Part shown: piece by piece, positions 1 to 64,000 of the stretch
Numbering within the stretch: position 1 is the first letter of the stretch
Layout of the letters: the number at the start of each line of letters is the position of its first letter
NCBI RefSeq assembly: GCF_003999195.1
Contig: NZ_RJVR01000259.1
Span: 1-64,000, forward strand
From: Streptomyces soli
Lineage (GTDB): Bacteria > Actinomycetota > Actinomycetes > Streptomycetales > Streptomycetaceae
Reading direction: 5' to 3'
DNA: 64,000 bases
The notes under the pieces: model-generated
Told to the model about the DNA's origin: nothing
Databases searched by the model: none
Seen by the model: only the letters and a program-made list of their open reading frames with translations
Translations under genes and position numbers: made by a program

Positions 1-156
1 CGCTACGAGGACATCCCGGCGCCTTGGAATCGCACGCACCAGACCGCGTCCGCTCTCCGATCGAAGGTCACCCGACAGGCTCTGAGGCGATCGCCTCGTA
101 AAGCCGCTTCCCAAGCAGCGCCGGTGCGGCCCGCCGGACGGCGCGGCGTGGCCTGA
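1..156 (+). other. Possible 3' end of an unrecognised CDS cut by the window edge
   Basis: The first frame is open from the window edge to a TGA at 154-156. The first twenty or so codons mostly end in G or C, as expected for coding DNA here, and the bias weakens afterwards. I do not recognise the translated product, which is basic. It may be the tail of a gene, a decayed tail, or chance. From 157 to 308 I see only the leader of the mannosidase gene. Confidence 0.2.
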
Positions 157-308
157 ATCGGACCACGGAAGTCCCATTTGTCGCTCCATTACCGGTGTCA
201 CCGTTGACGCCGCCTGCCACAGCCGTTCACACTCGCGGGCGCCGGTGCGGTGTGGATCAGCGCCGCCCCGGTCTCCCCCACGCTCACCACACAGCAAGGA
301 GACACCGC

Positions 309-3300
309 ATGGCGGCACTCCGATCCAGCTCTCCCGGCAGACGGGCCCGGCCGTTCCTGTCCGTCGTCCTCACGGCTCTCGTGGCTGCCGGCAGCCTCGG
401 CGCGGGCTCCCCCGCCCAGGCGTCGGCCAAGGCCGCCGCCGAAGCCCCGCGTGATCTCGTCCCGTACGTGAACCCGCTCGTCGGCACGAAGCCCGGTGGG
501 CCGGACTTCGGGACCGGCGGCGGGTCGGGCAACACCTTTCCGGGCGCCGACGTGCCGTTCGGGATGGTGCAGTGGAGCCCGGACACCGACAAGAACCAGC
601 CCGGCGGCTACTTCTACGACGACGACAAGATCAGGGGCTTCAGCCTGACCCATCTGTCCGGTGCCGGCTGCGACGGGGCCGAGGACCTACCGTTCATGCC
701 GTACTCCGGATCCGTGACCACCTCGCCGGCCACGGACCCGACGCACTATCTGGACAGCTTCTCCCACAACGACGAAACGGCCACCGCCGGCTATTACGGC
801 GTCAAGCTGGCCTCCGGCAACAAGGTCGAACTGACGGCCACCCAGCGTTCCGGCGCCGGGCGCTTCACCTACCCGGCCGGCAGCACCGCCTCCCTGCTGC
901 TGAACGTCTCCGGCTCCATCGGCGGCGCCTCGGACGCGCAGGCGACCATCACCGGCGACCGCACCATCACCGGCTACGTGGCCAGCGGCCACTTCTGCGG
1001 CGGCGGCAATCTCTACCGCGTGTACTTCTCGGCCACCTTCGACCAGCCCTTCGCCTCCGTCGGTACCTGGCACAACGACATCGTCAGCCCGGGCGACCAG
1101 AGCGTTCGCGGCACCGCCCGCGCCAAGGTCGGCACCCGGACGCAGTCCAAGCAGGCGCAGGCGGCACACCCCTCGGTCAGCGTCTCGGGGCCGGGTTCGG
1201 GGGCGTACGTCACCTTCGACACCGCGAAGCAGGCCACTGTCGGGGTGAAGGTCGGGCTCAGTTACGTGAGCATCGCGGGCGCCGCTGCGAACGCCAAGGC
1301 GGAGCAGGGTAGTTCATCGTTCGACAACGTTGTCGACAAGGCGCGCGCAGCCTGGAACCAGCGGTTGAACCAGATCCAGGTCGACGGCGGCACCACCGCC
1401 CAGCGCACCACCTTCTACACCGCGCTGTACCACTCGCTGCTCCAGCCGAACGTCTTCAGCGACACGGACGGCCAGTACGCGGGCTTCGACGGGCGCGTCC
1501 GCCAGGCGGCGAAGGGACACGCGCAATACGCCAACTTCTCCGGCTGGGACATCTACCGCTCCGAAGCGCAACTGCTGGCCCTACTGGCGCCTGCCGAAGC
1601 CGGTGACATCGCCCAGTCGATGTACAACCAGGCCCATCAGGCGGGCGATGTGTGGGACCGCTGGTCGGTGAACAACGACTTCGAGGGCGTCATGAACGGC
1701 GACCCCTACCACTCGATTCTGGCCAGCATGTACGCCTTCGGGGCCACCGGCTTCGACGCCAAGGCGGCGTTGACGTCAATGGTCAAGGGCGCCACGACCA
1801 TCCAGCCGACCACCGCCCGCTACGTCGAACGGCCCGGCCTCGCCGACTACCAGAAACTCGGCTATCTGCCCGACGACGTCTCCACCACGCTGGAGTACAC
1901 CAGCGCCGACTTCGGCATCGCCGCCCTGGCCGGCAAGCTGGGCGACGACACGACGCAGGCCGCCTTCATGAAGCGGGCACAGAACTGGGAGAGCGTCTTC
2001 AATCCGTCCAACTCCTGGATCCAGCCCCGCGATCCGGACGGATCGTTCGTCTCCCCCTTCGACCCCGCTGACTCCAGCCTGTACGTCGAGGGCAACGGCG
2101 CCCAGTACCACTGGATGGTGCCGTACGACCTCGCCGGACTGTTCGACGCCATGGGCGGCAACGCCAAGGCCGTCGACCGGCTGGACACGTTCTTCACCGA
2201 ACTGAACGCCGGCCCGCACAAGCCGTATGCCTTCCTCGGCAACGAGCCCTCCCTGGAAACCCCTTGGGAGTACGCCTACGCCGGCGCGCCCTACCGCACC
2301 CAGGACGTGGTGCGCCGGGCGGCCAACTCCCTCTACTCCGAGAAGCCGGACGGCGAGGTCGGCAATGACGACCTGGGCGCGATGTCGTCCTGGTACGTCT
2401 GGGCGGCGCTCGGCATGTACCCGCAAGTGCCGGGTCGCGCCGAACTCGTGCTGGCCAGCCCGCTGTTCCCTAAGATCACCCTGCACCGGGCGAGCGGCCA
2501 GACCATCACCATCAACGCTCCGAACGCCTCGGCGGACACCTACTACGTACAGTCGCTCAAGGTGAACGGCGCGGACAGCGGAAAGGCCTGGCTGCCCGAG
2601 TCCTTCGTCGCCGACGGCGGCACCCTGGACTTCACCCTCGGCACCACCCCGAACACCACCTGGGCGAGCGCGGCGGCCGACGCGCCACCGTCCTTCCGCG
2701 ACGGCGAGCAGCCGTACTTCACCAGCACCGACCCGGGCAGGGTCAAGGTCCAGCCCGGCAAGGACGCCGAGCAGGCGACCGTCACCGTCCGCACCCTCAA
2801 GGACACCGGCACCACCGTGCACTGGACGGCCTCACCCCCGGACGGCATCACCCTGTCCGCCACCGAGGGCGACCTCACCGTACCGGCGGACGGCACGGGC
2901 ACCGGCGCCCTGTCGATCTCGGCGGCGGCCGGGACCGAACCGGGCTTTTACACCATCCCCCTGAAACTGACGGACTCCGACGGCACCGCCCTCCCCAAGG
3001 CAGCCCTCGCGGTGACGGTCGCCACGTCGGGCAGCCTGTTCTGGAACCTCAACAACAAGGGCATCTCCGCCGACGACACCAACCCCGCCGCCAACTTCGA
3101 CGGCGGCGGCTACAGCTACTCGGCGAAGGCCCTCGCCTCCGCCGGAGCCACCCCCGGTGCCACCGTCACATCCGGCGGCTTCGGCTTCACCTGGCCCAAG
3201 GTCAAGCCCGGCGACCCGGACAACATCGCCGTCAGCGGCGGCGACCAGGTCCTCGACGCCCCGGCGGGCTCGGCGAACGCCACCCGGCTCAGCCTGCTGG

Positions 3301-3611
3301 GCAGCGCCAGCAACGGCGCCGCCGACGGCACCATGACCCTCGCCTACGCCGACGGCACGACCCAGGAGGCACAGATCGGCTTCAGCGACTGGACCCTCGG
3401 CGGCGGCAACCGCCAACCTTCGTACGGCAACACCATCGCTCTGCGTACCGCTTACCGCGACATCTCCGGCGGCGGCAGCCAACAGATCGCCACGGACGTC
3501 TTCGCCAGCGCTCCCATCACGCTGGCAGCCGGGAAGCAACTGAAGAGCGTGATCCTTCCCACCGCCGTGGCCGGCGGCACGCTGCACGTGTTCGCGCTCG
3601 CGACGGCCTAG
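309..3611 (+). CDS. Secreted GH92 family alpha-mannosidase
   Basis: This is a predicted extracellular exo-alpha-mannosidase of about 1100 residues. I chose ATG 309 because AAGGAG lies about 10 nt upstream and an Arg-containing N-terminus with a hydrophobic core and Ala-X-Ala cleavage region follows (residues 1-40). The GH92 signature HLSGAGCDG is near residue 115, WDIYRS near 413, and the GNDDLGAMSSWYVW block, which carries family active-site residues, near 686. About residues 805-905 resemble a NEW3-type beta-sandwich, and the last 190 residues form the C-terminal domain usual in actinobacterial members. GH92 enzymes are calcium-dependent inverting alpha-mannosidases acting on N-glycans or fungal mannan; the linkage preference cannot be read here. 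It stands alone and ends in a strong hairpin. Confidence 0.9.
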   Translation: MAALRSSSPGRRARPFLSVVLTALVAAGSLGAGSPAQASAKAAAEAPRDLVPYVNPLVGTKPGGPDFGTGGGSGNTFPGADVPFGMVQWSPDTDKNQPGGYFYDDDKIRGFSLTHLSGAGCDGAEDLPFMPYSGSVTTSPATDPTHYLDSFSHNDETATAGYYGVKLASGNKVELTATQRSGAGRFTYPAGSTASLLLNVSGSIGGASDAQATITGDRTITGYVASGHFCGGGNLYRVYFSATFDQPFASVGTWHNDIVSPGDQSVRGTARAKVGTRTQSKQAQAAHPSVSVSGPGSGAYVTFDTAKQATVGVKVGLSYVSIAGAAANAKAEQGSSSFDNVVDKARAAWNQRLNQIQVDGGTTAQRTTFYTALYHSLLQPNVFSDTDGQYAGFDGRVRQAAKGHAQYANFSGWDIYRSEAQLLALLAPAEAGDIAQSMYNQAHQAGDVWDRWSVNNDFEGVMNGDPYHSILASMYAFGATGFDAKAALTSMVKGATTIQPTTARYVERPGLADYQKLGYLPDDVSTTLEYTSADFGIAALAGKLGDDTTQAAFMKRAQNWESVFNPSNSWIQPRDPDGSFVSPFDPADSSLYVEGNGAQYHWMVPYDLAGLFDAMGGNAKAVDRLDTFFTELNAGPHKPYAFLGNEPSLETPWEYAYAGAPYRTQDVVRRAANSLYSEKPDGEVGNDDLGAMSSWYVWAALGMYPQVPGRAELVLASPLFPKITLHRASGQTITINAPNASADTYYVQSLKVNGADSGKAWLPESFVADGGTLDFTLGTTPNTTWASAAADAPPSFRDGEQPYFTSTDPGRVKVQPGKDAEQATVTVRTLKDTGTTVHWTASPPDGITLSATEGDLTVPADGTGTGALSISAAAGTEPGFYTIPLKLTDSDGTALPKAALAVTVATSGSLFWNLNNKGISADDTNPAANFDGGGYSYSAKALASAGATPGATVTSGGFGFTWPKVKPGDPDNIAVSGGDQVLDAPAGSANATRLSLLGSASNGAADGTMTLAYADGTTQEAQIGFSDWTLGGGNRQPSYGNTIALRTAYRDISGGGSQQIATDVFASAPITLAAGKQLKSVILPTAVAGGTLHVFALATA

Positions 3612-3620
3612 GCACGCGGA

Positions 3621-3660
3621 GGGCGCGGTCAGCAGCCCGGTCGGGCCGCTGACCGCGCCC
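3621..3660 (+). terminator. Hairpin terminator after the GH92 gene
   Basis: A perfect 13-bp stem (3621-3633 with 3648-3660) and a 14-nt loop begin 10 bases after the mannosidase stop. There is no T-run, which is common for terminators in high-GC actinomycetes. Confidence 0.75.
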
Positions 3661-3793
3661 TCGTGCCAGGCCCCCGGGGTCCGCGGCGGTGTAGGCGTTG
3701 GCCAGGATGGCGCCGGGCATCATCGGCTCCGCTCGGAGCGGCACCTACGTCAAGGCCGTTTACGACGCTCTGCGGTAGCAGGAGGGCGGGACC

Positions 3794-4453
3794 TCACGGA
3801 CCCGTGGAGATACCGCTGATCAACGTCTCGGCGACATGGTCCGCGTACACGCGCACCTTGGCCGGGTTTCCCGCGTCCACTTCGACCGACATACGGGCCG
3901 CGAGTCCAGCCTGACCATATTGCGCCGTCCCTCCCGAAGTGATCAGGAAGAAGAGAATCTCCGACGGAATCGGCTTGATTCTGCCCTGTTCCTGCAATTG
4001 CTCGAGAATCGACAGGAAACGAGACCGAAGAGGGCTGATGTAGTTGTCGTATAGATAATCCAGCCGGTCCGTTGGAGCGGCACCTTCAAGGGTCGCAAGA
4101 CGGGCCAGATAAGGCCTGGTAGCGGAATACTCAATAAAACCGCGAATAAGCGTCCGCAACCGCTCCATCGGATCGGCCGCTTCATCGTCGATGGCCTCCA
4201 GGTGCGCCACCAAGGCGCCGAAGCCCCAGTCGACCGCAGCGCGCCACAGATTCGCCTTCGAACCGAAGCGCTGATACAGAAGATTCCGGCTCACGCCCAA
4301 CTGATCGTTGACATTGCGCAGCGAAACCCCGTCATAACCGTGAACGGAAAACGCCTCTACTGCCGCGGGCAGTACCTCACTCATGGGAGCGGGCTGGGCA
4401 CCCTTCCGAGGACGCCCACGCGGGCGGGTGGCCGGGCGAGGAGCAGTAGACAT
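3794..4453 (-). CDS. TetR family regulator of lower GC content
   Basis: A 219-residue one-component repressor. Residues 1-25 are a basic Pro/Arg tail (RPRGRPRKG). The helix-turn-helix follows at about residues 30-75 (GYDGVSLRNVNDQLGVSRNLLYQRFGSK), and the rest is an alpha-helical ligand domain with no recognisable ligand. DNA at about 3910-4160 is clearly poorer in GC than the neighbours, with AT-ending codons, suggesting recent acquisition. No good Shine-Dalgarno precedes the ATG, and a 15-bp palindrome sits 3 nt upstream, so the mRNA may be leaderless and autorepressed. An internal Met at residue 24 is an alternative start but lacks a ribosome site too. Its target gene is not evident nearby. 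Confidence 0.85.
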   Translation of the reverse strand: MSTAPRPATRPRGRPRKGAQPAPMSEVLPAAVEAFSVHGYDGVSLRNVNDQLGVSRNLLYQRFGSKANLWRAAVDWGFGALVAHLEAIDDEAADPMERLRTLIRGFIEYSATRPYLARLATLEGAAPTDRLDYLYDNYISPLRSRFLSILEQLQEQGRIKPIPSEILFFLITSGGTAQYGQAGLAARMSVEVDAGNPAKVRVYADHVAETLISGISTGP

Positions 4454-4455
4454 GC

Positions 4456-4470
4456 CTGGATTGTATCCAG
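4456..4470. promoter_or_regulatory. Palindrome at the TetR (3794-4453) start, likely operator
   Basis: CTGGATTGTATCCAG is a perfect inverted repeat (6-bp arms, 3-bp centre) ending 3 nt before the tetR start codon. Its position over the expected transcription start fits autorepression. Binding is inferred from position only. Confidence 0.5.
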
Positions 4471-4587
4471 TGCTCCTTGGCCCGACATTTCAGATTCCGA
4501 CTCGACCACCGTGCCGGCGGCGAGAGCGCAGGTGGTGAAGTCCGCCGTCAGCGGATCCAGGTCCTCGGCGCGACGGGTCGCCGCCTA

Positions 4588-4611
4588 GGGCCTGTCCGGC
4601 CGATCTCCGTG
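4588..4611 (+). repeat. Solo end of a Streptomyces-type inverted-repeat element
   Basis: This 24-nt stretch starts GGGCCTGTCCGGCCGATCTC and is identical to the left end of the complete element at 45205-45479. Here only a partial right arm (GAGATCGG at about 4623) follows after 12 nt, so it looks like an internally deleted copy. It lies just after a TAG, as does the element at 58769, and interrupts the DUF2993 remnant. Confidence 0.7.
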
Positions 4612-4867
4612 CCAGATCCGAGATCGGCACCGGGCTCTGCGACCCGGCGGGGATTTGGCGGGCGGAGATGTCCACACGCTTCAGGGTGCCGCCGGCCAAC
4701 TGGGTCAGCACCGGGAATCCCCGGACATGGACGGCCGGAGCCTGTGCCGTACCCGTTGCCTCTTGGAACGCATCAGCGGTTCGCGACTCGGTGTACTTGA
4801 GGGCCGAATAGTCGATGCCGGGTGGCGATCCAGCAGGCTCAGGCAGAGCACAAGCAGCGCCCACCAT
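4612..4867 (-). pseudogene. DUF2993 (LmeA-like) lipid-binding protein remnant
   Basis: The minus strand encodes a fragment with the DUF2993 signature (VHVRGFPVLTQLAGG, then RVDISARQIP) read from about 4800 to 4630. That family consists of about 250-residue secreted or membrane-anchored phospholipid-binding proteins. Here there is no signal peptide and most of the C-terminal part is missing, with the reading running into the repeat end at 4588-4611. Between 4484 and 4587 another minus-strand frame keeps coding-like codons but I cannot assign it. The rest of the 4454-5135 gap holds these remnants and the operators of the next gene. Confidence 0.5.
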
Positions 4868-4982
4868 CGCCTCGGACAGGGGCTACTCATTTTATCGACG
4901 GGGTCGACGCGGTAAGACGCGTGGGGGGTCCTCAGAGCTGATGGCGGGGCAGTATTTGCTCAACGACGAGCAGATCAGCTTC

Positions 4983-5000
4983 TTGCTCATCGCTGTGCAA
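4983..5000. promoter_or_regulatory. TetR-type operator, copy 1
   Basis: TTGCTCATCGCTGTGCAA is an imperfect palindrome (TTGCTCA / TGTGCAA). It matches copies at 5081-5098 and 8140-8157 at every position except the three central ones. It lies about 135 nt ahead of the tetR gene at 5136 with no intact gene directly behind it, so it may have controlled a lost gene. Confidence 0.6.
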
Positions 5001-5080
5001 TAACAACCGTCGGCCCTCACGAGAACACCCGCCGCTGAGCCGCGGACCGGTTGCCCCTGACCGCCCGGGCGGGTAGGTTC

Positions 5081-5107
5081 TTGCTCATAACTGTGCAAAT
5101 TTGCTCA
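5081..5107. promoter_or_regulatory. TetR-type operator, copy 2, plus half-site
   Basis: TTGCTCATAACTGTGCAA (5081-5098) is followed by a further half-site TTGCTCA (5101-5107). It ends 38 nt upstream of the tetR start at 5136, a typical autoregulatory position. Confidence 0.65.
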
Positions 5108-5135
5108 TGCAGCCCCATGTTCGGAAGGTCCAGCC

Positions 5136-5771
5136 ATGGCCAATACCAAGGGCCCAGTACCGCTTCGCAGCAACTCACGGTCGAACAGGGCTCGCATCCT
5201 CGCTGTCGCGCGCCAGCAGCTGAGCGAGAACCCGGATGTCGCCATGGATGACATCGCGCGGGCCGCCGGAGTCGTACGACGCACCCTTTACGGCCACTTC
5301 CCCGGGCGGGCGGCGCTGCTGGAAGCCCTCACCGACGAGGGGACCGAAACGCTCCTGGACACCCTGCGCTCGACCCTGGTGCCCTACGACACCCCCGAGG
5401 AACGGCTGGCTCGCCATGTGCTGGCCGGGTGGCCGGTGGGTGACCGCTACCGCATGCTGCTGGCTCTTGCCCGGCGGGATTTGGGGGATCTGAAGATCAC
5501 CGAGGCGCTCGTACCCCCGCGCGAGATCGTCACAGCGACACTCAGCCGCGGCCAGAAGGCAGGAGTGTTTTCCAGCCACCTCCCGGCCGAGGTGTTGGCG
5601 ACCGCACTGGAAGCCCTGGGGCTTTCCCTGCTGGAGATCACGGCCCAAGGCGCGTGGGACGGCACAGCCGCCGAGGCGGCCGTGGCCACCTTGATCGCAG
5701 CCGGCGTCGAACCGGCGGGGGCCGCCGACACGGTGCGACGGGTCCAGTCCGAATCAAACCCGCAGCAGTGA
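5136..5771 (+). CDS. TetR family regulator
   Basis: A 211-residue regulator. The helix-turn-helix is at about residues 20-65 (RARILAVARQQL, then DDIARAAGVVRRTLYGHFPGR), followed by a C-terminal effector domain that I cannot assign to a ligand class. GGAAGG about 10 nt upstream supports ATG 5136. Operator copies at 4983 and 5081 suggest autoregulation. A decayed relative of this gene, with the same operator at the same distance, lies in opposite orientation at 7901-8101 on the other side of the kinase. The likely regulon therefore includes both sites. Confidence 0.88.
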   Translation: MANTKGPVPLRSNSRSNRARILAVARQQLSENPDVAMDDIARAAGVVRRTLYGHFPGRAALLEALTDEGTETLLDTLRSTLVPYDTPEERLARHVLAGWPVGDRYRMLLALARRDLGDLKITEALVPPREIVTATLSRGQKAGVFSSHLPAEVLATALEALGLSLLEITAQGAWDGTAAEAAVATLIAAGVEPAGAADTVRRVQSESNPQQ

Positions 5772-5807
5772 TGCGCGAATCGTAGGGGGACCTGGCCGGC
5801 CAGCCCG

Positions 5808-5840
5808 CCGAGCCCAGACCCGCCACGGGTCTGGGCTCGG
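5808..5840. terminator. Bidirectional hairpin between tetR and the kinase gene
   Basis: A perfect 14-bp stem (5808-5821 with 5827-5840) with a 5-nt loop lies between convergent genes ending at 5771 and 5847. Confidence 0.85.
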
Positions 5841-5846
5841 CCGGGT

Positions 5847-7904
5847 TTATCCCGCTGAGGCCGTCGCCGATGGCGAGGCGCTCGACGAGCCGCCGGCAGG
5901 CGGTGAGGTGGTGATGGTCACCGTGCTGCCACTGTCGGCATCGCTGCCGGGGGTGGGGTTGCTGTCCGCCACCAGTGCGTTGGAGTCGGCGGAGGAGCCG
6001 GAGGCCACGGCGACCTTGAGGCCGACATTGTTCAGCGCTGTGCGGGCGTCGGCGAGGGTCATGCCGATGAGGTTCGACGGCACCTGGACCGTCGTGGCCG
6101 CCTTGGCGACGTCCACATCGATGGTGGTACCGGTCTTGACCTGCTTGTTGGCCAGGATGCTCTGGCCGACGACGGTGCCTTCCTTGGCGCTCGAGTCCAC
6201 GTCGGTCGTGGAGCCGAGGACGAGGTTGTTGGATTCGAGTAGCGTCTTGGCCTCGCTGGGGGTCAGGCCTGTGAGGTCGGGGACGGTGACCTTGTCGGAG
6301 GCCTTCGCCACCTTGAGCGTGACCGTGGAGCCCTTCTCGGCCTTGGTGCCGGCCTTCGGGTCCTGGCCGAGGACGGTTCCGGGATCCTTGTCGGACACGA
6401 CCTGCTTGGTCTCCACCACGAAGCCCTTGTCCTCCAGGGCGGTCGTGGCGTCGCTCTCGTTCTGGTTGGTGACGTCGGGGACCGCGACCTTCGGGGCTCC
6501 GGTGGACATGACGACCGAGAGTGTCGCGCCCTTCGCGACGTCACCGGTCTCCGGGGTCTGGCTGCATACGCGGTCCTTGGGCTGGTCCGCACAGGGCTCG
6601 CTGTTGGTGACGGTGACCGTGAGGCCGACGTTGTCCGCCTGCTTCTTGGCGTCGTCCAGCGTCTGGCCGACGAGGTTCGGCACGGCAACCTTGCTGGTGT
6701 CCGTCCCGCTGCCGCCGAACAGTACCCAGCCCACGAGGACGGCACCTGCGAGCACCACGGCGGCCGCGACGCCCAGGATCACCACCGACTTCTTGCTCTT
6801 CGGCTGCCCCTGCTCCTCCGGGAGTTCGCCGTGGCCGCCCGCCCCCGGGTCCTCGACCGCGGCGAGGTTGGCGGTGGCGACTCCGGTGACGCTCGCAGCG
6901 ACGGCCCTGCCGTCGAGGTAGGCCTCGATGTCGGCCCGCATCTCGTCGGCCGACTGGTAGCGGTATGCGGGGTCCTTGGCGAGCGCCCGCAGCACGATGG
7001 CGTCGATCTCGGGGGCGAGCCCGGGGTCGTACACGCTGGGCGGGAGCGGCTCCTCCTGTACGTGCTGGTAGGCGACCGCGACCGGGGATTCGCCGGTGAA
7101 CGGCGGCCGCACGGCGAGCAGTTCGTACAGCAGGCAGCCCGTCGAGTACAGGTCGGAGCGCGCGTCGACCGGCCGGCCGAGGGCCTGCTCGGGCGACAGA
7201 TACTGGGCGGTGCCCACGACCATGCCGGTCTGGGTCATGGCCATGCCGGGGTCGTCCATCGCGCGGGCGATGCCGAAGTCCATGACCTTGACCTGGCCCT
7301 CGCGGGTCAGCATGACGTTCGCGGGCTTGATGTCGCGGTGGACGATGCCGCTGCGGTGCGAGTACTCCAGCGCCTGCAGGATGCCGACGGTCATCTCCAG
7401 AGCGGCCGCGGGCAGCAGCTTGCGGCCGGACTTGAGCAGGTCAGCCAGGGTGGAGCCGTCCACGTACTCCATGACGATGTACGGGAGGGAGACGCCGTCT
7501 ATCCAGTCCTCACCCGTGTCGTAGACGGCGCCGATGGAGGGGTGGTTCAGGGAGGCCGCGGACTGGGCCTCACGACGGAACCGGCCCTGGGAGGCCGGGT
7601 CGTGGGCGAGGTCGGCGCGGAGCGCCTTCACGGCGACGGTCCGGCCGAGCCTGGTGTCGTGGGCGAAGTAGACATCCGCCATGCCGCCGCGGCCCAGGAG
7701 CTGGCTCAACTGGTAGCGGCCGCTCAGGACGTACGACGGCCAGGCCTGGGCCGGGGCCTCGTACGTGTAGGACGGGTCCGCGTACGACCCGTCCGCGTAG
7801 GAATTGTCCGCATACGACGCGTCCGGGTAGGACGCGTCGGGGTAGGACGAGCCCTGGGAGGGCACGCCCGCGTACGGCGTGCCTTCTGATCCGACGGGGT
7901 TCAC
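5847..7904 (-). CDS. PknB-type membrane Ser/Thr kinase with PASTA domains
   Basis: A 685-residue sensor kinase. The N-terminus (about residues 20-47) is an unusual run of SYxD/SYAD repeats rich in Tyr and Asp. The kinase domain spans about 60-330: GRGGMADVY (glycine loop), VAVKALR (ATP lysine), HRDIKPANV near 186 and DFGIAR near 208. After a linker, one membrane helix (about 373-396) leads to four extracellular PASTA repeats ending in a Ser/Thr/Pro-rich tail. PASTA kinases bind muropeptides or lipid II and phosphorylate division and cell-wall proteins. It is close in sequence style to the division-cluster PknB but sits outside that cluster, so it is probably a paralogue. The GTG start has only a weak ribosome site. 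Confidence 0.92.
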   Translation of the reverse strand: MNPVGSEGTPYAGVPSQGSSYPDASYPDASYADNSYADGSYADPSYTYEAPAQAWPSYVLSGRYQLSQLLGRGGMADVYFAHDTRLGRTVAVKALRADLAHDPASQGRFRREAQSAASLNHPSIGAVYDTGEDWIDGVSLPYIVMEYVDGSTLADLLKSGRKLLPAAALEMTVGILQALEYSHRSGIVHRDIKPANVMLTREGQVKVMDFGIARAMDDPGMAMTQTGMVVGTAQYLSPEQALGRPVDARSDLYSTGCLLYELLAVRPPFTGESPVAVAYQHVQEEPLPPSVYDPGLAPEIDAIVLRALAKDPAYRYQSADEMRADIEAYLDGRAVAASVTGVATANLAAVEDPGAGGHGELPEEQGQPKSKKSVVILGVAAAVVLAGAVLVGWVLFGGSGTDTSKVAVPNLVGQTLDDAKKQADNVGLTVTVTNSEPCADQPKDRVCSQTPETGDVAKGATLSVVMSTGAPKVAVPDVTNQNESDATTALEDKGFVVETKQVVSDKDPGTVLGQDPKAGTKAEKGSTVTLKVAKASDKVTVPDLTGLTPSEAKTLLESNNLVLGSTTDVDSSAKEGTVVGQSILANKQVKTGTTIDVDVAKAATTVQVPSNLIGMTLADARTALNNVGLKVAVASGSSADSNALVADSNPTPGSDADSGSTVTITTSPPAGGSSSASPSATASAG

Positions 7905-8101
7905 CTGGCATCACCGCAAGAGGTCGGAAGGTCATGGACCCCGCGGTCTGCACGCTCGGGTGCGACGCCCGCGGCGCGCTCGTTCTCGTCGGGCGAGGTA
8001 TCGGGATTCACTCCCAGCCCCCGCCGGACCACCGCCAGGATACGGGCGCGACTGTCGCAGGCCGGACGTCTTTGTGGTTCGAGGATGGCGGACTTCGTCA
8101 C
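7901..8101 (-). pseudogene. Truncated TetR paralogue
   Basis: From GTG 8101, preceded by GAGGGA at 8107-8112, the frame reads VTKSAILEPQ, then RARILAVVRRGL, NPDTSPDENERAAGV. This aligns with the first 45 residues of the TetR at 5136 (RARILAVARQQL, NPDVAMDD, RAAGV). It then loses similarity within the recognition helix and stops just inside the kinase start. The start signals and upstream operator survive while the ligand domain is gone. This remnant accounts for most of the 7905-8256 gap. Confidence 0.65.
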
Positions 8102-8139
8102 TGCGGTCCCTCTGTCGGGCGGACGTGTCGTCGCAATGC

Positions 8140-8157
8140 TTGCACACGGATGAGCAA
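8140..8157. promoter_or_regulatory. TetR-type operator, copy 3
   Basis: TTGCACACGGATGAGCAA is, on the minus strand, TTGCTCATCCGTGTGCAA, the same site as at 4983 and 5081. It lies 39 nt upstream of the truncated tetR start at 8101, matching the 38-nt spacing in front of the intact gene. Confidence 0.65.
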
Positions 8158-8256
8158 AGAAGTAAACAGGGTCCATGTCGGCGCCGATCGTCGCACGTGG
8201 ACCTGTGGGAGCGAGGGCTGCGGTTTGCCCAGCCAGCAGGCCCGCCGACCGCCACG

Positions 8257-8850
8257 TCAGTTCCCGGCTGTGAGTCCGAGGGACTTGAGGCCCGCCTCGA
8301 TGAAGTCGAGGGCGGTGACGATGTCCTCTTCCCTACCGAAGCCGTGAGGGCCGTCGGCGAGCTCCATGATGACGGCCGCGGCCGCGGCGGCGGCGATGCG
8401 CGGACCGAGGGCGTCGGGGGCGACTCCGAGGTCCTCGGCGACAGCCTTGGTCGCTTCGCGGACCGCGGCGGCCAGGCGCGCGTTGCGCAAGGCGCTCAGT
8501 TCGGGGTTGGCGTCGAACATGCACCGCTCGATCTCGTCGTTGCCGTCGTCGGGCTTGGCGTTCTCGGCGCGCACCCACCGGCCCAGGATGTCCAGCGCGG
8601 TCTCCCCTGGCCGGCGGTCGCGCAGAGCGTCGGTCAGCTGGTCCGCGCCTTCACTGAACCGGGACAGGGCGATGTCCTGCTTGGTGCGGAAGTACATGGC
8701 GACGGTGCGCGGGGCGACTTCGGCCCGCTCGGCTATGTCGGCGACGGTCGTGGCGTCGTAGCCCCGCTCGGCGAACAGTTCGAAGGCGGCACGGGTGATC
8801 GCCGCTCTGCGCCGGGTCTTGCTGCGTTCTCGTAGACCTTCCTCGACCAT
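8257..8850 (-). CDS. TetR family repressor of the divergent MMPL exporter
   Basis: A 197-residue TetR protein. The helix-turn-helix covers about residues 12-60 (AAFELFAERGYDATTVADIAERAEVAPRTVAMYF), and the C-terminal domain is helical and Ala-rich. It is divergent from the MMPL gene at 8946 with a 95-bp shared intergenic region holding a perfect 20-bp palindrome. That arrangement is typical of a local repressor relieved by the exported compound. The substrate is unknown. Confidence 0.9.
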   Translation of the reverse strand: MVEEGLRERSKTRRRAAITRAAFELFAERGYDATTVADIAERAEVAPRTVAMYFRTKQDIALSRFSEGADQLTDALRDRRPGETALDILGRWVRAENAKPDDGNDEIERCMFDANPELSALRNARLAAAVREATKAVAEDLGVAPDALGPRIAAAAAAAVIMELADGPHGFGREEDIVTALDFIEAGLKSLGLTAGN

Positions 8851-8875
8851 AACCGCAGGTTACAGCCAGATGTGA

Positions 8876-8895
8876 TTTTGCAGCCAACTGCAAAA
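8876..8895. promoter_or_regulatory. Operator in the tetR-mmpL divergent promoter
   Basis: TTTTGCAGCCAACTGCAAAA is a perfect inverted repeat (8-bp arms, 4-bp centre) between the two divergent starts. A related half-site GGCTGCAAA lies at about 8903-8911. Confidence 0.8.
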
Positions 8896-8945
8896 GTAGC
8901 TTAGGCTGCAAACCTTATTGAACGGCTGGCTGACGGAGGATCGCT

Positions 8946-11174
8946 GTGGCAGGACGGTTGTACGCGCTGGGCCGGTGGGCGGCACACCGCCGGGGCCGGG
9001 TACTGGCAGCCTGGCTGCTGCTGCTCGCGGTGGTCGGCGGGCTCGGGATCACGCTGCACGGCAAGCTCTCCACGGAGTTCAGCGTGCCGGGGATCGAGTC
9101 GCAGCAGGCGACGGACCTGCTGAAGAAGCAGTTCCCGGCAGCGGCCGGCGGCACCGCCCGAGTGGTGTTCGCTGCGCCGTCGGGCACGACGCTGGCCGGA
9201 TCCACGGAGCAGGCCGCCATCGCGTCGAGCCTGAAGAAGGCCGCCTCGGTGCCCGGGGTGATCGCCGTGACCGACCCGGCGAGGACCGGCGCGCTGTCGG
9301 CGGACCACCGGATCGGCTATGCAGACGTGCTGTTCAAGCAGATCCCGGACGATGTGCCCCAGTCCGCCAAGGACGACCTGAAGCAGGCCATGGCCCCGGC
9401 CCGCGCCGCCGGAATCCAGGTCGAGTACGGCGGCACCGCCATGAAGCCGGCGGTCGAGATCGGCGGGCCCGCCGAGATCATCGGGGTGGTCACCGCCTTC
9501 GTCATCCTGGCGATCGCCCTCGGCTCCCTGCTGGCGGCCGGGATGCCGCTGCTCACCGCCCTCGTCGGAGTGGCGATCGGCGTACTGGGCGTCCAGTTCG
9601 TGTCCCGGTACGTCCAGATGACCAACACCGCGACCACTCTGGCCCTGATGATCGGCCTGGCCGTCGGCATCGACTACGCCCTGTTCCTGGTCTCCCGGCA
9701 CCGCGAGCAGTTGGCAGACCAGGGCGACGACCACGACGTCCAGGACTCGATCGGCCGGGCCACCGCGACCGCCGGCAGCGCGGTGGTCTTCGCGGGCGTC
9801 ACCGTCATCATCGCGCTGTCCGCGCTGTCGGCCACCGGCATCCCCTTCCTTACGATCATGGGCCTGGCCGCCGCGTTCACCGTGCTGCTCGCCGTCCTCA
9901 TCGCGATCACCCTCGTCCCGGCGGTGCTGGGCTTCGCCGGTGAGCGGCTGCAGCCCCGCGCGGCGGGCGGCCGCCGCTTCCGCTTCCTGCGGCTGAGCCG
10001 CGGTCACGAGTCGCAGGGCAAGTGGGGCCTGGCGTGGGCCCGTACGATCACCCGCGCGCCGCTCGCCGTCGTGCTGATCTGCGTCGTCGGCCTCGGTGCC
10101 ATCGCGCTGCCCGCCCGCCACCTGCGGCTCGGCCTGCCCAGCAACGAGGCCCAGCCGGTGGCCGGCACCCAGCACCGCAGCTACGACCTGCTCAGCCGCG
10201 GCTTCGGGCCCGGCTTCAACGCCACCATCACCGTCGCCGTCGACACCACCCACGTCCCGGCCGCCAAGCGCACCGCACTGCTGGACGACTTGGCCACCAC
10301 CCTGCGCAAGGACTCCGACATCGCCGCCGTGGCCCCCCCGGTGACCAACGAGGCCGGGACGATGGCCATCCTCAGCGTCGTGCCCAGGAGCGGACCGGAC
10401 GCGCAGGCCACCACCGACCTGGTGCACCGGGTGCGCGACCACGACAAGCAGGCCGTCGCCCGGGCAGGCGGCGTCATGTATGTCACGGGCGCCACTGCCG
10501 CCGCCATCGACATCTCGGCCAAACTGGCGGACGCGCTGCCGCTGTTCGTGGCCATCATCGTGATCCTGGCCATGCTGCTGCTGGCCCTCGCCTTCCGGTC
10601 ACTGCTCGTCCCGCTCAAGGCCGTGCTCGGCTTCCTGCTGTCCACCGCGGCCAGCCTCGGCTTCGTGGTCTGGGTGTTCCAGTACGGGCATCTGGACGGG
10701 GTCTTCCAGGTCGCCGCCGCCGCACCGGTCGTGGCCTTCCTGCCGGTCCTGCTGATCGGGGTGCTGTTCGGGCTGGCGATGGACTACGAGGTCTTCCTCG
10801 TCAGCCGTATGCGCGAGCACTTCGAGCACACCAGGAACGCCGCGGAGGCCGTCACCCACGGCGTCGCCAAGAGCGGGCGCGTGGTCTCCGCGGCCGCTCT
10901 GATCATGGCGGTCGTCTTCGGCGGCTTCATCTTCACCGGCGACCCCGTCATCAAGTCGATCGCCTTCTCGCTCACCTTCGGTGTGCTCTTCGACGCCTTC
11001 GTCGTCCGCATGACCCTCGTCCCGGCGGTCATGGCCCTGCTCGGACGCCACGCCTGGAGCCTGCCGCGCTGGGTCGACCGCATCCTGCCCAACGTCGACA
11101 TCGAGGGCGCCTCGCTGCCCGCCCGCACTCCGTCGGTGTCGGCGTCGGCGTCGGCGGAGGAGGCACGCCGGTAA
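8946..11174 (+). CDS. MMPL/RND family transporter
   Basis: A 742-residue inner-membrane exporter. One N-terminal membrane helix (about residues 15-35) is followed by an extracytoplasmic domain, a block of five helices (about 175-345) containing GLAVGIDYALFLVSRHRE, a second periplasmic-type loop, and a second helical block (about 530-700) containing GLAMDYEVFLVSRMRE. The paired GxxxDY motifs are the proton-relay residues of MMPL proteins. Family members export lipids, siderophores or antibiotics by proton antiport. It is probably repressed by the divergent TetR. A hairpin at 11195-11232 terminates it. Confidence 0.92.
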   Translation: MAGRLYALGRWAAHRRGRVLAAWLLLLAVVGGLGITLHGKLSTEFSVPGIESQQATDLLKKQFPAAAGGTARVVFAAPSGTTLAGSTEQAAIASSLKKAASVPGVIAVTDPARTGALSADHRIGYADVLFKQIPDDVPQSAKDDLKQAMAPARAAGIQVEYGGTAMKPAVEIGGPAEIIGVVTAFVILAIALGSLLAAGMPLLTALVGVAIGVLGVQFVSRYVQMTNTATTLALMIGLAVGIDYALFLVSRHREQLADQGDDHDVQDSIGRATATAGSAVVFAGVTVIIALSALSATGIPFLTIMGLAAAFTVLLAVLIAITLVPAVLGFAGERLQPRAAGGRRFRFLRLSRGHESQGKWGLAWARTITRAPLAVVLICVVGLGAIALPARHLRLGLPSNEAQPVAGTQHRSYDLLSRGFGPGFNATITVAVDTTHVPAAKRTALLDDLATTLRKDSDIAAVAPPVTNEAGTMAILSVVPRSGPDAQATTDLVHRVRDHDKQAVARAGGVMYVTGATAAAIDISAKLADALPLFVAIIVILAMLLLALAFRSLLVPLKAVLGFLLSTAASLGFVVWVFQYGHLDGVFQVAAAAPVVAFLPVLLIGVLFGLAMDYEVFLVSRMREHFEHTRNAAEAVTHGVAKSGRVVSAAALIMAVVFGGFIFTGDPVIKSIAFSLTFGVLFDAFVVRMTLVPAVMALLGRHAWSLPRWVDRILPNVDIEGASLPARTPSVSASASAEEARR

Positions 11175-11194
11175 GGCCAGGTAGGACCCCATTG

Positions 11195-11232
11195 ACGGGG
11201 GCGTCGGCGGGCTGTGCCGCCGACGCCCCCGT
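11195..11232 (+). terminator. Hairpin terminator after the MMPL gene
   Basis: A perfect 16-bp stem (11195-11210 with 11217-11232) and a 6-nt loop begin 21 bases after the stop codon. Confidence 0.88.
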
Positions 11233-11296
11233 TCGCGTTCGGAGACTGCCCGGAGACATCCACTTGCGGCAGGCGTAGAGTGCCTCTCGAAGCCAT

Positions 11297-11319
11297 GTGT
11301 ACGAGATCGTTTCGTACAC
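11297..11319. promoter_or_regulatory. Palindrome upstream of the PAP2 pseudogene
   Basis: GTGTACGA and TCGTACAC form perfect 8-bp arms around a 7-bp centre, 38 nt before the pseudogene start. The form is that of a TetR-class operator, but no regulator for it is adjacent. Confidence 0.55.
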
Positions 11320-11356
11320 TAGGAGCAAGGACCGCGTGGGCGAGGGGGGACGGACG

Positions 11357-11888
11357 ATGGCCATCGATGAGGCGTCACAGACAGCGATCCCCGCGCTGTC
11401 CACACCCGCCGAAGCACCGGCCACCGAGCCCGCCCGGCCGCGCCCGGTACGGGAGTTGCTGCTGGTCGCCGCGCTGTACCTGGCCTATCGGCTGGGGCGG
11501 CTGGTGGCCGAGGGCCATGTCTCCGCCGCCTATGGCAACGCCGCGGACGTCTGGACCCTGGAGCGCGATCTCCACCTGCCCGACGAGGCCACCGTGCAGC
11601 GGCTGCTGCTGTACAGCGAGCCGCTCGTCCGGGCCACCAACACCTTCTAACGCCACGGTCCAGTTCCCGGCCACCATCCTGTTCCTGCTCTGGATGTACT
11701 GGCGCCGGCCGGCCCACTACGTACGCCGGTGGCGCTGGCTGTGGCTGATCCACCCGGCGCTCACTCTGCTCGTCGTCGTCGCGACCGCCAACCACTACTG
11801 GCTCGACGGCATCGCCGCCGCCGTCCTGCTCGCCGTCGCCCTCCTCCTGATCCCCCGTCCGTCCGGCCGCCCGGGGAGACCGGCATGA
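11357..11888 (+). pseudogene. PAP2-superfamily membrane phosphatase, frameshifted and internally deleted
   Basis: ATG 11357 with a G-rich ribosome site opens a frame of 97 codons. It carries a membrane segment (RELLLVAALYLAYRLGRLV) and stops at TAA 11648-11650 right after RATNTF. In the next frame the family sequence continues (ATVQFPATILFLLWMYWRRPAHYV), which an extra A near 11649 explains. It then jumps to the final helices (RWRWLWLIHPALTLLVVVATANHYWLDG). Family members normally have about 100 more residues between these parts, including the PSxH catalytic motif; only the last HYWLD motif survives. The gene is inactive by two independent lesions. Confidence 0.75.
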
Positions 11889-12340
11889 ACGCGCTCGCCC
11901 TCGCCATCGCCCTGTCCCTGCTCTCGGCCGCCTGCTACGCCGCTGCCGCAGTGGCTCAGGAACGTATCGCCGGCCACGAGGCACGCGCCTCCTGGCCCAC
12001 CGCCCTGGCCCTCACGGCGTCGGCGCCGGGCTGCACGTCGCGGCCCTGCCGTACGGGCCGCTCACCCTGCTCCAGCCACTGGGCGCCCTGTCCCTGGTCG
12101 TGGCAGTACCGATGTGGGCCGCCGCCCACGGCCGCCGCGTCGCGCGTGACGAATGGCGGGGAGCGGTCCTGACCGTCCTCGGGCTCACCGGGCTGCTGCT
12201 GACCACGTCATCGACCACCTCCTCGGCCGCCCTGGACGTACGGACCACGCTGCTCCTGGCCGCCGCCACAGCCGCCGCGATCGCCGCCCTCACCGCGATC
12301 CCGGCCGCCTCCCGTGCCTCCGTCGCCGCCGGCCTGGGCG
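11885..12340 (+). pseudogene. DMT-type membrane transporter remnant, frameshifted and 3'-truncated
   Basis: ATG 11885 overlaps the end of the preceding pseudogene. It reads MNALALAIALSLLSAACYAA, then VAQERIAGHE, a typical first helix of an actinobacterial EamA/DMT-like protein. Near 12016 the similarity moves to another frame (GLHVAALPYGPLTLLQPLGA, then WRGAVLTVLGLTGLLL), so bases were lost there. The protein ends abruptly near 12340, where a different gene's tail begins. Fewer than half of the usual ten helices remain. Confidence 0.65.
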
Positions 12341-12478
12341 CGCGTCATCGCGGAATTCGTCCACGATGAGCGGTTCGGCACCGTCAACTTCGTGCCGGAG
12401 GACGAGAGCGCCGAGCAGCTGACGCGGTTCGCCACCGAGGTCATCCCCGCGGCGCGGGCCGCCATCGCGGCGCACTGA
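12341..12478 (+). pseudogene. C-terminal fragment of a luciferase-like flavin oxidoreductase
   Basis: The frame ending at TGA 12476-12478 reads RVIAEFVHDERFGTVNFVPE, then DESAEQLTRFATEVIPAARA. This looks like the terminal helix of a bacterial luciferase-like (LLM) monooxygenase of the F420/FMN type. It has no start and is joined directly to the DMT transporter remnant, marking a deletion endpoint. It does not match the N-terminal LLM fragment at 21118, which belongs to another subfamily. Confidence 0.55.
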
Positions 12479-12609
12479 CTCCGAACGGAGCTACCAGGTC
12501 CAGGACCGGTCATTGAATGGTTGATCAGTAGGATGGCCACGGTGTCGCGGGAAGGACGGAACCCCAACGGTCCATGTCGGCGCGGCGCCCAGGCAGGGAG
12601 GAGTCGCTG

Positions 12610-13542
12610 ATGCTGTTCCGTCAGCTGGAGTACTTCGTAGCGGTGGCCAGGGAGAAGCACTTCGCGCGGGCAGCCGAGTCCTGTTACGTGTCGCAGCCCG
12701 CGCTCTCGGCGGCGATCGCCAAGCTCGAGCGGGAGCTGAACGTCACCCTGATCAACCGGGGGCACAATTACGAGGGCCTCACCCCGCAGGGCGAACGGCT
12801 CGTCGTGTGGGCCAAGCGGATCCTGGCGGAGCAGGACGCGTTCAAGGCCGAGGTGGCCGCCGTCCAGTCGGGCGTGACCGGGACGCTGCGGCTGGGGACG
12901 GACCCCACGGCGTCGACGACGCTGGCCCTTCCGGTGGCCGCGTTCTGCGCGGCGCACCCGCTGGCCAAGGTGCAGGTCCGGTCCCGGTTGTCGACGAAGG
13001 AGCTGCACCGCCAGCTGCGCGATTTCGAGCTGGACGTGGCGATCGCTCACTTCGACCCCGGCGACCAGGAAGGCCTGCAGGTGGTGCCGCTCTATGAGGA
13101 GCGGTACATGTTGCTGGCGTCGGGCGAGCAGCTGATGTCCCAGACCTCCACCATGACGTGGGCGGAGGCGGCCCAGTTGCCGCTCGCGTTGCTGACCCCC
13201 GACATGAGGATTCGCCAGCTCATCGACAGCGTGTTCGCGGACAAGGGCGTCGTGGTGACTCCGCAGGTGGAGACGGACTCGATCGCTTCCCTGTACGCGC
13301 ACGTGGGCGTCGGCGAGTGGGCGAGCATCGTGCCGCACACGTGGCTGCGGGCGATGCCGGTGATCGGCAGGACCAGGGCCCTGCGGCTGGTCGATCCGGA
13401 CGCCGGGGCCCAGGTCTCGGTGGCGATCCACGCGGCGACTCCGGGTTCGGTCGCCGCGCGGGCGTTCGTGAACGCGGCGACGGGCTTGTCGCTGGACGAC
13501 TTCTTCGACCAGCCGATGCCGACCGAGCACCGCGTCAGGTGA
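12610..13542 (+). CDS. LysR family regulator of the oxalate cluster
   Basis: A 310-residue LysR regulator. ATG 12610 is chosen because GGGAGGAG precedes it and MLFRQLEYFVAVAREKHFAR is the canonical LysR N-terminus. The winged helix-turn-helix covers about residues 1-60 (CYVSQPALSAAIAKLERELN), and the effector domain about 90-295. It is convergent with the CoA ligase and next to oxalyl-CoA decarboxylase and formyl-CoA transferase. The ligase-oxc divergent region carries inverted repeats with T-N11-A geometry. I infer it activates these genes in response to oxalate or oxalyl-CoA. Confidence 0.88.
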   Translation: MLFRQLEYFVAVAREKHFARAAESCYVSQPALSAAIAKLERELNVTLINRGHNYEGLTPQGERLVVWAKRILAEQDAFKAEVAAVQSGVTGTLRLGTDPTASTTLALPVAAFCAAHPLAKVQVRSRLSTKELHRQLRDFELDVAIAHFDPGDQEGLQVVPLYEERYMLLASGEQLMSQTSTMTWAEAAQLPLALLTPDMRIRQLIDSVFADKGVVVTPQVETDSIASLYAHVGVGEWASIVPHTWLRAMPVIGRTRALRLVDPDAGAQVSVAIHAATPGSVAARAFVNAATGLSLDDFFDQPMPTEHRVR

Positions 13543-13559
13543 GAGCGGCCCCGGCGGCG

Positions 13560-15149
13560 TCAGCGGGCGTACTGGGCGTCCACCGCCTTGCGGTCGAGCC
13601 CGCCCTTGGCCGTGTGGGGCAGGGCGGCGACGACGTCGAGCCGGTCGGGTACCTCGAAGGCGGACAGCCGGTTGCGGCAGTACTGCAGGATCTGCTCCGA
13701 CCCGGTGCTGTCGCTGTCGCGTACGACCACGACGGCGCCGACCCGCTGCCCGTAGGTCGCGTCGGGGATGGCGAAGACGGCCACCTCGGCGACCCCCGGA
13801 CACCCGGCGATGATGTCCTCGACGTGCTCGGGGGAGATCTTCTCGCCGCCGCGGTTGATGAGGTTCTTGATCCGGCCGGTGAGGAACAGGTACCCGTCCT
13901 CGTCCAGTGAGCCCAGGTCGCCGGTACGGAACCACCCGTCGGCGAAGCTCTTCGCCGTCTCGGCCGGGTTGGCGAGGTAGCCCCGGGTGATGGTGGGGCC
14001 GTGCACCCACACTTCGCCCTCGGTGCCGGGCGGGCACGGGTGCCCGTCGCGGTCGACGACGCGAAGGTCCACTCCGGTCGACCGGCCGACGGACCCCTGC
14101 TTGAGCAGCCCGTCCTTCGGCAGCGGCTCGCTGGTCGCCTGGTGCGTGGTCTCGGTCATGCCGTACGCGGACAGAAGTGGCGCGCCGAGCGTACGTTCCA
14201 GCGCCCGCTGGGTCGCCGTGTTGAGGGGGGCACTGCAGCTGCGCACGAACTTCAGGGGCGCGATCTCCGGGCCCGGGTACTCGCGTGCCGACCGGTCGAG
14301 GAGTATCTCGTGGATGGTCGGGACGGCGGTGAACCACGTGGCGGACACGGCCCGTACGTCGTCCCAGAAGGTGTGTGCCGAGAACCGTCCCCGCTCGGGC
14401 AGCAGCACGCATCCCCCGCTGGCCAGGGTGGCCAGAAGCGCCGCGAACAAGCCGTGGCCGTGGAAGAACGGCATCACCGCGACCGTCGCGTCGCCGGGTC
14501 CCAGCTCGTAGATGTCGCAGATGCCCCGCACCGATTCGGCCACGTTGGCGTGCGTCAGCGGGACCATCTTGGCCTGGGCGGTGGTGCCCGCGGTGAACAG
14601 CACGAGGGCGTCGTGGCTCGAGAGTTCGTGCGCTGCGCCCCGCACGTGTCGCACCACGCGCGCGCCGGTTTCGAGCGTGGCTGTCGCCGTTCCGGCACGG
14701 GAGATGTCCACGCGCAGGGTCCATGGCGGGACGTGGTCCTGCGCCGGCGCGGCGCCGGCCGGGGGTGGACCGGCTAGGACCGCCTGCGCTCCGAGCGCCT
14801 CGAGCCGGGCGGACATCTGTGACTCGGGCAGTGCGGGGTCTATCGGAGCGATCACCAGCCCGGCCCGTGCCGCGCCCAGGAGCGCGACGACGAACTCGCA
14901 GGTGTTGGCGCACACCAGGCCGACCGCGTCCCCGCGGCGCAGCCCCGTACCGCGGAGTCGGGCCGCCACGTCCTCGGCCAGGGCGGCGAGGGCGCGGTAG
15001 GACAGATCCAGCCGGTCCCCGGTGACCACGAGCGCCCGGGCGTGGGGACGTTCGCGCACCTGCCGGTCGAGGAGATCGGCGAGGCCGGTGATCGCCGGGG
15101 GCCGGTACCGGTTCGTGTTCCGTACGGATGCTGCGGTCGGGACCGCCAT
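13560..15149 (-). CDS. AMP-forming acyl-CoA synthetase, probable oxalate-CoA ligase
   Basis: A 529-residue ANL-family ligase. ATG 15149 has AGGAGG eight bases upstream, so the two in-frame GTG codons before it are less likely. Motifs: VLFTAGTTAQAKMVPLTHAN (P-loop, about residue 195), SAYGMTETTHQ (adenylate site, about 335), GWFRTGDLGSLDEDGY (about 410) and a C-terminal GGLDRKA lysine motif. Divergent pairing with oxalyl-CoA decarboxylase and resemblance to the plant/yeast AAE3-Pcs60 oxalyl-CoA synthetase group suggest that it activates oxalate with ATP. This would prime the CoA cycle. Another short carboxylate remains possible. Confidence 0.8.
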   Translation of the reverse strand: MAVPTAASVRNTNRYRPPAITGLADLLDRQVRERPHARALVVTGDRLDLSYRALAALAEDVAARLRGTGLRRGDAVGLVCANTCEFVVALLGAARAGLVIAPIDPALPESQMSARLEALGAQAVLAGPPPAGAAPAQDHVPPWTLRVDISRAGTATATLETGARVVRHVRGAAHELSSHDALVLFTAGTTAQAKMVPLTHANVAESVRGICDIYELGPGDATVAVMPFFHGHGLFAALLATLASGGCVLLPERGRFSAHTFWDDVRAVSATWFTAVPTIHEILLDRSAREYPGPEIAPLKFVRSCSAPLNTATQRALERTLGAPLLSAYGMTETTHQATSEPLPKDGLLKQGSVGRSTGVDLRVVDRDGHPCPPGTEGEVWVHGPTITRGYLANPAETAKSFADGWFRTGDLGSLDEDGYLFLTGRIKNLINRGGEKISPEHVEDIIAGCPGVAEVAVFAIPDATYGQRVGAVVVVRDSDSTGSEQILQYCRNRLSAFEVPDRLDVVAALPHTAKGGLDRKAVDAQYAR

Positions 15150-15243
15150 GACCACCACCTCCTCGCGCCGGGGCTGATGAAGCTGTCACCTGCGAGCCTG
15201 CGGGGATGGCAAGTGCGCGTCCAATACGCACTGGCGAACGGCC

Positions 15244-15333
15244 GATAGCGACCGTCTATCAAGGGGCATCGGTGCAGCGTGGCGAGGGTCGGAGGGCCGT
15301 CGATAAATGTTGTTTATCGGCTGGTCGCCGATA
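15244..15333. promoter_or_regulatory. LysR-type operators in the ligase-oxc divergent region
   Basis: Three inverted repeats share the GATA/TATC core. They are GATAG-N7-CTATC (15244-15260), CGATAAA-N5-TTTATCG (15301-15319) and TATCGGC-N5-GCCGATA (15315-15333); the last two overlap. The first two contain T-N11-A LysR boxes. The array lies between the ligase start at 15149 and the oxc start at 15421, so it may serve both promoters. Confidence 0.65.
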
Positions 15334-15420
15334 GGTCTTGGACGTGAGGGCGCGTGCTGCCGAAGGTGGGATCAGTAGCCGCACATGGCATGACTGCCTG
15401 CCCAAGGAGGACCTCGGACT

Positions 15421-17172
15421 ATGACCGCCCCTGCTGCAACGGAGACAGCGGCCACCGCCGACGCTCCGGCCGAGCTCACCGACGGGTACCACCTGGTCGT
15501 CGATGCTCTCAAGCTGAACGACGTCGACATCATCTACGGGGTGGTCGGCATTCCGATCACCGATCTGGCCCGCCTGGCACAGGCACAGGGCATCCGCTAC
15601 ATCGGCTTCCGTCACGAGAGCAACGCCGGACACGCGGCGGCCATCGCCGGGTACCTGACGAAGAAGCCGGGCGTGGCCCTGACGGTGTCCGCACCGGGCT
15701 TCCTCAACGGACTGGTCGCGCTGGCGAATGCCACCACGAACTGTTTCCCGATGGTGCAGATCTCCGGCTCCAGCGAGCGGCATCTCGTCGACCTCAAGCA
15801 GGGCGACTACGAGGAGATGGACCAGCTCGCCGCCGCGCAGCCGTTCGTCAAGGCCGCGTACCGCGTGAGCCGGGTGGAGGACATCGGCCGCGGTATCGCC
15901 CGCGCGCTGCGTACCGCGATATCCGGCCGTCCCGGCGGGGTCTACCTCGACATCCCGGCGGCGGTGCTGGGTTCCATCATGGACGCGGAGGCGGGCGCCA
16001 AGACGCTTAGCCGTCTCGTCGACCCTGCGCCGCGCCAGCTGCCCGCGCCCGAGGCGGTGGACCGCGCGATCGAGCTGCTGGCGGGTGCTGAGCGGCCGCT
16101 GGTGGTGCTCGGCAAGGGCGCCGCATATGCGCAGGCGGACGGCAAGGTCCGCGAGTTCATCGAGTCCACCGGCCTTCCGTACGTACCGATGTCGATGGCG
16201 AAGGGCCTGCTGCCCGACGACCACCCGCAGTCCGCGGCCACCGCCCGTTCGCTGGCGCTGAAGAAGGCCGACGTCGTGATGCTCGTCGGCGCCCGCCTGA
16301 ACTGGCTGCTGAACCACGGCGAGGCACCGCAGTGGAACCCGGACGCGAAGTTCATCCAGGTGGACATCGAGCCCAAGGAGATCGACAGCAACCAGCCGAT
16401 CGCCGCCCCGCTCGTCGGTGACATCGAGTCGGTGCTCGACGCGCTCGCCGAGCGGACCAAGCCCGGCCAGATCGCGGCCCCCGCGGCCTGGAAGGCAGAG
16501 CTGGCCTCGCGCTCGGCCCAGAACGTCGCCAAGATGGCGGAGCGCCTCAAGGCCGACCCGCACCCGATGCAGTTCATGGGTGCCCTGAAGGCCGTACGTG
16601 ATGTCGTGCACGAGCACCCGGAGACGTACATCGTCAACGAGGGTGCCAACGCGCTGGACATCGCCCGCAACGTGATCGACATGCACGTGCCGCGCCACCG
16701 CCTGGACAGCGGTACGTGGGGCGTCATGGGCATCGGCATGGGCTATGCGATCGCCGCCGCCGTCGAGACCGGCTGCCCGGTCGTGGCCGTGGAGGGCGAC
16801 AGCGCCTTCGGGTTCAGCGGCATGGAGCTGGAGACGATCTGCCGCTACAAGCTGCCCGTCATCACGGTCATCATGAACAACGGCGGTGTCTACAGGGGCG
16901 ACGATGTCAACCCCCTGGAGAACGACCCGTCGCCGACCACCCTGATGCTCGAGGCCCGCCACGACAAGATGATCGAGGCGTTCGGCGGCAAGGGCTACCA
17001 CGCCACCACTCCCGCCGAGGTCACCGCCGCCCTCACCGAAGCGCTGGCCTCGGGCGGCCCGGCCCTCATCGACTGTGTGATCGACCCCTCGGCCGGCACC
17101 GAGAGCGGCCACATCGCGCACCTCAACCCGAAGGGCATCACCGGCGGCAACATCACGCCGGCGAAGAAGTAA
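15421..17172 (+). CDS. oxc: Oxalyl-CoA decarboxylase
   Basis: A 583-residue thiamine-diphosphate enzyme converting oxalyl-CoA to formyl-CoA and CO2. The N-terminal domain starts at about residue 20 ([20 protein letters not shown]) and has the TPP-activating glutamate region in [20 protein letters not shown]. The central domain follows. The C-terminal TPP-binding domain contains the metal site [20 protein letters not shown], then NNGGVYRG (about residues 455-500). Length fits the family (about 565-580) with a short Ala/Thr N-terminal extension. AGGAGG precedes ATG 15421. The formyl-CoA transferase gene follows after 106 bp, so one operon is likely. Confidence 0.96.
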
Positions 17173-17178
17173 GCGCCT

Positions 17179-17251
17179 GCACCCCGAAGAGCACCCCGAA
17201 GAGCACCCCGAACACCCCCGCACTCCCACCCCCGCACTCCCACCCCCGCAC
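17179..17251 (+). repeat. Two short tandem repeats between oxc and frc
   Basis: About three copies of a 12-bp unit (GCACCCCGAAGA, 17179-17213) run into about 2.7 copies of a 14-bp unit (ACCCCCGCACTCCC, 17214-17251). They fill most of the oxc-frc spacer and are probably slippage products with no coding role. Confidence 0.85.
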
Positions 17252-17278
17252 GAGATCATTCACGAAAAGGAAGCCACC

Positions 17279-18535
17279 ATGAGTGAAAAGCCGCTCGCCG
17301 GAATCAAGGTGATCGACTTCACCGGGGTCCAGGCCGGTCCCGCGTGTACCCAGATGCTCGCCTGGTTCGGCGCCGACGTCATCAAGGTCGAGCGCATCAA
17401 CGGCGGCGACGTGACCCGCAAGCAGCTGCGCGACATCCCGGACGTCGACGCCCTGTACTTCACCATGCTGAACAGCAACAAGCGCTCCCTGGCCATCAAC
17501 ACCAAGGCTCCCGAGGGCAAGGAGGTCATGGAGAAGATGATCCGCGAGGCGGACATCCTGGTCGAGAACTTCGCGCCGGGCGCCATGGACCGCATGGGTC
17601 TCGGGTGGGACTACATCCACGAGCTCAACCCGCGCCTGATCTTCGGTTCGGTCAAGGGCTTCAACGACGCCTCGTCGTGGTCCGACCTCAAGGTCTACGA
17701 GAACGTCGCGCAGGCCGCCGGTGGCGCCGCGTCCACCACCGGTTTCTGGGACGGCCCGCCCACCATCAGCGGTTCGGCCCTCGGCGACAGCAACAGCGGT
17801 ATGCACCTGCTGATCGGCCTGCTGACCGCGATCATCCAGCGCAACACGACCGGACTCGGCCAGAAGGTGTCGGTGTCCATGCAGGACGCCGTGCTCAACC
17901 TGACCCGGGTCAAGCTCCGTGACCAGCAGCGCCTGGAGAAGATCGGCTACCTGGAGGAGTACCCGCAGTACCCGAACGGCGAGTTCGGCGACGCGGTGCC
18001 CCGTGGCGGCAACGCCGGCGGCGGCGGCCAGCCGGGCTGGATCCTGAAGTGCAAGGGCTGGGAGACCGACCCCAACGCCTACATCTACTTCACGATCCAG
18101 GAGCAGAACTGGGCGCGCACCTGCGAGGCCATCGGCAAGCCCGAGTGGACCGAAGACCCGGAGTACACCACCGCTCTGGCCCGTCAGTCGCACATCTTCG
18201 ACATCTTCGGCGAGATCGAGAAGTGGCTGGCCGACAAGACCAAGTACGAGGCGGTCGACATCCTGCGCACGTTCGAGGTGCCCTGCGCACCCGTGCTCAG
18301 CATGAAGGAGCTCGCCGAGGACCCCGACATGCGCAAGAGCGGCACGATCGTCGAGGTCGAGCAGAAGGAGCGCGGCACCTACCTGACGGTGGGCAGCCCG
18401 ATCAAGTTCTCCGCCTTCACGCCCGAGATCGTCGGTGCGCCGCTGCTCGGCGAGCACACCGACGAGGTCCTCGCCGGCCTCGGCTACGACGCGGACGCCA
18501 TCGCCAAGCTGCACGACGGCCAGATCGTCGCCTGA
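17279..18535 (+). CDS. frc: Formyl-CoA:oxalate CoA-transferase
   Basis: A 418-residue class III (CaiB/BaiF) CoA-transferase. It moves CoA from formyl-CoA to oxalate, giving oxalyl-CoA for Oxc and releasing formate. The N-terminus ([20 protein letters not shown], then [12 protein letters not shown]) is canonical. The catalytic Asp is in [31 protein letters not shown] (about residue 200), and the glycine loop [12 protein letters not shown] (about 243-254) matches Frc. AAAGGAAG precedes the ATG. It forms the oxalate cycle with oxc upstream. Confidence 0.96.
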
Positions 18536-18549
18536 CCTGCACCGACCCA

Positions 18550-18584
18550 GGTGCCCCGCGTGCGAACCTTGCGCGCGGGGCACC
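18550..18584 (+). terminator. Hairpin terminator of the oxc-frc operon
   Basis: GGTGCCCCGCG (18550-18560) pairs perfectly with CGCGGGGCACC (18574-18584), starting 14 bases after the frc stop. Confidence 0.85.
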
Positions 18585-18642
18585 CGCATGTGTGATGGTC
18601 CGTCAGGCTGACGGTCGCTCATAGCACGACACACCGGCGTCC

Positions 18643-19749
18643 ATGACGGACAAGAAGAACCAGATCAAGCACAAGTCCGGCGGCTACACACCACTGTTCG
18701 ACATGGGAGACACCAACGGCTCCGGCGAGGGCGGCTACCAGTACCTCTGGGACAACGACCTCAAAGCCTACTTTCAGGCCGTACCGGACAGCCTCCTCTA
18801 CAAGGTGAACGGGCAGCCCCTCGTCTACCTCTGGTCCGACAACGCCTTCGCCTTCACCAACCAGGGCAACGGCAACTCCGCCAAGATGCTCGGTTACGTC
18901 CGCTCGCAGGCGCAGTCGACCTTCTCGGAGAACCCCTACTTCGTCGTCGACAACAGCTGGGTCAAGAACGACTCGTCCGTCTCCAGCGTCGCGAACGGGG
19001 CCGACAGCTGGTTCGGGGTGCCGAGTCCGGCGTATACCAACCAGACGCTCAACGGCACCACCAACGGCGTCACCGTGCCCGGTTTCCACTTCGTCTCGGG
19101 CACCAGCAACATGATCATCGACCCCAACCACGGCAAGACACTGGTGAGCGACCTGGAAGCCACCGTCAACGCCGGGGACAACATCACCCTGCTGGAGGGC
19201 TTCACCGACTGGCAGGAGGGAGCGGCCTTGTGGCGTACGGAGAACGCCCCGTACAGCACGACGGCGCGCGACTATCCGAGCCAGGACATCAACATCCTGC
19301 GCCGGTACTCGACCACTCCGTTCCCGACCGACATGACCGTGCAGGCCGAAACGGCGGACGCCGTCCATGACACGACCACCGGCAACCAGTGGAAGATCTA
19401 CCGGGACGACGACCTCGACGTCCAGACGACCACCGACACGAACGGCGGCTGGAACGTCGGCAACGTCGCCTCCGGCGAGTGGGAGCAGTGGGACGAGGTC
19501 CCGATGCAAGGCACCGAGGACCTGAAAATCCGCGTCGCCACGCCCAACTCGGGCGCCAAGCTGCGCTTCGTCATTGACGGAGTGGCCGGCCCGACCATCA
19601 CCGTCCCGAACACCGGCGGCTGGCAGACCTGGCAGACCATCGACGCGGGCACCTTCCAGTTCAACTCGGGCACCTACCACACCGTGCAGCTCCAGCAGGT
19701 GAACGGCGGCCAGAACATCAACTGGTGGCAGGCCCAGAACGTGACCTAG
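18643..19749 (+). pseudogene. 5'-truncated DUF5010-type secreted glycan-active protein
   Basis: The 368-codon frame begins inside a domain, with no signal peptide and no ribosome site, just after the frc terminator. In-frame codons upstream of the ATG reach a TAG after only six codons. About residues 1-225 resemble the DUF5010 domain (YLWSDNAFAFTNQG, NSWVKNDSSVSS, TDWQEGAALW, then RDYPSQDINILRRYS). About 230-368 form a beta-sandwich carbohydrate-binding module (VQAETADAVHD near its start). Complete homologues are secreted and roughly 200 residues longer. I infer loss of the 5' end by deletion, which makes an exported active enzyme unlikely. Confidence 0.65.
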
Positions 19750-19771
19750 CCCGCCGGCCGGATCACCTCTT

Positions 19772-19801
19772 GCGGCGGCAGCGCGTCTGCGCTGCCGCCG
19801 C
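19772..19801 (+). terminator. Hairpin terminator
   Basis: A perfect 13-bp stem (19772-19784 with 19789-19801) with a 4-nt loop lies 23 bases after the truncated gene. From 19802 to 19972 a minus-strand frame stays open but I recognise nothing in it. Confidence 0.88.
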
Positions 19802-19972
19802 CGTGTTCGGTACGTCACCCACCGGTCAGGGTCAGCTGGAGCTCACCGGCCCGGCCCGTGACGTCACGCGTCTTCGGGGCGGTCCGCTCGGCCGTCGCTG
19901 CCCCGGCCGGGACGTACACCACCCGACCGTCCCGCACGACTCGGTGGCACGCGCAGCTCAGGCAGGGGTCGG

Positions 19973-20530
19973 TCAGGCGCGCAGCGGGGCCAGTGCCTGG
20001 CTCCAGGCCACGACCTGGTCGAGCGTGGTGGTGAGCGCCTCGCGCTGGAACTCGCTGGGCTTGAAGACGCTGAAGTTCTCGAAGTCGGTGAACAGGGACA
20101 GCGCGACCTGGGCGCGCACGTCGGCCAGCTGGAGTTCGCCGGCTATCAGGCGCAGGTGCTCCACGGCGCGGGTGCCGCCGGCCGAGCCGTAGCTGACGAA
20201 GCCGACGGCCTTGTTGTTCCACTCGGCGTAGAGGAAGTCGATGGCGTTCTTCAGCGCGCCGGAGGTGGAGTGGTTGTACTCCGGCGTCACCATCACGAAG
20301 CCGTCGAAGGAGGCGATCTTGTTGGCCCAGCGCAGGGTGTGCGGTTGCGTGTACTGGCCCATCGACGGCGGGTACGCCTCGTCGAGGTGGGGCAGCTTGT
20401 AGTCGAGCAGGTCGACAAGTTCGAACTCCGCGTCGGTGCGCTGCGCGGCGACCTCGTACACCCAGCGGGCGACGGCCTCCCCGTTGCGTCCGGGGCGGGT
20501 GCTGCCGAGGATGATCCCGATCTTGGTCAT
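19973..20530 (-). CDS. NAD(P)H-dependent FMN reductase
   Basis: A 185-residue flavodoxin-fold protein. IGIILGSTRPGRNGEAVA (about residues 4-21) is the FMN phosphate loop, and VTPEYNHSTSGALKNAIDF (about 82-100) the second flavin site. Such enzymes reduce FMN, quinones or azo/nitro compounds in the cytosol. The gene is divergent from marR at 20635, with two MarR-type boxes between them, so it is the likely MarR target and may respond to quinone or electrophile stress. Confidence 0.92.
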   Translation of the reverse strand: MTKIGIILGSTRPGRNGEAVARWVYEVAAQRTDAEFELVDLLDYKLPHLDEAYPPSMGQYTQPHTLRWANKIASFDGFVMVTPEYNHSTSGALKNAIDFLYAEWNNKAVGFVSYGSAGGTRAVEHLRLIAGELQLADVRAQVALSLFTDFENFSVFKPSEFQREALTTTLDQVVAWSQALAPLRA

Positions 20531-20575
20531 GGGTTTCCCTCTATGACTTTCTGTTGATCGATCCGCTAAAGAATG

Positions 20576-20617
20576 CTTGCTCCGTCAAGTAATCCACGTA
20601 GCACTTGATTCGTCAAG
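20576..20617. promoter_or_regulatory. Paired MarR-type boxes
   Basis: CTTGCTCCGTCAAG (20576-20589) and CTTGATTCGTCAAG (20604-20617) share CTTG-N6-CAAG and start 28 bp apart, each followed by TAATC or (after CAAG) GTAATC. They lie in the divergent FMN-reductase/marR region. Confidence 0.7.
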
Positions 20618-20634
20618 CAAGTAATCTCGGATGC

Positions 20635-21090
20635 ATGTCCACCCCCGAACAACCGCTGCAACCCCTGAACGCGAACGAGGAAGCGCTACTGCGCGAGCTC
20701 GGCCGGGTGATGATCGTGCTCCCCCGCGTGATCGACGCCGACATGATGCGCGAGGAGCACCTGCCGCTCTCCGAGTACACGACCCTGATGTATCTGTCCG
20801 AGGCACCGAACCGGCTGATGCGCATGAGCGAGCTCGCCGCCACCTGCAACCTCTCGCTGAGCGGAATCACCCGCGTCGTCACCCGCCTGGAGAAGCAGGG
20901 ACTGGTCGAACGGGTCAGGTGCGACGAGGACGCCCGTGGGTGGAACGCCGTCCTCACCGACGCCGGCCTCGCCAGGCTGGAAAAGGCGTGGCCCGCCCAC
21001 CTGGCCAGCGCCCGTCGCCACGTCTTCGACCACCTCGAAGGCACCGACCTGACCCAGCTCATCCACGCACTGCGGCGCTTCGCGACCTGA
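20635..21090 (+). CDS. MarR family regulator
   Basis: A 151-residue dimeric winged-helix regulator. The recognition region (MRMSELAATCNLSLSGITRV, then VTRLEKQGLVERVRCDEDAR) is at about residues 60-105. ATG 20635 is chosen because the frame upstream overlaps the operator. No clear ribosome site precedes it, so the transcript may be leaderless. It is divergent from the FMN reductase and precedes the luciferase-like fragment at 21118 by 27 bp, which may once have been co-transcribed. Confidence 0.9.
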   Translation: MSTPEQPLQPLNANEEALLRELGRVMIVLPRVIDADMMREEHLPLSEYTTLMYLSEAPNRLMRMSELAATCNLSLSGITRVVTRLEKQGLVERVRCDEDARGWNAVLTDAGLARLEKAWPAHLASARRHVFDHLEGTDLTQLIHALRRFAT

Positions 21091-21117
21091 GGCACCGGGC
21101 GATTCAAGGAGTACGAC

Positions 21118-21420
21118 ATGGCCACAGACACCGTCACGCTCGGGCTGGACACGTTCGGCGACGTCACGAACGACGCCGAAGGCCGGCCGCTCTCGCACGG
21201 CCAGACCATTCGCCACCTGGTCGAGGAAGGCGTCCTTGCCGACCGGGTCGGCCTGGACCACTTCGCCATCGGCGAGCACCACGCCGACACGTTGCCTCTC
21301 TCGGCCGCCGACGTCGTGCTCGCGGCCATCGCGGCGCGCACCTCGCACATCCGCCTCGGTTCGGCGGTGACGGTGATCAGCTCCGACGACCACGTCCGCG
21401 TCTTCCAGCGCTACGCCACT
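21118..21420 (+). pseudogene. N-terminal third of a luciferase-like flavin oxidoreductase
   Basis: From ATG 21118 with a GGAG site, the frame reads TVTLGLDTFGDVTNDAEG, then EEGVLADRVGLDHFAIGEHH and VVLAAIAARTSHIRLGSAVT, then VFQRYAT. This is the first 100 residues of an LLM-class oxidoreductase normally about 340 residues long. After 21420 the similarity stops and the sequence changes to a LysR effector domain in another frame. The ribosome site and start remain intact, so a short out-of-frame product ending at 21483 may be made, but it cannot be an enzyme. Confidence 0.8.
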
Positions 21421-22064
21421 CCGGGGAGCTGCACGTCGGCACGCTCTTCTCCATCAGCACCGGCATCCTGCCCCGCGCCCTGAGCGCCTGGCGCGGGAAT
21501 TACCCCGAACTACGCGTCCAGCTCGTCGAGTTCCGCCACACCGACGACCTCATCGCGGCCATGGAGGCGGGCAACGCCGACCTCGCGGTCGGACCCACGC
21601 CCCCCAACTGGGACGGTCCCACCCGCGAGATCGGCATCGAGGAGTTCGTGATCGTGGCTTCGAGCGACGCCGACCTGCCCACCGAGTCCTCACGAATACG
21701 CATGGCCGACCTCGCAGAACACGAGTGGGTCCACTTCACCCCGCAGAGCGGTCTGTCCGAGATCCTGGACCACGCCTGCGAAGCCGCCGGGTTCGAACCA
21801 CGCGTGTCGGTACGCACCGAACAGGGCCCCGCCGCCATCAACCTCGCACTCACCGGCCTCGGTCTCGCGCTCGTCCCCGGCAACAACATCCCGCCCTGGT
21901 TCGAGGGCGCCGTGCTGCGCCCCGACCCACCAGTACGCCGTGAGCTCTCGGTCTACACACGGGTCCGCCCCGACCCGATCACCGCCGCCTTCGTCGAGGC
22001 CATCGCCGACGAGACCCTCGTCACCCCACCCCACATCCTCAGCAGGCTCAACCTCGCACAGTGA
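21421..22064 (+). pseudogene. LysR effector domain lacking its DNA-binding part
   Basis: The frame beginning GELHVGTLFSISTGILPRAL and ending LSRLNLAQ at 22064 is the whole substrate-binding half of a LysR regulator (about residues 90-300 of a normal protein). The helix-turn-helix is missing. It abuts the LLM fragment with no start codon of its own. The two remnants were joined by one deletion that removed the 3' part of the oxidoreductase and the 5' part of the LysR gene. Confidence 0.78.
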
Positions 22065-22140
22065 TGACCAGCTTGCCGCGTGCCTGGCCATCCGCCAGAC
22101 AGCGCACGGCCTCGGGGGTCTGATGGATCCCGAACGCGCC
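22048..22140 (-). pseudogene. C-terminal scrap of a quinone oxidoreductase/alcohol dehydrogenase
   Basis: The minus strand reads AFGIHQTPEAVRCLADGQAR, then GKLVITVRG and a TGA at 22050-22048. This is the standard tail of zinc-independent MDR quinone oxidoreductases (AxxALRYLxxGxARGKVVI). Nothing else of the gene remains upstream. It converges with and overlaps the LysR remnant by 17 bp. Confidence 0.5.
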
Positions 22141-22318
22141 CCGAACGCACCAGCCCGGCCCGGGGCCACGATCCGGGACCCGCCGATCGAGCGGGCCCTC
22201 CGAGTGCGGATGCCCCCGAAGCACCGAACTGGTGTCTCAGGCCAGGTCACGCACCGTGCGCCGGTCTCGCGGCGTCATAACACTTACTGCCGTGGCGAAT
22301 TCACAGGTGCGCGCAGTC

Positions 22319-22348
22319 TTGACGCGGCCCTTATTTCACACGTTAAAT
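22319..22348 (+). promoter_or_regulatory. Candidate vegetative promoter for the glucanase gene
   Basis: TTGACG (22319-22324) and TTAAAT (22343-22348) are 18 bp apart in a locally AT-rich stretch. An inverted repeat CACGGC-N8-GCCGTG overlaps and follows the -10 region (about 22349-22368) and could be an operator. CACTTC-N2-GAAGTG follows at about 22378. This region and the scrap at 22048-22140 make up the 22065-22509 gap. Confidence 0.5.
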
Positions 22349-22415
22349 CACGGCGTGAATTAAGCCGTGACGCCGTTCACTTCCTGAAGTGACACACCTC
22401 AGGAGCTGACCGGCC

Positions 22416-22496
22416 ATGCATGCGCCCCCACACCCTGCGGCGGCCGCGCCGACAATGCGGCACCCGACCCTGCAGAACGCTCCCAACCCCCCCTAA
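22416..22496 (+). CDS. Possible 26-residue upstream ORF
   Basis: ATG 22416 follows CAGGAG by 10 nt and the frame ends at TAA 22494-22496, where the stop overlaps the region of the next gene's AAAGGAG site. The peptide is Pro/Ala/His-rich and unlike a known leader. Its placement 13 nt before the glucanase start allows translational coupling, but chance cannot be excluded. Confidence 0.25.
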   Translation: MHAPPHPAAAAPTMRHPTLQNAPNPP

Positions 22497-22509
22497 AAGG
22501 AGCCCGAAG

Positions 22510-24750
22510 ATGCACCGTCCCCCCACCGCCGGCAGCAGCCGGTTCCGCCTACCATGGTCGCGCAGACGAACCGTGCCCGTGCTGACCACGCTCGGTCTGC
22601 TCGGCGGCCTGACCCTGACCCTGGCCCACGCGCCCACGGCCACCGCGGCAGCCGCCGCGCTGCCGACCGGCTACACCACCGTGGTCAACAAGGGCAGCGG
22701 CAAGTGCGTCGACGCCCGCTCGGCCGCCACCGCCGACGGCACCGCCGTCCAGCAGTACACCTGCAACGGCAGCACCGCCCAGAACTGGCAGCTGGTAGCC
22801 ACCAGCGGCGGCTACTACCGCGTGAACAACAACAACGACGCCACGAAGGCCTGGGACGTCACCGGTGTCTCCACCGCCGACTCCGCGACCATTCAGCTGT
22901 GGACGTACGGGGGCGGCAACAACCAGCAGTGGCTGCCGGTCGTCGAGGCCGACGGCGCCTACCACTTCGTGAACCGCAACAGCGGGAAGTGTCTGGACGT
23001 CCCCAGCGCCTCCACCGCGGACAGCGTGCAGCTGGGGCAGTACACCTGCAACGGCACCGCCGCACAGTCCTTCACCCTGGGCGGCGCCGGTGGCGGCACG
23101 ACGAACCCGCCGGGCACCCCGGACTTCGGTCCCAACGTGACGGTGTTCGACCCGTCGATGTCGGCGTCCAGCATCCAGTCGAAGCTCGACTCGGTCTTCT
23201 CCCAGCAGCAGACCAACCAGTTCGGTTCCGCCCGCCAGGCCCTGCTGTTCAAGCCCGGCACCTACAGCGCCAACGCCAACGTCGGCTTCTACACCCAGGT
23301 CGCCGGCCTCGGCCTGTCGCCGGACGACGTGACCATCAACGGTTCCGTGCACGCGGAGGCCGACTGGTTCCAGGGCAACGCCACCCAGAACTTCTGGCGC
23401 GACGCCGAGAACATGTCGGTCAACCCCACCAACGGCCTTGACCGCTGGGCCGTCTCCCAGGCCGCCCCGTACCGGCGCATGCACGTACGCGGCAACCTCG
23501 CGCTGGACGACGGCGGTTGGTCCAGCGGCGGCTTCATCGCCGACACCAAGGTCGACGGCCAGATACAGTCCGGCTCCCAGCAGCAGTTCCTCACCCGGAA
23601 CTCCACGATGGGCAGCTGGTCCGGCTCCAACTGGAACATGGTCTTCGTCGGCGACCAGGGCGCGCCCGCCCAGTCCTTCCCGACGTACACCAACGTCGCC
23701 ACCTCGCCGACGATCCGCGAGAAGCCCTTCCTGTACGTCGACAGCGCGGGCAACTACCAGGTGTTCGTGCCCGGGTTGCAGACCAATGCCTCCGGCACCA
23801 CGTGGAGCGGGAAGACCCCGGCAGGTAAGTCCCTGTCGATCGACCAGTTCTACATCGTGAAGCCCGGCGCCACCGCGGCCGACATGAACGCGGCCCTCGC
23901 GGCGGGTAAGAACCTGCTGGTCACCCCCGGCGTCTACCACCTCAACCAGACGCTGAACATCACGCGCGCCGACACGGTGGTGCTGGGCATGGGCCTGGCC
24001 ACCCTCGTGCCGGACGGTGGGATCACCGCCGTCAGCACCGCTGACGTCGACGGCATCGAGCTGGCCGGCCTGCTGATCGACGCGGGCACCACCAACTCCC
24101 AGACGCTGATGCAGCTCGGCCCGGCCGGCTCGTCCGCCAGCCACGCGGCCGACCCGCCGCAGCTGTCCGACGTCTTCTTCCGGATCGGCGGCGCGACCGT
24201 CGGTAAGGCGACCCAGTCGCTGGTGATCAACACCAACAACGCGATCATCGACCACACCTGGGTCTGGCGGGCCGACCACGGCAACGGCGGCACCGTCGGC
24301 TGGACCACCAACACCGCGGACAACGGCGTGGTGGTCAACGGCAACAACGTGACCGCGTACGGCCTGTTCGTCGAGCACTTCCAGAAGACACAGGTGATCT
24401 GGAACGGCAACGGCGGCAGAACGTACTTCTTCCAGAACGAGATGCCCTACGACCCGCCGGACCAGGCCTCCTGGATGAACGGCTCCGCCAAGGGCTACCC
24501 CGCGTACAAGGTCGGCGCCTCCGTCACCACCCATGAGGCGTGGGGTCTGGGCAGCTACTGCTACTTCAGCTCCAACTCGAGCGTGGTCGCCGATCACGCC
24601 TTCGAGGTGCCCAACGTCTCCGGGGTCAAGTTCCATGACATGGTGACCGTCTCGCTGGGCGGTGTGGGCACCATCAGCCACATCATCAACAGCACCGGAG
24701 GACCTTCCAACTCCAGCACCAACGTCGCCAACCTCACCAACTACCCGTAG
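22510..24750 (+). CDS. Secreted ricin-lectin (CBM13) and GH55-like beta-1,3-glucanase
   Basis: A 746-residue exported protein. ATG 22510 follows AAAGGAG, and residues 1-48 form a signal peptide with an RRR stretch, a hydrophobic core and an Ala-rich cleavage region. About 50-190 form a ricin-type beta-trefoil (repeats with GKCVDARS, YTCNGS and GKCLDVPS). A Gly/Thr/Pro linker precedes the catalytic part (about 210-746), which looks like a double right-handed beta-helix (FDPSMSASSIQSKLDSVF, LLFKPGTYSANANVGFYTQV, EHFQKTQVIWNGNGGRTYFF). Such streptomycete proteins were long labelled coagulation factor 5/8 or adenylyl cyclase, and one relative is a characterised GH55 laminarinase. Laminarin-type glucan as substrate is inferred from that relationship. 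Confidence 0.72.
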   Translation: MHRPPTAGSSRFRLPWSRRRTVPVLTTLGLLGGLTLTLAHAPTATAAAAALPTGYTTVVNKGSGKCVDARSAATADGTAVQQYTCNGSTAQNWQLVATSGGYYRVNNNNDATKAWDVTGVSTADSATIQLWTYGGGNNQQWLPVVEADGAYHFVNRNSGKCLDVPSASTADSVQLGQYTCNGTAAQSFTLGGAGGGTTNPPGTPDFGPNVTVFDPSMSASSIQSKLDSVFSQQQTNQFGSARQALLFKPGTYSANANVGFYTQVAGLGLSPDDVTINGSVHAEADWFQGNATQNFWRDAENMSVNPTNGLDRWAVSQAAPYRRMHVRGNLALDDGGWSSGGFIADTKVDGQIQSGSQQQFLTRNSTMGSWSGSNWNMVFVGDQGAPAQSFPTYTNVATSPTIREKPFLYVDSAGNYQVFVPGLQTNASGTTWSGKTPAGKSLSIDQFYIVKPGATAADMNAALAAGKNLLVTPGVYHLNQTLNITRADTVVLGMGLATLVPDGGITAVSTADVDGIELAGLLIDAGTTNSQTLMQLGPAGSSASHAADPPQLSDVFFRIGGATVGKATQSLVINTNNAIIDHTWVWRADHGNGGTVGWTTNTADNGVVVNGNNVTAYGLFVEHFQKTQVIWNGNGGRTYFFQNEMPYDPPDQASWMNGSAKGYPAYKVGASVTTHEAWGLGSYCYFSSNSSVVADHAFEVPNVSGVKFHDMVTVSLGGVGTISHIINSTGGPSNSSTNVANLTNYP

Positions 24751-24814
24751 CAGGAGGGTGTCCCCGTGGGCTCCGCACACATCTCTGTCCCGGCGGTCCG
24801 TACGCCCATAGAGT

Positions 24815-25261
24815 GTGCCGGTGTCTGAACTCCGCGCACTGGCACTGGAATTGCGGCATGCGATCATCGAATGCCCGGACGTGGACCTGCTCTCCCTTGA
24901 GCGGTTCCCCTTCGGTTCCTGCGGGGACACCTCCGTCCTGCTCGGCCAGTATCTGCACGACAACGACCAGGGCGTGTGGACGTACGTCAGCGCTTGGGAC
25001 GGCGGCTCCTCCCACGCCTGGATCGAGAAGAACGGACTGCGTGTCGACCTGACAGCCGACCAGTTCGACGGTGTGCACGAACCTGTGATCATCGCCTCGG
25101 GAGGTGGCTGGCACGACCGTTTCACGGTCGACGCGGCCGCCTCCCACGGCGCTCTCATCGACGTACGTGAGGACTTCGCCCGCCGCGACCTGCTGCGGGC
25201 CTACCAGCGGCTGACCGCCTTCATCAACCGTCGCGGCCGAAGCGCCGCGTCACCCCTGTAG
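24815..25261 (+). CDS. Small protein with a transglutaminase-like Cys-His-Asp arrangement
   Basis: A 148-residue cytosolic protein of unknown function, from GTG 24815 (or GTG 24821, two codons later). The order Cys36 (FGSCGDTSVLL), His68 (SSHAWIE) and Asp83 (DLTADQF) matches the papain/transglutaminase-like triad. No signal peptide or membrane segment is seen. It follows the glucanase by 64 bp without a terminator and converges with the GPP34 gene, overlapping it by 12 bp. Confidence 0.65.
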   Translation: MPVSELRALALELRHAIIECPDVDLLSLERFPFGSCGDTSVLLGQYLHDNDQGVWTYVSAWDGGSSHAWIEKNGLRVDLTADQFDGVHEPVIIASGGGWHDRFTVDAAASHGALIDVREDFARRDLLRAYQRLTAFINRRGRSAASPL

Positions 25262-25732
25262 GTCCGCGCCGAAGAGCGCGGACAGTCGTTGTCGGTCCAG
25301 CCGGGCGGTCGCGTCCTTGACCCGGCCAGGCTGTACGACCTGCCAGACGGTGTACGGGAAGATCCCCAGGGCACGGCGGCGCCGGGCCAGCAGCAGCCCG
25401 CGCGCCTGAAGAGCCTCCAGGTAGGGGCCGTCGATGCGGTGCGAGACCTTGCGGACCCACCGTTCCAGCCTGAGGGCCCGGCCCCGCTTGCCCGCACGAG
25501 CGAGGTCGGCCACCACCCGGTCGGCGACCGGACCCCCCGGGGTCGTCAGCGGCCGTACCCCGGCGATCCGCCTTCCGTCGACGGTGATCGCCCCGCCGAG
25601 CAGCAGCTCGGTCAGGACGGCCCCGGCGAGCACCCGGTTGAAGTTCTGCGGGCGCTTCAGCAGGCCCGTCTGCGGGACCGCACAGAGCAGCAGCAGCTCC
25701 TCGGGCAGCGTCAGACCGTTTCTGTCGTCCAC
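25250..25732 (-). CDS. GPP34 (GOLPH3-like) phosphoinositide-binding family protein, short form
   Basis: A 160-residue protein beginning with the GPP34 signature LTLPEELLLLCAVPQTGLLK, then AGAVLTELLLGGAITVDGRR. Family members in actinobacteria usually have about 210-230 residues. Here the helical C-terminal part is missing and the frame stops within the convergent neighbour. Bacterial function is unknown; eukaryotic relatives bind PI4P at Golgi membranes. It may be 3'-truncated but still produced. Confidence 0.75.
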   Translation of the reverse strand: MDDRNGLTLPEELLLLCAVPQTGLLKRPQNFNRVLAGAVLTELLLGGAITVDGRRIAGVRPLTTPGGPVADRVVADLARAGKRGRALRLERWVRKVSHRIDGPYLEALQARGLLLARRRRALGIFPYTVWQVVQPGRVKDATARLDRQRLSALFGADLQG

Positions 25733-25810
25733 CGCTGGCCCCTCCTGACGCCGTCCTGTCCATGTCGACGCATTTCGTACCGCCCGTGGTTGCGTGAGGG
25801 CGGGGGCGGT

Positions 25811-26728
25811 TCAGCTGCCGGTCCGGAGGACCCCAGGCAGCGTGACCACGGCGCCCGAGGATTCCGGGCCCCGGCAGGTGCGGCGGTGGAGCTGGACCAT
25901 TTGGTCCGCCCGGAAGTTGTCGCGGAAGGCAGGGTGGCGGTGGAGGCGTCGTACGTAGTCCCAGAGCCGGTCGTGTCGGGAGACGGCGTGGACGGCGTCG
26001 GCGTCCAGGTGGACCCGGTGGACGACGTCGAGGTGCACGAGGGTCACCCAGAGATCCACGTCAGCGGCGCTGACTTCGTCGCCCAGCGCGTAGGGCCGGC
26101 AGGCCAGTTGGCGGTCGAGGAGGTCCAGCGCCGCGAGCAGGGTGTCCAGTGCCTCCCCGTGGCGCTGCGACGCCGGGGCCGCGCCCGCTCGCTGCGCGGC
26201 CTGGGTGATGTCCTCGTCGAGGAGTTCACGCATGGTGTCGATGTCGGCGGCAAGGGCCGCCGGCCGCAGGTGGGGGCGGTCGGGCTTGCACTGGTCGCCG
26301 AAGTAGCCGGCGAGGTCACGGAGGATGTCACGGGCGTGGTTGCTGACGACGCGTCCGCTCCAGCGGTCGCACAGCGCGGGCACGGTCAGCGGACCGTTGT
26401 AGTGGTGCCGGGTGGCCTCGTAGGCCCCCCGCAGTGAGGCGAGGGCATCGGGGGCGTCGGCCGGGTGGGCGAGGTGGGTGGTGGTGACCCAGTCCCTGAG
26501 TCCCAGTAGGTCGAGGGTGATCGAGACACGCAGCGAGTTCGGACAGCCCGGGGTGAGATACACCTGAAAGCGGTGTGGGGCCGGGTAGAAGCCGCCTGCG
26601 GGGTCGACGCCGATGCGGCTGCGAAAGTGGTGTGCGCGGATGGACGGCGTGGCCTCGGGGTGGGACGGGCCGGGCTGGAGATCGGGAAGGGTGGCCGAAC
26701 CTGAACTGAGCGTGACTGTCTCGGTCAT
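25811..26728 (-). CDS. Glutathione S-transferase, xi-class-like (hydroquinone reductase fold)
   Basis: A 305-residue protein. Residues 50-75 carry YLTPGCPNSLRVSITLDLLGL; the usual CPWC of glutathionyl-hydroquinone reductases is CPNS here, keeping the first Cys. NGPLTVPALCDRWSGRVVSNHARDI and the helical domain (DEVSAADVDLWVTLVHLDVV) fit the family. Actinomycetes lack glutathione, so mycothiol may be the partner. ATG 26728 follows GGAGAG; an ATG four codons upstream is less well placed. A sulfur-type leader peptide lies about 100 bp upstream on the same strand, suggesting sulfur-responsive control. Confidence 0.82.
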   Translation of the reverse strand: MTETVTLSSGSATLPDLQPGPSHPEATPSIRAHHFRSRIGVDPAGGFYPAPHRFQVYLTPGCPNSLRVSITLDLLGLRDWVTTTHLAHPADAPDALASLRGAYEATRHHYNGPLTVPALCDRWSGRVVSNHARDILRDLAGYFGDQCKPDRPHLRPAALAADIDTMRELLDEDITQAAQRAGAAPASQRHGEALDTLLAALDLLDRQLACRPYALGDEVSAADVDLWVTLVHLDVVHRVHLDADAVHAVSRHDRLWDYVRRLHRHPAFRDNFRADQMVQLHRRTCRGPESSGAVVTLPGVLRTGS

Positions 26729-26822
26729 GGCTCTCTCCATGGCAGGGGTGACGCCCCGGTGGCCTGTTCGGCGCCGGTGGCGGAAGGCGGGAGGAAAGGT
26801 CGACTGCGCTTTCGGACCAGGC

Positions 26823-26848
26823 CAGGCCCGATCAGATGGCAGGGCCTG
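26823..26848 (-). promoter_or_regulatory. Hairpin at the end of the GST leader peptide
   Basis: CAGGCCC (26823-26829) pairs with GGGCCTG (26842-26848), spanning the leader stop codon at 26832-26834. It is a candidate attenuation structure, without a T-run. Confidence 0.4.
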
Positions 26849-26930
26849 CGGCGCTGCAGACCCGAAGCAAGTCGATGTGCAGGCGCCTGGTCAGATGGGC
26901 GCCTTCCCTCTCACTGCCAGTACGGAGCAT
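26832..26930 (-). CDS. Short leader peptide upstream of the GST gene
   Basis: The 32-residue frame from ATG 26930 contains LTRRLHIDLLRVCSAAG near its end. This matches the actinomycete putative leader peptide pattern (RRxHIDLxRVxSAxC) found upstream of sulfur and cysteine genes. The one Cys follows the RV. It lies 104 bp upstream of the GST start. Initiation could also be at another codon, as the ribosome site is weak. A second such peptide lies on the opposite strand at 27289. Confidence 0.65.
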   Translation of the reverse strand: MLRTGSEREGAHLTRRLHIDLLRVCSAAGPAI

Positions 26931-27288
26931 GTCCACCGGTCCGTCATCGGGGCTCGCGAGACACGAGACCGCTCTTGCCCCGCCGCGCCGGCGGGACCGG
27001 GTCGTCACCCGGGGCACCCCGTCGCGGTGGAAGGGTTGCCTGTCAGCGGGCCGGGGCCGATGACCCACGCGGGCAGGAACCCTGCCGGTGGGCGCTGACT
27101 ATCGTGACCGTCCACAACAGTGTGGTTGCGCTCCGCAAGGCCGTCAAGAAGGCATCGCGCCGGTCTCACAGGTCGGTCGTGCCCGTCCGCGAGGCTGCGC
27201 AGGGGGCGGAATAAGTGGCGTGGCGGTGGTGTTTCTGGCACGACGCGGCCGTGGGGGCCGCGAGGCCGGAAGGGTGGAGGTGATGGCG

Positions 27289-27408
27289 ATGCAGCCCGTG
27301 TCCTCCCGGTACGTCGTCGTCGACCTGGCACCGCGCGGCTGTGTCCGTCTGTACTCCCGGCCTCACATCGACCTGCTGCGGGTGGCCGGCGCGCTCTGTT
27401 GTTCCTGA
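27289..27408 (+). CDS. Short leader peptide upstream of the monooxygenase operon
   Basis: A 39-residue peptide. GGAGG lies eight bases before ATG 27289 (an ATG two codons earlier is too close). Its C-terminus RPHIDLLRVAGALCCS fits the sulfur leader-peptide pattern, ending in two consecutive Cys codons and Ser. Ribosome pausing at those codons when Cys-tRNA is short is a plausible regulatory step for the flavin monooxygenase genes that begin 78 bp downstream. From 26931 to 27288 I see no other gene. Confidence 0.75.
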   Translation: MQPVSSRYVVVDLAPRGCVRLYSRPHIDLLRVAGALCCS

Positions 27409-27485
27409 CCTGTTTCCCACGCCGCTGAGCCCTCCGGCTGAGGCTCCGCGATCACGTACGGTCGATCAGGAAGGCACCTTTCCCC

Positions 27486-28748
27486 GTGTCTGCATTCCCT
27501 TCATCCCTCTCGCCTTCATCCCCTTCGCCCCTTCATCTCGCCGTCGCCCTTGACGGCGCCGGCTGGCACCCCGCCGCATGGCGTGAGCCGGAGGCCCGGC
27601 CCCGGGATCTGCTCACCGCCGGTTACTGGGCCGACGTCGTCACCGAGGCCGAACGCGGCCTGCTCGACTTCGTGACCTTCGAGGACGCGCTCGCGCTCCA
27701 GTCCTCGCAGGTCACAGAGCCGGACGGGCGCACCGACCAGGTGCGCGGCCGGCTGGACGCGGTGCTCATCGCCGCCCGCGTCGCGCCGCTGACCCGGCAC
27801 ATCGGGCTGGTGCCGACCGTCGTCGCCACCCACACCGAGCCCTTCCACATCTCCAAGGCCATCGCCACCCTGGACTACGTCAGCACCGGTCGTGCGGGCC
27901 TGCGGGTGCAGGTGTCCGGGCGGAATCACGAGGCCGCGCACTTCGGCCGCCGTACGTTCCCGGCGGTCAACATCAAGGGCGTCGAGAGGCCCAGCGACCC
28001 GGTCGTACGGGAGCTGATCGCCGAGCTCTTCGGCGAGGCCGCCGACTACGTCGAGGTGGTGCGCCGCCTGTGGGACAGCTGGGAGGACGACGCGGAGATC
28101 CGGGACGTGGCCACCGGGCGCTTCGTCGACCGCGACAAGCTGCACTACATCGACTTCGAGGGCCGGAACTTCAGCGTCAAAGGCCCCTCGATCACACCCC
28201 GGCCGCCCCAGGGACAGCCGATCGTGAGCGCGCTGGCGCACGGTCCCCTTCCATACGAGCTGGTGGGCCGCTCGACCGACATCGGATACGTCACCCCGCA
28301 CGACGCCGACCAGGCCCGGGACATCGTCACCGAGATCCGCACCGCCCAGGCCGAGGCGGGGCGGGCCGACGAGCCCCTGCACGTCTTCGGTGATCTGGTG
28401 GTCTTCCTCGACGACGACCCAGCGGCGGCGGCGGCCCGCAAGGCCCGCCTGGACGACCTCGCCGGTTACGTCTACACCAGCGACGCGGAGATCTTCACCG
28501 GCACACCCGCACAACTCGCCGACCGGCTGGTCGAGTGGCGGCAGGCCGGGCTGTCCGGCTTCCGGCTGCGCCCCGGCGTCATCGGCCAGGACCTCCAGGC
28601 GATCACCCGCGGCCTGGTGCCCGAACTCCAGCGCCGCGACGCCTTCCGGCACACCTACGAGGCCGACACCCTGCGCGGGCTGCTCGGACTCGACCACCCC
28701 GCCAACCGCTACGCCACCGCCACCGCGACCGCGACCGCGACCGCCTGA
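27486..28748 (+). CDS. FMNH2-dependent LLM-class monooxygenase (sulfur scavenging type)
   Basis: A 420-residue TIM-barrel flavin monooxygenase starting at GTG 27486. Recognisable blocks are LHLAVALDGAGWHPAAWRE, LLDFVTFEDALAL, LTRHIGLVPTVVATHTEPFH and LDYVSTGRAGLRVQVSGRN. Family members release sulfite from organosulfur compounds or attack related substrates using reduced FMN; the substrate is not deducible. The C-terminus is an odd (Ala-Thr)n tail from a GCGACC repeat. It is first of three adjacent LLM genes behind a sulfur leader peptide. Confidence 0.85.
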   Translation: MSAFPSSLSPSSPSPLHLAVALDGAGWHPAAWREPEARPRDLLTAGYWADVVTEAERGLLDFVTFEDALALQSSQVTEPDGRTDQVRGRLDAVLIAARVAPLTRHIGLVPTVVATHTEPFHISKAIATLDYVSTGRAGLRVQVSGRNHEAAHFGRRTFPAVNIKGVERPSDPVVRELIAELFGEAADYVEVVRRLWDSWEDDAEIRDVATGRFVDRDKLHYIDFEGRNFSVKGPSITPRPPQGQPIVSALAHGPLPYELVGRSTDIGYVTPHDADQARDIVTEIRTAQAEAGRADEPLHVFGDLVVFLDDDPAAAAARKARLDDLAGYVYTSDAEIFTGTPAQLADRLVEWRQAGLSGFRLRPGVIGQDLQAITRGLVPELQRRDAFRHTYEADTLRGLLGLDHPANRYATATATATATA

Positions 28749-28767
28749 CCGGAGGGACCGTACGACC

Positions 28768-30150
28768 ATGAGCAAGCCTCTCAAGCAGATCCATCTCGCG
28801 GCCCACTTCCCCGGCGTCAACAACACCACCGTATGGAGCGACCCGAAGGCCGGCAGCCACATCGAGTTCAGCTCATTCGCGCACTTCGCGCGAACCGCCG
28901 AACGCGCCAAGTTCGACTTCCTGTTCCTCGCCGAAGGACTGCGGCTGCGCGAACAGGGCGGGAAAATATACGACCTGGACGTGGTCGGATGGCCCGACAC
29001 CTTCACCGTCCTGTCCGCCCTCGCCGCCGTGACCGAGCGCCTCGGCCTGACCGGCACCATCAACTCCACCTTCAACGAGCCCTACGAGGTGGCCCGGCAA
29101 TTCGCCAGCCTCGACCACCTGTCCGACGGGCGCGCCGCCTGGAACGTCGTCACCTCATGGGACGCCTTCACCGGCGAAAACTTCCGCCGGGGCGGCTTCC
29201 TCCCGCAGAACGAGCGCTACTCCCGGGCCAAGGAGTTCCTGGCGACCGCCACCGAGCTGTTCGACTCCTGGCATGGTGACGAGATCGTCGCCGACCAGGC
29301 GTCCGGCATCTTCCTCAAGGACGCGGCAGCCGGCGCCTTCGTCCACCAGGGACAGCACTTCGACATCGCCGGGCAGTTCAACGTCCCCCGCAGCCCACAG
29401 GGACGTCCGGTGATCTTCCAGGCCGGCGACTCCGACGAAGGACGCGAGTTCGCCGCGGCCGGCGCGGACGCCATCTTCAGCCGGCACAGCACCCTGGACA
29501 CCGGACGGGACTTCTACGCCGATGTCAAGGGCCGGCTGGCCCGTTACGGCCGCAGCCACGACCAGCTGCTGATCCTGCCCGCCGCGACCTTCGTCCTCGG
29601 CGACACCGACGCCGAGGCGCAGGAGCTGGCCCACGAGATCCGACGCCAGCAGGTCAGCGGCCAGACCGCGATCAACTTCCTGGAGCAGGTCTGGAACCGC
29701 GACCTGTCCGGCTACGACCCGGACGGGCCCCTCCCCGGCATCGACCCGGACCCCGGCGAGCACACCATCGCCCGGGGCCGGGCCAGCGTCCGGATGCACC
29801 GGGACCCGGTGGCCGTCGCCCGGGAATGGCGCGAGCGCGCGGCGGCGGAAGGCCTGTCGATCCGCGAGCTGGTCATCGAGACCACCGGCCGGCAGTCGTT
29901 CGTCGGCTCCCCCGCCACCGTCGCCGAGACCATCGACTCCTTCGTCCAGGGGGACGCCGCCGACGGTTTCATCCTGGTCCCGCACATCACCCCCACCGGC
30001 CTGGACGCCTTCGCCGACACCGTCGTCCCGCTGCTCCAGGAGCGCGGCGTGTTCCGCGAGGACTACACCGGCACCACGCTGCGCGACCACCTCGGACTGG
30101 CCCACCCCGACGCCGGCGAGGAGCCGGTCACCCGGCGGGCGGCGTCATGA
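28768..30150 (+). CDS. NtaA/DmoA-family FMN-dependent monooxygenase
   Basis: A 460-residue protein with GGAGGG upstream of ATG 28768. Family hallmarks are IHLAAHFPGVNNTTVWSDP, FDFLFLAEGLRLRE, LDHLSDGRAAWNVVTS and HFDIAGQFNVPRSPQGRPVI. NtaA, SnaA, DszA and DmoA oxidise nitrilotriacetate, streptogramin precursors, dibenzothiophene sulfone and dimethyl sulfide. Here the sulfur leader peptide and neighbouring MetX/MetY favour an organosulfur substrate. It starts 19 bp after the previous gene and overlaps the next start by 4 bp (ATGA). Confidence 0.88.
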   Translation: MSKPLKQIHLAAHFPGVNNTTVWSDPKAGSHIEFSSFAHFARTAERAKFDFLFLAEGLRLREQGGKIYDLDVVGWPDTFTVLSALAAVTERLGLTGTINSTFNEPYEVARQFASLDHLSDGRAAWNVVTSWDAFTGENFRRGGFLPQNERYSRAKEFLATATELFDSWHGDEIVADQASGIFLKDAAAGAFVHQGQHFDIAGQFNVPRSPQGRPVIFQAGDSDEGREFAAAGADAIFSRHSTLDTGRDFYADVKGRLARYGRSHDQLLILPAATFVLGDTDAEAQELAHEIRRQQVSGQTAINFLEQVWNRDLSGYDPDGPLPGIDPDPGEHTIARGRASVRMHRDPVAVAREWRERAAAEGLSIRELVIETTGRQSFVGSPATVAETIDSFVQGDAADGFILVPHITPTGLDAFADTVVPLLQERGVFREDYTGTTLRDHLGLAHPDAGEEPVTRRAAS

Positions 30151-31044
30151 AGTTCCTGGCCATCACCCTCATCGTGCACGCCCCGGACCCGGTGACCGGC
30201 GTACTCAAGCCGACCAACGACCGCTTCCGCGAGGTGATCGACAACGCCCTGCTGTCGAGGAGCTCGGCTTCGACGGCTTCGGCGTCGGCGAACGCCACGA
30301 GCGGCCGTTCATCTCCTCCTCGCCGCCGGTCGTCCTCAGTCACATCGCCGCGCTCACCTCCCGGATCCGGCTGTTCACCGCCGTCACCACCCTCAGCCTG
30401 CTCGATCCGGTGCGTGCGTACGAGGACTACGCGACCCTCGACCACCTGCCGGACGGCCGTCTGGACCTGATCATCGGCAAGGGCAACGGCACCGCCCAGC
30501 GCGAGCTGTTCCACGTCACCCCGGAGGACCAGTGGGACCGCAACGCCGAGAGCTATGAGCTGTTCCGCCGGCTCTGGCGGCAGGACAAGGTGACCGCCTC
30601 CCCGCGCTTCCGCCCGGAGCTGACCGCGGCCGAGGTCTGGCCCAGGCCCCTCCAGCAGCCCATCCGGGTCTGGCACGGCAGCGCGACGAGCCGCGAGTCC
30701 GTCGACCTGGCCGCCCGCTACGGCGATCCGCTCTTCTCGGCCAACGTCACCAACACGATCGAGCCGTACGCCGAACTCATCCGCTACTACCGACAGCAGT
30801 GGGAGCACTACGGCCACGACCCGGCCGCCGCCGTCGTCGGCGCGGGAACCGCCGGTTACTACGCCGCCTCCACCTCGCAGGAGGCCATGGCCTCGTCGGC
30901 TCACCGAAGCGCGTCGCCGACCAGCTCGAACAGCTCCAGGAAGCCACCGGCGCCGACGAGTTGATCATCACCACCATCACCCACAGCCACACCGACCGCG
31001 TCCGCTCCTACCAACTCCTGGCCGAGGAGTGGCACCGCCGCTGA
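30147..31044 (+). pseudogene. CE1758-type luciferase-like monooxygenase, frameshifted and deleted
   Basis: ATG 30147 overlaps the upstream stop. Family sequence runs in three frames. The first is MKFLAITLIVHAPDPVTGVL to about 30250. A frame one base off (GFDGFGVGERHERPF, then YEDYATLDHLPDGRLDLIIG to GTAGYYAASTSQEA) continues to about 30886. A third (GLVGSPKRVADQLEQL to HSHTDRVRSYQLLAEEW) ends at 31044. One missing base near 30254 and an internal deletion near 30886 explain this. About 298 codons remain of roughly 340. The codon use is otherwise normal, suggesting recent decay. Confidence 0.82.
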
Positions 31045-31068
31045 GCCGGTGTCGCGCTGCGGCTCAGC

Positions 31069-31449
31069 TCAGTCCCGCCAGTCGAGTTGGTGATCGGGCA
31101 CTCCGACCGACCGGCCGTAAGCCACAGCCTCGGCGCGGCCTGCCTCGTCCCCGCGCGGGAAACGGAAGACCTTGCCGGCGAAGACGACCACGCGCTCGTC
31201 GTCGGTGGCGAAGTCCGCGTACCAGCCGCCCTCCGCCGACAGGCAGGCCGCGAGCTCTTCCGCGAGGCCGTCGACGTCGTGGCCGTCGTGGTCCTCGGCC
31301 TCGAAGTCGATGACCGTCCAGATCTGCGGCTGACCGGATACGGCACCGGCTGATAGGTTGAGCCGCGTGATCCTGCGGATCCGCAGATGCCGCGGCTCGA
31401 ACACCGAGCCAGCGCGCAAGCTGTCGCCAACGAGACATCCGGTGATCAC
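31069..31449 (-). CDS. Hypothetical acidic protein
   Basis: A 126-residue protein I do not recognise. Its C-terminal two thirds are acidic and look globular (IWTVIDFEAEDHDGHDVDGL, GGWYADFATDDERVVVFAGK). There is no signal peptide or membrane helix. It lies 10 bp downstream of metX on the same strand, so it may be the last gene of the metY-metX operon, and it converges with the broken monooxygenase. GC-rich third positions support coding. Confidence 0.65.
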   Translation of the reverse strand: MITGCLVGDSLRAGSVFEPRHLRIRRITRLNLSAGAVSGQPQIWTVIDFEAEDHDGHDVDGLAEELAACLSAEGGWYADFATDDERVVVFAGKVFRFPRGDEAGRAEAVAYGRSVGVPDHQLDWRD

Positions 31450-31459
31450 GTGCGGCCTC

Positions 31460-32608
31460 CTAGCCCGTGAGTTCGCGTACGAGTGCGGCGACCTGGTCGG
31501 TTTCGATGAGGAAGCCGTCGTGGCCGTAAGGGGATTCGATCACCCGCAGCCGGTCGGCGCCGGGGATGCCGGCCGCCAGCTCGGCCTGTTGCGAGAGCGG
31601 GTAGAGGCGGTCGGAGTCGACTCCGGCCACCAGGGTACGGGCGGTCACGCGGCGCAGGGCGGCGGCTGTGCCGCCTCGGGCCCGGCCGATGTCGTGGCTG
31701 TTCATGGCCTCGGTCAGTACGGTGTAGGAGCCGGCGTCGAAGCGGCGTACGAGCTTGGCGGCGTGGTGGTCGAGGTAGGACTCCACCTGGTAGCGGCCGT
31801 TGTGCCAGGGGTTCTCGGCGCCTTGCGGGGTGCGGCCGAACCGGGCCTGGAGTTCGGCTTCGCTGCGGTAGGTGACGTGGGCCAGGCGTCGGGCGAGGCC
31901 CAGCCCGGCGTGCGGTCCGTGGCCCGGGGCGGCGTCGTGGTAGTCGCCGCCGCGCCAGTGCGGGTCGGAGCGGATGGCGTGGAGCTGGATGGTGGCCCAG
32001 GCGATCTGCTCGGCGCTCGCCGCGGCGGGGCAGGCGAGGAGCAGCAGCGCCTGCGTACGTTCCGGGTGGGACACGGCCCACTCCAGGGCACGCATGCCGC
32101 CCATCGAGCCGCCGATGACCAGCGCCCAGCGGTCGATCCCCAGGGCGTCCGCCAAGTCGGCCTCGGCCGCGACCTGGTCACGCTGCGTCAGATACGGAAA
32201 GCTCCCGCCCCAGCGCCGTCCGTCCGGCCCGAGGGAGGAGGGGCCGGTGCTGCCCTGGCAGCCGCCCAGCACATTCGGCGCGACGACGAACCACCGGTCG
32301 GTGTCGAGCGCCCGGCCCGGTCCGATCAGCCCGTCCCACCACCCGGCGGTCGGATGGCCCGGACCGGCCGGGCCGACGACATGGCTGTCCCCGGTGAGCG
32401 CGTGCAGCACAAGGACGGCGTTGGAGCCGTCGGGCGCGAGGCGGCCCCAGGTCTCGTACGCCAGCCGCACTGTCCGGAGTTCGCCACCCGCCTCCAGGGC
32501 CAGCGGCTTCTCCCGTACGTGCCACTGGCGGCGGCCGGGCGGGTCCCCCTCCCGCCAGGCCCCGGAGGCCGGCGGGAGGGGGACCGCAGTGGCCGGTACG
32601 GTGTTCAG
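31460..32608 (-). CDS. metX: Homoserine O-acetyltransferase, apparent CTG start
   Basis: A 382-residue alpha/beta hydrolase-fold transferase that acetylates homoserine for methionine synthesis. The nucleophile elbow is GGSMGGMRALEW (about residue 145), the Asp lies in VAGVDSDRLYPL, and the His in YGHDGFLIE. The family N-terminus (WREGDPPGRRQWHVREKPL) lies upstream of the first in-frame GTG, and no ATG, GTG or TTG exists before it in frame. The likely initiator is CTG at 32608, which overlaps the metY stop as CTGA, in the way ATGA or GTGA junctions do elsewhere. Translational coupling to metY is therefore likely. Confidence 0.9.
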   Translation of the reverse strand: MNTVPATAVPLPPASGAWREGDPPGRRQWHVREKPLALEAGGELRTVRLAYETWGRLAPDGSNAVLVLHALTGDSHVVGPAGPGHPTAGWWDGLIGPGRALDTDRWFVVAPNVLGGCQGSTGPSSLGPDGRRWGGSFPYLTQRDQVAAEADLADALGIDRWALVIGGSMGGMRALEWAVSHPERTQALLLLACPAAASAEQIAWATIQLHAIRSDPHWRGGDYHDAAPGHGPHAGLGLARRLAHVTYRSEAELQARFGRTPQGAENPWHNGRYQVESYLDHHAAKLVRRFDAGSYTVLTEAMNSHDIGRARGGTAAALRRVTARTLVAGVDSDRLYPLSQQAELAAGIPGADRLRVIESPYGHDGFLIETDQVAALVRELTG

Positions 32609-33966
32609 GACGCGGCCTTGGCCGCGCGGAAGCCTGCCTCCAGGTCCGCCTTGAGGTCGGCGAGGTTCTCGATGCCGACCGACAGCCGCACCAGCCCCGG
32701 CGAGGTGCCGGTGGCCGCCAGCTGCTCCTCGTCCAGCTGACTGTGGGTGGTGGACGCCGGGTGGATGATGAGGCTCCGTACGTCGCCGATGTTGGCGAGG
32801 TGGCTGAACAGTTCGACGGCGTCCACGAAGCGCTTGCCCGCCTCGACGCCGTCGCGCAGTTCGAAGGCCAGCACCGCGCCGGCGCCACGCGGCAGGTAGC
32901 GCTGCCCGGCCTCGTACCACCGGTTGGACGGCAGTCCCGGGTAGTGGACAGCGGCGACCTCGTCGCGCTGCTCCAGCCATTCGGCCAGTGCCTGGGCGTT
33001 GGCGGAGTGCCTCTCGATGCGCAGCGACAGCGTCTCCACGCCCTGCAGCAGCAGGAAGGCGGAGTGCGGCGCGATGGCCGGGCCGATGTCGCGCAGCAAC
33101 TGCACCCGCAGCTTGATGGCGAACGCGCTCGGGCCGAGGACCGGCCAGTAGCGCAGGCCGTGGTAGCTGGGGTCGGGCTCGTTGAAGTCGGGGAAGCGCT
33201 CGGCGTTGGCGCCGAAGTCGAAGGTGCCGCCGTCGACCACGACGCCGCCGATGGTGGTGCCGTGGCCGCCGATGAACTTCGTCGCCGAGTGGACCACGAT
33301 GTCGGCGCCGTGCTCGATCGGCCGCAGCAGGTACGGGGTCGGCACCGTGTTGTCCACGATCAACGGGATGCCCGCGTCGTGCGCGACGTCGGCGACCGCC
33401 CGCACGTCCAGCACATTGCCGCGCGGATTGCCCAGCGTCTCGGCGAACAGCGCCTTGGTGTTGGGCTGGATCGCAGCCCGCCAGGCGTCGAAGTCGTCCG
33501 GGTCGTCGACGAAGGACACCTGGATGCCGAACTTGGGCAGGGTGTGCCGGAACAGGTTGTACGTACCTCCGTACAGGGAGGTGCTGGAGACGATGTGGTC
33601 CCCGGCGGACGCCAGCGTCAGGATTGCCAGCGTCTCCGCGGCCTGCCCCGAGGACAGCGCCACTGCCGCCACCCCGCCCTCCAGCGCGGCAATGCGCTGC
33701 TCGAAGACGTCCTGGGTGGGGTTGTGGATCCGGGTGTAGATGTTCCCCGGCTCGGCGAGCGAGAACAGGTCGGCGGCGTGCTGGGTGTCGCGGAAGACGA
33801 ACGACGTCGTCTGGTAGATCGGCACCGCCCGCGCTCCGGTCGTCGGGTCCGGCGCGGCACCGGCATGGATCTGCTTGGTCTCGAACGACCAGGCCGACGT
33901 GTCGGGCCCGGCCGGTTCCTCGTCGGGGGTATGTCCCGCGGTGACGGAGTCGATGGGCTGGCTCAT
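32605..33966 (-). CDS. metY: O-acetylhomoserine/O-acetylserine sulfhydrylase
   Basis: A 453-residue PLP enzyme of the Cys/Met metabolism family. It makes homocysteine from O-acetylhomoserine and sulfide. FETKQIHAGAAPDPTTGARA is the family start. SLYGGTYNLFRHTLP, VDNTVPTPYLLRP and the PLP lysine in VHSATKFIGGHGTTIGG (about residue 224) follow, and SVGIENLADLKADLEAG ends it. Transcription should be controlled by the leader peptide and intrinsic terminator upstream. It forms an operon with metX. Confidence 0.95.
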   Translation of the reverse strand: MSQPIDSVTAGHTPDEEPAGPDTSAWSFETKQIHAGAAPDPTTGARAVPIYQTTSFVFRDTQHAADLFSLAEPGNIYTRIHNPTQDVFEQRIAALEGGVAAVALSSGQAAETLAILTLASAGDHIVSSTSLYGGTYNLFRHTLPKFGIQVSFVDDPDDFDAWRAAIQPNTKALFAETLGNPRGNVLDVRAVADVAHDAGIPLIVDNTVPTPYLLRPIEHGADIVVHSATKFIGGHGTTIGGVVVDGGTFDFGANAERFPDFNEPDPSYHGLRYWPVLGPSAFAIKLRVQLLRDIGPAIAPHSAFLLLQGVETLSLRIERHSANAQALAEWLEQRDEVAAVHYPGLPSNRWYEAGQRYLPRGAGAVLAFELRDGVEAGKRFVDAVELFSHLANIGDVRSLIIHPASTTHSQLDEEQLAATGTSPGLVRLSVGIENLADLKADLEAGFRAAKAAS

Positions 33967-34065
33967 GGTTCTCCCTTGTACGGGTGGCGAGTGCAGGGGT
34001 AAGGCAAGGAGGCACAGGGGCAGCGGTCCGGGGCCCGGAAAGGGCAGCGGACAGCGCGGTGCTGA

Positions 34066-34097
34066 GGAAAAAAACGAACTGATCGCAAGACGATCAG
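34066..34097 (-). terminator. Intrinsic terminator (attenuator) between leader peptide and metY
   Basis: On the minus strand CTGATCG-TCTTG-CGATCAG (34097-34079) is followed by TTCG and a run of seven T (34074-34068). This is the only classical stem plus T-run I find in the window. It lies between the leader-peptide stop (34114) and metY (33966), so it should act as a conditional attenuator. Confidence 0.8.
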
Positions 34098-34113
34098 AGG
34101 CCGTAGCGGGGTG

Positions 34114-34188
34114 TCAGCTCACGGCGGGACGACCCGTGCTGGTGACACGCACGTAGTCCACGTGGCGGCGGGTCACAAGCACGGTCAT
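34114..34188 (-). CDS. Short leader peptide upstream of metY-metX
   Basis: A 24-residue peptide with LVTRRHVDYVRVTS, the HVDxxRVxS pattern of actinomycete sulfur leader peptides. Unlike the two at 26832 and 27289 it contains no Cys (the tail is TGRPAVS). It sits 16 nt before a hairpin/T-run terminator and about 150 nt before metY. Its arrangement fits attenuation, but the sensed amino acid is unclear. Confidence 0.75.
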   Translation of the reverse strand: MTVLVTRRHVDYVRVTSTGRPAVS

Positions 34189-34241
34189 GCCGCCAGGTAA
34201 CCACAACCGCGCGCCACACACCAGGGCAACCGGCACGGTGG

Positions 34242-34562
34242 TCACGGCTCGAGCCCGCGTTCGGGGTGGCAATCGCCGCACGCGGTGACCTCGGGCAGGG
34301 TGAGCGCCAGCTCCAGTTCCTTCCGGTCGATCCAGCCGCCGCCTTTGATGCGGCAACGATCGCGATGCACGACGCCTCGGCCGGCGCCGCCGTCGGGGTT
34401 GGGGATGTGCTGGAGTCGCCACGCCTGCGGGGGCCGGTCTGCTCCTGGCCGGGCGACGGGCCTCTCGGCTTGCTCGATCTTGGCGTCGACGGCGGCAAGC
34501 TGCAGGTGAAGATACGTGCGGATCACTCGGAGGCGTTCCAGATCCGGCGGCAACTCGTACAT
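34242..34562 (-). CDS. DUF6233 family protein
   Basis: A 106-residue protein with the DUF6233 layout. It has an N-terminal helix LPPDLERLRVIRTYLHLQLA, then a WRLQHIPNPDG-like segment, HRDRCRIKGGGWIDRKELE, and a C-terminal TACGDCHPERGLE with two Cys. This small streptomycete family, often present in many copies per genome, has no known function. It lies just upstream of the metY leader on the same strand. Confidence 0.75.
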   Translation of the reverse strand: MYELPPDLERLRVIRTYLHLQLAAVDAKIEQAERPVARPGADRPPQAWRLQHIPNPDGGAGRGVVHRDRCRIKGGGWIDRKELELALTLPEVTACGDCHPERGLEP

Positions 34563-34612
34563 GCGTTCGAGATTAGCCGCGCAGTGGCCGGCCTGTCAGG
34601 TCAGGGGTGCCG

Positions 34613-34760
34613 GGCTCAGGGGGCGCGGGCCTCGGGCTGGCCATCGTCCGGTCCCTGGTCACTGCGCACTGCGGCCAGGTGGAGCTGCTGTCGGCTCCGG
34701 GACAGGGCGCCACCTTCCGGATGCTGCTCGCCCAGCCGGCGACCACGGCTGACCCCCGCG
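34613..34760 (+). pseudogene. C-terminal scrap of a sensor histidine kinase
   Basis: The plus strand reads GSGGAGLGLAIVRSLVTAHC, then GQVELLSAPGQGATFRMLLA. These are the G2 box and last strand of a histidine-kinase ATPase domain. No other kinase domain or start precedes it. From about 34790 to 34950 another plus frame encodes a hydrophobic stretch (WMSAALAVFIELPLAGFLI) that may be a second unassigned scrap. Together these account for the 34563-34985 gap. Confidence 0.6.
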
Positions 34761-34763
34761 GAC

Positions 34764-34779
34764 CGGAGGTCGGCCTCCG
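34764..34779. promoter_or_regulatory. Palindromic site, copy A
   Basis: CGGAGGTCGGCCTCCG has perfect 6-bp arms around TCGG. A near-identical site (copy B) lies 188 bp downstream before the tetR start. It sits at the 3' end of the kinase scrap and may mark the promoter of a lost target gene. Confidence 0.45.
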
Positions 34780-34951
34780 ACACCTGGTTCGACGTGTCAC
34801 TCGCCTTCGGCACCTTTGACATATGGATGTCCGCCGCGTTGGCGGTGTTCATCGAGCTGCCGCTCGCCGGCTTCCTCATCCGCCGGGCGCACGCGCTGAT
34901 CCAGGCGGCCCTTCAGCTCTACGAGCCGGTCGGTACGGTCGGCCCAGAAAC

Positions 34952-34967
34952 CGGAAGTCGGCCTCCG
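34952..34967. promoter_or_regulatory. Palindromic site, copy B, with leaderless-type promoter
   Basis: CGGAAGTCGGCCTCCG matches copy A except at one base. It is followed by TAATAT (34973-34978), a good -10, only 7 bp before the tetR ATG at 34986, as in leaderless genes. Autorepression of the TetR is likely. Confidence 0.55.
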
Positions 34968-34985
34968 AACGCGTAATATCGGAGT

Positions 34986-35699
34986 ATGAGCCCTCAGACC
35001 CAGGAGTCCGGCCACACCGGAGCGACCCCCTGCCGCACCCTGCGGGCCGACGCCGAGCGCAACCGCAGCCGCCTGGTCTCGGCGGCCGGCGACGTGTTCG
35101 CGGAGCAGGGTCTGGACGCCCCGCTGGAGGACATCGCCGAGCGTGCGGGGGTGGGAATCGCGACGCTTTACCGCCGGTTCCCGACCCGCGAGGAGCTGAT
35201 CGCGGCCACCTACGAGGCCAAGATGGAGGACTACGCCAACACGGTGGAGGAAGCGCTCCGGGCTCCCGACACCTGGGCCGGATTCAGCGGCTGCGTCGAG
35301 CGGATGTGCGCCATGCAGGCCGAGAACCGCGGCTTCACCAGCGTGATCACCATGCCCCTGCCGATCTCGACGGAAGCCCTGGCCCTGCGGGACCGGGCCA
35401 AGGCCGCCCTCCACACCCTCGTACAGCGAGCCCAGGAGGAGGGCGTCCTCCGCGAGGATTTCACCCCGGAGGACGTCCCCCTCCTCCTGATGGCCAACGC
35501 GGGCATCCTGCGGGTCACCAGGGATGTGGCGCCGCACGCCTGGCGACGGCTGGTCGCCTATCAGTTGCAGGCCTTCCACGCTCGAGGCGACCACTCCGGG
35601 CCCTTGCCGGCGGCGCCGACCCCCGTGCAGATGAACCGGATCATGATGGCCCACCGGGCACAGTCCACGCAGATCGAATTGGCCTGCCCCGAAGGCTAA
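34986..35699 (+). CDS. TetR family regulator
   Basis: A 237-residue regulator. The helix-turn-helix covers about residues 25-75 (LVSAAGDVFAEQGLDAPLED, then IAERAGVGIATLYRRFPTRE), followed by a ligand domain of the SbtR-like subgroup (TAFSG-type WAGFSGCVERMCAMQ, ILRVTRDVAPHAWRR). Palindromes at 34764 and 34952 are candidate sites. The promoter suggests a leaderless mRNA. No intact target gene adjoins upstream; the DedA gene downstream is in the same direction. Confidence 0.88.
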   Translation: MSPQTQESGHTGATPCRTLRADAERNRSRLVSAAGDVFAEQGLDAPLEDIAERAGVGIATLYRRFPTREELIAATYEAKMEDYANTVEEALRAPDTWAGFSGCVERMCAMQAENRGFTSVITMPLPISTEALALRDRAKAALHTLVQRAQEEGVLREDFTPEDVPLLLMANAGILRVTRDVAPHAWRRLVAYQLQAFHARGDHSGPLPAAPTPVQMNRIMMAHRAQSTQIELACPEG

Positions 35700-35788
35700 A
35701 TGGAGGGTACAATCCATATAGGCCCGCGATACTGGGCCCGGACGTTCCACGGCGCCGCCGGGGAGGCTCCGCTGCGACAGGAGGCGGC

Positions 35789-35857
35789 ATGGACGGCGAA
35801 GACGCTCCCGCCGCAGGCAATGACGCGCCGCCCGGACCGGCCGGGCGGGCCCGGTGA
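35789..35857 (+). CDS. Possible 22-residue peptide coupled to the DedA gene
   Basis: ATG 35789 has AGGAGG six bases upstream, a better site than that of the DedA gene. The Gly/Ala/Pro-rich frame ends at TGA 35855-35857, overlapping the DedA GTG start as GTGA. This suggests a translated leader that delivers ribosomes to the DedA start. The peptide itself resembles nothing I know. Confidence 0.4.
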   Translation: MDGEDAPAAGNDAPPGPAGRAR

Positions 35858-36585
35858 TACCCGCCGGATTCGTCGAGTCTATCGGCGTATGGGCCTACGT
35901 CCTGGTGTTCGTCCTCACCATGGCTGAGACCAGCGTCTTCATCGGCCTCGTCCTCCCCGGTGAAACCCTGGTCCTTATCGCCGCCGCCATAGCCGGCGCC
36001 GGTCACCTCGACGTGATCGGCCTGGGCACGGTGGTCATCACCGGCAGCATCGTGGGTGACTCGGTCGGCTACTGGGTCGGCCGCTGGTCCGTCCACAGCC
36101 GGACCGCCGAGCGGATGCGGCGGCGGACGGCGCGGTGGCGCCTGGCCCGACGCCTGCGAGACCTCTCCGTGCTGCGCACCGGCAGGCAACGGGCACACGA
36201 CTTCCTGCTGCGCCACGGCGGCACCGCCGTCTTCACCGGCCGCTTCGTCGGCTTCGTACGGTCCTTCCTCCCCTTCGCGGCGGGCGCGGCCGGCATGCCC
36301 TACCGGCGGTTCCTCCCCTCCACCGTCGCCGCCGCCCTCATCTGGGGCACGGGCAGCGTCCTGGTGGGGTACTTCCTCGGCGCCGCCGCCGGAGGCCTTC
36401 TGAACAACGTGGCGATCACCGCGGTCGTAGGCGTGGCGGCGGTAGCGGCTGTGGTCTTCACCGGTCACCGCTTCCGCCGCAACCGCAACCGCGGCCGCAT
36501 CCCCGGGAGTTCCGTGGTGGCCTCCTCGGTGCCCTCCCCCGCCCGACCGGGCGACCGTGACGAATCACTGCCCGGCGCGCGGTAG
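35854..36585 (+). CDS. DedA family membrane protein
   Basis: A 243-residue inner-membrane protein beginning at GTG 35854. Signatures are YVLVFVLTMAETSVFIGLVL followed by PGETLVL (the re-entrant loop with conserved E and PGE), GDSVGYWVGR, and the FTGRFVGFVRSFLPFAAGAAGM block with the conserved Arg/Pro residues. Five or six hydrophobic segments are present and the tail is Arg-rich and cytosolic. DedA proteins are lipid scramblase or flippase types linked to proton gradient and cell-envelope integrity. It overlaps the convergent next gene by 21 bp. Confidence 0.92.
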   Translation: MIPAGFVESIGVWAYVLVFVLTMAETSVFIGLVLPGETLVLIAAAIAGAGHLDVIGLGTVVITGSIVGDSVGYWVGRWSVHSRTAERMRRRTARWRLARRLRDLSVLRTGRQRAHDFLLRHGGTAVFTGRFVGFVRSFLPFAAGAAGMPYRRFLPSTVAAALIWGTGSVLVGYFLGAAAGGLLNNVAITAVVGVAAVAAVVFTGHRFRRNRNRGRIPGSSVVASSVPSPARPGDRDESLPGAR

Positions 36586-37236
36586 GTCGCCGGGGGGCGT
36601 GCCGTGCCAGCGCCATTTGGTGAGGCGTGGTCGGCCGGGGAGTTCCGCGCGGCCGGTGGCCCACAGGAGGGTGCACCAGCGGTCGGTGTCGGCGGGGGCG
36701 TCGGGGAAGAGCCTGGCCAGCACCCGGTCGCACAGGTCGGCGTCGGGAGCCCAGTCGATACCGAGGCCCTCGGCAATGTCGTGCGTATGCACCAGGGTCT
36801 CGACGATGCCCATGGCGGCGAAGCCTTCGGGGTCGGCCGCGCCGAAGACGTGGTGCGACCTCACCGTCGGCGGCTTGGTACGCACGATGGCCGTCAGCAG
36901 GGCGCCGCTGGCTTCCAGTACCTGCAACAGGCCGTCCGTGCCGGCGTCGCGGTCCGCGAAGACGGCGTTCGCCGGGCCGCCCGGCTTCTTGCGGCTCCAG
37001 GCGAACGGGACGTGCGTGTCCAACGGCGGCTTCTCCGGGCCCAGTTGGGCGGCGTAGGAGAACAGGTCGTCGGCAAGGTGCTCGACCGTCTCCCAGCAGT
37101 CCCACTCCAGCGAACCGGCCTTGGCGCTCCAGTCCGGCGCCTCCGCCCCGCGCAGGGCGGTGACCGCCAGGCGGACGGCGTACTCGACGTCGGCCGCGGT
37201 GACGGTATCCCGCGATGCTCCGTGTGCTCCAGCCAT
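36565..37236 (-). CDS. Mycothiol-dependent maleylpyruvate isomerase-like (DinB fold) protein
   Basis: A 223-residue protein with the N-terminal four-helix bundle of the maleylpyruvate isomerase/DinB superfamily (AVRLAVTALRGAEAPDWSAK, then LEWDCWETVEHLADDLFSYA, the His being a typical metal ligand). VETLVHTHDIAEGLGIDW supplies further metal-type His/Asp residues. Such actinobacterial proteins are thought to use mycothiol, but most lack a known substrate. It may be co-transcribed with the GNAT-AAA gene 34 bp upstream. Confidence 0.78.
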   Translation of the reverse strand: MAGAHGASRDTVTAADVEYAVRLAVTALRGAEAPDWSAKAGSLEWDCWETVEHLADDLFSYAAQLGPEKPPLDTHVPFAWSRKKPGGPANAVFADRDAGTDGLLQVLEASGALLTAIVRTKPPTVRSHHVFGAADPEGFAAMGIVETLVHTHDIAEGLGIDWAPDADLCDRVLARLFPDAPADTDRWCTLLWATGRAELPGRPRLTKWRWHGTPPGDLPRAGQ

Positions 37237-37270
37237 GGCGGGACCGTATCAATACCTCCGAGGCGGCAGT

Positions 37271-38539
37271 TCAGGTGCGGCCGAATCGGCTGGTGTGGTC
37301 GGCGAATTGCGCGGCCATTTCACCGGTCACGGTGGGGCGGGTCCGGCTGATGGTGCGCAGGTAGTCCGCGGTGGTGGGGTGAGCCCGTTCGCCGCTGTCG
37401 AGGGTGCGCTCGAAGACGGTCTGGGCGACGGTACGGGCGGCCTGCGCGATGTCGGCGGGGGTGAAGCCCTCGCTGGCGTCGGCGAGGGCCGGGATGTCGG
37501 CGTCGGTCGCAGCCGAGGCGAGGTAGCTGGACCACAGTGCGCACCGCGCCGTCTCGTCGGGCGGGCCGACCGGCAGCACGTAGTCGAAGCGGCCGTGCCG
37601 CAGGAACGCGGGATCGAGGGCCGCCACATTGTTGGTGGCGCAGATCAGCAGCCGGTTGTCGCGGTCCCGGAACTTGACGATGGACGTGAGCAGTTCGTTG
37701 ACGACGCCGACCGAGGCGAGGTCGGCGTCGTTGCGGGCGGCGGCGACCTCCTCGACCTCGTCGATGAAGACGAGGACGTGGTCGAGGTGGGCGACCTCGT
37801 CGAAACGCCGGCTCAGCCCGGATGCGATTCCGCCCTCCAGGGCGAGGCGGGACGGGAAGAACTCCACGAACGGCCATCCCAGCCTGCCGGCGACGGCCTT
37901 GGCGAAGGTGCTCTTGCCGGTTCCGGGCGGCCCGAACAGGACGACCGCCCGGGGCGGCTCGACACCATGCTGGGCCGCGAGCTCGGGGTGGGCCAGCGGG
38001 AGGACCAGCCGGCGTTCGATCAGTTGCTTCTCCTTGGCCATGCCCGCCAGCCGCCCCCACAGCCCGGCCATCGGCATCACCGCACCCAGCGAGGACAGCA
38101 GAACCACGTCCTGCGCGGTCACCGACTGCGGCTTCTCGAAATAGGTCATCCCCTCGCGCGGAAGGAACCCGGAGTTGCGCAGCGCCGTGGTGCCGGTCTC
38201 GTCGTCCGGAAGCACCGCCGCCAGGAGTCTGGCCCCGGCCCCCTGCAAGCGGTGCTCCAGCGCCGCCAGCAGCGCGGTGCCCATGCCCAGGTTGCGCCAG
38301 GCCGGGTGCAGGCTGATCCGCAGCACCCAAGCCCGGTCGCCCTCCAGACGGCCCACAGCCGCGCCCACAAGGTGGCCGTCGGCCACGGCGACGACGGTGG
38401 GCTGGAGCGCCTGCAGGGCGGCGACGACGTCGGACAGTCGGAACACGGGGGCCCGGTCGCTGGTGCCGCTCTCGGAGTCGAGCCGAACGACCGCTTCGAG
38501 ATCGTCCGGGATGTAGTCCCGTACATGCCAGCCGGCCAT
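37271..38539 (-). CDS. GNAT acetyltransferase-AAA ATPase fusion
   Basis: A 422-residue two-domain protein. Residues about 5-150 are a GNAT fold (VRDYIPDDLEAVVRLDSESG, acetyl-CoA loop RNLGMGTALLAALEHRL, ALRNSGFLPREGMTYFEK). About 170-415 are an AAA ATPase: Walker A FGPPGTGKSTFAKA near 203, Walker B LVFIDEVEEV near 256, sensor 1 ICATNN and the arginine-finger segment FLRHGRFDYVLPV near 311. The AAA part resembles FtsH/Vps4-type remodelling ATPases and has no protease domain. An ATP-driven unfoldase with acetylation activity is inferred; targets are unknown. Confidence 0.85.
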   Translation of the reverse strand: MAGWHVRDYIPDDLEAVVRLDSESGTSDRAPVFRLSDVVAALQALQPTVVAVADGHLVGAAVGRLEGDRAWVLRISLHPAWRNLGMGTALLAALEHRLQGAGARLLAAVLPDDETGTTALRNSGFLPREGMTYFEKPQSVTAQDVVLLSSLGAVMPMAGLWGRLAGMAKEKQLIERRLVLPLAHPELAAQHGVEPPRAVVLFGPPGTGKSTFAKAVAGRLGWPFVEFFPSRLALEGGIASGLSRRFDEVAHLDHVLVFIDEVEEVAAARNDADLASVGVVNELLTSIVKFRDRDNRLLICATNNVAALDPAFLRHGRFDYVLPVGPPDETARCALWSSYLASAATDADIPALADASEGFTPADIAQAARTVAQTVFERTLDSGERAHPTTADYLRTISRTRPTVTGEMAAQFADHTSRFGRT

Positions 38540-38664
38540 GTCGCAGCCTCCTGTCGACTTTCCCCCGCGTCGCCCATCATGTCCATCACTCGGCCGGTTA
38601 TGCCCGATATGACTGATTTGCTTCTCGGTGGCAGGCTTCGAGTATCCGAAGGAAGGACCAGCTC

Positions 38665-39054
38665 ATGGCCGAGAAGCCGAAGCCGTCCCAGCCCTCGCAC
38701 GGCGAGGGCCCGAGCCGCCATAAGGGGACCAAGCAGCACGGCTGGGCGCCGGACGTCGACGCGACCGGTGCGCAGCAGGACAACCCCGGTGCCCGTCGCT
38801 CCTTCCACCCCGACGAGCACGCCCCTGGGAGGGGCTCGGGCAGGAAAATGTCCAAGGAGGAGAACAAAGAAGTCCCCGGCGAGGTCGCGAAGAGCGACAG
38901 CCGCCGGGGCGAGGAGTACGCCAAGGAGCCGGAGGAGGGCATGCGCGAAACGGGCCGCAGGGGCCGGTCGCAGCGCCCCAGCGGCACCAAGGACGCCGAG
39001 GCGTTCACCGGCGTGGACCCGCAGCAGCCGAAGGGCAGGCGCCGCCCCGGATAG
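38665..39054 (+). CDS. Small disordered hydrophilic protein
   Basis: A 129-residue protein preceded by GAAGGAAGG. It has almost no hydrophobic residues and many Gly, Lys, Glu, Arg and Pro (KGTKQHGWAPDVDATGAQQD, MSKEENKEVPGEVAKSDSRR). It therefore looks intrinsically disordered, like hydrophilin or KGG-type stress proteins. I do not recognise a named family. It stands alone and its gene converges on hypE with a shared terminator hairpin. A stress role is only a guess. Confidence 0.75.
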   Translation: MAEKPKPSQPSHGEGPSRHKGTKQHGWAPDVDATGAQQDNPGARRSFHPDEHAPGRGSGRKMSKEENKEVPGEVAKSDSRRGEEYAKEPEEGMRETGRRGRSQRPSGTKDAEAFTGVDPQQPKGRRRPG

Positions 39055-39088
39055 CCGCGGGTAAGCGCGTCACCGGGTAAACGGGTAC

Positions 39089-39141
39089 GCGCCGGCCTGC
39101 CGGGCCCCGGCACTGAAAGCCGCCGCCCTGCAGGCCGGCGC
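39089..39141. terminator. Long stem-loop between convergent genes
   Basis: GCGCCGGCCTGC (39089-39100) pairs perfectly with GCAGGCCGGCGC (39130-39141) around a 29-nt GC-rich loop that can fold further. It separates the 38665 gene from the end of hypE. Confidence 0.65.
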
Positions 39142-39158
39142 CGCCCGGCAACGCCCGG

Positions 39159-40232
39159 TCAGCAGATCCGGGGCAGCTGCTCCCCGATCGGCATGTCGAC
39201 CACCCGCGTGCCGCCCAGGCCGGTGCGGGCGACCACCATGCCGGGGTGCGTCTCCACCGCCTCACCGATGACCGCGGCCTCGGCCCCCAGGGGGTGGGCG
39301 CGCATCGCGTCCAGAACCGCGTCGGCGTGCTCGCGCGGGACGAAGGCGACCAGCTTGCCCTCATTGGCGACGTACATCGGGTCGAGCCCCAGGATCGCGC
39401 AGGCGTTGCTCACGGTCGGCGGGACGGGGACGATGCGTTCCTGGATGACCACGCCGGTGCCGGAGGCGGCCGCGATCTCGTTGAGGGCGGCGGCCAGCCC
39501 ACCGCGGGTGGGATCGCGCAGTACGTGCAGGTCAGGAGTGACCGCGAGCATGGCCTCCACCAGCCCGCCCAGCGCGGCGCAGTCACTCTGGATCTCCACG
39601 CCGAACTCCAGCCCCTCGCGGACGCTCATGATCGCCACACCGTGGACGCCGATCGCGCCGCTGACGATGACGACGTCCCCGGGGACGACCCGCTGCGGCC
39701 GCAGGTCCACATCCGCCGGGATGAGCCCGATCCCCGCGGTGTTGATGAAGACGCCGTCCCCGTGACCGGCCTCGACGACCTTGGTGTCCCCGGTCACGAC
39801 CTCGACACCCGCGGAGCGCGCTGCCGCGCCGAGTGCCTCGGCCACCTGCGCGACGACGGAGACCTCGACGCCCTCCTCCAGGATGAAGCCGCAGGACAGG
39901 TACGCGGCCCGGGCGCCGCTCATGGCCAGGTCGTTGACGGTGCCGTTGACCGCGAGGTCGCCGATGCTGCCGCCGGGGAAGAACAGCGGCCGCACCACGA
40001 AGGAGTCGGTGGAGAAGGCGAGCCGCGCGCCGCCCAGCGAGACCTGCGCGGAGTCGCCGAGCTGCGACAGCGCCGGTCCACCGAAGGCGGGCGCGAAGAC
40101 GTGCTGGACCAGCTCGGCGGACAGCGCTCCGCCACCGCCGTGGCCCATCACGACGCGGGGGTGGTCGCGCAGCGGAGCCGGGCAGATCCACGCCGTGAGA
40201 TCCGGTGCGCCGGTCGTGGTGGTCTCAGACAA
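39159..40232 (-). CDS. hypE: Hydrogenase maturation protein HypE
   Basis: A 357-residue PurM-like enzyme that dehydrates a C-terminal thiocarboxamide to thiocyanate, the CN donor for the Ni-Fe site. The N-terminal [20 protein letters not shown] and the C-terminal PRIC ending with the carbamoylated Cys are diagnostic. The start is TTG 40232: GGAGG lies nine bases upstream, and it overlaps the end of hypD by 8 bp. It partners HypF and is the last gene of the maturation operon. Confidence 0.96.
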
Positions 40233-41352
40233 CGGGGCTCGCCTCCAGCGGGCTTGCGTTCGGGATGTCCAGCCGCCGGTAGAGGTAGTAGGCGGCGCAC
40301 GCGCCCTCGCTGGAGACCATGGTGGCCCCGAGCGGGTTGCGCGGGGTGCAGGTGGTGCCGAAGGCCTCGCACTCATGGGGCTTCAGCAGGCCCTGCAGGA
40401 CCTCGCCGCTGCGGCACTCGGCGGGCTCACGGGTGTCGATGCCGGTCACCGAGAAGCGGTGCTCGGCGTCGTAGTCCCGGTACCGGGGGGACAGCCGCCA
40501 GCCGCTCTGCGGAATGACGCCGATGCCACGCCAGGCCCGGTCGGTCACCTCGAAGACGTCGTCCAGCATGGCCAGGGCCTCCGGATTGCCCCCCGGTTGC
40601 ACAGCACGCGGATAGGCGTTGTCGACGGTGTGCTCGCCGCGCTCCAGCTGCTGGACGGTCCGGCGTACGCCTTCGAGGATGTCCAGCGGCTCGAATCCGG
40701 TCACCACGATCGGGACCCGGTACCTTTCGGCCAGCTCCGGGTACTCCCCGATGCCCATGACGCTGCACACATGCCCGGCGGCGAGGAACGCCTGCACCCG
40801 GCAGTCCGGCGACTGCATGATCGCCTCGATCGCCGGAGGCACCCGTACGTGGGAGACCAGCAGGCTGAAGTTCTTGATGCCGAGCTTGCGTGCCTGATAC
40901 ACCGTCATGGCGTTGGGCGGCGCGGTGGTCTCGAAGCCGATGCCGAAGAACACCACCTCGCGGTCCGGGTTCTGCTGGGCGATGCGCAAGGCGTCGAGCG
41001 GTGAGTAGACGACCCGTACGTCGCCGCCCTCGCTGCGGACCCGGAAGAGGTCACGGCCGGTGCCCGGGACGCGGAGCATGTCGCCGAACGAGCAGAAGAT
41101 GACGTCGGGACGGGAGGCGATCTGCAGCGCCTTGTCGATGACCTCCAGCGGGGTGACGCACACCGGGCAGCCGGGACCGTGGATCAACTCCACCTGATCC
41201 GGGAGGAGTTGGTCGATGCCGTGCCGGATGATCGTGTGTGTCTGGCCCCCGCAGACCTCCATCAGCGCCCACGGCCTGGTCACGGTGGCGTGGATCTCCT
41301 CCAACAGCCGGCGGGCCAGCTCGGGGTCCTGGAACTCGTCGATGTACTTCAC
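40225..41352 (-). CDS. hypD: Hydrogenase maturation protein HypD
   Basis: A 375-residue [4Fe-4S] scaffold on which Fe(CN)2CO is assembled with HypC. Motifs include [11 protein letters not shown] (about residue 31), [11 protein letters not shown] (about 60-70), [19 protein letters not shown], and the C-terminal Cys cluster ([41 protein letters not shown]). GTG 41352 follows AGGAGG and overlaps the hypC stop (GTGA). Confidence 0.97.
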
Positions 41353-41669
41353 TTCTGTGCCTCCTGCGGTGCGTCGCTGCCGCCGGGCCAGGGCGATCCG
41401 CTCGCCTCGGCGGCCAGTTCCCACGGGTCGCCGAACTCCTCCTGGAGCACCCCGAGTTGGGAGAACAGCTCCAGGGTCTGTTTGGCCGACTCCTCGTCCA
41501 GTCGTTGCAGGGCGAATCCCACGTGGACGATGGCGTACTCGCCGACCTGCAGGTCCGGCAGGTACTCCAGGCACACCTCCTTGACCACGCCGCCGAAGTC
41601 GACGGTGGCCATGCGGGTGCCGTCCCGTTCCTCGATCTCCAGAACTCTGCCGGGTACCGCCAGGCACAT
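41349..41669 (-). CDS. hypC: Hydrogenase maturation chaperone HypC
   Basis: A 106-residue HypC/HybG chaperone starting [14 protein letters not shown], whose Cys2 carries the Fe(CN)2CO fragment and later contacts the large subunit. [16 protein letters not shown] and [20 protein letters not shown] are family blocks. It is slightly longer than usual because of an acidic Gly/Pro tail. It sits 31 bp after hypF. Confidence 0.95.
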
Positions 41670-41700
41670 GGGGGTTCTCCTCGCTGTGGGTGGTGCGTTG

Positions 41701-44040
41701 TCAGTCGGTGGCGCGCGCCGCCACGAGGACCTGGCCGAGTGCCAGTCCCCCGTCGTTCGGGGGCACCCGGTGATGGCGCAGGACGGTGAAGCCGTTCTCC
41801 CGCAGCGCCCTCGCGCAGGCGGAGGACAGCAGCGTGTTGGCGAACACCCCGCCGGTCAGCGCGACGGTGTCCAGGCCGTGCCGCTCGCGGGCCAGGGCAC
41901 AGGTCCTGCCGACGAGTCCGGCGACCGCCGCGTGGAAGCGTGCCGCGATGACGGCCGGCGGGGTGCCCGCGCGCAGGTCGTCGACGGCCGCCGCCAGTAC
42001 GGGTGCCGGGTCGGCGGTGAGCACGCCCGGGTCGCCTGTTGCCGGGGACCGCAGCGCGAAGTCGTAGCCCGGCCCGGCATCCCCGGCGGCGGCCAGTGCC
42101 GCGGCTTCGAGTTCGACGGCGGCCTGCGCCTCGTAACCCGCCCGGTGGCACACGCCCGCCAGGGACGACACGGCGTCGAACAGCCGGCCCATGCTGGACG
42201 TCGGGACGCAGTTCAGATTCCGCTCCAGCTGACGGTCCAGCAGCCGGCTCTCGTCGGGCGGGCAGGCCGCCACGCAGGGCAGGTCCGGCGACCAGTCGAT
42301 GCCCGCCGCGCGCAGATGGGCCAGCGCCATCCGATACGGACGGCGTACGGCGGCGTCCCCGCCCGCCAGCGGTACGTATGCGAGGTGGGCGAACCGCCGG
42401 TAGCCGTCGTAGTCCGCCAGCAGGAACTCTCCGCCCCACACCGCCCCGTCGTCGCCGTATCCGGTGCCGTCGAAGGCGACGCCGATGACCTGGCGGCCGC
42501 CGTCGAGGCCGTGTTCTGCCATCGCGGCGCCGATGTGCGCGTGATGGTGCTGTACGCGGACCACCGGCCGTCCTTCGGCGTTACGCAGGGCCCATTGGGC
42601 GGAGCGGTAGCCGGGGTGCTGGTCGGCGGACAGGAGCCCGGGGCGCACTCCGGTGATGGTTTCCAGTTGCTGTTCGGCGCGTTCGAAGGCCTGTTGGGTG
42701 GCGAGGTCGTCCATGTCGCCGATGTGGGCGGACAGCCAGGCCCGGCGCCCCTCGGCGAGACAGAAGGCGTTCTTCAGGTCGCCCCCGGCCGCGAGCGCCG
42801 GCCGCACCGGCAAGGGCAGCGTGATCGGCAGCGGGGCGTAGCCACGGGCCCGGCGTACGAGCAGCGGCTCGCCGTCGCAGACCCGCACCACGGAGTCGTC
42901 GCACGGCACATGGATCGGACGGTCATGCGTGAGCCAGGCGTCGGCCAGGTGGGCCAGCCGGTCCAAGGCCTCCGCGTCGTCGGTGACGATCGGCTCACCG
43001 GCCAGGTTTCCGCTGGTCATGACGAGCAGGCGCGGTCCGGCGGGGTCACCCGGCAGGCCGAGCAGGAGGTGGTGCACGGGGGTGTACGGAAGCATCACGC
43101 CCAGGTCGGGGCTGCCCGGGGCGACTGCGTCCAACCGGTTGGCGCCGCCGCGGCGGCGCAGCAGCACGATGGGCCGTACGGCACCGGTGAGCAACTCCCG
43201 TTCCTCGGGCCCGACATGCGCCAGTTGCTCGACCTCGGCGATGTCGCGGACCATCAGGGCGAACGGCTTGTCGCCACGGGCCTTGCGGCGGCGCAGCAGC
43301 TCCACGGCCCGGGAGTTGGTGGCGTCGCAGGCGAGGTGGTAGCCGCCGAGGCCCTTGATGGCGAGGATCGCGCCGTCCGCCAGCATCCGGCGGGCCTCGG
43401 CGACCGGGTCGGCCGGGTCCGGTCCGGCCGTGGGCAGCAGCCGCAGGCGCGGTCCGCAGTCGTGGCAGGCGACCGGCTGGGCGTGGAAGCGGCGGTCGGA
43501 CGGGTCGGTGTACTCGCGGGCGCAGGCGCCGCACATGGGGAAGCCGGCCATCGTCGTGTGGGCGCGGTCGTACGGCAGGCCGGTGACGATGGTGAACCGG
43601 GGCCCGCAGTGCGTACAGGTGATGAAGGGGTGGCGGTGGCGCCGGTCAGCGGGGTCGGCCAGTTCGCCCAGGCAGGCGGCGCAGGTGGCCACGTCCGGGG
43701 AGACCAGCGTGCGGGCCGGCCCGTTGCTGTGCGAGGCGACGATGGCGAACCCGGCGCCGCCCTGGGGAGCGAGCTCCCGGTGGTCGACGGACTCCACCAC
43801 CGCCAGTGGTGGCGCGCCCGCCACGATCCCGTCGCAGAACAGGCCCACGGCAGCCGGCGCGCCCTCGACCTCCGCGACCACTCCCTCGCCGGTGTTGGTG
43901 ACATGCCCGGCCAGGCCGAGACCGGTGGCGAGGGTGTACAGGAAGGGCCGGAAGCCGACGCCCTGCACGACGCCCCGGACGGTGACGCGTCGGCGCAGCG
44001 TCGTCTCGACCAGGGCGGCGCCGGGCTGCGGGGTGGTCAC
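41701..44040 (-). CDS. hypF: Carbamoyltransferase HypF
   Basis: A 779-residue enzyme that transfers carbamoyl from carbamoyl phosphate to the HypE Cys. In order: acylphosphatase domain (VRGVVQGVGFRPFLYTLA, about 18-100), two zinc-finger pairs (CAACLGELADP, CTHCGPRF, CGACAREYTDP, CHDCGPRL), a YrdC-like domain (about 200-385), and the Kae1-like C-terminal domain with HHHAHIGAAMAEHG and GVAFDGTGYGDDGAVWGGEF. GTG 44040 overlaps the hypB stop (GTGA). Confidence 0.97.
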   Translation of the reverse strand: MTTPQPGAALVETTLRRRVTVRGVVQGVGFRPFLYTLATGLGLAGHVTNTGEGVVAEVEGAPAAVGLFCDGIVAGAPPLAVVESVDHRELAPQGGAGFAIVASHSNGPARTLVSPDVATCAACLGELADPADRRHRHPFITCTHCGPRFTIVTGLPYDRAHTTMAGFPMCGACAREYTDPSDRRFHAQPVACHDCGPRLRLLPTAGPDPADPVAEARRMLADGAILAIKGLGGYHLACDATNSRAVELLRRRKARGDKPFALMVRDIAEVEQLAHVGPEERELLTGAVRPIVLLRRRGGANRLDAVAPGSPDLGVMLPYTPVHHLLLGLPGDPAGPRLLVMTSGNLAGEPIVTDDAEALDRLAHLADAWLTHDRPIHVPCDDSVVRVCDGEPLLVRRARGYAPLPITLPLPVRPALAAGGDLKNAFCLAEGRRAWLSAHIGDMDDLATQQAFERAEQQLETITGVRPGLLSADQHPGYRSAQWALRNAEGRPVVRVQHHHAHIGAAMAEHGLDGGRQVIGVAFDGTGYGDDGAVWGGEFLLADYDGYRRFAHLAYVPLAGGDAAVRRPYRMALAHLRAAGIDWSPDLPCVAACPPDESRLLDRQLERNLNCVPTSSMGRLFDAVSSLAGVCHRAGYEAQAAVELEAAALAAAGDAGPGYDFALRSPATGDPGVLTADPAPVLAAAVDDLRAGTPPAVIAARFHAAVAGLVGRTCALARERHGLDTVALTGGVFANTLLSSACARALRENGFTVLRHHRVPPNDGGLALGQVLVAARATD

Positions 44041-44786
44041 GGCCGGGTCTGCGCCACGGCGGCGTGGGTGTGCGTGTGGTCCGTATGCGTATGCGCAGGT
44101 GGGGCGGCCATGACCGGTGTGTGGACTGCGGCGCCTTCCCCGGCCGCCAGCGCCCGGTCGAGCAGGGCGCCAAGTCCCACGCCACCGCGGGCGGAGGTCA
44201 GAACGACCTCCACGCCGGGGTTGACCTGCTGGACATTGGCGCGGAAGGCCGCCTCGTCGAAGTCGACAGCGGCGGCGATATCGGTCTTGGTGACCACCAC
44301 CAGGTGCGCAAGTCCGAAGGCGGTGGGGTACTTCAGCGGCTTGTCCTCGCCCTCGGTCACCGAGGCGAGCACCACCCTCAACGACTCCCCGAGGTCGTAC
44401 GAGGCCGGGCAGACGAGGTTGCCGACGTTCTCCACGAACAGCAGCCGGGTCCCCTCGGGCAGCCACCCGTCTAGGTGCCCGCCCAGCATCCCCGCCTCCA
44501 GATGGCACAGCCCGTCGGTGAGCACCTGCTTGACCGGAACGCCGGAACGGGCCAGACGCAGGGCGTCGTTCTCGGTGGCGAGGTCGGCGGTGAGCGCGGC
44601 GACGGGCACTCCCCGCTCCCGCGCCAGGACCAGTTCGCGCTCCAGCAGGGCGGTCTTCCCGCTTCCGGGGCTGGAGAGCAGGTTGACGACGGTGGTGCCA
44701 CGGGCTGCCAGCTCCGCGCGCAGGCTCTGCGCGGACGCGTCGTTCTTGGCGAGTACCGCCTGCTGCAGATCGACCACTCGGCACAT
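44037..44786 (-). CDS. hypB: Nickel-insertion GTPase HypB with His-rich tail
   Basis: A 249-residue SIMIBI GTPase for nickel delivery. Walker A LSSPGSGKTALLE is near residue 37; HLEAGMLGGHLDG, VENVGNLVCPASYDLGE (metal-site Cys) and VVVTKTDIA follow. Unusually the His-rich nickel-binding stretch (HTHTDHTHTHAA) is at the C-terminus, about residues 230-242, and not near the N-terminus. Most HypB proteins with such stretches carry them N-terminally. hypA ends 3 bp upstream. Confidence 0.95.
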   Translation of the reverse strand: MCRVVDLQQAVLAKNDASAQSLRAELAARGTTVVNLLSSPGSGKTALLERELVLARERGVPVAALTADLATENDALRLARSGVPVKQVLTDGLCHLEAGMLGGHLDGWLPEGTRLLFVENVGNLVCPASYDLGESLRVVLASVTEGEDKPLKYPTAFGLAHLVVVTKTDIAAAVDFDEAAFRANVQQVNPGVEVVLTSARGGVGLGALLDRALAAGEGAAVHTPVMAAPPAHTHTDHTHTHAAVAQTRP

Positions 44787-44789
44787 GGT

Positions 44790-45182
44790 TCAGCGCTCCT
44801 CGGAGATCGGTTCGCGGGTGCGTTCGTGCGGCCGGCCGTCCTCCCAGCGCACGCTGACGATCTGCAGCTCGCGGCCCGAGAGCAGTTCGGCGGTCGGCTC
44901 ACCGCACACCGGGCAGCTCAGCTGCGGCGGCATGCCGACCGCCCACTCGTCCGCGCAGGGCTCACAGCGGGCGCGGGCCGGCACGGGTTCGGCGACGAGT
45001 TCGGCGCCTTCCAGGACGGTCCCGGTGCAGGCCAGTTCGAAGCAGAAGGACAGCGCGTCGGGGACCACCCCGGCCAGTTCGCCCACCTGGAGCCGGACGC
45101 TGCTGACCGCCGTGGCGCCGGCCGTCCGTGCCGCCTCCTCCACCTGGCCGACGACAGCCATGGCGATGGACATCTCGTGCAT
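44790..45182 (-). CDS. hypA: Nickel chaperone HypA
   Basis: A 130-residue protein. MHEMSIAMAVVGQVEE includes the N-terminal His2 nickel ligand. The zinc site is formed by RCEPCADEW and SCPVCGEPTAELLSG. ATG 45182 is chosen because MHE must be N-terminal. It is the first gene after the inverted-repeat element, and only 22 bp separate the start from that element, so its promoter or readthrough must involve the element. Confidence 0.94.
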   Translation of the reverse strand: MHEMSIAMAVVGQVEEAARTAGATAVSSVRLQVGELAGVVPDALSFCFELACTGTVLEGAELVAEPVPARARCEPCADEWAVGMPPQLSCPVCGEPTAELLSGRELQIVSVRWEDGRPHERTREPISEER

Positions 45183-45204
45183 CGGTCTCCGTCCGGTGCG
45201 GTTA

Positions 45205-45479
45205 GGGCCTGTCCGGCCGATCTCCGTGGGAGAAGGAGCGGGGTCTGGCGACTGTGATCGCAAGGCGCCGGACTGCCCTCGTAGCGGAGCTACTAGGGCA
45301 TTTCGGCAACGCCGCGAGCGCCGGTGCCTGGGGGCACTCTCCCCCAGACTCCGTCCGGGGGCACCCCCACCAGCCTTCGGCCGGTGGGGGTGCCCCCGGC
45401 GAAGCCAGGGGGAGGACCCCCACCCAGCCGCCAGGCTGGGGGAGGCACGCGACGCCACAGAGATCGGCCGGACAGGCCC
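45205..45479. repeat. 275-bp inverted-repeat (MITE-like) element inside the hydrogenase locus
   Basis: The ends are perfect 20-bp inverted repeats, GGGCCTGTCCGGCCGATCTC at 45205-45224 and its complement at 45460-45479. TAG sits close to each outer end. The interior has nested hairpins from CCAGCCTTCGGCCGG, GGGGGTGCCCCC and CAGCCGCCAGGCTGGGGG-like arms and no open frame of note. Related modules recur at 58769-58979, and a solo end at 4588. It separates the structural hydrogenase genes from hypABFCDE. No transposase is present, so mobilisation would need one in trans. Confidence 0.85.
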
Positions 45480-45580
45480 CTAGTCCGCCGGGCTCCATTA
45501 CACGGCGGGGTCCGGTGGCCGGACGTCTGGCGCGCCGACACGGCGTGGCCGGGTACGTCGTTCGGTGCAGCGCGGAGGCG

Positions 45581-45700
45581 TTACATCCTGCGCATGCGCA
45601 GGTATCGCTTGATGTCGGGCACGGACGCCGCGGCGAGGGCGCCGAGAGCGGTGAGTGCGGCAGCGGCCGCACTGCCGGTGATGACTTTCCTCTTCTTCAT
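45581..45700 (-). CDS. 39-residue membrane-anchored protein (DUF6893-like)
   Basis: ATG 45700 is preceded by GAGAGG. The peptide has a basic start (MKKRKV), a hydrophobic Ala-rich helix and a basic tail (PDIKRYLRMRRM). I recall this KRYLRMRRM form from the actinobacterial small family DUF6893. It sits 17 bp after the endopeptidase gene and ends the structural half of the locus. Its function is unknown; a membrane anchor or assembly factor is possible. Confidence 0.7.
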   Translation of the reverse strand: MKKRKVITGSAAAAALTALGALAAASVPDIKRYLRMRRM

Positions 45701-45717
45701 GGTGGGCGTTCCTCTCC

Positions 45718-46290
45718 CTAGTTCGTGGCCGGTCCGGCCACGGCCCGCGGCGCGGGCGCTTGCTGCTCCTCGTCCCGCAGGATGCGCAGGACCAGCCGTA
45801 CGGCGTCGGGCACCGCGCGGGAAACGGGGGTGCTCAGGCCGATGCCCTCCTCGACGTCGGCGGGCTCGCAGCCCACCACCACCGTGCGCCGGGGCGGGCT
45901 CGCGCCGGTGCCGGCGCACAGGGTGTCCAGCAGGGCCAGGACCGCGTCGGGGGTCATGCGGTGACCGTCGAGCACGGCCCCCGGCGACTCCGGGCCCCCG
46001 GTGCCGCCGGACGAACCCGCCTCGATCAGATACAGCGTCCCGGGCTCGCCGCCGCGTGCGGTGGCGTCGATCAGGATGAGCTTGTCGTATCCGTCGAGGA
46101 GCTGGTAGGCGAGGTGTACGCCCCGGACGCCGATGTCCACCACCTCGACGTGGTCGGGCAGCGACTGTGTGGCCAGCCGCCGTGCCGTCTCCACGCCGAA
46201 TCCGTCGTCGCCGAGGAAGATGTTGCCGACCCCGGCGACCAGGATCCGGGGGGTCTCCGTGGGCTCCGTTGGCTCCGTTGGAAGGCTCAC
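45718..46290 (-). CDS. [NiFe] hydrogenase maturation endopeptidase (HyaD/HycI family)
   Basis: A 190-residue protease that removes the C-terminal extension of the large subunit after nickel insertion. GVGNIFLGDDGFGVE (about 20-34) carries the metal-binding acidic residue, VVDIGVRGVHLAYQLLDGYD the second Asp region, and HRMTPDAVLALL the His. GTG 46290 overlaps the previous stop (GTGA). Its substrate is most likely the large subunit at 49616, which has 23 residues beyond its last Cys motif. Confidence 0.92.
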   Translation of the reverse strand: MSLPTEPTEPTETPRILVAGVGNIFLGDDGFGVETARRLATQSLPDHVEVVDIGVRGVHLAYQLLDGYDKLILIDATARGGEPGTLYLIEAGSSGGTGGPESPGAVLDGHRMTPDAVLALLDTLCAGTGASPPRRTVVVGCEPADVEEGIGLSTPVSRAVPDAVRLVLRILRDEEQQAPAPRAVAGPATN

Positions 46291-47738
46291 GCGTCCTCCA
46301 GGGAAGTCAGGGGGGCGACCTCGTCGGGCTGGAAGTACAGGAAGCGACCCTGCTCGCGCAGGATGTCGGCGCCCGGGTCGCCCTCCACGGTCACCGCGAG
46401 GTGCACTCCCCCGTCCACGTCGTGCAGGACCGCCTCGACCTGCGCGCTGCGGCCGTGGAGGAAGAGGTCCTGGGCGTCGGTGCGCCGCAGGCCGGGCCGC
46501 AGCAGCACGCGGCTGCCCGCGCCCACGGACTGACCGTCCACCAGGATCCGGTCCCGGAGCGGGTCGACGGAGGCGTCGGCCGCCGGGTCCCACCACGGGG
46601 TGTCGGGTCGGACCACGCCCGGTCCGTCCGACAGCTCCGTGATGTCCTCAGGGCCGGTACGGGACGCCGTGACACCCGGTTCGGTGACCTCCCGCAGGGC
46701 CCGTACGGCGCCGTGCAGGCGCTCCAGGACCTCGGGGGGCATCGAGTCGGCCAGGTCGATCACGGCGGCCGCCCGATCGTCGGTGCCCCGGGCCTCGCGC
46801 TTCTCCTGGTCGGTGAGGGCCGCCGTGCGCAGCGCGAGGATCTCGTCGATCTCGGTGGAGTCGTACAGCGCCCCCGGGCTCTCCGGGGCGATGGCGGGGT
46901 GGTCCTCCAGGATGATCGGGGAGGACAGCACCAGGTCCGCGCGGCCGGGTTCGCCGGCCAGCACCGGCCAGGTGTGCAGATTCCGGCAGGACGCGACCGC
47001 GCCCTTGGCCCACTCGGGCGGGTCGGTCATCGACAGGAACGAGCCGGCGCCGAGCCCCAGCATGAGGTGGCTGGCGACCAGCGAGTGGGCCAGGGCGGCG
47101 TCGCGGTCGGCGCCGGGGCTGTCCGGCGCCCAGGTGCTGGTGTTCTCCACGACGGCGGTCAGCCGCATCGTGCGGTAAGGGCCGCTGATCTCACCGGCCG
47201 ACAGCCGCACGACACCGTTGATCTCCTCGCGACGCCGGACGAGCCGGCCCACCTGCCGGCCGTCCGCGTCGAGGACCGGCTCGGTCTCCTCGCGCGCCGC
47301 ACGGGTAAAGGGGACGGCGATTCCGTCGCCGGCCAGCTCGGTGACGGTGGTGAGCACGGTGACCCGTTCCTCGGCGCCCTCGTCCCAGGGCACGATGACG
47401 CGGTCGGGCAGATGCAGTTCGTCAACGGTCTCGAAGGTCCCGTCCTCCCGCGCCTGTTGCACCGTACGGCGCTGGGCGTGCAGGAACCGCAGCTCGGCCG
47501 CCACCGTCGCGCCCGCCTTGGGTTCCATCAGGCATTCGGTGTGCTGGAACTCGTGCTCGTCGTGCTCGGCGCCCCAGGCGGGCGGTACGAGCACGCCGAA
47601 CTGCCAGCGCATCCGGTTCTTGGCCGCCGAGGCCCGGTACGGGTACAGCACGTAGCCCTCGAAGAGGACGGCGTCGGCGACCTGCCGGGCGACGGCGAAG
47701 CGGGCTTCCAGCTCCGGGGCGAGCTCGGAGGTCGTCAC
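46287..47738 (-). CDS. Uncharacterised hydrogenase-locus protein
   Basis: A 483-residue cytosolic protein I cannot assign to a named family. It begins ARFAVARQVADAVLFEGYVL, then YPYRASAAKNRMRWQFGVLV. The central part mentions neither Cys motifs nor membrane helices, apart from one CRN. The C-terminal 130 residues look like a separate beta-rich domain (DRILVDGQSVGAGSRVLLRP, then VHLAVTVEGDPGAD). GTGA overlaps on both sides place it firmly in the hydrogenase operon, and I believe it is conserved in group 1h loci, so an assembly or electron-transfer role is inferred. Confidence 0.8.
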   Translation of the reverse strand: MTTSELAPELEARFAVARQVADAVLFEGYVLYPYRASAAKNRMRWQFGVLVPPAWGAEHDEHEFQHTECLMEPKAGATVAAELRFLHAQRRTVQQAREDGTFETVDELHLPDRVIVPWDEGAEERVTVLTTVTELAGDGIAVPFTRAAREETEPVLDADGRQVGRLVRRREEINGVVRLSAGEISGPYRTMRLTAVVENTSTWAPDSPGADRDAALAHSLVASHLMLGLGAGSFLSMTDPPEWAKGAVASCRNLHTWPVLAGEPGRADLVLSSPIILEDHPAIAPESPGALYDSTEIDEILALRTAALTDQEKREARGTDDRAAAVIDLADSMPPEVLERLHGAVRALREVTEPGVTASRTGPEDITELSDGPGVVRPDTPWWDPAADASVDPLRDRILVDGQSVGAGSRVLLRPGLRRTDAQDLFLHGRSAQVEAVLHDVDGGVHLAVTVEGDPGADILREQGRFLYFQPDEVAPLTSLEDA

Positions 47739-48439
47739 GGCGCCGTCCTCTCGCTGACGCGCGACGCGGCGACGCGCGACAGGGCGGCGCGGGCCGGCGG
47801 CGGGGAATCCGGGACGTCAGCGGCGTCCAGCAGCGCCTGTACGGTCGCCTCCCAGGACGGCAGTGCCCGCCCCGAGCGGAAGGCGAGCAGCGCGTCCATC
47901 GTCTCGCGGGGCAGCCGGAGCCAGCCGCAACCGGGGAAGTGCTGCTCGACCATCTCCTGCCACACCGCCACCGGCATCCGGCAGGTCGCCTCCCGGTCCC
48001 AGGGCACCGGTTCGACGCGGAAACCGGCGGCGCCGGTGAACGCGGTGCCGGAGAAGAGCATCAGCAGCGGCACGTCACCAGCGACCAGGGCGTCGGCGTA
48101 CCGGGTCGCGGCGACGTCCATGTCGTAGGTGCAGGGCACGACGAGGTCGATCTCGGTCTCCCCCGTGAAGCTGGGGACCATCAGCGGGACCAGGGCGAAC
48201 TGCACCGGCTGGAGCGTGCTGCCCCAGCGCGAGCGCTCACCGAAGAGGTCCGCCAGCCCGTCGGCCTCCGCGGGTTCGTAGGCGCGCCGGGCGGGCTCGA
48301 TACGGATCTGGCAGCGCAGCATGAGGGCGTGGACCGGGGAGTGCCCGGACGCGGTGATGCGCAGCCGGAAGACCAGGGTGGGTCCGGCGGCGTACGGGTC
48401 GGCGCGTACGCCGGTGCAGGTGAAGGAGAACTCCGTCAC
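47735..48439 (-). CDS. DUF6084-like hydrogenase-locus protein
   Basis: A 234-residue protein starting at GTG 48439 (GTGA overlap). FSFTCTGVRADPYAAGPTLV, LRCQIRIEPARRAY and VPLMVPSFTGETEIDLVVPC suggest a beta-sandwich, with FPGCGWLRLPRETMDALLAF near the end. I recall DUF6084 for such proteins in hydrogenase operons. There is no signal peptide. Function is unknown; conservation with the enzyme suggests assembly or an accessory subunit. Confidence 0.78.
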   Translation of the reverse strand: MTEFSFTCTGVRADPYAAGPTLVFRLRITASGHSPVHALMLRCQIRIEPARRAYEPAEADGLADLFGERSRWGSTLQPVQFALVPLMVPSFTGETEIDLVVPCTYDMDVAATRYADALVAGDVPLLMLFSGTAFTGAAGFRVEPVPWDREATCRMPVAVWQEMVEQHFPGCGWLRLPRETMDALLAFRSGRALPSWEATVQALLDAADVPDSPPPARAALSRVAASRVSERTAP

Positions 48440-49104
48440 GGCCGGTTCCCCTCCCCCGGCGTCCGGGCGCGTCGCCTGACGTGTTCGAAGAACGCGTCCA
48501 GGTCGGCCCGGGCCTCCGCCCCGCCGTCGAATCCCTGCCAGAGCAGTCGCATCCGGCCGACCAGCTCGTAGCAGATGTCGATGGGGACGAGATAGCACTC
48601 GACGCGTCCGTTCGAGCGGCGCAACAGCAGGGCCTCCACGTCGGGTTCGAGCAGTGCGGCCAGGGGGCTGTCGCCGAGCACGGCCTGCCAGGTCGAGTCG
48701 TCGAGTTCGCTTTCCGTTGCGCCGGCCGGGCTGGGGTAGAGCGCGACCAGGCGGTCCAGCGCGGCGTTGCGGAAGAAGAAGGCGACGCCGACCGGGATCT
48801 GCAGGAGCTCCCACGCGCCGTCGTCGAGACGGTGGTCGGGGTCGGCCAGGTAGCGGTCGGGAACGGTCCGGAAGCGGCCGTGCGCGGCGCCCGGCACTTC
48901 GAAGAGCATGCCGCACGGCGTGCACGCGCAGGCCAGTGAGCGCTTCTCGGTGTCGACGAGATGCCGGTGGCTGTCCTCGGCCACCAGCACACCGCACAGT
49001 TCGCACCGCTCCTGCCGGGGCGGACGCGGCGCCGCGAACCGGCGCAGGCCCCGGGGACCGGGGGCCGGGGCGGGGCGCTGAGGCCACGCCTGCGATGCGC
49101 TCAC
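48436..49104 (-). CDS. DUF5947-like Cys-motif protein
   Basis: A 222-residue protein from GTG 49104 (GTGA overlap). The N-terminal third carries a potential metal site: CELCGVLVAEDSHRHLVD then CACTPCGMLF, i.e. two CxxC-like pairs with His between, resembling a rubredoxin- or zinc-ribbon-type fold. The rest is globular (VGVAFFFRNAALDRLVALYP, YLVPIDICYELVGRMRLLWQ). I recall DUF5947 for this family. A redox or iron-delivery function for the hydrogenase is inferred. Confidence 0.8.
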   Translation of the reverse strand: MSASQAWPQRPAPAPGPRGLRRFAAPRPPRQERCELCGVLVAEDSHRHLVDTEKRSLACACTPCGMLFEVPGAAHGRFRTVPDRYLADPDHRLDDGAWELLQIPVGVAFFFRNAALDRLVALYPSPAGATESELDDSTWQAVLGDSPLAALLEPDVEALLLRRSNGRVECYLVPIDICYELVGRMRLLWQGFDGGAEARADLDAFFEHVRRRARTPGEGNRP

Positions 49105-49619
49105 GGTGCCTCCACCGGCGACGGCCGGCCGATCTGGAGCAGCACCGGCTCCCGCTCTGCCGCCACCGTTTCCAGCTCCACCGCGGTCACCTCCGGCGCG
49201 AAGCAGGCCAGGGCGTCCTGGACCTCCTGCTGGACAGCCCCGCCGGTGCTGCCGCAGCCGCACCCTCCGGCTGCGGCGGACCGCAACCGCAGGGTGCCGG
49301 TTACCTCGTCGAACTCCGCGACCTCAACGGCGTGTTGGCTTACGGTCCCCAGAGCCCGCGCGATCCGGGTGTCGCGGTCCTCGGGGTGCAGCCCGTGCAG
49401 GACCAGCAGGCTGGAGACCAGCTCGTCGCCGAGGAGCTGGGCCAGCGGGCCGGCGTCGAGCAGCTCGACGATCCGGGCCAGGCCGCCGCCGTAGAAGTCC
49501 ATCAGGACGCGCACCAGTTCCTCGGCCGCCGCGGCGACCTCGCGGTCCCCGGTGGCGGCGAGTCGATCGAGTACCTCTTCGACGCGCCGCCCGGCCTGCT
49601 CCGCGTGTACCGCGCTCAT
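49101..49619 (-). CDS. NifU-like protein
   Basis: A 172-residue protein from ATG 49619 (ATGA overlap with the large-subunit stop). The first 90 residues are helical (VRVLMDFYGGGLARIVELLD). The C-terminal part carries a NifU-type Cys cluster, AGGCGCGST, in a beta-alpha context (LRLRSAAAGGCGCGSTGGAV). NifU C-terminal domains transiently hold Fe-S clusters through CxxC; here the spacing is CGC. A cluster-delivery role for the three-cluster small subunit is plausible. It lies directly after the large-subunit gene. Confidence 0.82.
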   Translation of the reverse strand: MSAVHAEQAGRRVEEVLDRLAATGDREVAAAAEELVRVLMDFYGGGLARIVELLDAGPLAQLLGDELVSSLLVLHGLHPEDRDTRIARALGTVSQHAVEVAEFDEVTGTLRLRSAAAGGCGCGSTGGAVQQEVQDALACFAPEVTAVELETVAAEREPVLLQIGRPSPVEAP

Positions 49620-51400
49620 CCGGCCAGACCGCTCAGGCCGGTGGGCATGTGCATTTTCTGTACGGTCTTGCCCTCGCCCACGTACATGTGGACGCCGCAC
49701 GGCAGGCAGGGGTCGAAACTGCGCACGGCCCGCATGATGTCGATGCCCTTGAAGTTCTCCGGCGGGTTCTCCTCGAAGATCGGCGTGTTCTGCACCGCGT
49801 CCTCGTACGGGCCGGGGGTGCCGAAGGTGTCCCGGGTGCTGGCGTTCCACGGGGTCGGCGGGTAGGGGTGGTAGTTGGCGATCTTGCCGTCCCGGATCAC
49901 CATGTGGTGCGAGAGGACGCCGCGTACGGCCTCGGTGAAGCCGACGCCGATGCTCTCGTCCGGCACCTCGAACTTCTCCCAGGTCTGGGTGCGTCCGGCG
50001 CGGACCTCCTCCAGGCCCTTCTCCGCGAAGTGCAGCGCGATGGCGGCGGTGTAGGCCTGGAAGTACGTGCGGGCGCGGTTGCGCTCCAGCGCGTTGCTCC
50101 ACTTCGGGATCTTCCACTCGAACCTGGTCTCGGGCTTGGTCATGGTGCGCGGCAGGTTGATGACGACGCTGTGACCGGTGGCCTTGACGTATCCGGTGTC
50201 GACAAGACCGGACAGCGCCGTGGACCACAGGCGGGCGATGGGGCCGCCGCCGGTGTCCAGCGCCAGGTAGTCCTTGCCGTCGAACCAGCGCGGGGACATC
50301 ACCCAGCTGTAGTTGCCGTTGAAGTCGCGCTTCTGCGGGGCGGGGATGGTGTGCTGGTTCCACGGGTGCCGGGGGTCGACCGGGTTGCCGAGCGGGTCAC
50401 GGGTGACGAACTGCTCCTGGCCCTGCCAGTCCTCGTAGTAGGAACTGCCCAGCAGGATCCGGATGCCGAGGTTGATCTCGGTGAGGTCGTTGGTGACCAG
50501 CTTGCCGTCAACGATGATGCCGGGGGTGACGAACATCCGCCGGCCCCAGTCGGTCATGTTGGCGTAGGTGAAGTCGCAGTACTCGGGGTCGTTGAGCGCT
50601 CCCCAGCAGCCGAGCATCACCCTGCGGCGGCCGACCTCCTCGTACCCGGGCAAGGCCTCGTAGAAGAAGTCGAACAGGTCGTCGTGCAGGGGCACGACCC
50701 GCTTCATGAACTCCACGTAGCGCATGAGGCGGCTGAGGTAGTCCGTGAAGAGCTGGACGGAGGCGATGGTGCCGACACCACCCGGGTAGAGGGTGGAGGG
50801 GTGCACATGGCGGCCCTCCATGAGACAGAACATCTCGCGGGTGTAGCGGCTGACCTGGAGGGCCTCGCGGTAGAACTCGCCCTCGATGGGGTTGAGGGAC
50901 CGCATGATGTCGGCGATCGTGCGGTAGCCGTGCTCGCCGGCGTGCGGCGCCTCGGTGCGCTCGGCCAGCTCCAGGACGCCCGGGTTGGTCTCGCGGACCA
51001 TCTTCTCGCAGTAGTCGACCCCGACCAGGTTCTCCTGGAAGATGTTGTGGTCGAACATGTACTCCGCCGACTCACCGAGATTGATGATCCACTCGGCGAG
51101 GTGCGGCGGCTTCACGCCGTAGGCCATGTTCTGCGTGTACACCGAGCAGGTGGCGTGGTTGTCACCGCAGATGCCGCAGATGCGGCTGGTGATGAAGTGC
51201 GCGTCGCGGGGGTCCTTGCCGCGCATGAAGACGCTGTAGCCGCGGAAGACCGACGAGGTGCTGTAGCACTCGGCGACCCTCTTCTGCTTGAAGTCGATCT
51301 TCGTGTGGATGCCGAGGCTGCCCACGATCCGGGTGATCGGATCCCAGGCCATCTCCACCAGGCCGCTGCCGTCGCCGGCCGCCTTCGTCTTCGGTGCCAT
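49616..51400 (-). CDS. hhyL: [NiFe] hydrogenase large subunit, group 1h type
   Basis: A 594-residue catalytic subunit. The nickel ligands are in SRICGICGDNHAT (L1, about residues 68-80) and DPCLPCGVH (L2, about 561-569). Twenty-three residues follow L2, the expected cleavable extension. The pairing with a small subunit lacking a Tat signal and with these accessory genes marks the actinobacterial high-affinity group 1h (also called group 5). This enzyme oxidises H2, down to atmospheric levels in characterised streptomycetes. It follows the small-subunit gene by 67 bp. Confidence 0.96.
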   Translation of the reverse strand: MAPKTKAAGDGSGLVEMAWDPITRIVGSLGIHTKIDFKQKRVAECYSTSSVFRGYSVFMRGKDPRDAHFITSRICGICGDNHATCSVYTQNMAYGVKPPHLAEWIINLGESAEYMFDHNIFQENLVGVDYCEKMVRETNPGVLELAERTEAPHAGEHGYRTIADIMRSLNPIEGEFYREALQVSRYTREMFCLMEGRHVHPSTLYPGGVGTIASVQLFTDYLSRLMRYVEFMKRVVPLHDDLFDFFYEALPGYEEVGRRRVMLGCWGALNDPEYCDFTYANMTDWGRRMFVTPGIIVDGKLVTNDLTEINLGIRILLGSSYYEDWQGQEQFVTRDPLGNPVDPRHPWNQHTIPAPQKRDFNGNYSWVMSPRWFDGKDYLALDTGGGPIARLWSTALSGLVDTGYVKATGHSVVINLPRTMTKPETRFEWKIPKWSNALERNRARTYFQAYTAAIALHFAEKGLEEVRAGRTQTWEKFEVPDESIGVGFTEAVRGVLSHHMVIRDGKIANYHPYPPTPWNASTRDTFGTPGPYEDAVQNTPIFEENPPENFKGIDIMRAVRSFDPCLPCGVHMYVGEGKTVQKMHMPTGLSGLAG

Positions 51401-51467
51401 TGTCTGTGGTGCCCTTCCTCAGGCGGAACGTCGGATGGTCGCGGTGCTGGGGTGTGTGCGGGGCAGG

Positions 51468-52556
51468 TCACCAGGGCGGCCGGTAGCCGGTGGTCAGCCG
51501 GTCCCCGGTGTGGCGCCACTTGGGCTCCTTGTCCACGGTCTTGGCGGTGATCGACCGCAGCTTGCGGATCACGGCCCCGTACGCGCCGCTGGCGGTGCTG
51601 GAGACCTTGCCGCCGGGAGGTTCGTCCATGAACGGCATGAACTTGTCGGGGAAGCCCGGCATGGTGCAGGCGATGCAGATGCCGCCGACGTTGGGACAGC
51701 CGCCGATGCCGTTCATCCAGCCGCGCTTGGGCACGTTGCACTTCACGACGGGGCCCCAGCAGCCGAGCTTCACCAGGCACTTGGGCGAGTCGTACGAGAG
51801 CGCGAACTGGCCCTGCTCGTAGTAGCCGGCTCGGTCGCAGCCCTCGTGCACGGTGGCGCCGAACAGCCAGGTCGGACGCAGCTTGTCGTCCAGCGGGATC
51901 ATCGGAGCGGCCCCGGCTGCCTGGTAGAGCAGATAGGTCAGGGTCTCCGAGAAGTTGTCCGGCTGGATCGGGCAGCCGGGCACACAGACGATCGGGATGC
52001 CGGCCTTGGACTTCCAGTCCCATCCCAGGTAGTCGGGCACACCCATGGCACCGGTCGGGTTGCCGGCCATCGCGTGGATGCCGCCGTAGGTGGCACACGT
52101 GCCGATGGCGACGACGGCCAGGGCCTTGGGCGCCAGCCGGTCGATCCACTCACTGGTGGTGATGGGCTGGCCGGTCTGCGGGTTGTCGCCGAAGCCGCAC
52201 CAGTACCCTTCGCGCTTGATCGACTCGTTGGGGACGGACCCCTCGATCACCAGGACGAAGGGGTCGATCTCGCCGCGCTCGCCCTTGAAGAACCACTCGA
52301 TGAAGGTGTCCGCGCCGCCCACCGGACCGGACTCGAAGTCGATCAACGGCCAGTGGACCGCGATCTTGGGCAGTCCGGGCAGCACGCCGAGGACGATCTC
52401 CTCGATGCTGGGCTGCATCGCGGCGGTCAGCGCCACCGAGTCGCCGTCGCAGCTCAGACCCGCGTTGATCCAGAGGATGTGGATCGGTGACTCTTCCTTG
52501 TCGGCCGCGCTGGACGCGCCCACTGTGTCGACCGTGGTCGGCGATGCTGCATCCAC
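51468..52556 (-). CDS. hhyS: [NiFe] hydrogenase small subunit, group 1h type
   Basis: A 362-residue Fe-S subunit that relays electrons away from the active site. The proximal-cluster motif is LSCDGDSVALTAA, with Asp where many enzymes have Cys, a known feature of group 1h. GTCATYGGIHAM, VPGCPIQPDNFSETL and the C-terminal Cys set (HEGCDRAGYYEQ, CLVKLGCWGPVVKCNVPKRG, GGCPNVGGICIACTMPGFPD) supply the other ligands. There is no Tat signal, so the enzyme stays in the cytosol. GTG 52556 has GAGGAGG eight bases upstream. Confidence 0.96.
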   Translation of the reverse strand: MDAASPTTVDTVGASSAADKEESPIHILWINAGLSCDGDSVALTAAMQPSIEEIVLGVLPGLPKIAVHWPLIDFESGPVGGADTFIEWFFKGERGEIDPFVLVIEGSVPNESIKREGYWCGFGDNPQTGQPITTSEWIDRLAPKALAVVAIGTCATYGGIHAMAGNPTGAMGVPDYLGWDWKSKAGIPIVCVPGCPIQPDNFSETLTYLLYQAAGAAPMIPLDDKLRPTWLFGATVHEGCDRAGYYEQGQFALSYDSPKCLVKLGCWGPVVKCNVPKRGWMNGIGGCPNVGGICIACTMPGFPDKFMPFMDEPPGGKVSSTASGAYGAVIRKLRSITAKTVDKEPKWRHTGDRLTTGYRPPW

Positions 52557-52563
52557 GTGGATG

Positions 52564-52577
52564 CCTCCTCTGGGAGG
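52564..52577 (-). promoter_or_regulatory. Small hairpin over the hhyS ribosome-binding site
   Basis: On the minus strand CCTCC (52577-52573), CAGA, GGAGG (52568-52564) form a 5-bp stem whose 3' arm is the Shine-Dalgarno sequence. It could throttle hhyS translation, or be opened by ribosomes finishing hypX. Confidence 0.4.
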
Positions 52578-52616
52578 TAAACAACGAAGCCTGCATTTCG
52601 GGGTACTGCTCTCTTG

Positions 52617-54404
52617 CTAACAGCCATCCGGTCCCGGTGCGGCCTTACGAGACGCCATTCCGGTGACGCTGTCGCCCGGACGGCGCGCAACCTCCCCGTG
52701 CCTCCCCGGCAGCCCCGAGGCCAGGTGTGGTGGGGTGCCCGCCGACGGTTCCTTGCGGACGAACGCGCGGCGCAGGGCGTGGTACGGCGCGTCCGGGTCG
52801 AAGAAGACGCGGTGCATCCGGACCAGCTCCTCCTGCCGGTACGAGGCCAGGGGCCGGACCGTCTCGTCGCGCTCCCGGTCGGCCTTCTTGGCGGCGATCC
52901 GCGCCTGCGTCGCGGGCATCGAGGCCAGCCGTACGGCCGTCGCGGCGACCTCGGCGGCGAAGTCCTGCGGCCCGCACGCGACCAGCCGGTCCACGAGACC
53001 CAGCCGCTGTGCGGTCACCGCGCTCACCGGCAGGGCGTCGTCCATGAGCCGGTCGGCCGTGTCGGTGCCCACCCTGCGCGGGAGGGTGTAGGTCCAGTAC
53101 TCCGAGCCGAACAGCCCCATCAGGCGGTAGTGCGGGTTCAGCACCGCGCCGGCCCTGCACCACACCTCGTCCGCCGCCAGGGCCAGCATCACCCCGCCCG
53201 CGGCGGCGTTACCGCCCAGGGCGGAGACCACGAGGCGGTCGGTGGTCGTCAGGACGGCCTCCACCAGGTCATCCATGGCATTGATGTTGGCCCAGGACTC
53301 CTCGCCGGGGTCGGCGGCCTCCTCGATGACGTTGAGATGGATGCCGTTGGAGAAGAAGTCCCGGGTGCCGCCCAGCACCAGCAGCGAGGTGGGCCGGGAG
53401 CACGCCGTCCGGTAGGCGTCCAGGAGGCGCCGACACTGGGCCGTGCTCATCGCGCCGCCGGGGAAGGCGAAGGAGAGGAAGCCGGCCTGGCCCTCCTCCC
53501 GGTAGCGGATGTCGCTCCAGGTACGGAGACGCCCGTCCAAGTGCGGTGGCGCCGGGCTCTCGGGAAGAGCAGGCAGACGGTCGCCGAGCGCCGTGGTGGC
53601 GGGCAGTTTGAAGGTGGCGGGGCCGCCCGTCCGGCGGCGGGGCCGCAGCTCCGGAATCCACACCGCCCCGTCGGTGGTGGCCCGGCAGACCGCGCCCGCG
53701 CGGGTGGCCACCAGCTCCCCGGGACGGCCGCGCAGGCTGTCCTCGGGGTGGCCACCGTGCAGATACCAGTCGGCCCCCAGCAGTTCGTCCAGCACGCCGG
53801 GCTGCGAGTCGGCCGCGCGCAGCTTGCGCAGCACCGTCTCGGCGGAGTCCGAGTCCCAGTGGATCCGCCGCAGCCGCTGGTCGACGTACGGCCGGACCTG
53901 TACGTCGGCCGCGTCGGCGCCACTGTCCTGGGCCCGGGGGGTGAACGTGCCGGAGGCGAAGCGGTCGACGGCCAGCAGCACCGCCGCCATCGCGGCGTCG
54001 GAGACCTCGTTCCGGTACAGATCGCTCTTGCCCACCGGTGGCACCGGGCAGGCGACGGTCGCCCACACGTTCCCGGCGTCCATCTCCGCGTCGGCCTGAA
54101 GGACGGTGACGCCCCACTCACTCGCATTCTCGTGGATCGCCCAGTCGAGGGAGGACGGCCCACGGTCGCCGAGCGGCCCGGGGTGGACGATGAGGCAGGT
54201 GTGGGCCGTCCACACCTCCCGGGGGACGGCCGTCTTCAGCATGGGGGCGACGATCAGCTCCGGCTCGTACCGGCGAACCGCGGCCCGCAGGGACTCCCCG
54301 TGCGGGGCGAGCTCGACGGACACGGTGTGGCCGCGGTCGCGAAGTTCGGCGTGGACCCGCTGCGTCAGGCTGTTGAACGCGCTCGCGACAAGCAGGATCT
54401 GCAT
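52617..54404 (-). CDS. hypX: Hydrogenase maturation factor HypX
   Basis: A 595-residue two-domain enzyme. The N-terminal formyl-THF transferase-like domain (about 1-270) includes MQILLVASAFNSLTQRVHAE and IVHPGPLGDRGPSSLDWAIH. The C-terminal enoyl-CoA-hydratase-like domain (about 275-540) includes FAFPGGAMSTAQCRRLLDAY, FFSNGIHLNVIEEA and SALGGNAAAGGVMLALAADE. HypX makes the active-site CO under air by passing formyl from formyl-THF to CoA and decarbonylating formyl-CoA. As first gene of the locus, 60 bp before hhyS, it suggests aerobic assembly. The last 45 residues form an Arg/Pro/Gly-rich tail. Confidence 0.93.
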   Translation of the reverse strand: MQILLVASAFNSLTQRVHAELRDRGHTVSVELAPHGESLRAAVRRYEPELIVAPMLKTAVPREVWTAHTCLIVHPGPLGDRGPSSLDWAIHENASEWGVTVLQADAEMDAGNVWATVACPVPPVGKSDLYRNEVSDAAMAAVLLAVDRFASGTFTPRAQDSGADAADVQVRPYVDQRLRRIHWDSDSAETVLRKLRAADSQPGVLDELLGADWYLHGGHPEDSLRGRPGELVATRAGAVCRATTDGAVWIPELRPRRRTGGPATFKLPATTALGDRLPALPESPAPPHLDGRLRTWSDIRYREEGQAGFLSFAFPGGAMSTAQCRRLLDAYRTACSRPTSLLVLGGTRDFFSNGIHLNVIEEAADPGEESWANINAMDDLVEAVLTTTDRLVVSALGGNAAAGGVMLALAADEVWCRAGAVLNPHYRLMGLFGSEYWTYTLPRRVGTDTADRLMDDALPVSAVTAQRLGLVDRLVACGPQDFAAEVAATAVRLASMPATQARIAAKKADRERDETVRPLASYRQEELVRMHRVFFDPDAPYHALRRAFVRKEPSAGTPPHLASGLPGRHGEVARRPGDSVTGMASRKAAPGPDGC

Positions 54405-54559
54405 GGCGTCCTTCCCACGGACCGGCAGCTCACAGCCGGGATCCGTCCGGCCGCCTGCGATCGTCGGCCACCCGGACCGGACCCTGCCGGTGCCGGGCCG
54501 TCACATCACTCGAAAGCGAGCACTTCGGCGCCCAGTCGGCGGTGGGACCACGTCGCGTT

Positions 54560-54628
54560 CCTTCGGCGTGCGTCGCCAACCGGACAGCCATTGGCTCCTA
54601 CGAGAAGTTCACCCTCATCACCGGGTAG
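54560..54628 (+). pseudogene. Possible scrap of a fascin-like domain
   Basis: The plus frame ending at TAG 54626-54628 reads VANRTAIGSYEKFTLITG, which resembles the repeat end (IANRTAIGxWExFxLI) of fascin-like or related beta-trefoil domains in secreted actinobacterial proteins. Only about 20 codons match and nothing precedes them. The rest of the 54405-54721 gap should contain the promoter of the hydrogenase locus, which I cannot pin down, and a terminator. Confidence 0.35.
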
Positions 54629-54647
54629 GCCGTCGCCCGCTGTGCCG

Positions 54648-54686
54648 CTCTGTGCGTGGCGGACCCTCCCCCCGCCACGCACAGAG
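54648..54686. terminator. Hairpin terminator after the ycnI gene
   Basis: CTCTGTGCGTGGCGG (54648-54662) pairs perfectly over 15 bp with 54672-54686, around a 9-nt loop. It lies 36 bp past the ycnI stop and shields the hydrogenase promoter region from readthrough. Confidence 0.88.
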
Positions 54687-54721
54687 CCTCCTCCGACCCC
54701 GGCCTCCGGCCCGCGGGCCCG

Positions 54722-55447
54722 CTACGGGCGGGCGGACCGACTGCGGCTGATGGCGAACCCGGCCACGAGCAGACCCAGGACACCGACGATGAGCCCGGCG
54801 ATGCCCAGGCCGCGGGCGGTGGCGTCGCTGGTCGCCGTCGTTGTCGCCGCGGCGGTGGTCTTCGAGGCGGACGACGAGGCTGCCGGTGCTGCGGCCTTGG
54901 TGAGTTCCAGGACCGGGGCGGGGTTTTCCGGCTCGGCCTGGCCGGGCTGGGATTCCTCGATCCAGCGGACGACCTTGCCGTCGGAGTAGGTCTGCAGGGT
55001 CTTGAAGGTCAACTGGTCAACGTCTTCCGGGAGTTGGCCGAAGGCGACGTTGAAGTCCTGGTACTGGCCAGGCTGGATCGTGCCCTTGGTCCAGGTGATC
55101 TCGGAGACCGCTTCGGTGATGGTGCCGTCGTCGGTCTTGATGGGGGTCTTGAGCTTGGTGGTCGTCACGTCGGCGGACCAGCCCGCCTCGGGGGTGACGA
55201 GCACCGAGAGGATCGGGTGATCGGTCGGCAGGAAGACCTGGACCTTGGTGGTGCCGGCGGTGTCCTCCTCGTTGGGGACCCGGAAGGTGAGGGTGCCGTC
55301 CGTGGCGCCCTTCTCGTAGCTGCCGGGGTGGACGGTCACATGGGCGAAGGCCGCACCCGCGGCGGCCAGTACCCCGGTCGCGGCGAGGGTCGTGACCAGG
55401 GCGGTTCGACGCAGGGCGCGGCGGGCTGTGGTGAGTCTCGGGGACAT
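54722..55447 (-). CDS. YcnI-like (DUF1775) secreted copper-associated protein
   Basis: A 241-residue exported protein. A basic N-terminus and hydrophobic core end in AFA-HVTVHPGSYEKGATDG, so cleavage leaves an N-terminal His, the histidine-brace copper ligand of YcnI. The DUF1775 domain covers about 38-180 (TLTFRVPNEEDTAGTTKVQV, TEAVSEITWTKGTIQPGQYQ). A Ser/Thr/Ala linker and one C-terminal membrane helix (GLGIAGLIVGVLGLLVAGFA) anchor it. It ends a minus-strand operon with the PepSY and membrane-protein genes; copper homeostasis is the likely theme. Confidence 0.9.
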   Translation of the reverse strand: MSPRLTTARRALRRTALVTTLAATGVLAAAGAAFAHVTVHPGSYEKGATDGTLTFRVPNEEDTAGTTKVQVFLPTDHPILSVLVTPEAGWSADVTTTKLKTPIKTDDGTITEAVSEITWTKGTIQPGQYQDFNVAFGQLPEDVDQLTFKTLQTYSDGKVVRWIEESQPGQAEPENPAPVLELTKAAAPAASSSASKTTAAATTTATSDATARGLGIAGLIVGVLGLLVAGFAISRSRSARP

Positions 55448-56081
55448 GGGCAGAACTCCGTACTGGTGAAGAAGCGTTGGGAGACGGACGGGTAGGGGTT
55501 CCGGTCGGTGGTCCACGGCGGGACACGGCGTGGCGCAGGAGCAGCTGCCGCAGGGGCCTCGGTGCGGCGGTCGTCTCGTACGGAAGGTCCGCGTACGGAG
55601 GGACGTGCAGCGTGTGCCTCGGCGCCCGGCAGCGGACGACCCTGCGCAGGAGGGACCACAGGGCGGCCTCGCCGCACCGCAGCCACCAGGAGGCGATGAG
55701 GGCGGCGGCGAGGTGTGCCACCAGGGCGTGGTGGCCGGCCGCATGCGCGGTGGCATGAGGCATGCGCATGCCCGCCATCGGCGTCATCGTGGGCCGGGAG
55801 GGGGCGGCGTCGAAGGCCAGGTGCAGCCCTGCTTGGGTGGCGAGCATCGCCGCGGTGATGACGGGCAGCGACCGCTCACGGCCGCCGAGCACGCAAGCGA
55901 TCAGGAACACGGCGAGGAAGGCGGTGCCGCATGCCCGCAGCGGCGGCACCACGCCCACGGCCAGCCCGTGGCCGGCGGCCAGCAGTACGCACAGGGCTGC
56001 GAAGACCGCCGCGCGCAGGGCTCGTACCGCCGGGGAGGCGTTCATGGCATCGGATACGGGTCCCTCCCGTGCTGCGTTCAT
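55017..56081 (-). CDS. Ala/His-rich membrane protein with run-on 3' end
   Basis: From ATG 56081, two bases after the PepSY stop (ATG 56045 is an alternative), the first 190 residues encode about five membrane helices with a His/Met-rich loop (MAGMRMPHATAHAAGHHALV). They end in LRHAVSRRGPP, exactly like its paralogue at 57050. There the paralogue stops within seven residues. Here no stop follows, and the frame runs 431 bp into the ycnI gene in another phase. The native end is probably near 55510 and was lost. The Met/His loop suits copper handling. Confidence 0.65.
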   Translation of the reverse strand: MNAAREGPVSDAMNASPAVRALRAAVFAALCVLLAAGHGLAVGVVPPLRACGTAFLAVFLIACVLGGRERSLPVITAAMLATQAGLHLAFDAAPSRPTMTPMAGMRMPHATAHAAGHHALVAHLAAALIASWWLRCGEAALWSLLRRVVRCRAPRHTLHVPPYADLPYETTAAPRPLRQLLLRHAVSRRGPPTGTPTRPSPNASSPVRSSAHVPETHHSPPRPASNRPGHDPRRDRGTGRRGCGLRPCDRPPRQLREGRHGRHPHLPGPQRGGHRRHHQGPGLPADRSPDPLGARHPRGGLVRRRDDHQAQDPHQDRRRHHHRSGLRDHLDQGHDPAWPVPGLQRRLRPTPGRR

Positions 56082-56083
56082 GG

Positions 56084-56824
56084 TCAACTCGCGGAAGGGT
56101 ACGTGCGCTTGCCGCGCCGGTAGGCGATCTCCCCGAGGGCGATGTCGACGGTCAGAAAGGCGGCGAGCGGGAGGCCGAGCAGGGGCACGAACCAGCCCAG
56201 GACGGCGATCGCGGCGGCCAGCGGGACGAGGACGTGGGGTGGGACCTGGCTCCAGGCGCCGCGCGGGATCGGGCGGCCGAAGGCGGAGCTGCGGCCGCGC
56301 TGCCAGTACAGGCGGCCGTTCTCGCCGAGGTGGAGATTGGCGTGCAGCTCGTCGATCCACGTGCGCAGCGGCAGGGCGCCGGTGCTGCCGTACTGCTCAA
56401 GCGCCCCGCGCACCGCAGCGGTGTACGGGTCCACGAAGACCGCCAGGGTGTGGTCCTTGTCCACGCCCGGCACACCGGACAGCAGCACGCGGGTCGTCGC
56501 GCCCGCCTCCGGGGAGGGCCGGACCGCGCTGACCGTCCCCTCGGGGTGGACCTTGCGGGCGGCGGCGACCTGCTGCGATATCGGCAGCACAGCCTCGCCG
56601 ACCGGGACGCGCAACTCGTCGGCGTACAAGATCCTCTCGGCCTGGAACGACCCGGCGTACAGCAGCCCGGTCGTGGCAGCGACCAGCAGGAAGGGGGCGA
56701 CCAGCACGCCTGCGTAGAAGTGCAGCCGCAACACCAGCGGGCGCAACGAGGCCCATCCGGACCTCCGGGCGGAGGCCGCTGAGGCCGTGATCTGCGGCGC
56801 GACCGGGGGTGGTTCGAGGGCCAT
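56084..56824 (-). CDS. PepSY-associated membrane protein, internally shortened
   Basis: A 246-residue protein with AGGAG before ATG 56824. It keeps the N-terminal helix (LRLHFYAGVLVAPFLLVAAT, TGLLYAG), the PepSY region (VSAVRPSPEAGATTRVLL, VFVDPYTAAVRGALEQYGST), the motif DELHANLHLGENGRLYWQRG, and then at once the last helices (RPIPRGAWSQVPPHVLVPLA). Relatives usually have about 450 residues, with three or more extra helices between these parts. The missing middle seems to be an in-frame deletion. It heads the operon with the 56081 and ycnI genes. Confidence 0.8.
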   Translation of the reverse strand: MALEPPPVAPQITASAASARRSGWASLRPLVLRLHFYAGVLVAPFLLVAATTGLLYAGSFQAERILYADELRVPVGEAVLPISQQVAAARKVHPEGTVSAVRPSPEAGATTRVLLSGVPGVDKDHTLAVFVDPYTAAVRGALEQYGSTGALPLRTWIDELHANLHLGENGRLYWQRGRSSAFGRPIPRGAWSQVPPHVLVPLAAAIAVLGWFVPLLGLPLAAFLTVDIALGEIAYRRGKRTYPSAS

Positions 56825-57049
56825 CGGCGTTTCTCCTGACGCTGGGCCGGGGACGTACGCAACGGGCGGGCCCGTGGCATTCCAGGAGTCGGGCCGGCGG
56901 GAGGGGAAGTTCCGGCGGTCCGCCGTGATGCGGGTCACAGTACGTCCGGGGCGCGGCTGGGCCCTGTCTGATCGCGTCCCATCGCGGGATCGCGGCCCGA
57001 CGGGTGCGGATCGGCCCCCTTCTCGCCCGTGCGGAGGGCTGGTGGCACG

Positions 57050-57667
57050 ATGACGGCCATGACCACCGGGCCTGCCTTCCGCCTTGCGCGCGCCGCGATC
57101 TTCGCGGCGGTGTGTGTGGCGACGACGGCCCTGGGGCACGCCCTGATGTCCGAGGCTGTGCCGGGGTGGGCGGTGGCGTACGCCTTCGCCGCCACGACCG
57201 CCGGTGCGTGGTGGCTGGCCAGTCGCCGGGAACGTGGCGCGCTGGCGGTGACCGGGTCGACCGTGGTGGCCCAGCTGGCGCTGCACGGTCTGTTCGCGGG
57301 TGCGCAGGCGTTTGAACACGCCCCCGCCGCCGCTGACGGTATGTCAGGTACGGCCATGGCGCACATGCATCAAGCCGCTGGACCGGGCTGGTCGGTGGGC
57401 ATGACGCTCGCGCACACGCTGGCCGCGCTGGTCTGCGGCCTGTGGTTGTGGCGGGGCGAAGCGGCCGTCTTCCGGGTCGGCCGGGCGCTGGCGGCCTTCG
57501 TCTTCGCGCCGTTGCGGCGGGCCCGGCGGGCGCATGGAATCGCCGGTACGCGGCCGGCGGCCGTACGACGCCGGGTGGCCGCCGGCCCGCTGCTGCCGCC
57601 GCACCGGGTGCTGCTGCGGCACGCCGTGTCCCGCAGGGGTCCGCCGGTCCCGCCGCTCTGCTGCTGA
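57050..57667 (+). CDS. Ala/Met/His-rich membrane protein, paralogue of the 56081 gene
   Basis: A 205-residue protein with about five hydrophobic helices, a Met/His loop (ADGMSGTAMAHMHQAAGPGW) and a basic cytosolic tail ending LRHAVSRRGPPVPPLCC. The order of helices, the loop, GLWLWRGEAAVFRVGRALAA and the RHAVSRRGPP tail match the product of the minus-strand gene at 56081. It precedes the ECF sigma gene by 93 bp on the same strand and is divergent from the PepSY operon. Copper or other metal sensing/transport is inferred; one CC ends the protein. Confidence 0.8.
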   Translation: MTAMTTGPAFRLARAAIFAAVCVATTALGHALMSEAVPGWAVAYAFAATTAGAWWLASRRERGALAVTGSTVVAQLALHGLFAGAQAFEHAPAAADGMSGTAMAHMHQAAGPGWSVGMTLAHTLAALVCGLWLWRGEAAVFRVGRALAAFVFAPLRRARRAHGIAGTRPAAVRRRVAAGPLLPPHRVLLRHAVSRRGPPVPPLCC

Positions 57668-57760
57668 CCGCCCGGTCCCGCTGATCCGTGGATGACGGGC
57701 GGAGTCCCGGCGTGCCCGCTCTCAGGGCCGCACAACCCACGTATCCGAAGGACCCTGTCG

Positions 57761-58342
57761 ATGACCCCTGCCCTTGTACGGGATCGCACCCGCGACGACG
57801 AACAGGTCACCCGATGGGCGCTCGCCGCCGGCACGGGCGACCGTGACGCGATCGAGCGCTTCGTACGCGCCACCCACCGCGATGTCTGGCGCTTCGTCGC
57901 CCACCTCAGCGCTGACGTACCCGGCGCCGACGACCTCACCCAGGAGACCTTTCTGCGGGCGCTCACCGGCCTGCCGCGCTTCGCCGGCCGCTCCTGCGCC
58001 CGCACCTGGCTGCTGTCGATCGCCCGCCGGGTGGTCGTGGACCGCTACCGTTCGGCGGCCGCCAGGCCCCGCATCGCCGCCAACTGCGACTGGCAGGCGG
58101 CGGCGGAGCGTACCCAGTTGCGCGGCTTGCCCGGCTTTGAGGAGGGCGTGGCACTGCTCGATCTGCTGAACGTCCTGGACGCCGCGCGTCGCGAGGCGTT
58201 CGTCCTCACCCAGCTGCTGGACCTGCCCTACGCCGAGGCCGCCGACGTGGTCGGCTGCCCGATCGGGACCGTACGTTCCCGCGTGGCCCGGGCCCGCGAG
58301 GACCTGACGGCGCTGCTGGCGGCGGCCGCCCGCCTCAGTTAG
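57761..58342 (+). CDS. ECF-subfamily RNA polymerase sigma factor
   Basis: A 193-residue sigma factor with AAGGA before ATG 57761. Region 2 (RFVRATHRDVWRFVAHLSAD, DDLTQETFLRALTGLPRF) lies at about 25-85, and region 4 (FVLTQLLDLPYAEAADVVGC, PIGTVRSRVARARED) at about 140-185. No zinc anti-sigma gene adjoins. The membrane protein upstream or the Cys-rich peptide downstream are the only local candidates to control it. The setting resembles SigC-like sigma factors linked to copper in mycobacteria, which is only an analogy. Confidence 0.92.
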   Translation: MTPALVRDRTRDDEQVTRWALAAGTGDRDAIERFVRATHRDVWRFVAHLSADVPGADDLTQETFLRALTGLPRFAGRSCARTWLLSIARRVVVDRYRSAAARPRIAANCDWQAAAERTQLRGLPGFEEGVALLDLLNVLDAARREAFVLTQLLDLPYAEAADVVGCPIGTVRSRVARAREDLTALLAAAARLS

Positions 58343-58356
58343 TCGGGACGGCCCGG

Positions 58357-58390
58357 CCTGTGGTTCCCGGGGCGGCCCGGGAACCACAGG
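58357..58390 (+). terminator. Hairpin terminator after the sigma factor gene
   Basis: A perfect 15-bp stem (58357-58371 with 58376-58390) and a GCGG loop start 14 bases past the stop. Confidence 0.9.
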
Positions 58391-58553
58391 TGGCCGAAGC
58401 ACGGGGAGGGCACGAGCGCACACCCGGCCACCCTTGCGCCCCCGCGCCGGGCTGCGGGCGCGCTTCCCGCCCGGACCGTACGGGTAATTGCCGGGCAGTC
58501 CGGGCGGTCGGTCATCCCTCCGACCGCCGGAACCGAGCGGGAGGTCGATGACC

Positions 58554-58769
58554 ATGTCCGAGATCAATGGCCTGGAGCCGGTGGCCACGTTCTGCGGAAA
58601 CTGCAACTGCGGCTGCCCCGAGCTGTTCGTCGACCCCGGCGCCCCGGCCGAGCGCCGGGTCGTGCTCACCGACGACTTCGGGCAGCGCGTCCAGATGAGC
58701 GCCGACCAGTTCTCCTCCCTGGTCGAGGAGGCCAAGGCCGGCAAGCTCGACGGCGTAGCCACCGCCTAG
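58554..58769 (+). CDS. Cys-rich 71-residue mini-protein
   Basis: GGGAGG lies nine bases before ATG 58554; the ATG two codons earlier is too close to it. Four Cys cluster near the N-terminus in FCGNCNCGCPELFVD (Cys14, 17, 19, 21), followed by an acidic helical part (RVVLTDDFGQRVQMSADQFS). I believe this CGNCxCGCPELFVD form recurs in streptomycete genomes but I know no function. It could bind copper, zinc or an Fe-S cluster, or be a modified-peptide precursor. The stop TAG abuts the repeat element at 58769. Confidence 0.75.
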   Translation: MSEINGLEPVATFCGNCNCGCPELFVDPGAPAERRVVLTDDFGQRVQMSADQFSSLVEEAKAGKLDGVATA

Positions 58770-58979
58770 GGCCTGGCCGGCGGATCAGGGTCGGACAGGC
58801 CGCGGCTCCCCAGCCTTCGGCCGGTGGGGGCACTCCCCCAGCCTTCGGCCGGTGGGGGCACTCCCCCAGCCTTCGGCCGGGGGGACCCCCACCCAACCGC
58901 CAGGCTAGGGGAGGACCCCCACCCAGCCGCCAGGCTGGGGGAGCGTCGTGGCCCCGGCCATCATCCGCCGGACAGGCCC
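58769..58979. repeat. Second inverted-repeat element with tandem hairpin modules
   Basis: The ends GGGCCTGGCCGGCGGATC (58769-58786) and the complement at 58962-58979 match at 16 of 18 positions. They resemble the ends of the 45205 element (GGGCCTG-CCGG core). Inside are about 2.7 tandem copies of a 29-bp unit starting CAGCCTTCGGCCGGTGGGGG, then two copies of a unit with CAGCCGCCAGGCT-type arms. The same two modules occur once each at 45365-45450. It starts at the TAG of the preceding gene. Confidence 0.82.
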
Positions 58980-58994
58980 CAGCGCTCACCCACC

Positions 58995-59027
58995 CGGCGG
59001 CCCGCACGAATCCGGTGCGGGCCGCCG
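58995..59027 (-). terminator. Hairpin terminator for the minus-strand Cys-rich gene
   Basis: CGGCGGCCCGCAC (58995-59007) pairs perfectly with 59015-59027 around a 7-nt loop, 20 bp past the stop at 59048. Confidence 0.8.
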
Positions 59028-59047
59028 TGTGGGTGCCGGCCGAAGAA

Positions 59048-59308
59048 TCAGTCCGCCGATCGCATGGCGGGGATGACCAGGTCGACCGGCCCCGCGCCGT
59101 GGCCGCTCTTGCACGAGTCGTGGCAGTCCTTCTCCAGGCTGCAGCACAGCGAGCAGATCGCACCCTGGTGGAACGGGCAGCCCGCGATGTCGGGACGCTC
59201 GAAGTCCTCCGCGCAGACCGTGCAGGTCATGGTGACGGCGCAGAGGAGGCCGTCCTCCAGGACGAGGGGCTCGGCCAGGTCGTCGGCCCTGGACGGTGAG
59301 CACGCCAA
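59048..59308 (-). CDS. Small Cys-rich metal-binding protein
   Basis: An 86-residue protein, or about 60 residues if it starts at Met27. CTVCAEDFERPDIAGCPFHQ, then GAICSLCCSLEKDCHDSCK, supplies eight Cys (29, 32, 44, 52, 55, 56, 62, 66) and two His. That is enough for two zinc or Fe-S sites. I recall CSLCCSLExxCHDxCK-type tails in larger bacterial membrane proteins, but here the motif stands alone, so this may be a domain remnant or a free metalloprotein. It lies downstream of the DUF4387/AtuA operon. Confidence 0.65.
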   Translation of the reverse strand: MACSPSRADDLAEPLVLEDGLLCAVTMTCTVCAEDFERPDIAGCPFHQGAICSLCCSLEKDCHDSCKSGHGAGPVDLVIPAMRSAD

Positions 59309-59325
59309 CGGGTCAGCCCAGGTGG

Positions 59326-59649
59326 CTACCTGACGCGGGGCGCGGGGACGGCGAGGTCGATGAGCGGGGCGTGCTGCTGGCCGCCGTAGGAGTCCGGGTC
59401 TTCGAGGTCGCCCTGGCGGACGGGGCGGGGGAAGGAGACCTTGACCGCCTGGGCGCGGTCGTGGTGGACGATCAGGACGTGCGCCGGGTCGGTGCCGTAG
59501 AGCCTGGCGAAGAGCGGCGCGGTGAGTACGCCGGAGTCACGGAGGCGCTCGTATGTGGCCTGGTCCTTGGCGACGAAGTCGAAGGTGAGCCAGAACGGTC
59601 CGGCGTTCTTGGAACGGATCAGGGAGCACAGGTCCAGCAGCCGGGTCAC
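59326..59649 (-). CDS. DUF4387 family protein
   Basis: A 107-residue protein with the DUF4387 pattern: LLDLCSLIRSKNAGPFWLTF, then VLTAPLFARLYGTDPAHVLI and VKVSFPRPVRQGDLEDPDSY. DUF4387 genes habitually follow AtuA/DUF1446 genes and may be the small partner subunit. ATG 59649 overlaps the AtuA stop as ATGA, supporting coupled translation. Confidence 0.9.
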   Translation of the reverse strand: MTRLLDLCSLIRSKNAGPFWLTFDFVAKDQATYERLRDSGVLTAPLFARLYGTDPAHVLIVHHDRAQAVKVSFPRPVRQGDLEDPDSYGGQQHAPLIDLAVPAPRVR

Positions 59650-61037
59650 GGCGCGACCTCCTCATGGACGGTACGGAAGGGTTCGTGCGGGGTGTCGGGG
59701 ACCAGCACGTGGTGGAGGGTGAAGCGGTAGGCCGGGCCGCGGTCGGTCTCGGGCGGCGAGAAGGGGTAGGCGATCGTGCTGGCCAGGCCCGCGTACTCGG
59801 GGACGGGCAGGTGGGAGCTGGCGTGGGCGACGAAGGTCGCCACCGCGTGCGCGATCTCCTGGGTGGGCGCGGTGACGGTGATCAGGACGCCCAACTCGTG
59901 CACGGGCTCGTCGCGCGCGGGGTCGAGTGGTCCGAGGACGGCGTCGCGGCCGTAGAGGCGGTAGTCGACCTTTACGTCGTCGGGGTCGACGCGGCCGTCG
60001 AACACGTCGCGGATCTTGGCCCGGAAGTAGTCCTGCGCCTTGGGCAGCAATTGGGGCAGTTGCTCGATGACCACGCGGTCGCGGATACCTCCGACGGCGA
60101 TGGTCTGGTAGCCGATCAGCTGTGAGCCCTCCAGCTTGTTCGTGTAGTCCGTGCCCGGCCGGTAGACGGCGCCGGAGACGCGGACCCGGCGGTCGTCGAG
60201 CGCGGCGTAGGTGGCGTCCGTGGTGTCGAGGGTGCCGGAGGGCTCGGTGATCAGGAACGGGTCGGCGTTCTCGTACAGGGTGTGCGCGGCCACCGAGTGC
60301 GGGGTCAGGCGGAGTTCGGGATCCAGGGGCTCCACGTCGAAGTGGTCGTCGCGCAGATGGACGAACAGGCCGTCGGCGGCGGGCGGGACCGCGCAGGCCG
60401 CACCGCACTCGACGGTCTTGGCCGCGTGCCAGACCAGACCCGGGTCGGCGCCCAGGGCGTGCGGGACTGCGGCGTACAGGGCGGTGTCGCTGGCGCGGCC
60501 GGCCAACACCACCTCGGCGCCCTCGCTCAGCGCCTGTTGGATCGGCTCGACGCCCATCATCGCGACGACATGACCGGACGTCAGGGTGTGCAGGTCGAGC
60601 GGCGGCGCGCCGTCCAGCGGGCGGATGCGCCCTTCCGCATACCGCTGTGCGAGGTGGCCGGGGTCCTGGTCGGCGTAGATGAGGGCGAGCTTGAAGGACA
60701 GGGCCTCCTGCACCGCGATCTCGCGGGCGATGCCGGCCACCAGGTCTACCCCGGCGTCGCGACCGCTGGTGCCGCAGGAGCCGATGATCAACGGTACGCC
60801 GAGCCGGTCGCGGGCCTTCAGCAGCAGCCGCAGATCGCGGGCGACAGCCTCGCGTGAAAGCTTGGGTTGCCCGCTGCCGAGGTACGCGGGGCCGCTGTCC
60901 GTCGAGCCGGCGTCGCAGGCGATGACGTGCGGGCGCAGGGCCACCCCGCGCTCCAGTGACTCTGCACGGAAGCCCGCGCCGAGAGCGCCGGTCGGCGCCA
61001 GGATCCTTATCTCCGGGGGTGGTGTAGGTGCTGTCAT
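59646..61037 (-). CDS. AtuA-like (DUF1446) acyclic terpene utilisation family protein
   Basis: A 463-residue protein. IRILAPTGALGAGFRAESLE and HVIACDAGSTDSGPAYLGSG open the domain, and LIIGSCGTSGRDAGVDLVAG and TECG/KTVECGAACAVPPAA follow. AtuA is required for citronellol/geraniol growth in Pseudomonas, and most relatives act in uncharacterised acid or hydroxy-acid catabolism. With DUF4387, a GntR regulator and an ABC importer nearby, a substrate-uptake-and-breakdown locus is likely. A palindrome 28 bp upstream matches one at the gntR gene. Confidence 0.88.
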   Translation of the reverse strand: MTAPTPPPEIRILAPTGALGAGFRAESLERGVALRPHVIACDAGSTDSGPAYLGSGQPKLSREAVARDLRLLLKARDRLGVPLIIGSCGTSGRDAGVDLVAGIAREIAVQEALSFKLALIYADQDPGHLAQRYAEGRIRPLDGAPPLDLHTLTSGHVVAMMGVEPIQQALSEGAEVVLAGRASDTALYAAVPHALGADPGLVWHAAKTVECGAACAVPPAADGLFVHLRDDHFDVEPLDPELRLTPHSVAAHTLYENADPFLITEPSGTLDTTDATYAALDDRRVRVSGAVYRPGTDYTNKLEGSQLIGYQTIAVGGIRDRVVIEQLPQLLPKAQDYFRAKIRDVFDGRVDPDDVKVDYRLYGRDAVLGPLDPARDEPVHELGVLITVTAPTQEIAHAVATFVAHASSHLPVPEYAGLASTIAYPFSPPETDRGPAYRFTLHHVLVPDTPHEPFRTVHEEVAP

Positions 61038-61064
61038 CGGCTTTACTTCCCTCTTCTTTCTATA

Positions 61065-61074
61065 TGCTATAGCA
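61065..61074. promoter_or_regulatory. GntR-type operator upstream of the AtuA operon
   Basis: TGCTATAGCA is a perfect 10-bp palindrome in an AT-rich promoter, 28 bp upstream of the AtuA start. TGCTACAGCA before the gntR gene (61875-61884) differs at one base. Confidence 0.65.
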
Positions 61075-61149
61075 AATGGGACGACAAGGCAGTCTGCTGT
61101 CCGGCCGACTGTCGGCGACCGCCGTCGGCTCAGGCGTCCTCAGACGTCC

Positions 61150-61857
61150 TCAGGCGTCCCAGCCCGCCAGGTCCGCGGCAGCGGAGGCCGCATGGGTGCG
61201 GGCCAGCTGTTCCGCGCGCTCCGGGTCGCCGTCCCGCACCGCGGCCAGGATCTCGCGGTGCTGCCCGTACCGCCGGAGCTGGCCCGGCGACGACACCGCG
61301 AGCTGCGCGGAGGCGATGCTCAGGCGCTCGTTGCGGCTGAACGCCCGCACCTGCTCCAGGGCCCGGGCGAGCTGGGCGTTGTCGGCCGCCGCCTCGACCC
61401 CGGCGTGGAAGGTGCGAACGGCGTCGAAGATGCGCTCGACCTGGACGGGGTTCAGGGTCCGGCCGGCGTCACGGTCCGCACGCAGGAGGAATGCCGCCTC
61501 GTCGGCGGTGTCCAGCAGGCGCTCCAGCTCGGCAAGTTGGCGTTCGGTGGCCTTCTCCGCGGCGAAGCGGGCGGCGACGCCTTCGAGTGCGGCCTCGATG
61601 ATGCCGCTTTCGGTACGGGCCTTGGGTGAGACGGTCGCCACCCGCAGCGAGCGCGGTCCCGTACGTTCCACCAACTGCTCCTGCTCCAGTCGGCGCAGGG
61701 CCTCACGCACCGGCGTCGGGCTGACGCCCAGGCTCGCGGCCAGCCCGCGTTCGGTGATCTTCGCGCCCCAGCGCAGGTCGCCGCCGATGATCGCCGCGCG
61801 CAGGGCCCGGTACGCCTGGTCAGCAAGGGAGTGAGAGGTCAGGGCGGGCAGCGTCAT
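61150..61857 (-). CDS. GntR family regulator, FCD subfamily
   Basis: A 235-residue regulator. The winged helix covers about residues 5-70 (ADQAYRALRAAIIGGDLRWG, ITERGLAASLGVSPTPVREA, LRRLEQEQLVERTG). The FCD effector domain follows, with IIEAALEGVAARFAAE and HREILAAVRDGDPERAEQLA carrying typical metal/acid-binding His and Asp residues. ATG 61857 is preferred because upstream in-frame starts would lie in the operator. It lies between the AtuA operon and the ABC transporter and probably represses both and itself. Confidence 0.88.
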   Translation of the reverse strand: MTLPALTSHSLADQAYRALRAAIIGGDLRWGAKITERGLAASLGVSPTPVREALRRLEQEQLVERTGPRSLRVATVSPKARTESGIIEAALEGVAARFAAEKATERQLAELERLLDTADEAAFLLRADRDAGRTLNPVQVERIFDAVRTFHAGVEAAADNAQLARALEQVRAFSRNERLSIASAQLAVSSPGQLRRYGQHREILAAVRDGDPERAEQLARTHAASAAADLAGWDA

Positions 61858-61874
61858 GACGTCCATTTGATGTC

Positions 61875-61884
61875 TGCTACAGCA
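61875..61884. promoter_or_regulatory. GntR-type operator upstream of gntR
   Basis: TGCTACAGCA, arms TGCT/AGCA, lies 18 bp before the gntR start and just past the ABC ATPase stop at 61890. It matches the site at 61065. Confidence 0.6.
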
Positions 61885-61889
61885 CATTG

Positions 61890-62981
61890 TCAATCGACGA
61901 TCACGCTGGCGGCGTCCTCGGTCACAGTGACGTGCACGTCTCCCTCGCCGAGCCGGTGCGGGGTGAGAGCCGTCAGCGCCACCTGGCCGACGGCCAGGGA
62001 GTAGAGGTAGCGGTCACCGAGGAAGGTCTCGTGCGTGATCTTGGCGGGCCGGCCCGCCGGCTCGCCCGCGGACTCCGCCCCGTTCCCGGCCTCGGGCCCC
62101 GCGATGACCAGCGCTTCCGGCCGTACGGCAAGGGTGACCGTCTCGTCGCCGGGCGGAGCATCGGCGCGGAAGGGCACCGTACCCGGCAGGCCGGGCACGT
62201 CGAGCTGCCAGCCGCCGCCCGCGGCCTTGCGCGCGGTCCCGGTGAGGAAGTTGCAGCGGCCCAGGAACTCGGCGACGAAGCGCGTGCCGGGATGGTGGTA
62301 GACGTCGGACGGGGTGCCCGCGCGGACGATCCGCCCCTGGTGCATGACCAGGATCTGGTCGCTCATGGCCAGGGCCTCGGTCTGGTCGTGGGTGACGAAG
62401 ACGGTGGTGATGCCGAGGTCGCGTTGTAGGTCGGTGAGCCAGTCGCGGGCGCGTTCGCGCAGCTTGGCGTCGAGGTTGGAGAACGGCTCGTCCAGCAGCA
62501 GCGCGGTCGGCGCGTGGGACAGTGCCCGGGCGAGGGCGACGCGCTGCTGCTGGCCGCCGGAGAGCTGGTGGGGGTGGGCGTCGGCGCGGTCGGCGAGTTC
62601 GACGAGTTCCAGGACCGTACGGACGCGGTGCTGGATCTCCTGCTTGCCGGCGCGGCGCAGCCTGAGCGGGTAGGCCACGTTCTGGCCCACCGTCATATGG
62701 GGGAAGAGCGCGTAGGACTGGAACACCACCCCCAGCGCGCGGCGCTCCGCGGGCAGGTCGTGGCCGGCGGCGGCGTCGAAGAGCACGCGATCGCCGTGGT
62801 GGATCGTGCCGCCGTCGGGGGTGTGGAAGCCCGCGATGGCCATCAGCGATGTGGTCTTGCCGCAGCCGCTGGGCCCGAGCAGCGTGGTGAAGGTGCCGTC
62901 GGCGACGGTGAAGTCGACATCGTCCAGGATCCGGGTCGAGCCGAGGGTCTGGGTGAGATGGCGGACGGAGAGTTCAGGCAT
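61890..62981 (-). CDS. ABC transporter ATP-binding protein (phosphonate/spermidine/iron type)
   Basis: A 363-residue ATPase. Walker A LLGPSGCGKTTSLMAIAG (about 35-52), Q-loop VVFQSYALFPHMTVGQNVAY, signature LSGGQQQRVALARAL (about 140), Walker B ALLLDEPFSNLDAKLR and THDQTEAL are all intact. A C-terminal TOBE-type domain follows (about 270-363). Subfamily members energise import of polyamines, ferric ions or 2-aminoethylphosphonate. It overlaps the permease end by 8 bp. The substrate-binding protein lies outside the window. Confidence 0.93.
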   Translation of the reverse strand: MPELSVRHLTQTLGSTRILDDVDFTVADGTFTTLLGPSGCGKTTSLMAIAGFHTPDGGTIHHGDRVLFDAAAGHDLPAERRALGVVFQSYALFPHMTVGQNVAYPLRLRRAGKQEIQHRVRTVLELVELADRADAHPHQLSGGQQQRVALARALSHAPTALLLDEPFSNLDAKLRERARDWLTDLQRDLGITTVFVTHDQTEALAMSDQILVMHQGRIVRAGTPSDVYHHPGTRFVAEFLGRCNFLTGTARKAAGGGWQLDVPGLPGTVPFRADAPPGDETVTLAVRPEALVIAGPEAGNGAESAGEPAGRPAKITHETFLGDRYLYSLAVGQVALTALTPHRLGEGDVHVTVTEDAASVIVD

Positions 62982-64000
62982 GTCGTCGGGCTTTCTTCAG
63001 CAGGGTCCAGCCGAAGCCGACCGTGAGGGCGACGGCCACGAGCAGGACCTGGACGAGTGCGAGGGCGGCGACGGGTCCCGGCAGGCCCTTGGCCCAGGTC
63101 TGGAGCATGGTGGTGCCGAGCAGCTCCGTATCGGGCTTGGCCAGGAACACCACGGGGTCGTAGTCGCTGACGAGGGTGACGAACATCAGCACCATCGCGC
63201 TGCGCAGCGCCGGGCGCAGCAGCGGGAGGGTGACGGTGCGGGTGGTGGTCCACCAGCCGGCGCCCGACGCGGTGGCCGCCTTGTCGAGTTCGGGGTTGAG
63301 CCGGGCGAGCGCCGGGGCCAGGACGACGTACGCCAGGGTCAGGTTCCGTACGCAGAGCGCGAGCAGTTCGCCCGACAGGCTGTTACGGAGCAGTGCGCCT
63401 GGCCAGTTGACGATCAGGAACAGCCAGAAGAAGCCGACGCCGAAGACGATGCCCGGGGTGGCTCTCGGATAGACCAGCAGCGCGGGCAGGGTGCGGCGCA
63501 GCCGGAAGCCGGAGCGGTGCGCGAGGACCGTGGCGAGCGAGACCAGGGCGACGGTGGCGACGCTGCCGATGGCGGCGATGAGCAGGCTGTTGGTGAACGC
63601 GCGGTGCAGCGTGGGGTCGCGCCAGATCTGCGACCAGTTGGCCCCGTTCCACAGCTGCCAGGGCGGTACGAGGGTGGTGAGGTCGGTGACCGAGGACATC
63701 AGACCGAGGCCGAGCAGCGGAATGACGCTGGTGACGACCACGAATCCGCCCGCCCCGATCGCCAGCGGAAGCCTCCAGCGGCCCAGCCGGATCGGCCGGG
63801 CGGGCGGCGTCGCCCGCGCGGAGGAGGCGTAACGGGCCTGGTGGCGCATCAGCAGGCTCCGTACGACCAGGATCCCGGAGACGAGGAGGAGCAGCAGGAT
63901 CGCGCCGGCCGAGACGATGGGCGGGTCGGGGGTGGCGCTGCCGGTCCAGACGCCGTAGAGGTAGCTGGCGATGAAGTCGATGCCGGCCGGGCGGCCGAGG
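62974..64000 (-). CDS. ABC transporter permease, 5' end beyond the window
   Basis: The frame is open from the window edge to 62974 (342 codons visible). An ATG at 63849 is internal, because coding sequence with a membrane helix (ILLLLLVSGILVVRSLLMR) continues in frame upstream of it. Visible are that helix, then a complete second permease half with six helices and the EAA-type loop (KAATASGAGWWTTTRTVTLP, LLRPAL) near residue 200 counted from 63849. This suggests a fused two-domain permease such as FbpB/PhnV-like proteins. Confidence 0.9.
   Translation of the reverse strand, partial: LGRPAGIDFIASYLYGVWTGSATPDPPIVSAGAILLLLLVSGILVVRSLLMRHQARYASSARATPPARPIRLGRWRLPLAIGAGGFVVVTSVIPLLGLGLMSSVTDLTTLVPPWQLWNGANWSQIWRDPTLHRAFTNSLLIAAIGSVATVALVSLATVLAHRSGFRLRRTLPALLVYPRATPGIVFGVGFFWLFLIVNWPGALLRNSLSGELLALCVRNLTLAYVVLAPALARLNPELDKAATASGAGWWTTTRTVTLPLLRPALRSAMVLMFVTLVSDYDPVVFLAKPDTELLGTTMLQTWAKGLPGPVAALALVQVLLVAVALTVGFGWTLLKKARRHA

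Follow-up and report, generated by a model that had tools for sequence, protein, structure and literature searches.

In the TnaC leader peptide of E. coli, residues that contact the exit tunnel lie ahead of a fixed stall codon, a Rho region follows downstream, and the signal is free tryptophan. The leaders closest to those described here are the actinobacterial family NF042934, annotated as cis_reg_atten, and the mycobacterial polycysteine small ORFs (Ms4527A and Ms5788A families), which have the same core as our three peptides P1, P2 and P3. Units of a riboswitch and an upstream ORF (uORF) are described for M. tuberculosis in excerpts of PMC11260477 (B12) and PMC12810186 (Mbox). With regard to codon choice, passages of PMC1183508 state that attenuator sensitivity is set by synonymous codons but caution that major codons serve in other attenuators, so that codon rarity does not hold as a rule for all, and an excerpt of PMC4046918 reports a his-leader assay in which NNC codons were mostly read faster than NNU codons.

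In this study we followed up three short ORFs in a 64,000-nucleotide stretch of Streptomyces soli DNA (the window). The original prediction had taken them for leader peptides of a GST gene, a monooxygenase operon and metY-metX, and all three are present at the coordinates claimed:

26832-26930, minus strand: leader peptide P1, MLRTGSEREGAHLTRRLHIDLLRVCSAAGPAI and stop; start codon 35 nt past a SAM-IV aptamer; core His codon 26879-26877; sole Cys codon TGC 26858-26856 (His+7); His+11 codon GGC
27289-27408, plus strand: leader peptide P2, MQPVSSRYVVVDLAPRGCVRLYSRPHIDLLRVAGALCCS and stop; GGAGG Shine-Dalgarno-like motif 27276-27280; core His codon 27364-27366; Cys codons TGT 27397-27399 (His+11) and TGT 27400-27402 (+12), and a third Cys ahead of the core
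34114-34188, minus strand: leader peptide P3, MTVLVTRRHVDYVRVTSTGRPAVS and stop; core His codon 34164-34162; His+11 codon CGT (Arg) 34131-34129; no Cys
25811-26740, minus strand: GST-family protein downstream of P1 (Pfam GST_C_2, 44.3 bits)
27486-28748, plus strand: luciferase-like flavin monooxygenase, first gene behind P2 (PF00296, 97.2 bits)
28771-30150, plus strand: luciferase-like monooxygenase, second gene of the P2 operon (PF00296, 148.4 bits)
32605-33966, minus strand: metY, Cys/Met metabolism PLP enzyme, downstream of P3 (PF01053, 457.5 bits)

The gene assignments are confirmed by Pfam (GST_C_2, two Bac_luciferase and Cys_Met_Meta_PP), with the metX frame judged by eye only. It is plausible that GST, monooxygenases and transsulfuration form a putative single regulon. 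The three peptides indeed have in common the predicted core, H-[IV]-D-x-x-R-V, and the longer pattern R-x-H-[IV]-D-x-x-R-V occurs three times in a six-frame translation of the window, compared with five times in total across 200 first-order Markov shuffles. A search with NCBIfam (hmmscan) matched all three to NF042934, a putative leader peptide family with a cut-off of 27 bits: P1 with 24.4 bits (E 1.6e-5), P2 with 36.7 bits (E 2.2e-9) and P3 with 21.7 bits (E 1.1e-4). P2 is a member because it exceeds the cut-off, and P1 and P3, which fall short of it, are sub-threshold relatives. A Pfam search of the three peptides gave no match. P1, P2 and P3 thus resemble a type of regulatory leader peptide already known from actinobacteria. 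Their Cys content had been given as one, two and none, which is right for P1 and P3 and wrong for P2 with its three Cys, one of them preceding the core. The Cys codons at which a ribosome might stall are the TGT pair at +11 and +12 in P2, a single TGC in P1 and none in P3.

Leaders of this kind are found well beyond the window. The S. soli genome has 10 matches at E ≤ 0.3, and class-wide a match at E ≤ 0.001 is found in 91 of 118 genomes. The short leader ORF ahead of sulfur-related genes is conserved along with the gene, being present by the pattern used at 23 of 32 metY loci (9 without) and 30 of 32 GST loci (2 without; these are the best 32 of 68 matches); the GST, metY and class-wide counts cover the loci of the best matches only, and a distant metY match (L101) was dropped before counting. 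P2-type leaders precede the same monooxygenase in two genomes (G015 and G003).

The distance from core to Cys is nearly fixed in these leaders. Among 135 distinct leaders, Cys is found at +7 or +11 in 124 and at +8, +9 and +10 in 1, 2 and 7; the 135 include L228, the last part of a 676-codon frame from a non-actinobacterium, which is excluded from the pooled 122 below. The named set of at least 80 loci was picked by a DNA pattern ending at codon +6, making it uninformative on the core codons and unbiased at +7 and +11, and 12 of 80 pattern matches that lay more than 40 codons ahead of a stop were dropped. Cys occupies +11 in 22 of 23 metY leaders (P3 is the sole exception, and the 22 others all use TGT), in 28 of 36 distinct SAM-IV-linked leaders and in 29 of 29 class-wide leaders, the last figure being biased upward because these are the best matches of a protein profile that scores Cys too. 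The codon used is almost always TGT, with 54/54 and 42/44 in two sets and 27/27 distinct leaders of 13 families in a third, against background TGT shares of 9%, 16% and 15%. Pooled without the GST set, this makes 120 of 122; users of TGC occur in Prauserella and Amycolatopsis. Other Cys codons of the same leaders are mostly TGC, and the class-wide set provides an internal control (+4: TGC 19, TGT 1; +9: TGC 12, TGT 5). The base after the +11 Cys codon is G in one of the 122, that one behind TGC, compared with 34.5% after genic TGT. In the S. soli genome, TGT stands at +11 in 8 of 10 leaders and is followed by G in two of these (C20 and C37). The two exceptions are P1 and P3, both in the window, and they are atypical members: P1 has a single Cys at +7 in the common TGC codon, and P3 has lost its Cys and has a terminator of its own.

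Our main reading, to which we give a probability of about 60%, is that a weak Cys codon makes a ribosome poised by the core pause and that this pause controls Rho-type attenuation, with a SAM sensor added in some operons. P1-P3 would be translated and act in cis, as cis_reg_atten leader peptides of actinobacteria. The core [H/A]-[IV]-D-x-x-R would lie in the upper exit tunnel as codon His+11 enters the A site, with R, D and H five, eight and ten residues back from the one in the P site; in the 29 class-wide leaders the first core position is His in 11 and Ala in 18. The standard +11 codon would be UGU, a Cys codon read by wobble and followed by a base other than G. When charged tRNA-Cys is short, or when the core signals otherwise, the ribosome would pause there and change what happens to the downstream RNA, which is rich in C and poor in G. 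Most likely it would keep Rho off this RNA, and the sulfur genes would then be expressed. In a subset including P1, a SAM-IV riboswitch stands ahead of the leader, so that the operon would read SAM besides cysteine.

Three other explanations were considered. The core might stall the ribosome on a small molecule or another signal, with the Cys codons incidental, which we consider unlikely. This is close to the original prediction, according to which the core may matter more than Cys, for example as a nascent-chain arrest motif. The core is indeed common to leaders of differing downstream genes, and this part of the claim holds best for the GST leaders (P1 type), where Cys is usually missing at +11 (TGT in 4 of 30) and 3 of 30 have no Cys at all; these three end in RVSSAY, RVASAA and RTSSAA, with the core kept and the stop codon exactly at +11. 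The geometry fits a nascent chain acting in the tunnel, and the distance from core to Cys is fixed while the residues between vary. As a general rule the claim is not supported by the +11 counts for metY and SAM-IV-linked leaders, and in the metY and class-wide sets (the latter picked by the Cys-scoring profile) Cys at +11 is conserved like the core. TGT in 120 of 122 represents a nucleotide-level constraint on one synonymous codon, which purely peptide-level arrest neither predicts nor needs and which no protein profile selects.

Plain tRNA-Cys attenuation, with the core a functionless leftover of common descent, seems improbable to us. It agrees with the metY leaders, and excerpts of PMC13236596 and PMC9094748, citing Canestrari 2020, report the mycobacterial polycysteine leaders as cysteine-responsive attenuators. 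Against it stand the fixed offsets from the core at which Cys clusters, and the persistence of the core D and R through 13 families that differ in the length of the N-terminus, in the residues between core and Cys and at the C-terminus. In the 135 distinct leaders, D2 is conserved in 135, H0 in 134 and R5 in 132, numbers biased upward because the patterns used for detection require D and give preference to H and R. It is very improbable that UGU-Y, whose third and following base are both constrained, is an RNA-level site where an endonuclease cuts, a protein binds or bases pair, and not a hungry codon. It keeps a frame-locked distance of 33 nt to the core codon, has no conserved partner and shows ordinary pairing of its bases (0.49, 0.78 and 0.62 against a mean of 0.60).

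A SAM-IV aptamer was found ahead of P1:

26966-27109, minus strand: aptamer of a SAM-IV riboswitch (RF00634), ahead of P1 and the GST gene; cmscan 70.4 bits (gathering score 38), E 5.5e-12

This element was not part of the original prediction. No Rfam family was found before P3 or on the strand of P2 at E up to 5. The linkage of aptamer and leader recurs in other genomes. In 34 congeneric genomes, a leader lies behind 34 of 74 SAM-IV elements: the copy before the class-V aminotransferase gene never has one (0/34), and 6 of the 40 other elements lack one. Outside the genus the number is 4 of 27. Altogether 38 of 101 SAM-IV downstream regions contain a leader (at least 10 bits), against 0/101 upstream, 0/101 antisense and 1/101 shuffled regions, a comparison that uses one mononucleotide shuffle per region and a profile trained partly on these same leaders; one SAM-IV row below the cut-off was dropped before counting. 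NCBI's own model independently yields at least 22 of the same pairs among the matches listed. In Micromonospora, Rfam SAM-IV is found at 8 of 8 leader loci, and one leader from an additional family (L304) has it upstream too. Excerpts of PMC8079986, PMC3890552, PMC8269248 and PMC12452182 mention SAM-IV and link no leader peptide to it.

In the 25 units that were folded, the leader Shine-Dalgarno had no consistent pairing partner (12 in the aptamer, 13 downstream), so any action of the aptamer on the leader is putative, and a simple switch pairing between the two was rejected. The other 13 of the 38 units, P1's included, have no Shine-Dalgarno-like motif in the 50 nt scanned. A GGTCTC/GGGACC pairing seen by eye in P1-type units was also rejected, as several members are without it.

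The RNA behind the leaders is rich in C and poor in G:

33967-34113, minus strand: spacer from P3 to metY, rich in C and poor in G (C 0.43, G 0.22; C-G +0.21)
26741-26831, minus strand: milder stretch of this kind behind P1 (C 0.45, G 0.29; C-G +0.16)
27409-27485, plus strand: milder stretch of this kind behind P2 (C 0.40, G 0.26; C-G +0.14)
34079-34097, minus strand: intrinsic-terminator-like hairpin and T tract between P3 and metY

Past the leader stop C-G is +0.18 to +0.20, compared with +0.028 in 180 control regions (p 2e-19 to 4e-11), the controls being 5' regions and not all transcribed spacers; at 8 of 29 class-wide loci it is not above +0.1. This composition fits Rho-dependent attenuation, in which Rho would be the terminating factor. 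A terminator-like hairpin with a U tract lies behind P3 and is not a feature of the family: a T5 tract occurs in 2 of 61 leaders tested (1/38 SAM-linked; 1/23 metY, which is P3), and none lies within 150 nt of the 22 other metY leaders. A conserved hairpin around or behind the leader was also considered and rejected, since RNAalifold gave only -1.9 kcal for 23 metY leaders and pairing of the TGT is ordinary. Downstream structure over 121 leaders is unremarkable (MFE z -0.42), with no conserved fold.

In the 13 families sampled by protein profile, the TGT lock persists as a constraint on a synonymous site. It turns the vague idea of a Cys-rich leader into a precise prediction of where the ribosome would stop and which base matters, and the fixed layout of most relatives across the class, with a particular Cys codon at an exact position, suggests how these bacteria sense sulfur supply. 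The SAM-IV linkage would place a riboswitch and a peptide sensor in series ahead of organosulfur genes. Neither was found described in the open-licence PMC literature searched, which is weak evidence of absence. More tentatively, a class-wide family might be built on a register-locked hungry codon, in which the tunnel-contacting [H/A][IV]DxxR core sets a single UGU-Y Cys 11 codons on at a stall-prone moment. Many organosulfur operons, from three or more families of actinobacteria, would have it coupled to SAM-IV as a two-input switch (cysteine and SAM) with Rho-type output, and the stop codon at +11 in some GST leaders would be a termination-stalling version.

Compared with NF042934, P1 and P3 are under the curated cut-off and have no Cys at +11. 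Matches to the mycobacterial models are weak (Ms4527A: P1 21.1 and P3 22.1 bits; Ms5788A: P2 15.9 bits; cut-off 45 for both), and in contrast to the polycysteine small ORFs the family here usually has one or two Cys and no Cys run, and P1 lies behind a SAM-IV aptamer. By analogy, the family would work like TnaC, with no sequence relation claimed and with low charged tRNA-Cys instead of free tryptophan as the signal. The Rhodobacterales cysS attenuator uORFC-8-2, as far as excerpts of PMC8632094 describe it, is likewise a uORF with conserved Cys codons and proposed ribosome-mediated attenuation, but there UGC is dominant and the terminator lies within the motif, whereas here UGU keeps a constant register and the search for a conserved hairpin found none. 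The M. tuberculosis B12 and Mbox units, in the same excerpts cited above, have the layout of the P1 unit, with a small translated ORF behind a riboswitch (P1 would be translated too), and Mbox also has Rho-dependent termination; ligand and uORF differ, and the uORF here comes from a leader family that is mostly riboswitch-free. The P1 aptamer resembles the SAM-IV riboswitches of RF00634, scoring above the Rfam gathering score, but at loci of this class the first conserved ORF past the aptamer is a leader peptide and not the enzyme gene.

The three short open reading frames of the original prediction are present in the window, and the core they share, R-x-H-[IV]-D-x-x-R-V, occurs three times there, well beyond chance, against a total of five occurrences in 200 Markov shuffles. 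P1 also stands behind a SAM-IV riboswitch (RF00634), which the original prediction did not include.

26832-26930, minus strand: leader P1, before the GST gene
27109-26966, minus strand: SAM-IV riboswitch, 35 nt upstream of the P1 start codon
27289-27408, plus strand: leader P2, before the monooxygenase operon
34114-34188, minus strand: leader P3, before metY

With the NCBI profile NF042934 ('putative leader peptide', cut-off 27) P2 scores above the cut-off, P1 reaches 24.4 and P3 21.7. The host genome holds ten leader matches at E<=0.3, so these leaders are not a local oddity. The exceptions to the general pattern among the ten are P1 and P3.

Counting from the core His, 135 distinct leaders among the matches listed have Cys at +11 in 92 cases and at +7 in 49 (either in 124); +8, +9 and +10 carry it in 1, 2 and 7. 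The suggestion that the core outweighs the Cys codons is partly upheld by the GST leaders, of which 3 of 30, found at the best-matching loci, are Cys-free and the others have Cys chiefly at +7, but it is not supported by the metY leaders, where 22 of 23 from the best-matching loci have Cys at +11 and P3 is the only one with Arg (CGT, a single base from TGT). As both atypical leaders, P1 and P3, lie in the window, Cys had been taken for dispensable. Five of the 30 GST leaders (L144, L145, L147, L150 and L152) have a stop codon exactly at +11, four TAG and one TGA. In a class-wide set, the best 29 matches of a leader protein profile, Cys is at +11 in all 29, although this profile scores Cys itself and its presence is thus partly selected; 18 of the 29 form a subfamily with Ala for His (for example KRRAVDLCRVATCLC) and Cys at +4, +9 and +11. 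Judged by these sequences, the general leader core is [H/A][IV]DxxR plus Cys at +11. The genus is probably Actinacidiphila, as an identical leader tail is found at an A. paucisporea locus and in the congeneric genome G011.

At +11 one synonymous Cys codon is locked. TGT encodes this Cys in 54/54 orthologue-derived leaders, in 42/44 distinct named leaders among the matches listed and in 27/27 distinct class-wide leaders from 13 families (best profile matches), or in 120 of 122 when pooled, made distinct and with the GST set left out. TGT makes up 9% (six genes of the window), 16% and 15% of the Cys codons in coding frames; with a single count per family for the 13, the chance of all TGT at 15% is about 2.5e-11. 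In the same peptides the +7 Cys is TGC in 26/26 and 25/27, and in the class-wide set TGC is used at +4 in 19/20 and at +9 in 12/17. Among the matches listed, TGC at +11 occurs only in Prauserella and Amycolatopsis. The base following the +11 codon in the 122 leaders is C in 87, T in 25, A in 9 and G in 1, the G standing behind an Amycolatopsis TGC, compared with G in 34.5% after genic TGT; two leaders of the host genome, outside the 122, do have G after TGT.

When the +11 codon occupies the A site, the core R, D and H would be 5, 8 and 10 residues N-terminal to the one in the P site, near the tunnel constriction. The TGT lock suggests a ribosome stall site at +11, with translation and stalling both inferred, since C-ending codons were faster than U-ending ones for most pairs in a Salmonella his-leader assay (PMC4046918, accessible text) and synonymous codon choice can set attenuator sensitivity, as with CUA in the leu leader; some attenuators use major codons (PMC1183508, accessible text).

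For the output, a Rho-type device would fit better than a terminator/antiterminator, because the RNA behind the leaders is C-rich and G-poor, no conserved fold was found in the leader sequences and downstream RNA, and a T5 tract is rare (2 of 61 leaders). Over 120 nt past the leader stop, C-G is +0.181 (38 leaders), +0.203 (23) and +0.188 (63) versus +0.028 in 180 control 5' regions, and exceeds +0.1 at 21 of the 29 class-wide loci (best profile matches). P3 alone among the window's leaders departs from this: a hairpin followed by a T tract lies at 34097-34079, and as its Cys codon is lost too, the leader may be an attenuator that has been rewired or is decaying. In most metY leaders of the genus the start codon directly follows a TGTGGTT...TGGCNNCATGAC-like stretch (34184-34205, minus strand, in the window), which suggests a leaderless transcript.

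The host genome has three SAM-IV elements. A leader comes after two of them, P1's and another on contig C219; the third precedes a class-V aminotransferase (desulfurase-like) gene without one. In the C219 unit (L083, 3993-4240) Cys replaces the core His (RCVDLLRVSSALC), and a segment upstream of it (L083, 3822-3904) matches window positions 27088-27171 at 84.5%. P2 has no SAM-IV in the window; its relatives in genomes G015 and G003 do. Across 34 genomes of the genus we find 74 SAM-IV elements above the cut-off, a 75th falling below it. Downstream of 34, one per genome, is an aminotransferase gene recognised by eye (one example is Aminotran_5 in Pfam, 253 bits), and none of these 34 is followed by a leader; the accessible text of PMC8079986 places a cysteine desulfurase gene at that position in S. 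lividans. The remaining 40 have a leader within 400 nt in 34 cases and none in 6. For 101 SAM-IV elements, 27 of them from 148 genomes drawn across the phylum, a leader is found downstream in 38, upstream in 0, antisense in 0 and in shuffled sequence in 1. The profile behind this count was trained partly on these leaders themselves, so it matters that NCBI's own model places a leader 31-107 nt behind at least 22 of these elements. Outside the genus 4 of the 27 have a leader, all in one further genus of the same family. All 8 Micromonospora loci found via the leader carry SAM-IV (Rfam). Of five more class-wide leader loci that were scanned, one has it too (L304, which belongs to a third family). 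Translations inspected by eye show the genes behind these units to be related to the window's monooxygenases, transporter parts and GST. Divergent SAM-IV pairs occur at loci L055, L064, L053 and L304 (1095-1430), with one leader per element in the first three. Locus L074 (G010:C346:85713-86742) has three leaderless elements in about 1 kb before genes of unassigned role, and at L082 (1701-1812, minus strand; G024:C1:1085137-1085248) a low-scoring element (39.5 bits) precedes a Cys-rich frame that lacks the core, which looks like a unit in decay.

SAM-IV and leader appear to be interchangeable devices. In other families metY or metX is preceded by SAM-IV but by no leader (one example each in Pfam, metX assigned only as alpha/beta hydrolase). 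The host's family has a leader at 23 of 32 metY loci (best matches), with SAM-IV at none of the 23 tested (18 by pattern; the window, L088, L091, L093 and L096 by Rfam). An SD-like motif lies 10-34 nt behind the aptamer in 25 of 38 SAM-IV/leader units, P1 having none by that pattern, and predicted pairing partners were inconsistent among the 25, with no constant one found.

In the open-licence papers searched we found no description of SAM-IV paired with a leader peptide or of the TGT register at +11. Riboswitch-uORF units are known from M. tuberculosis for B12 (PMC11260477) and Mg (PMC12810186), according to the accessible text of both. The known relatives of these leaders are the mycobacterial polycysteine sORFs, which the accessible text of two citing papers describes as cysteine-responsive attenuators (PMC13236596, PMC9094748).
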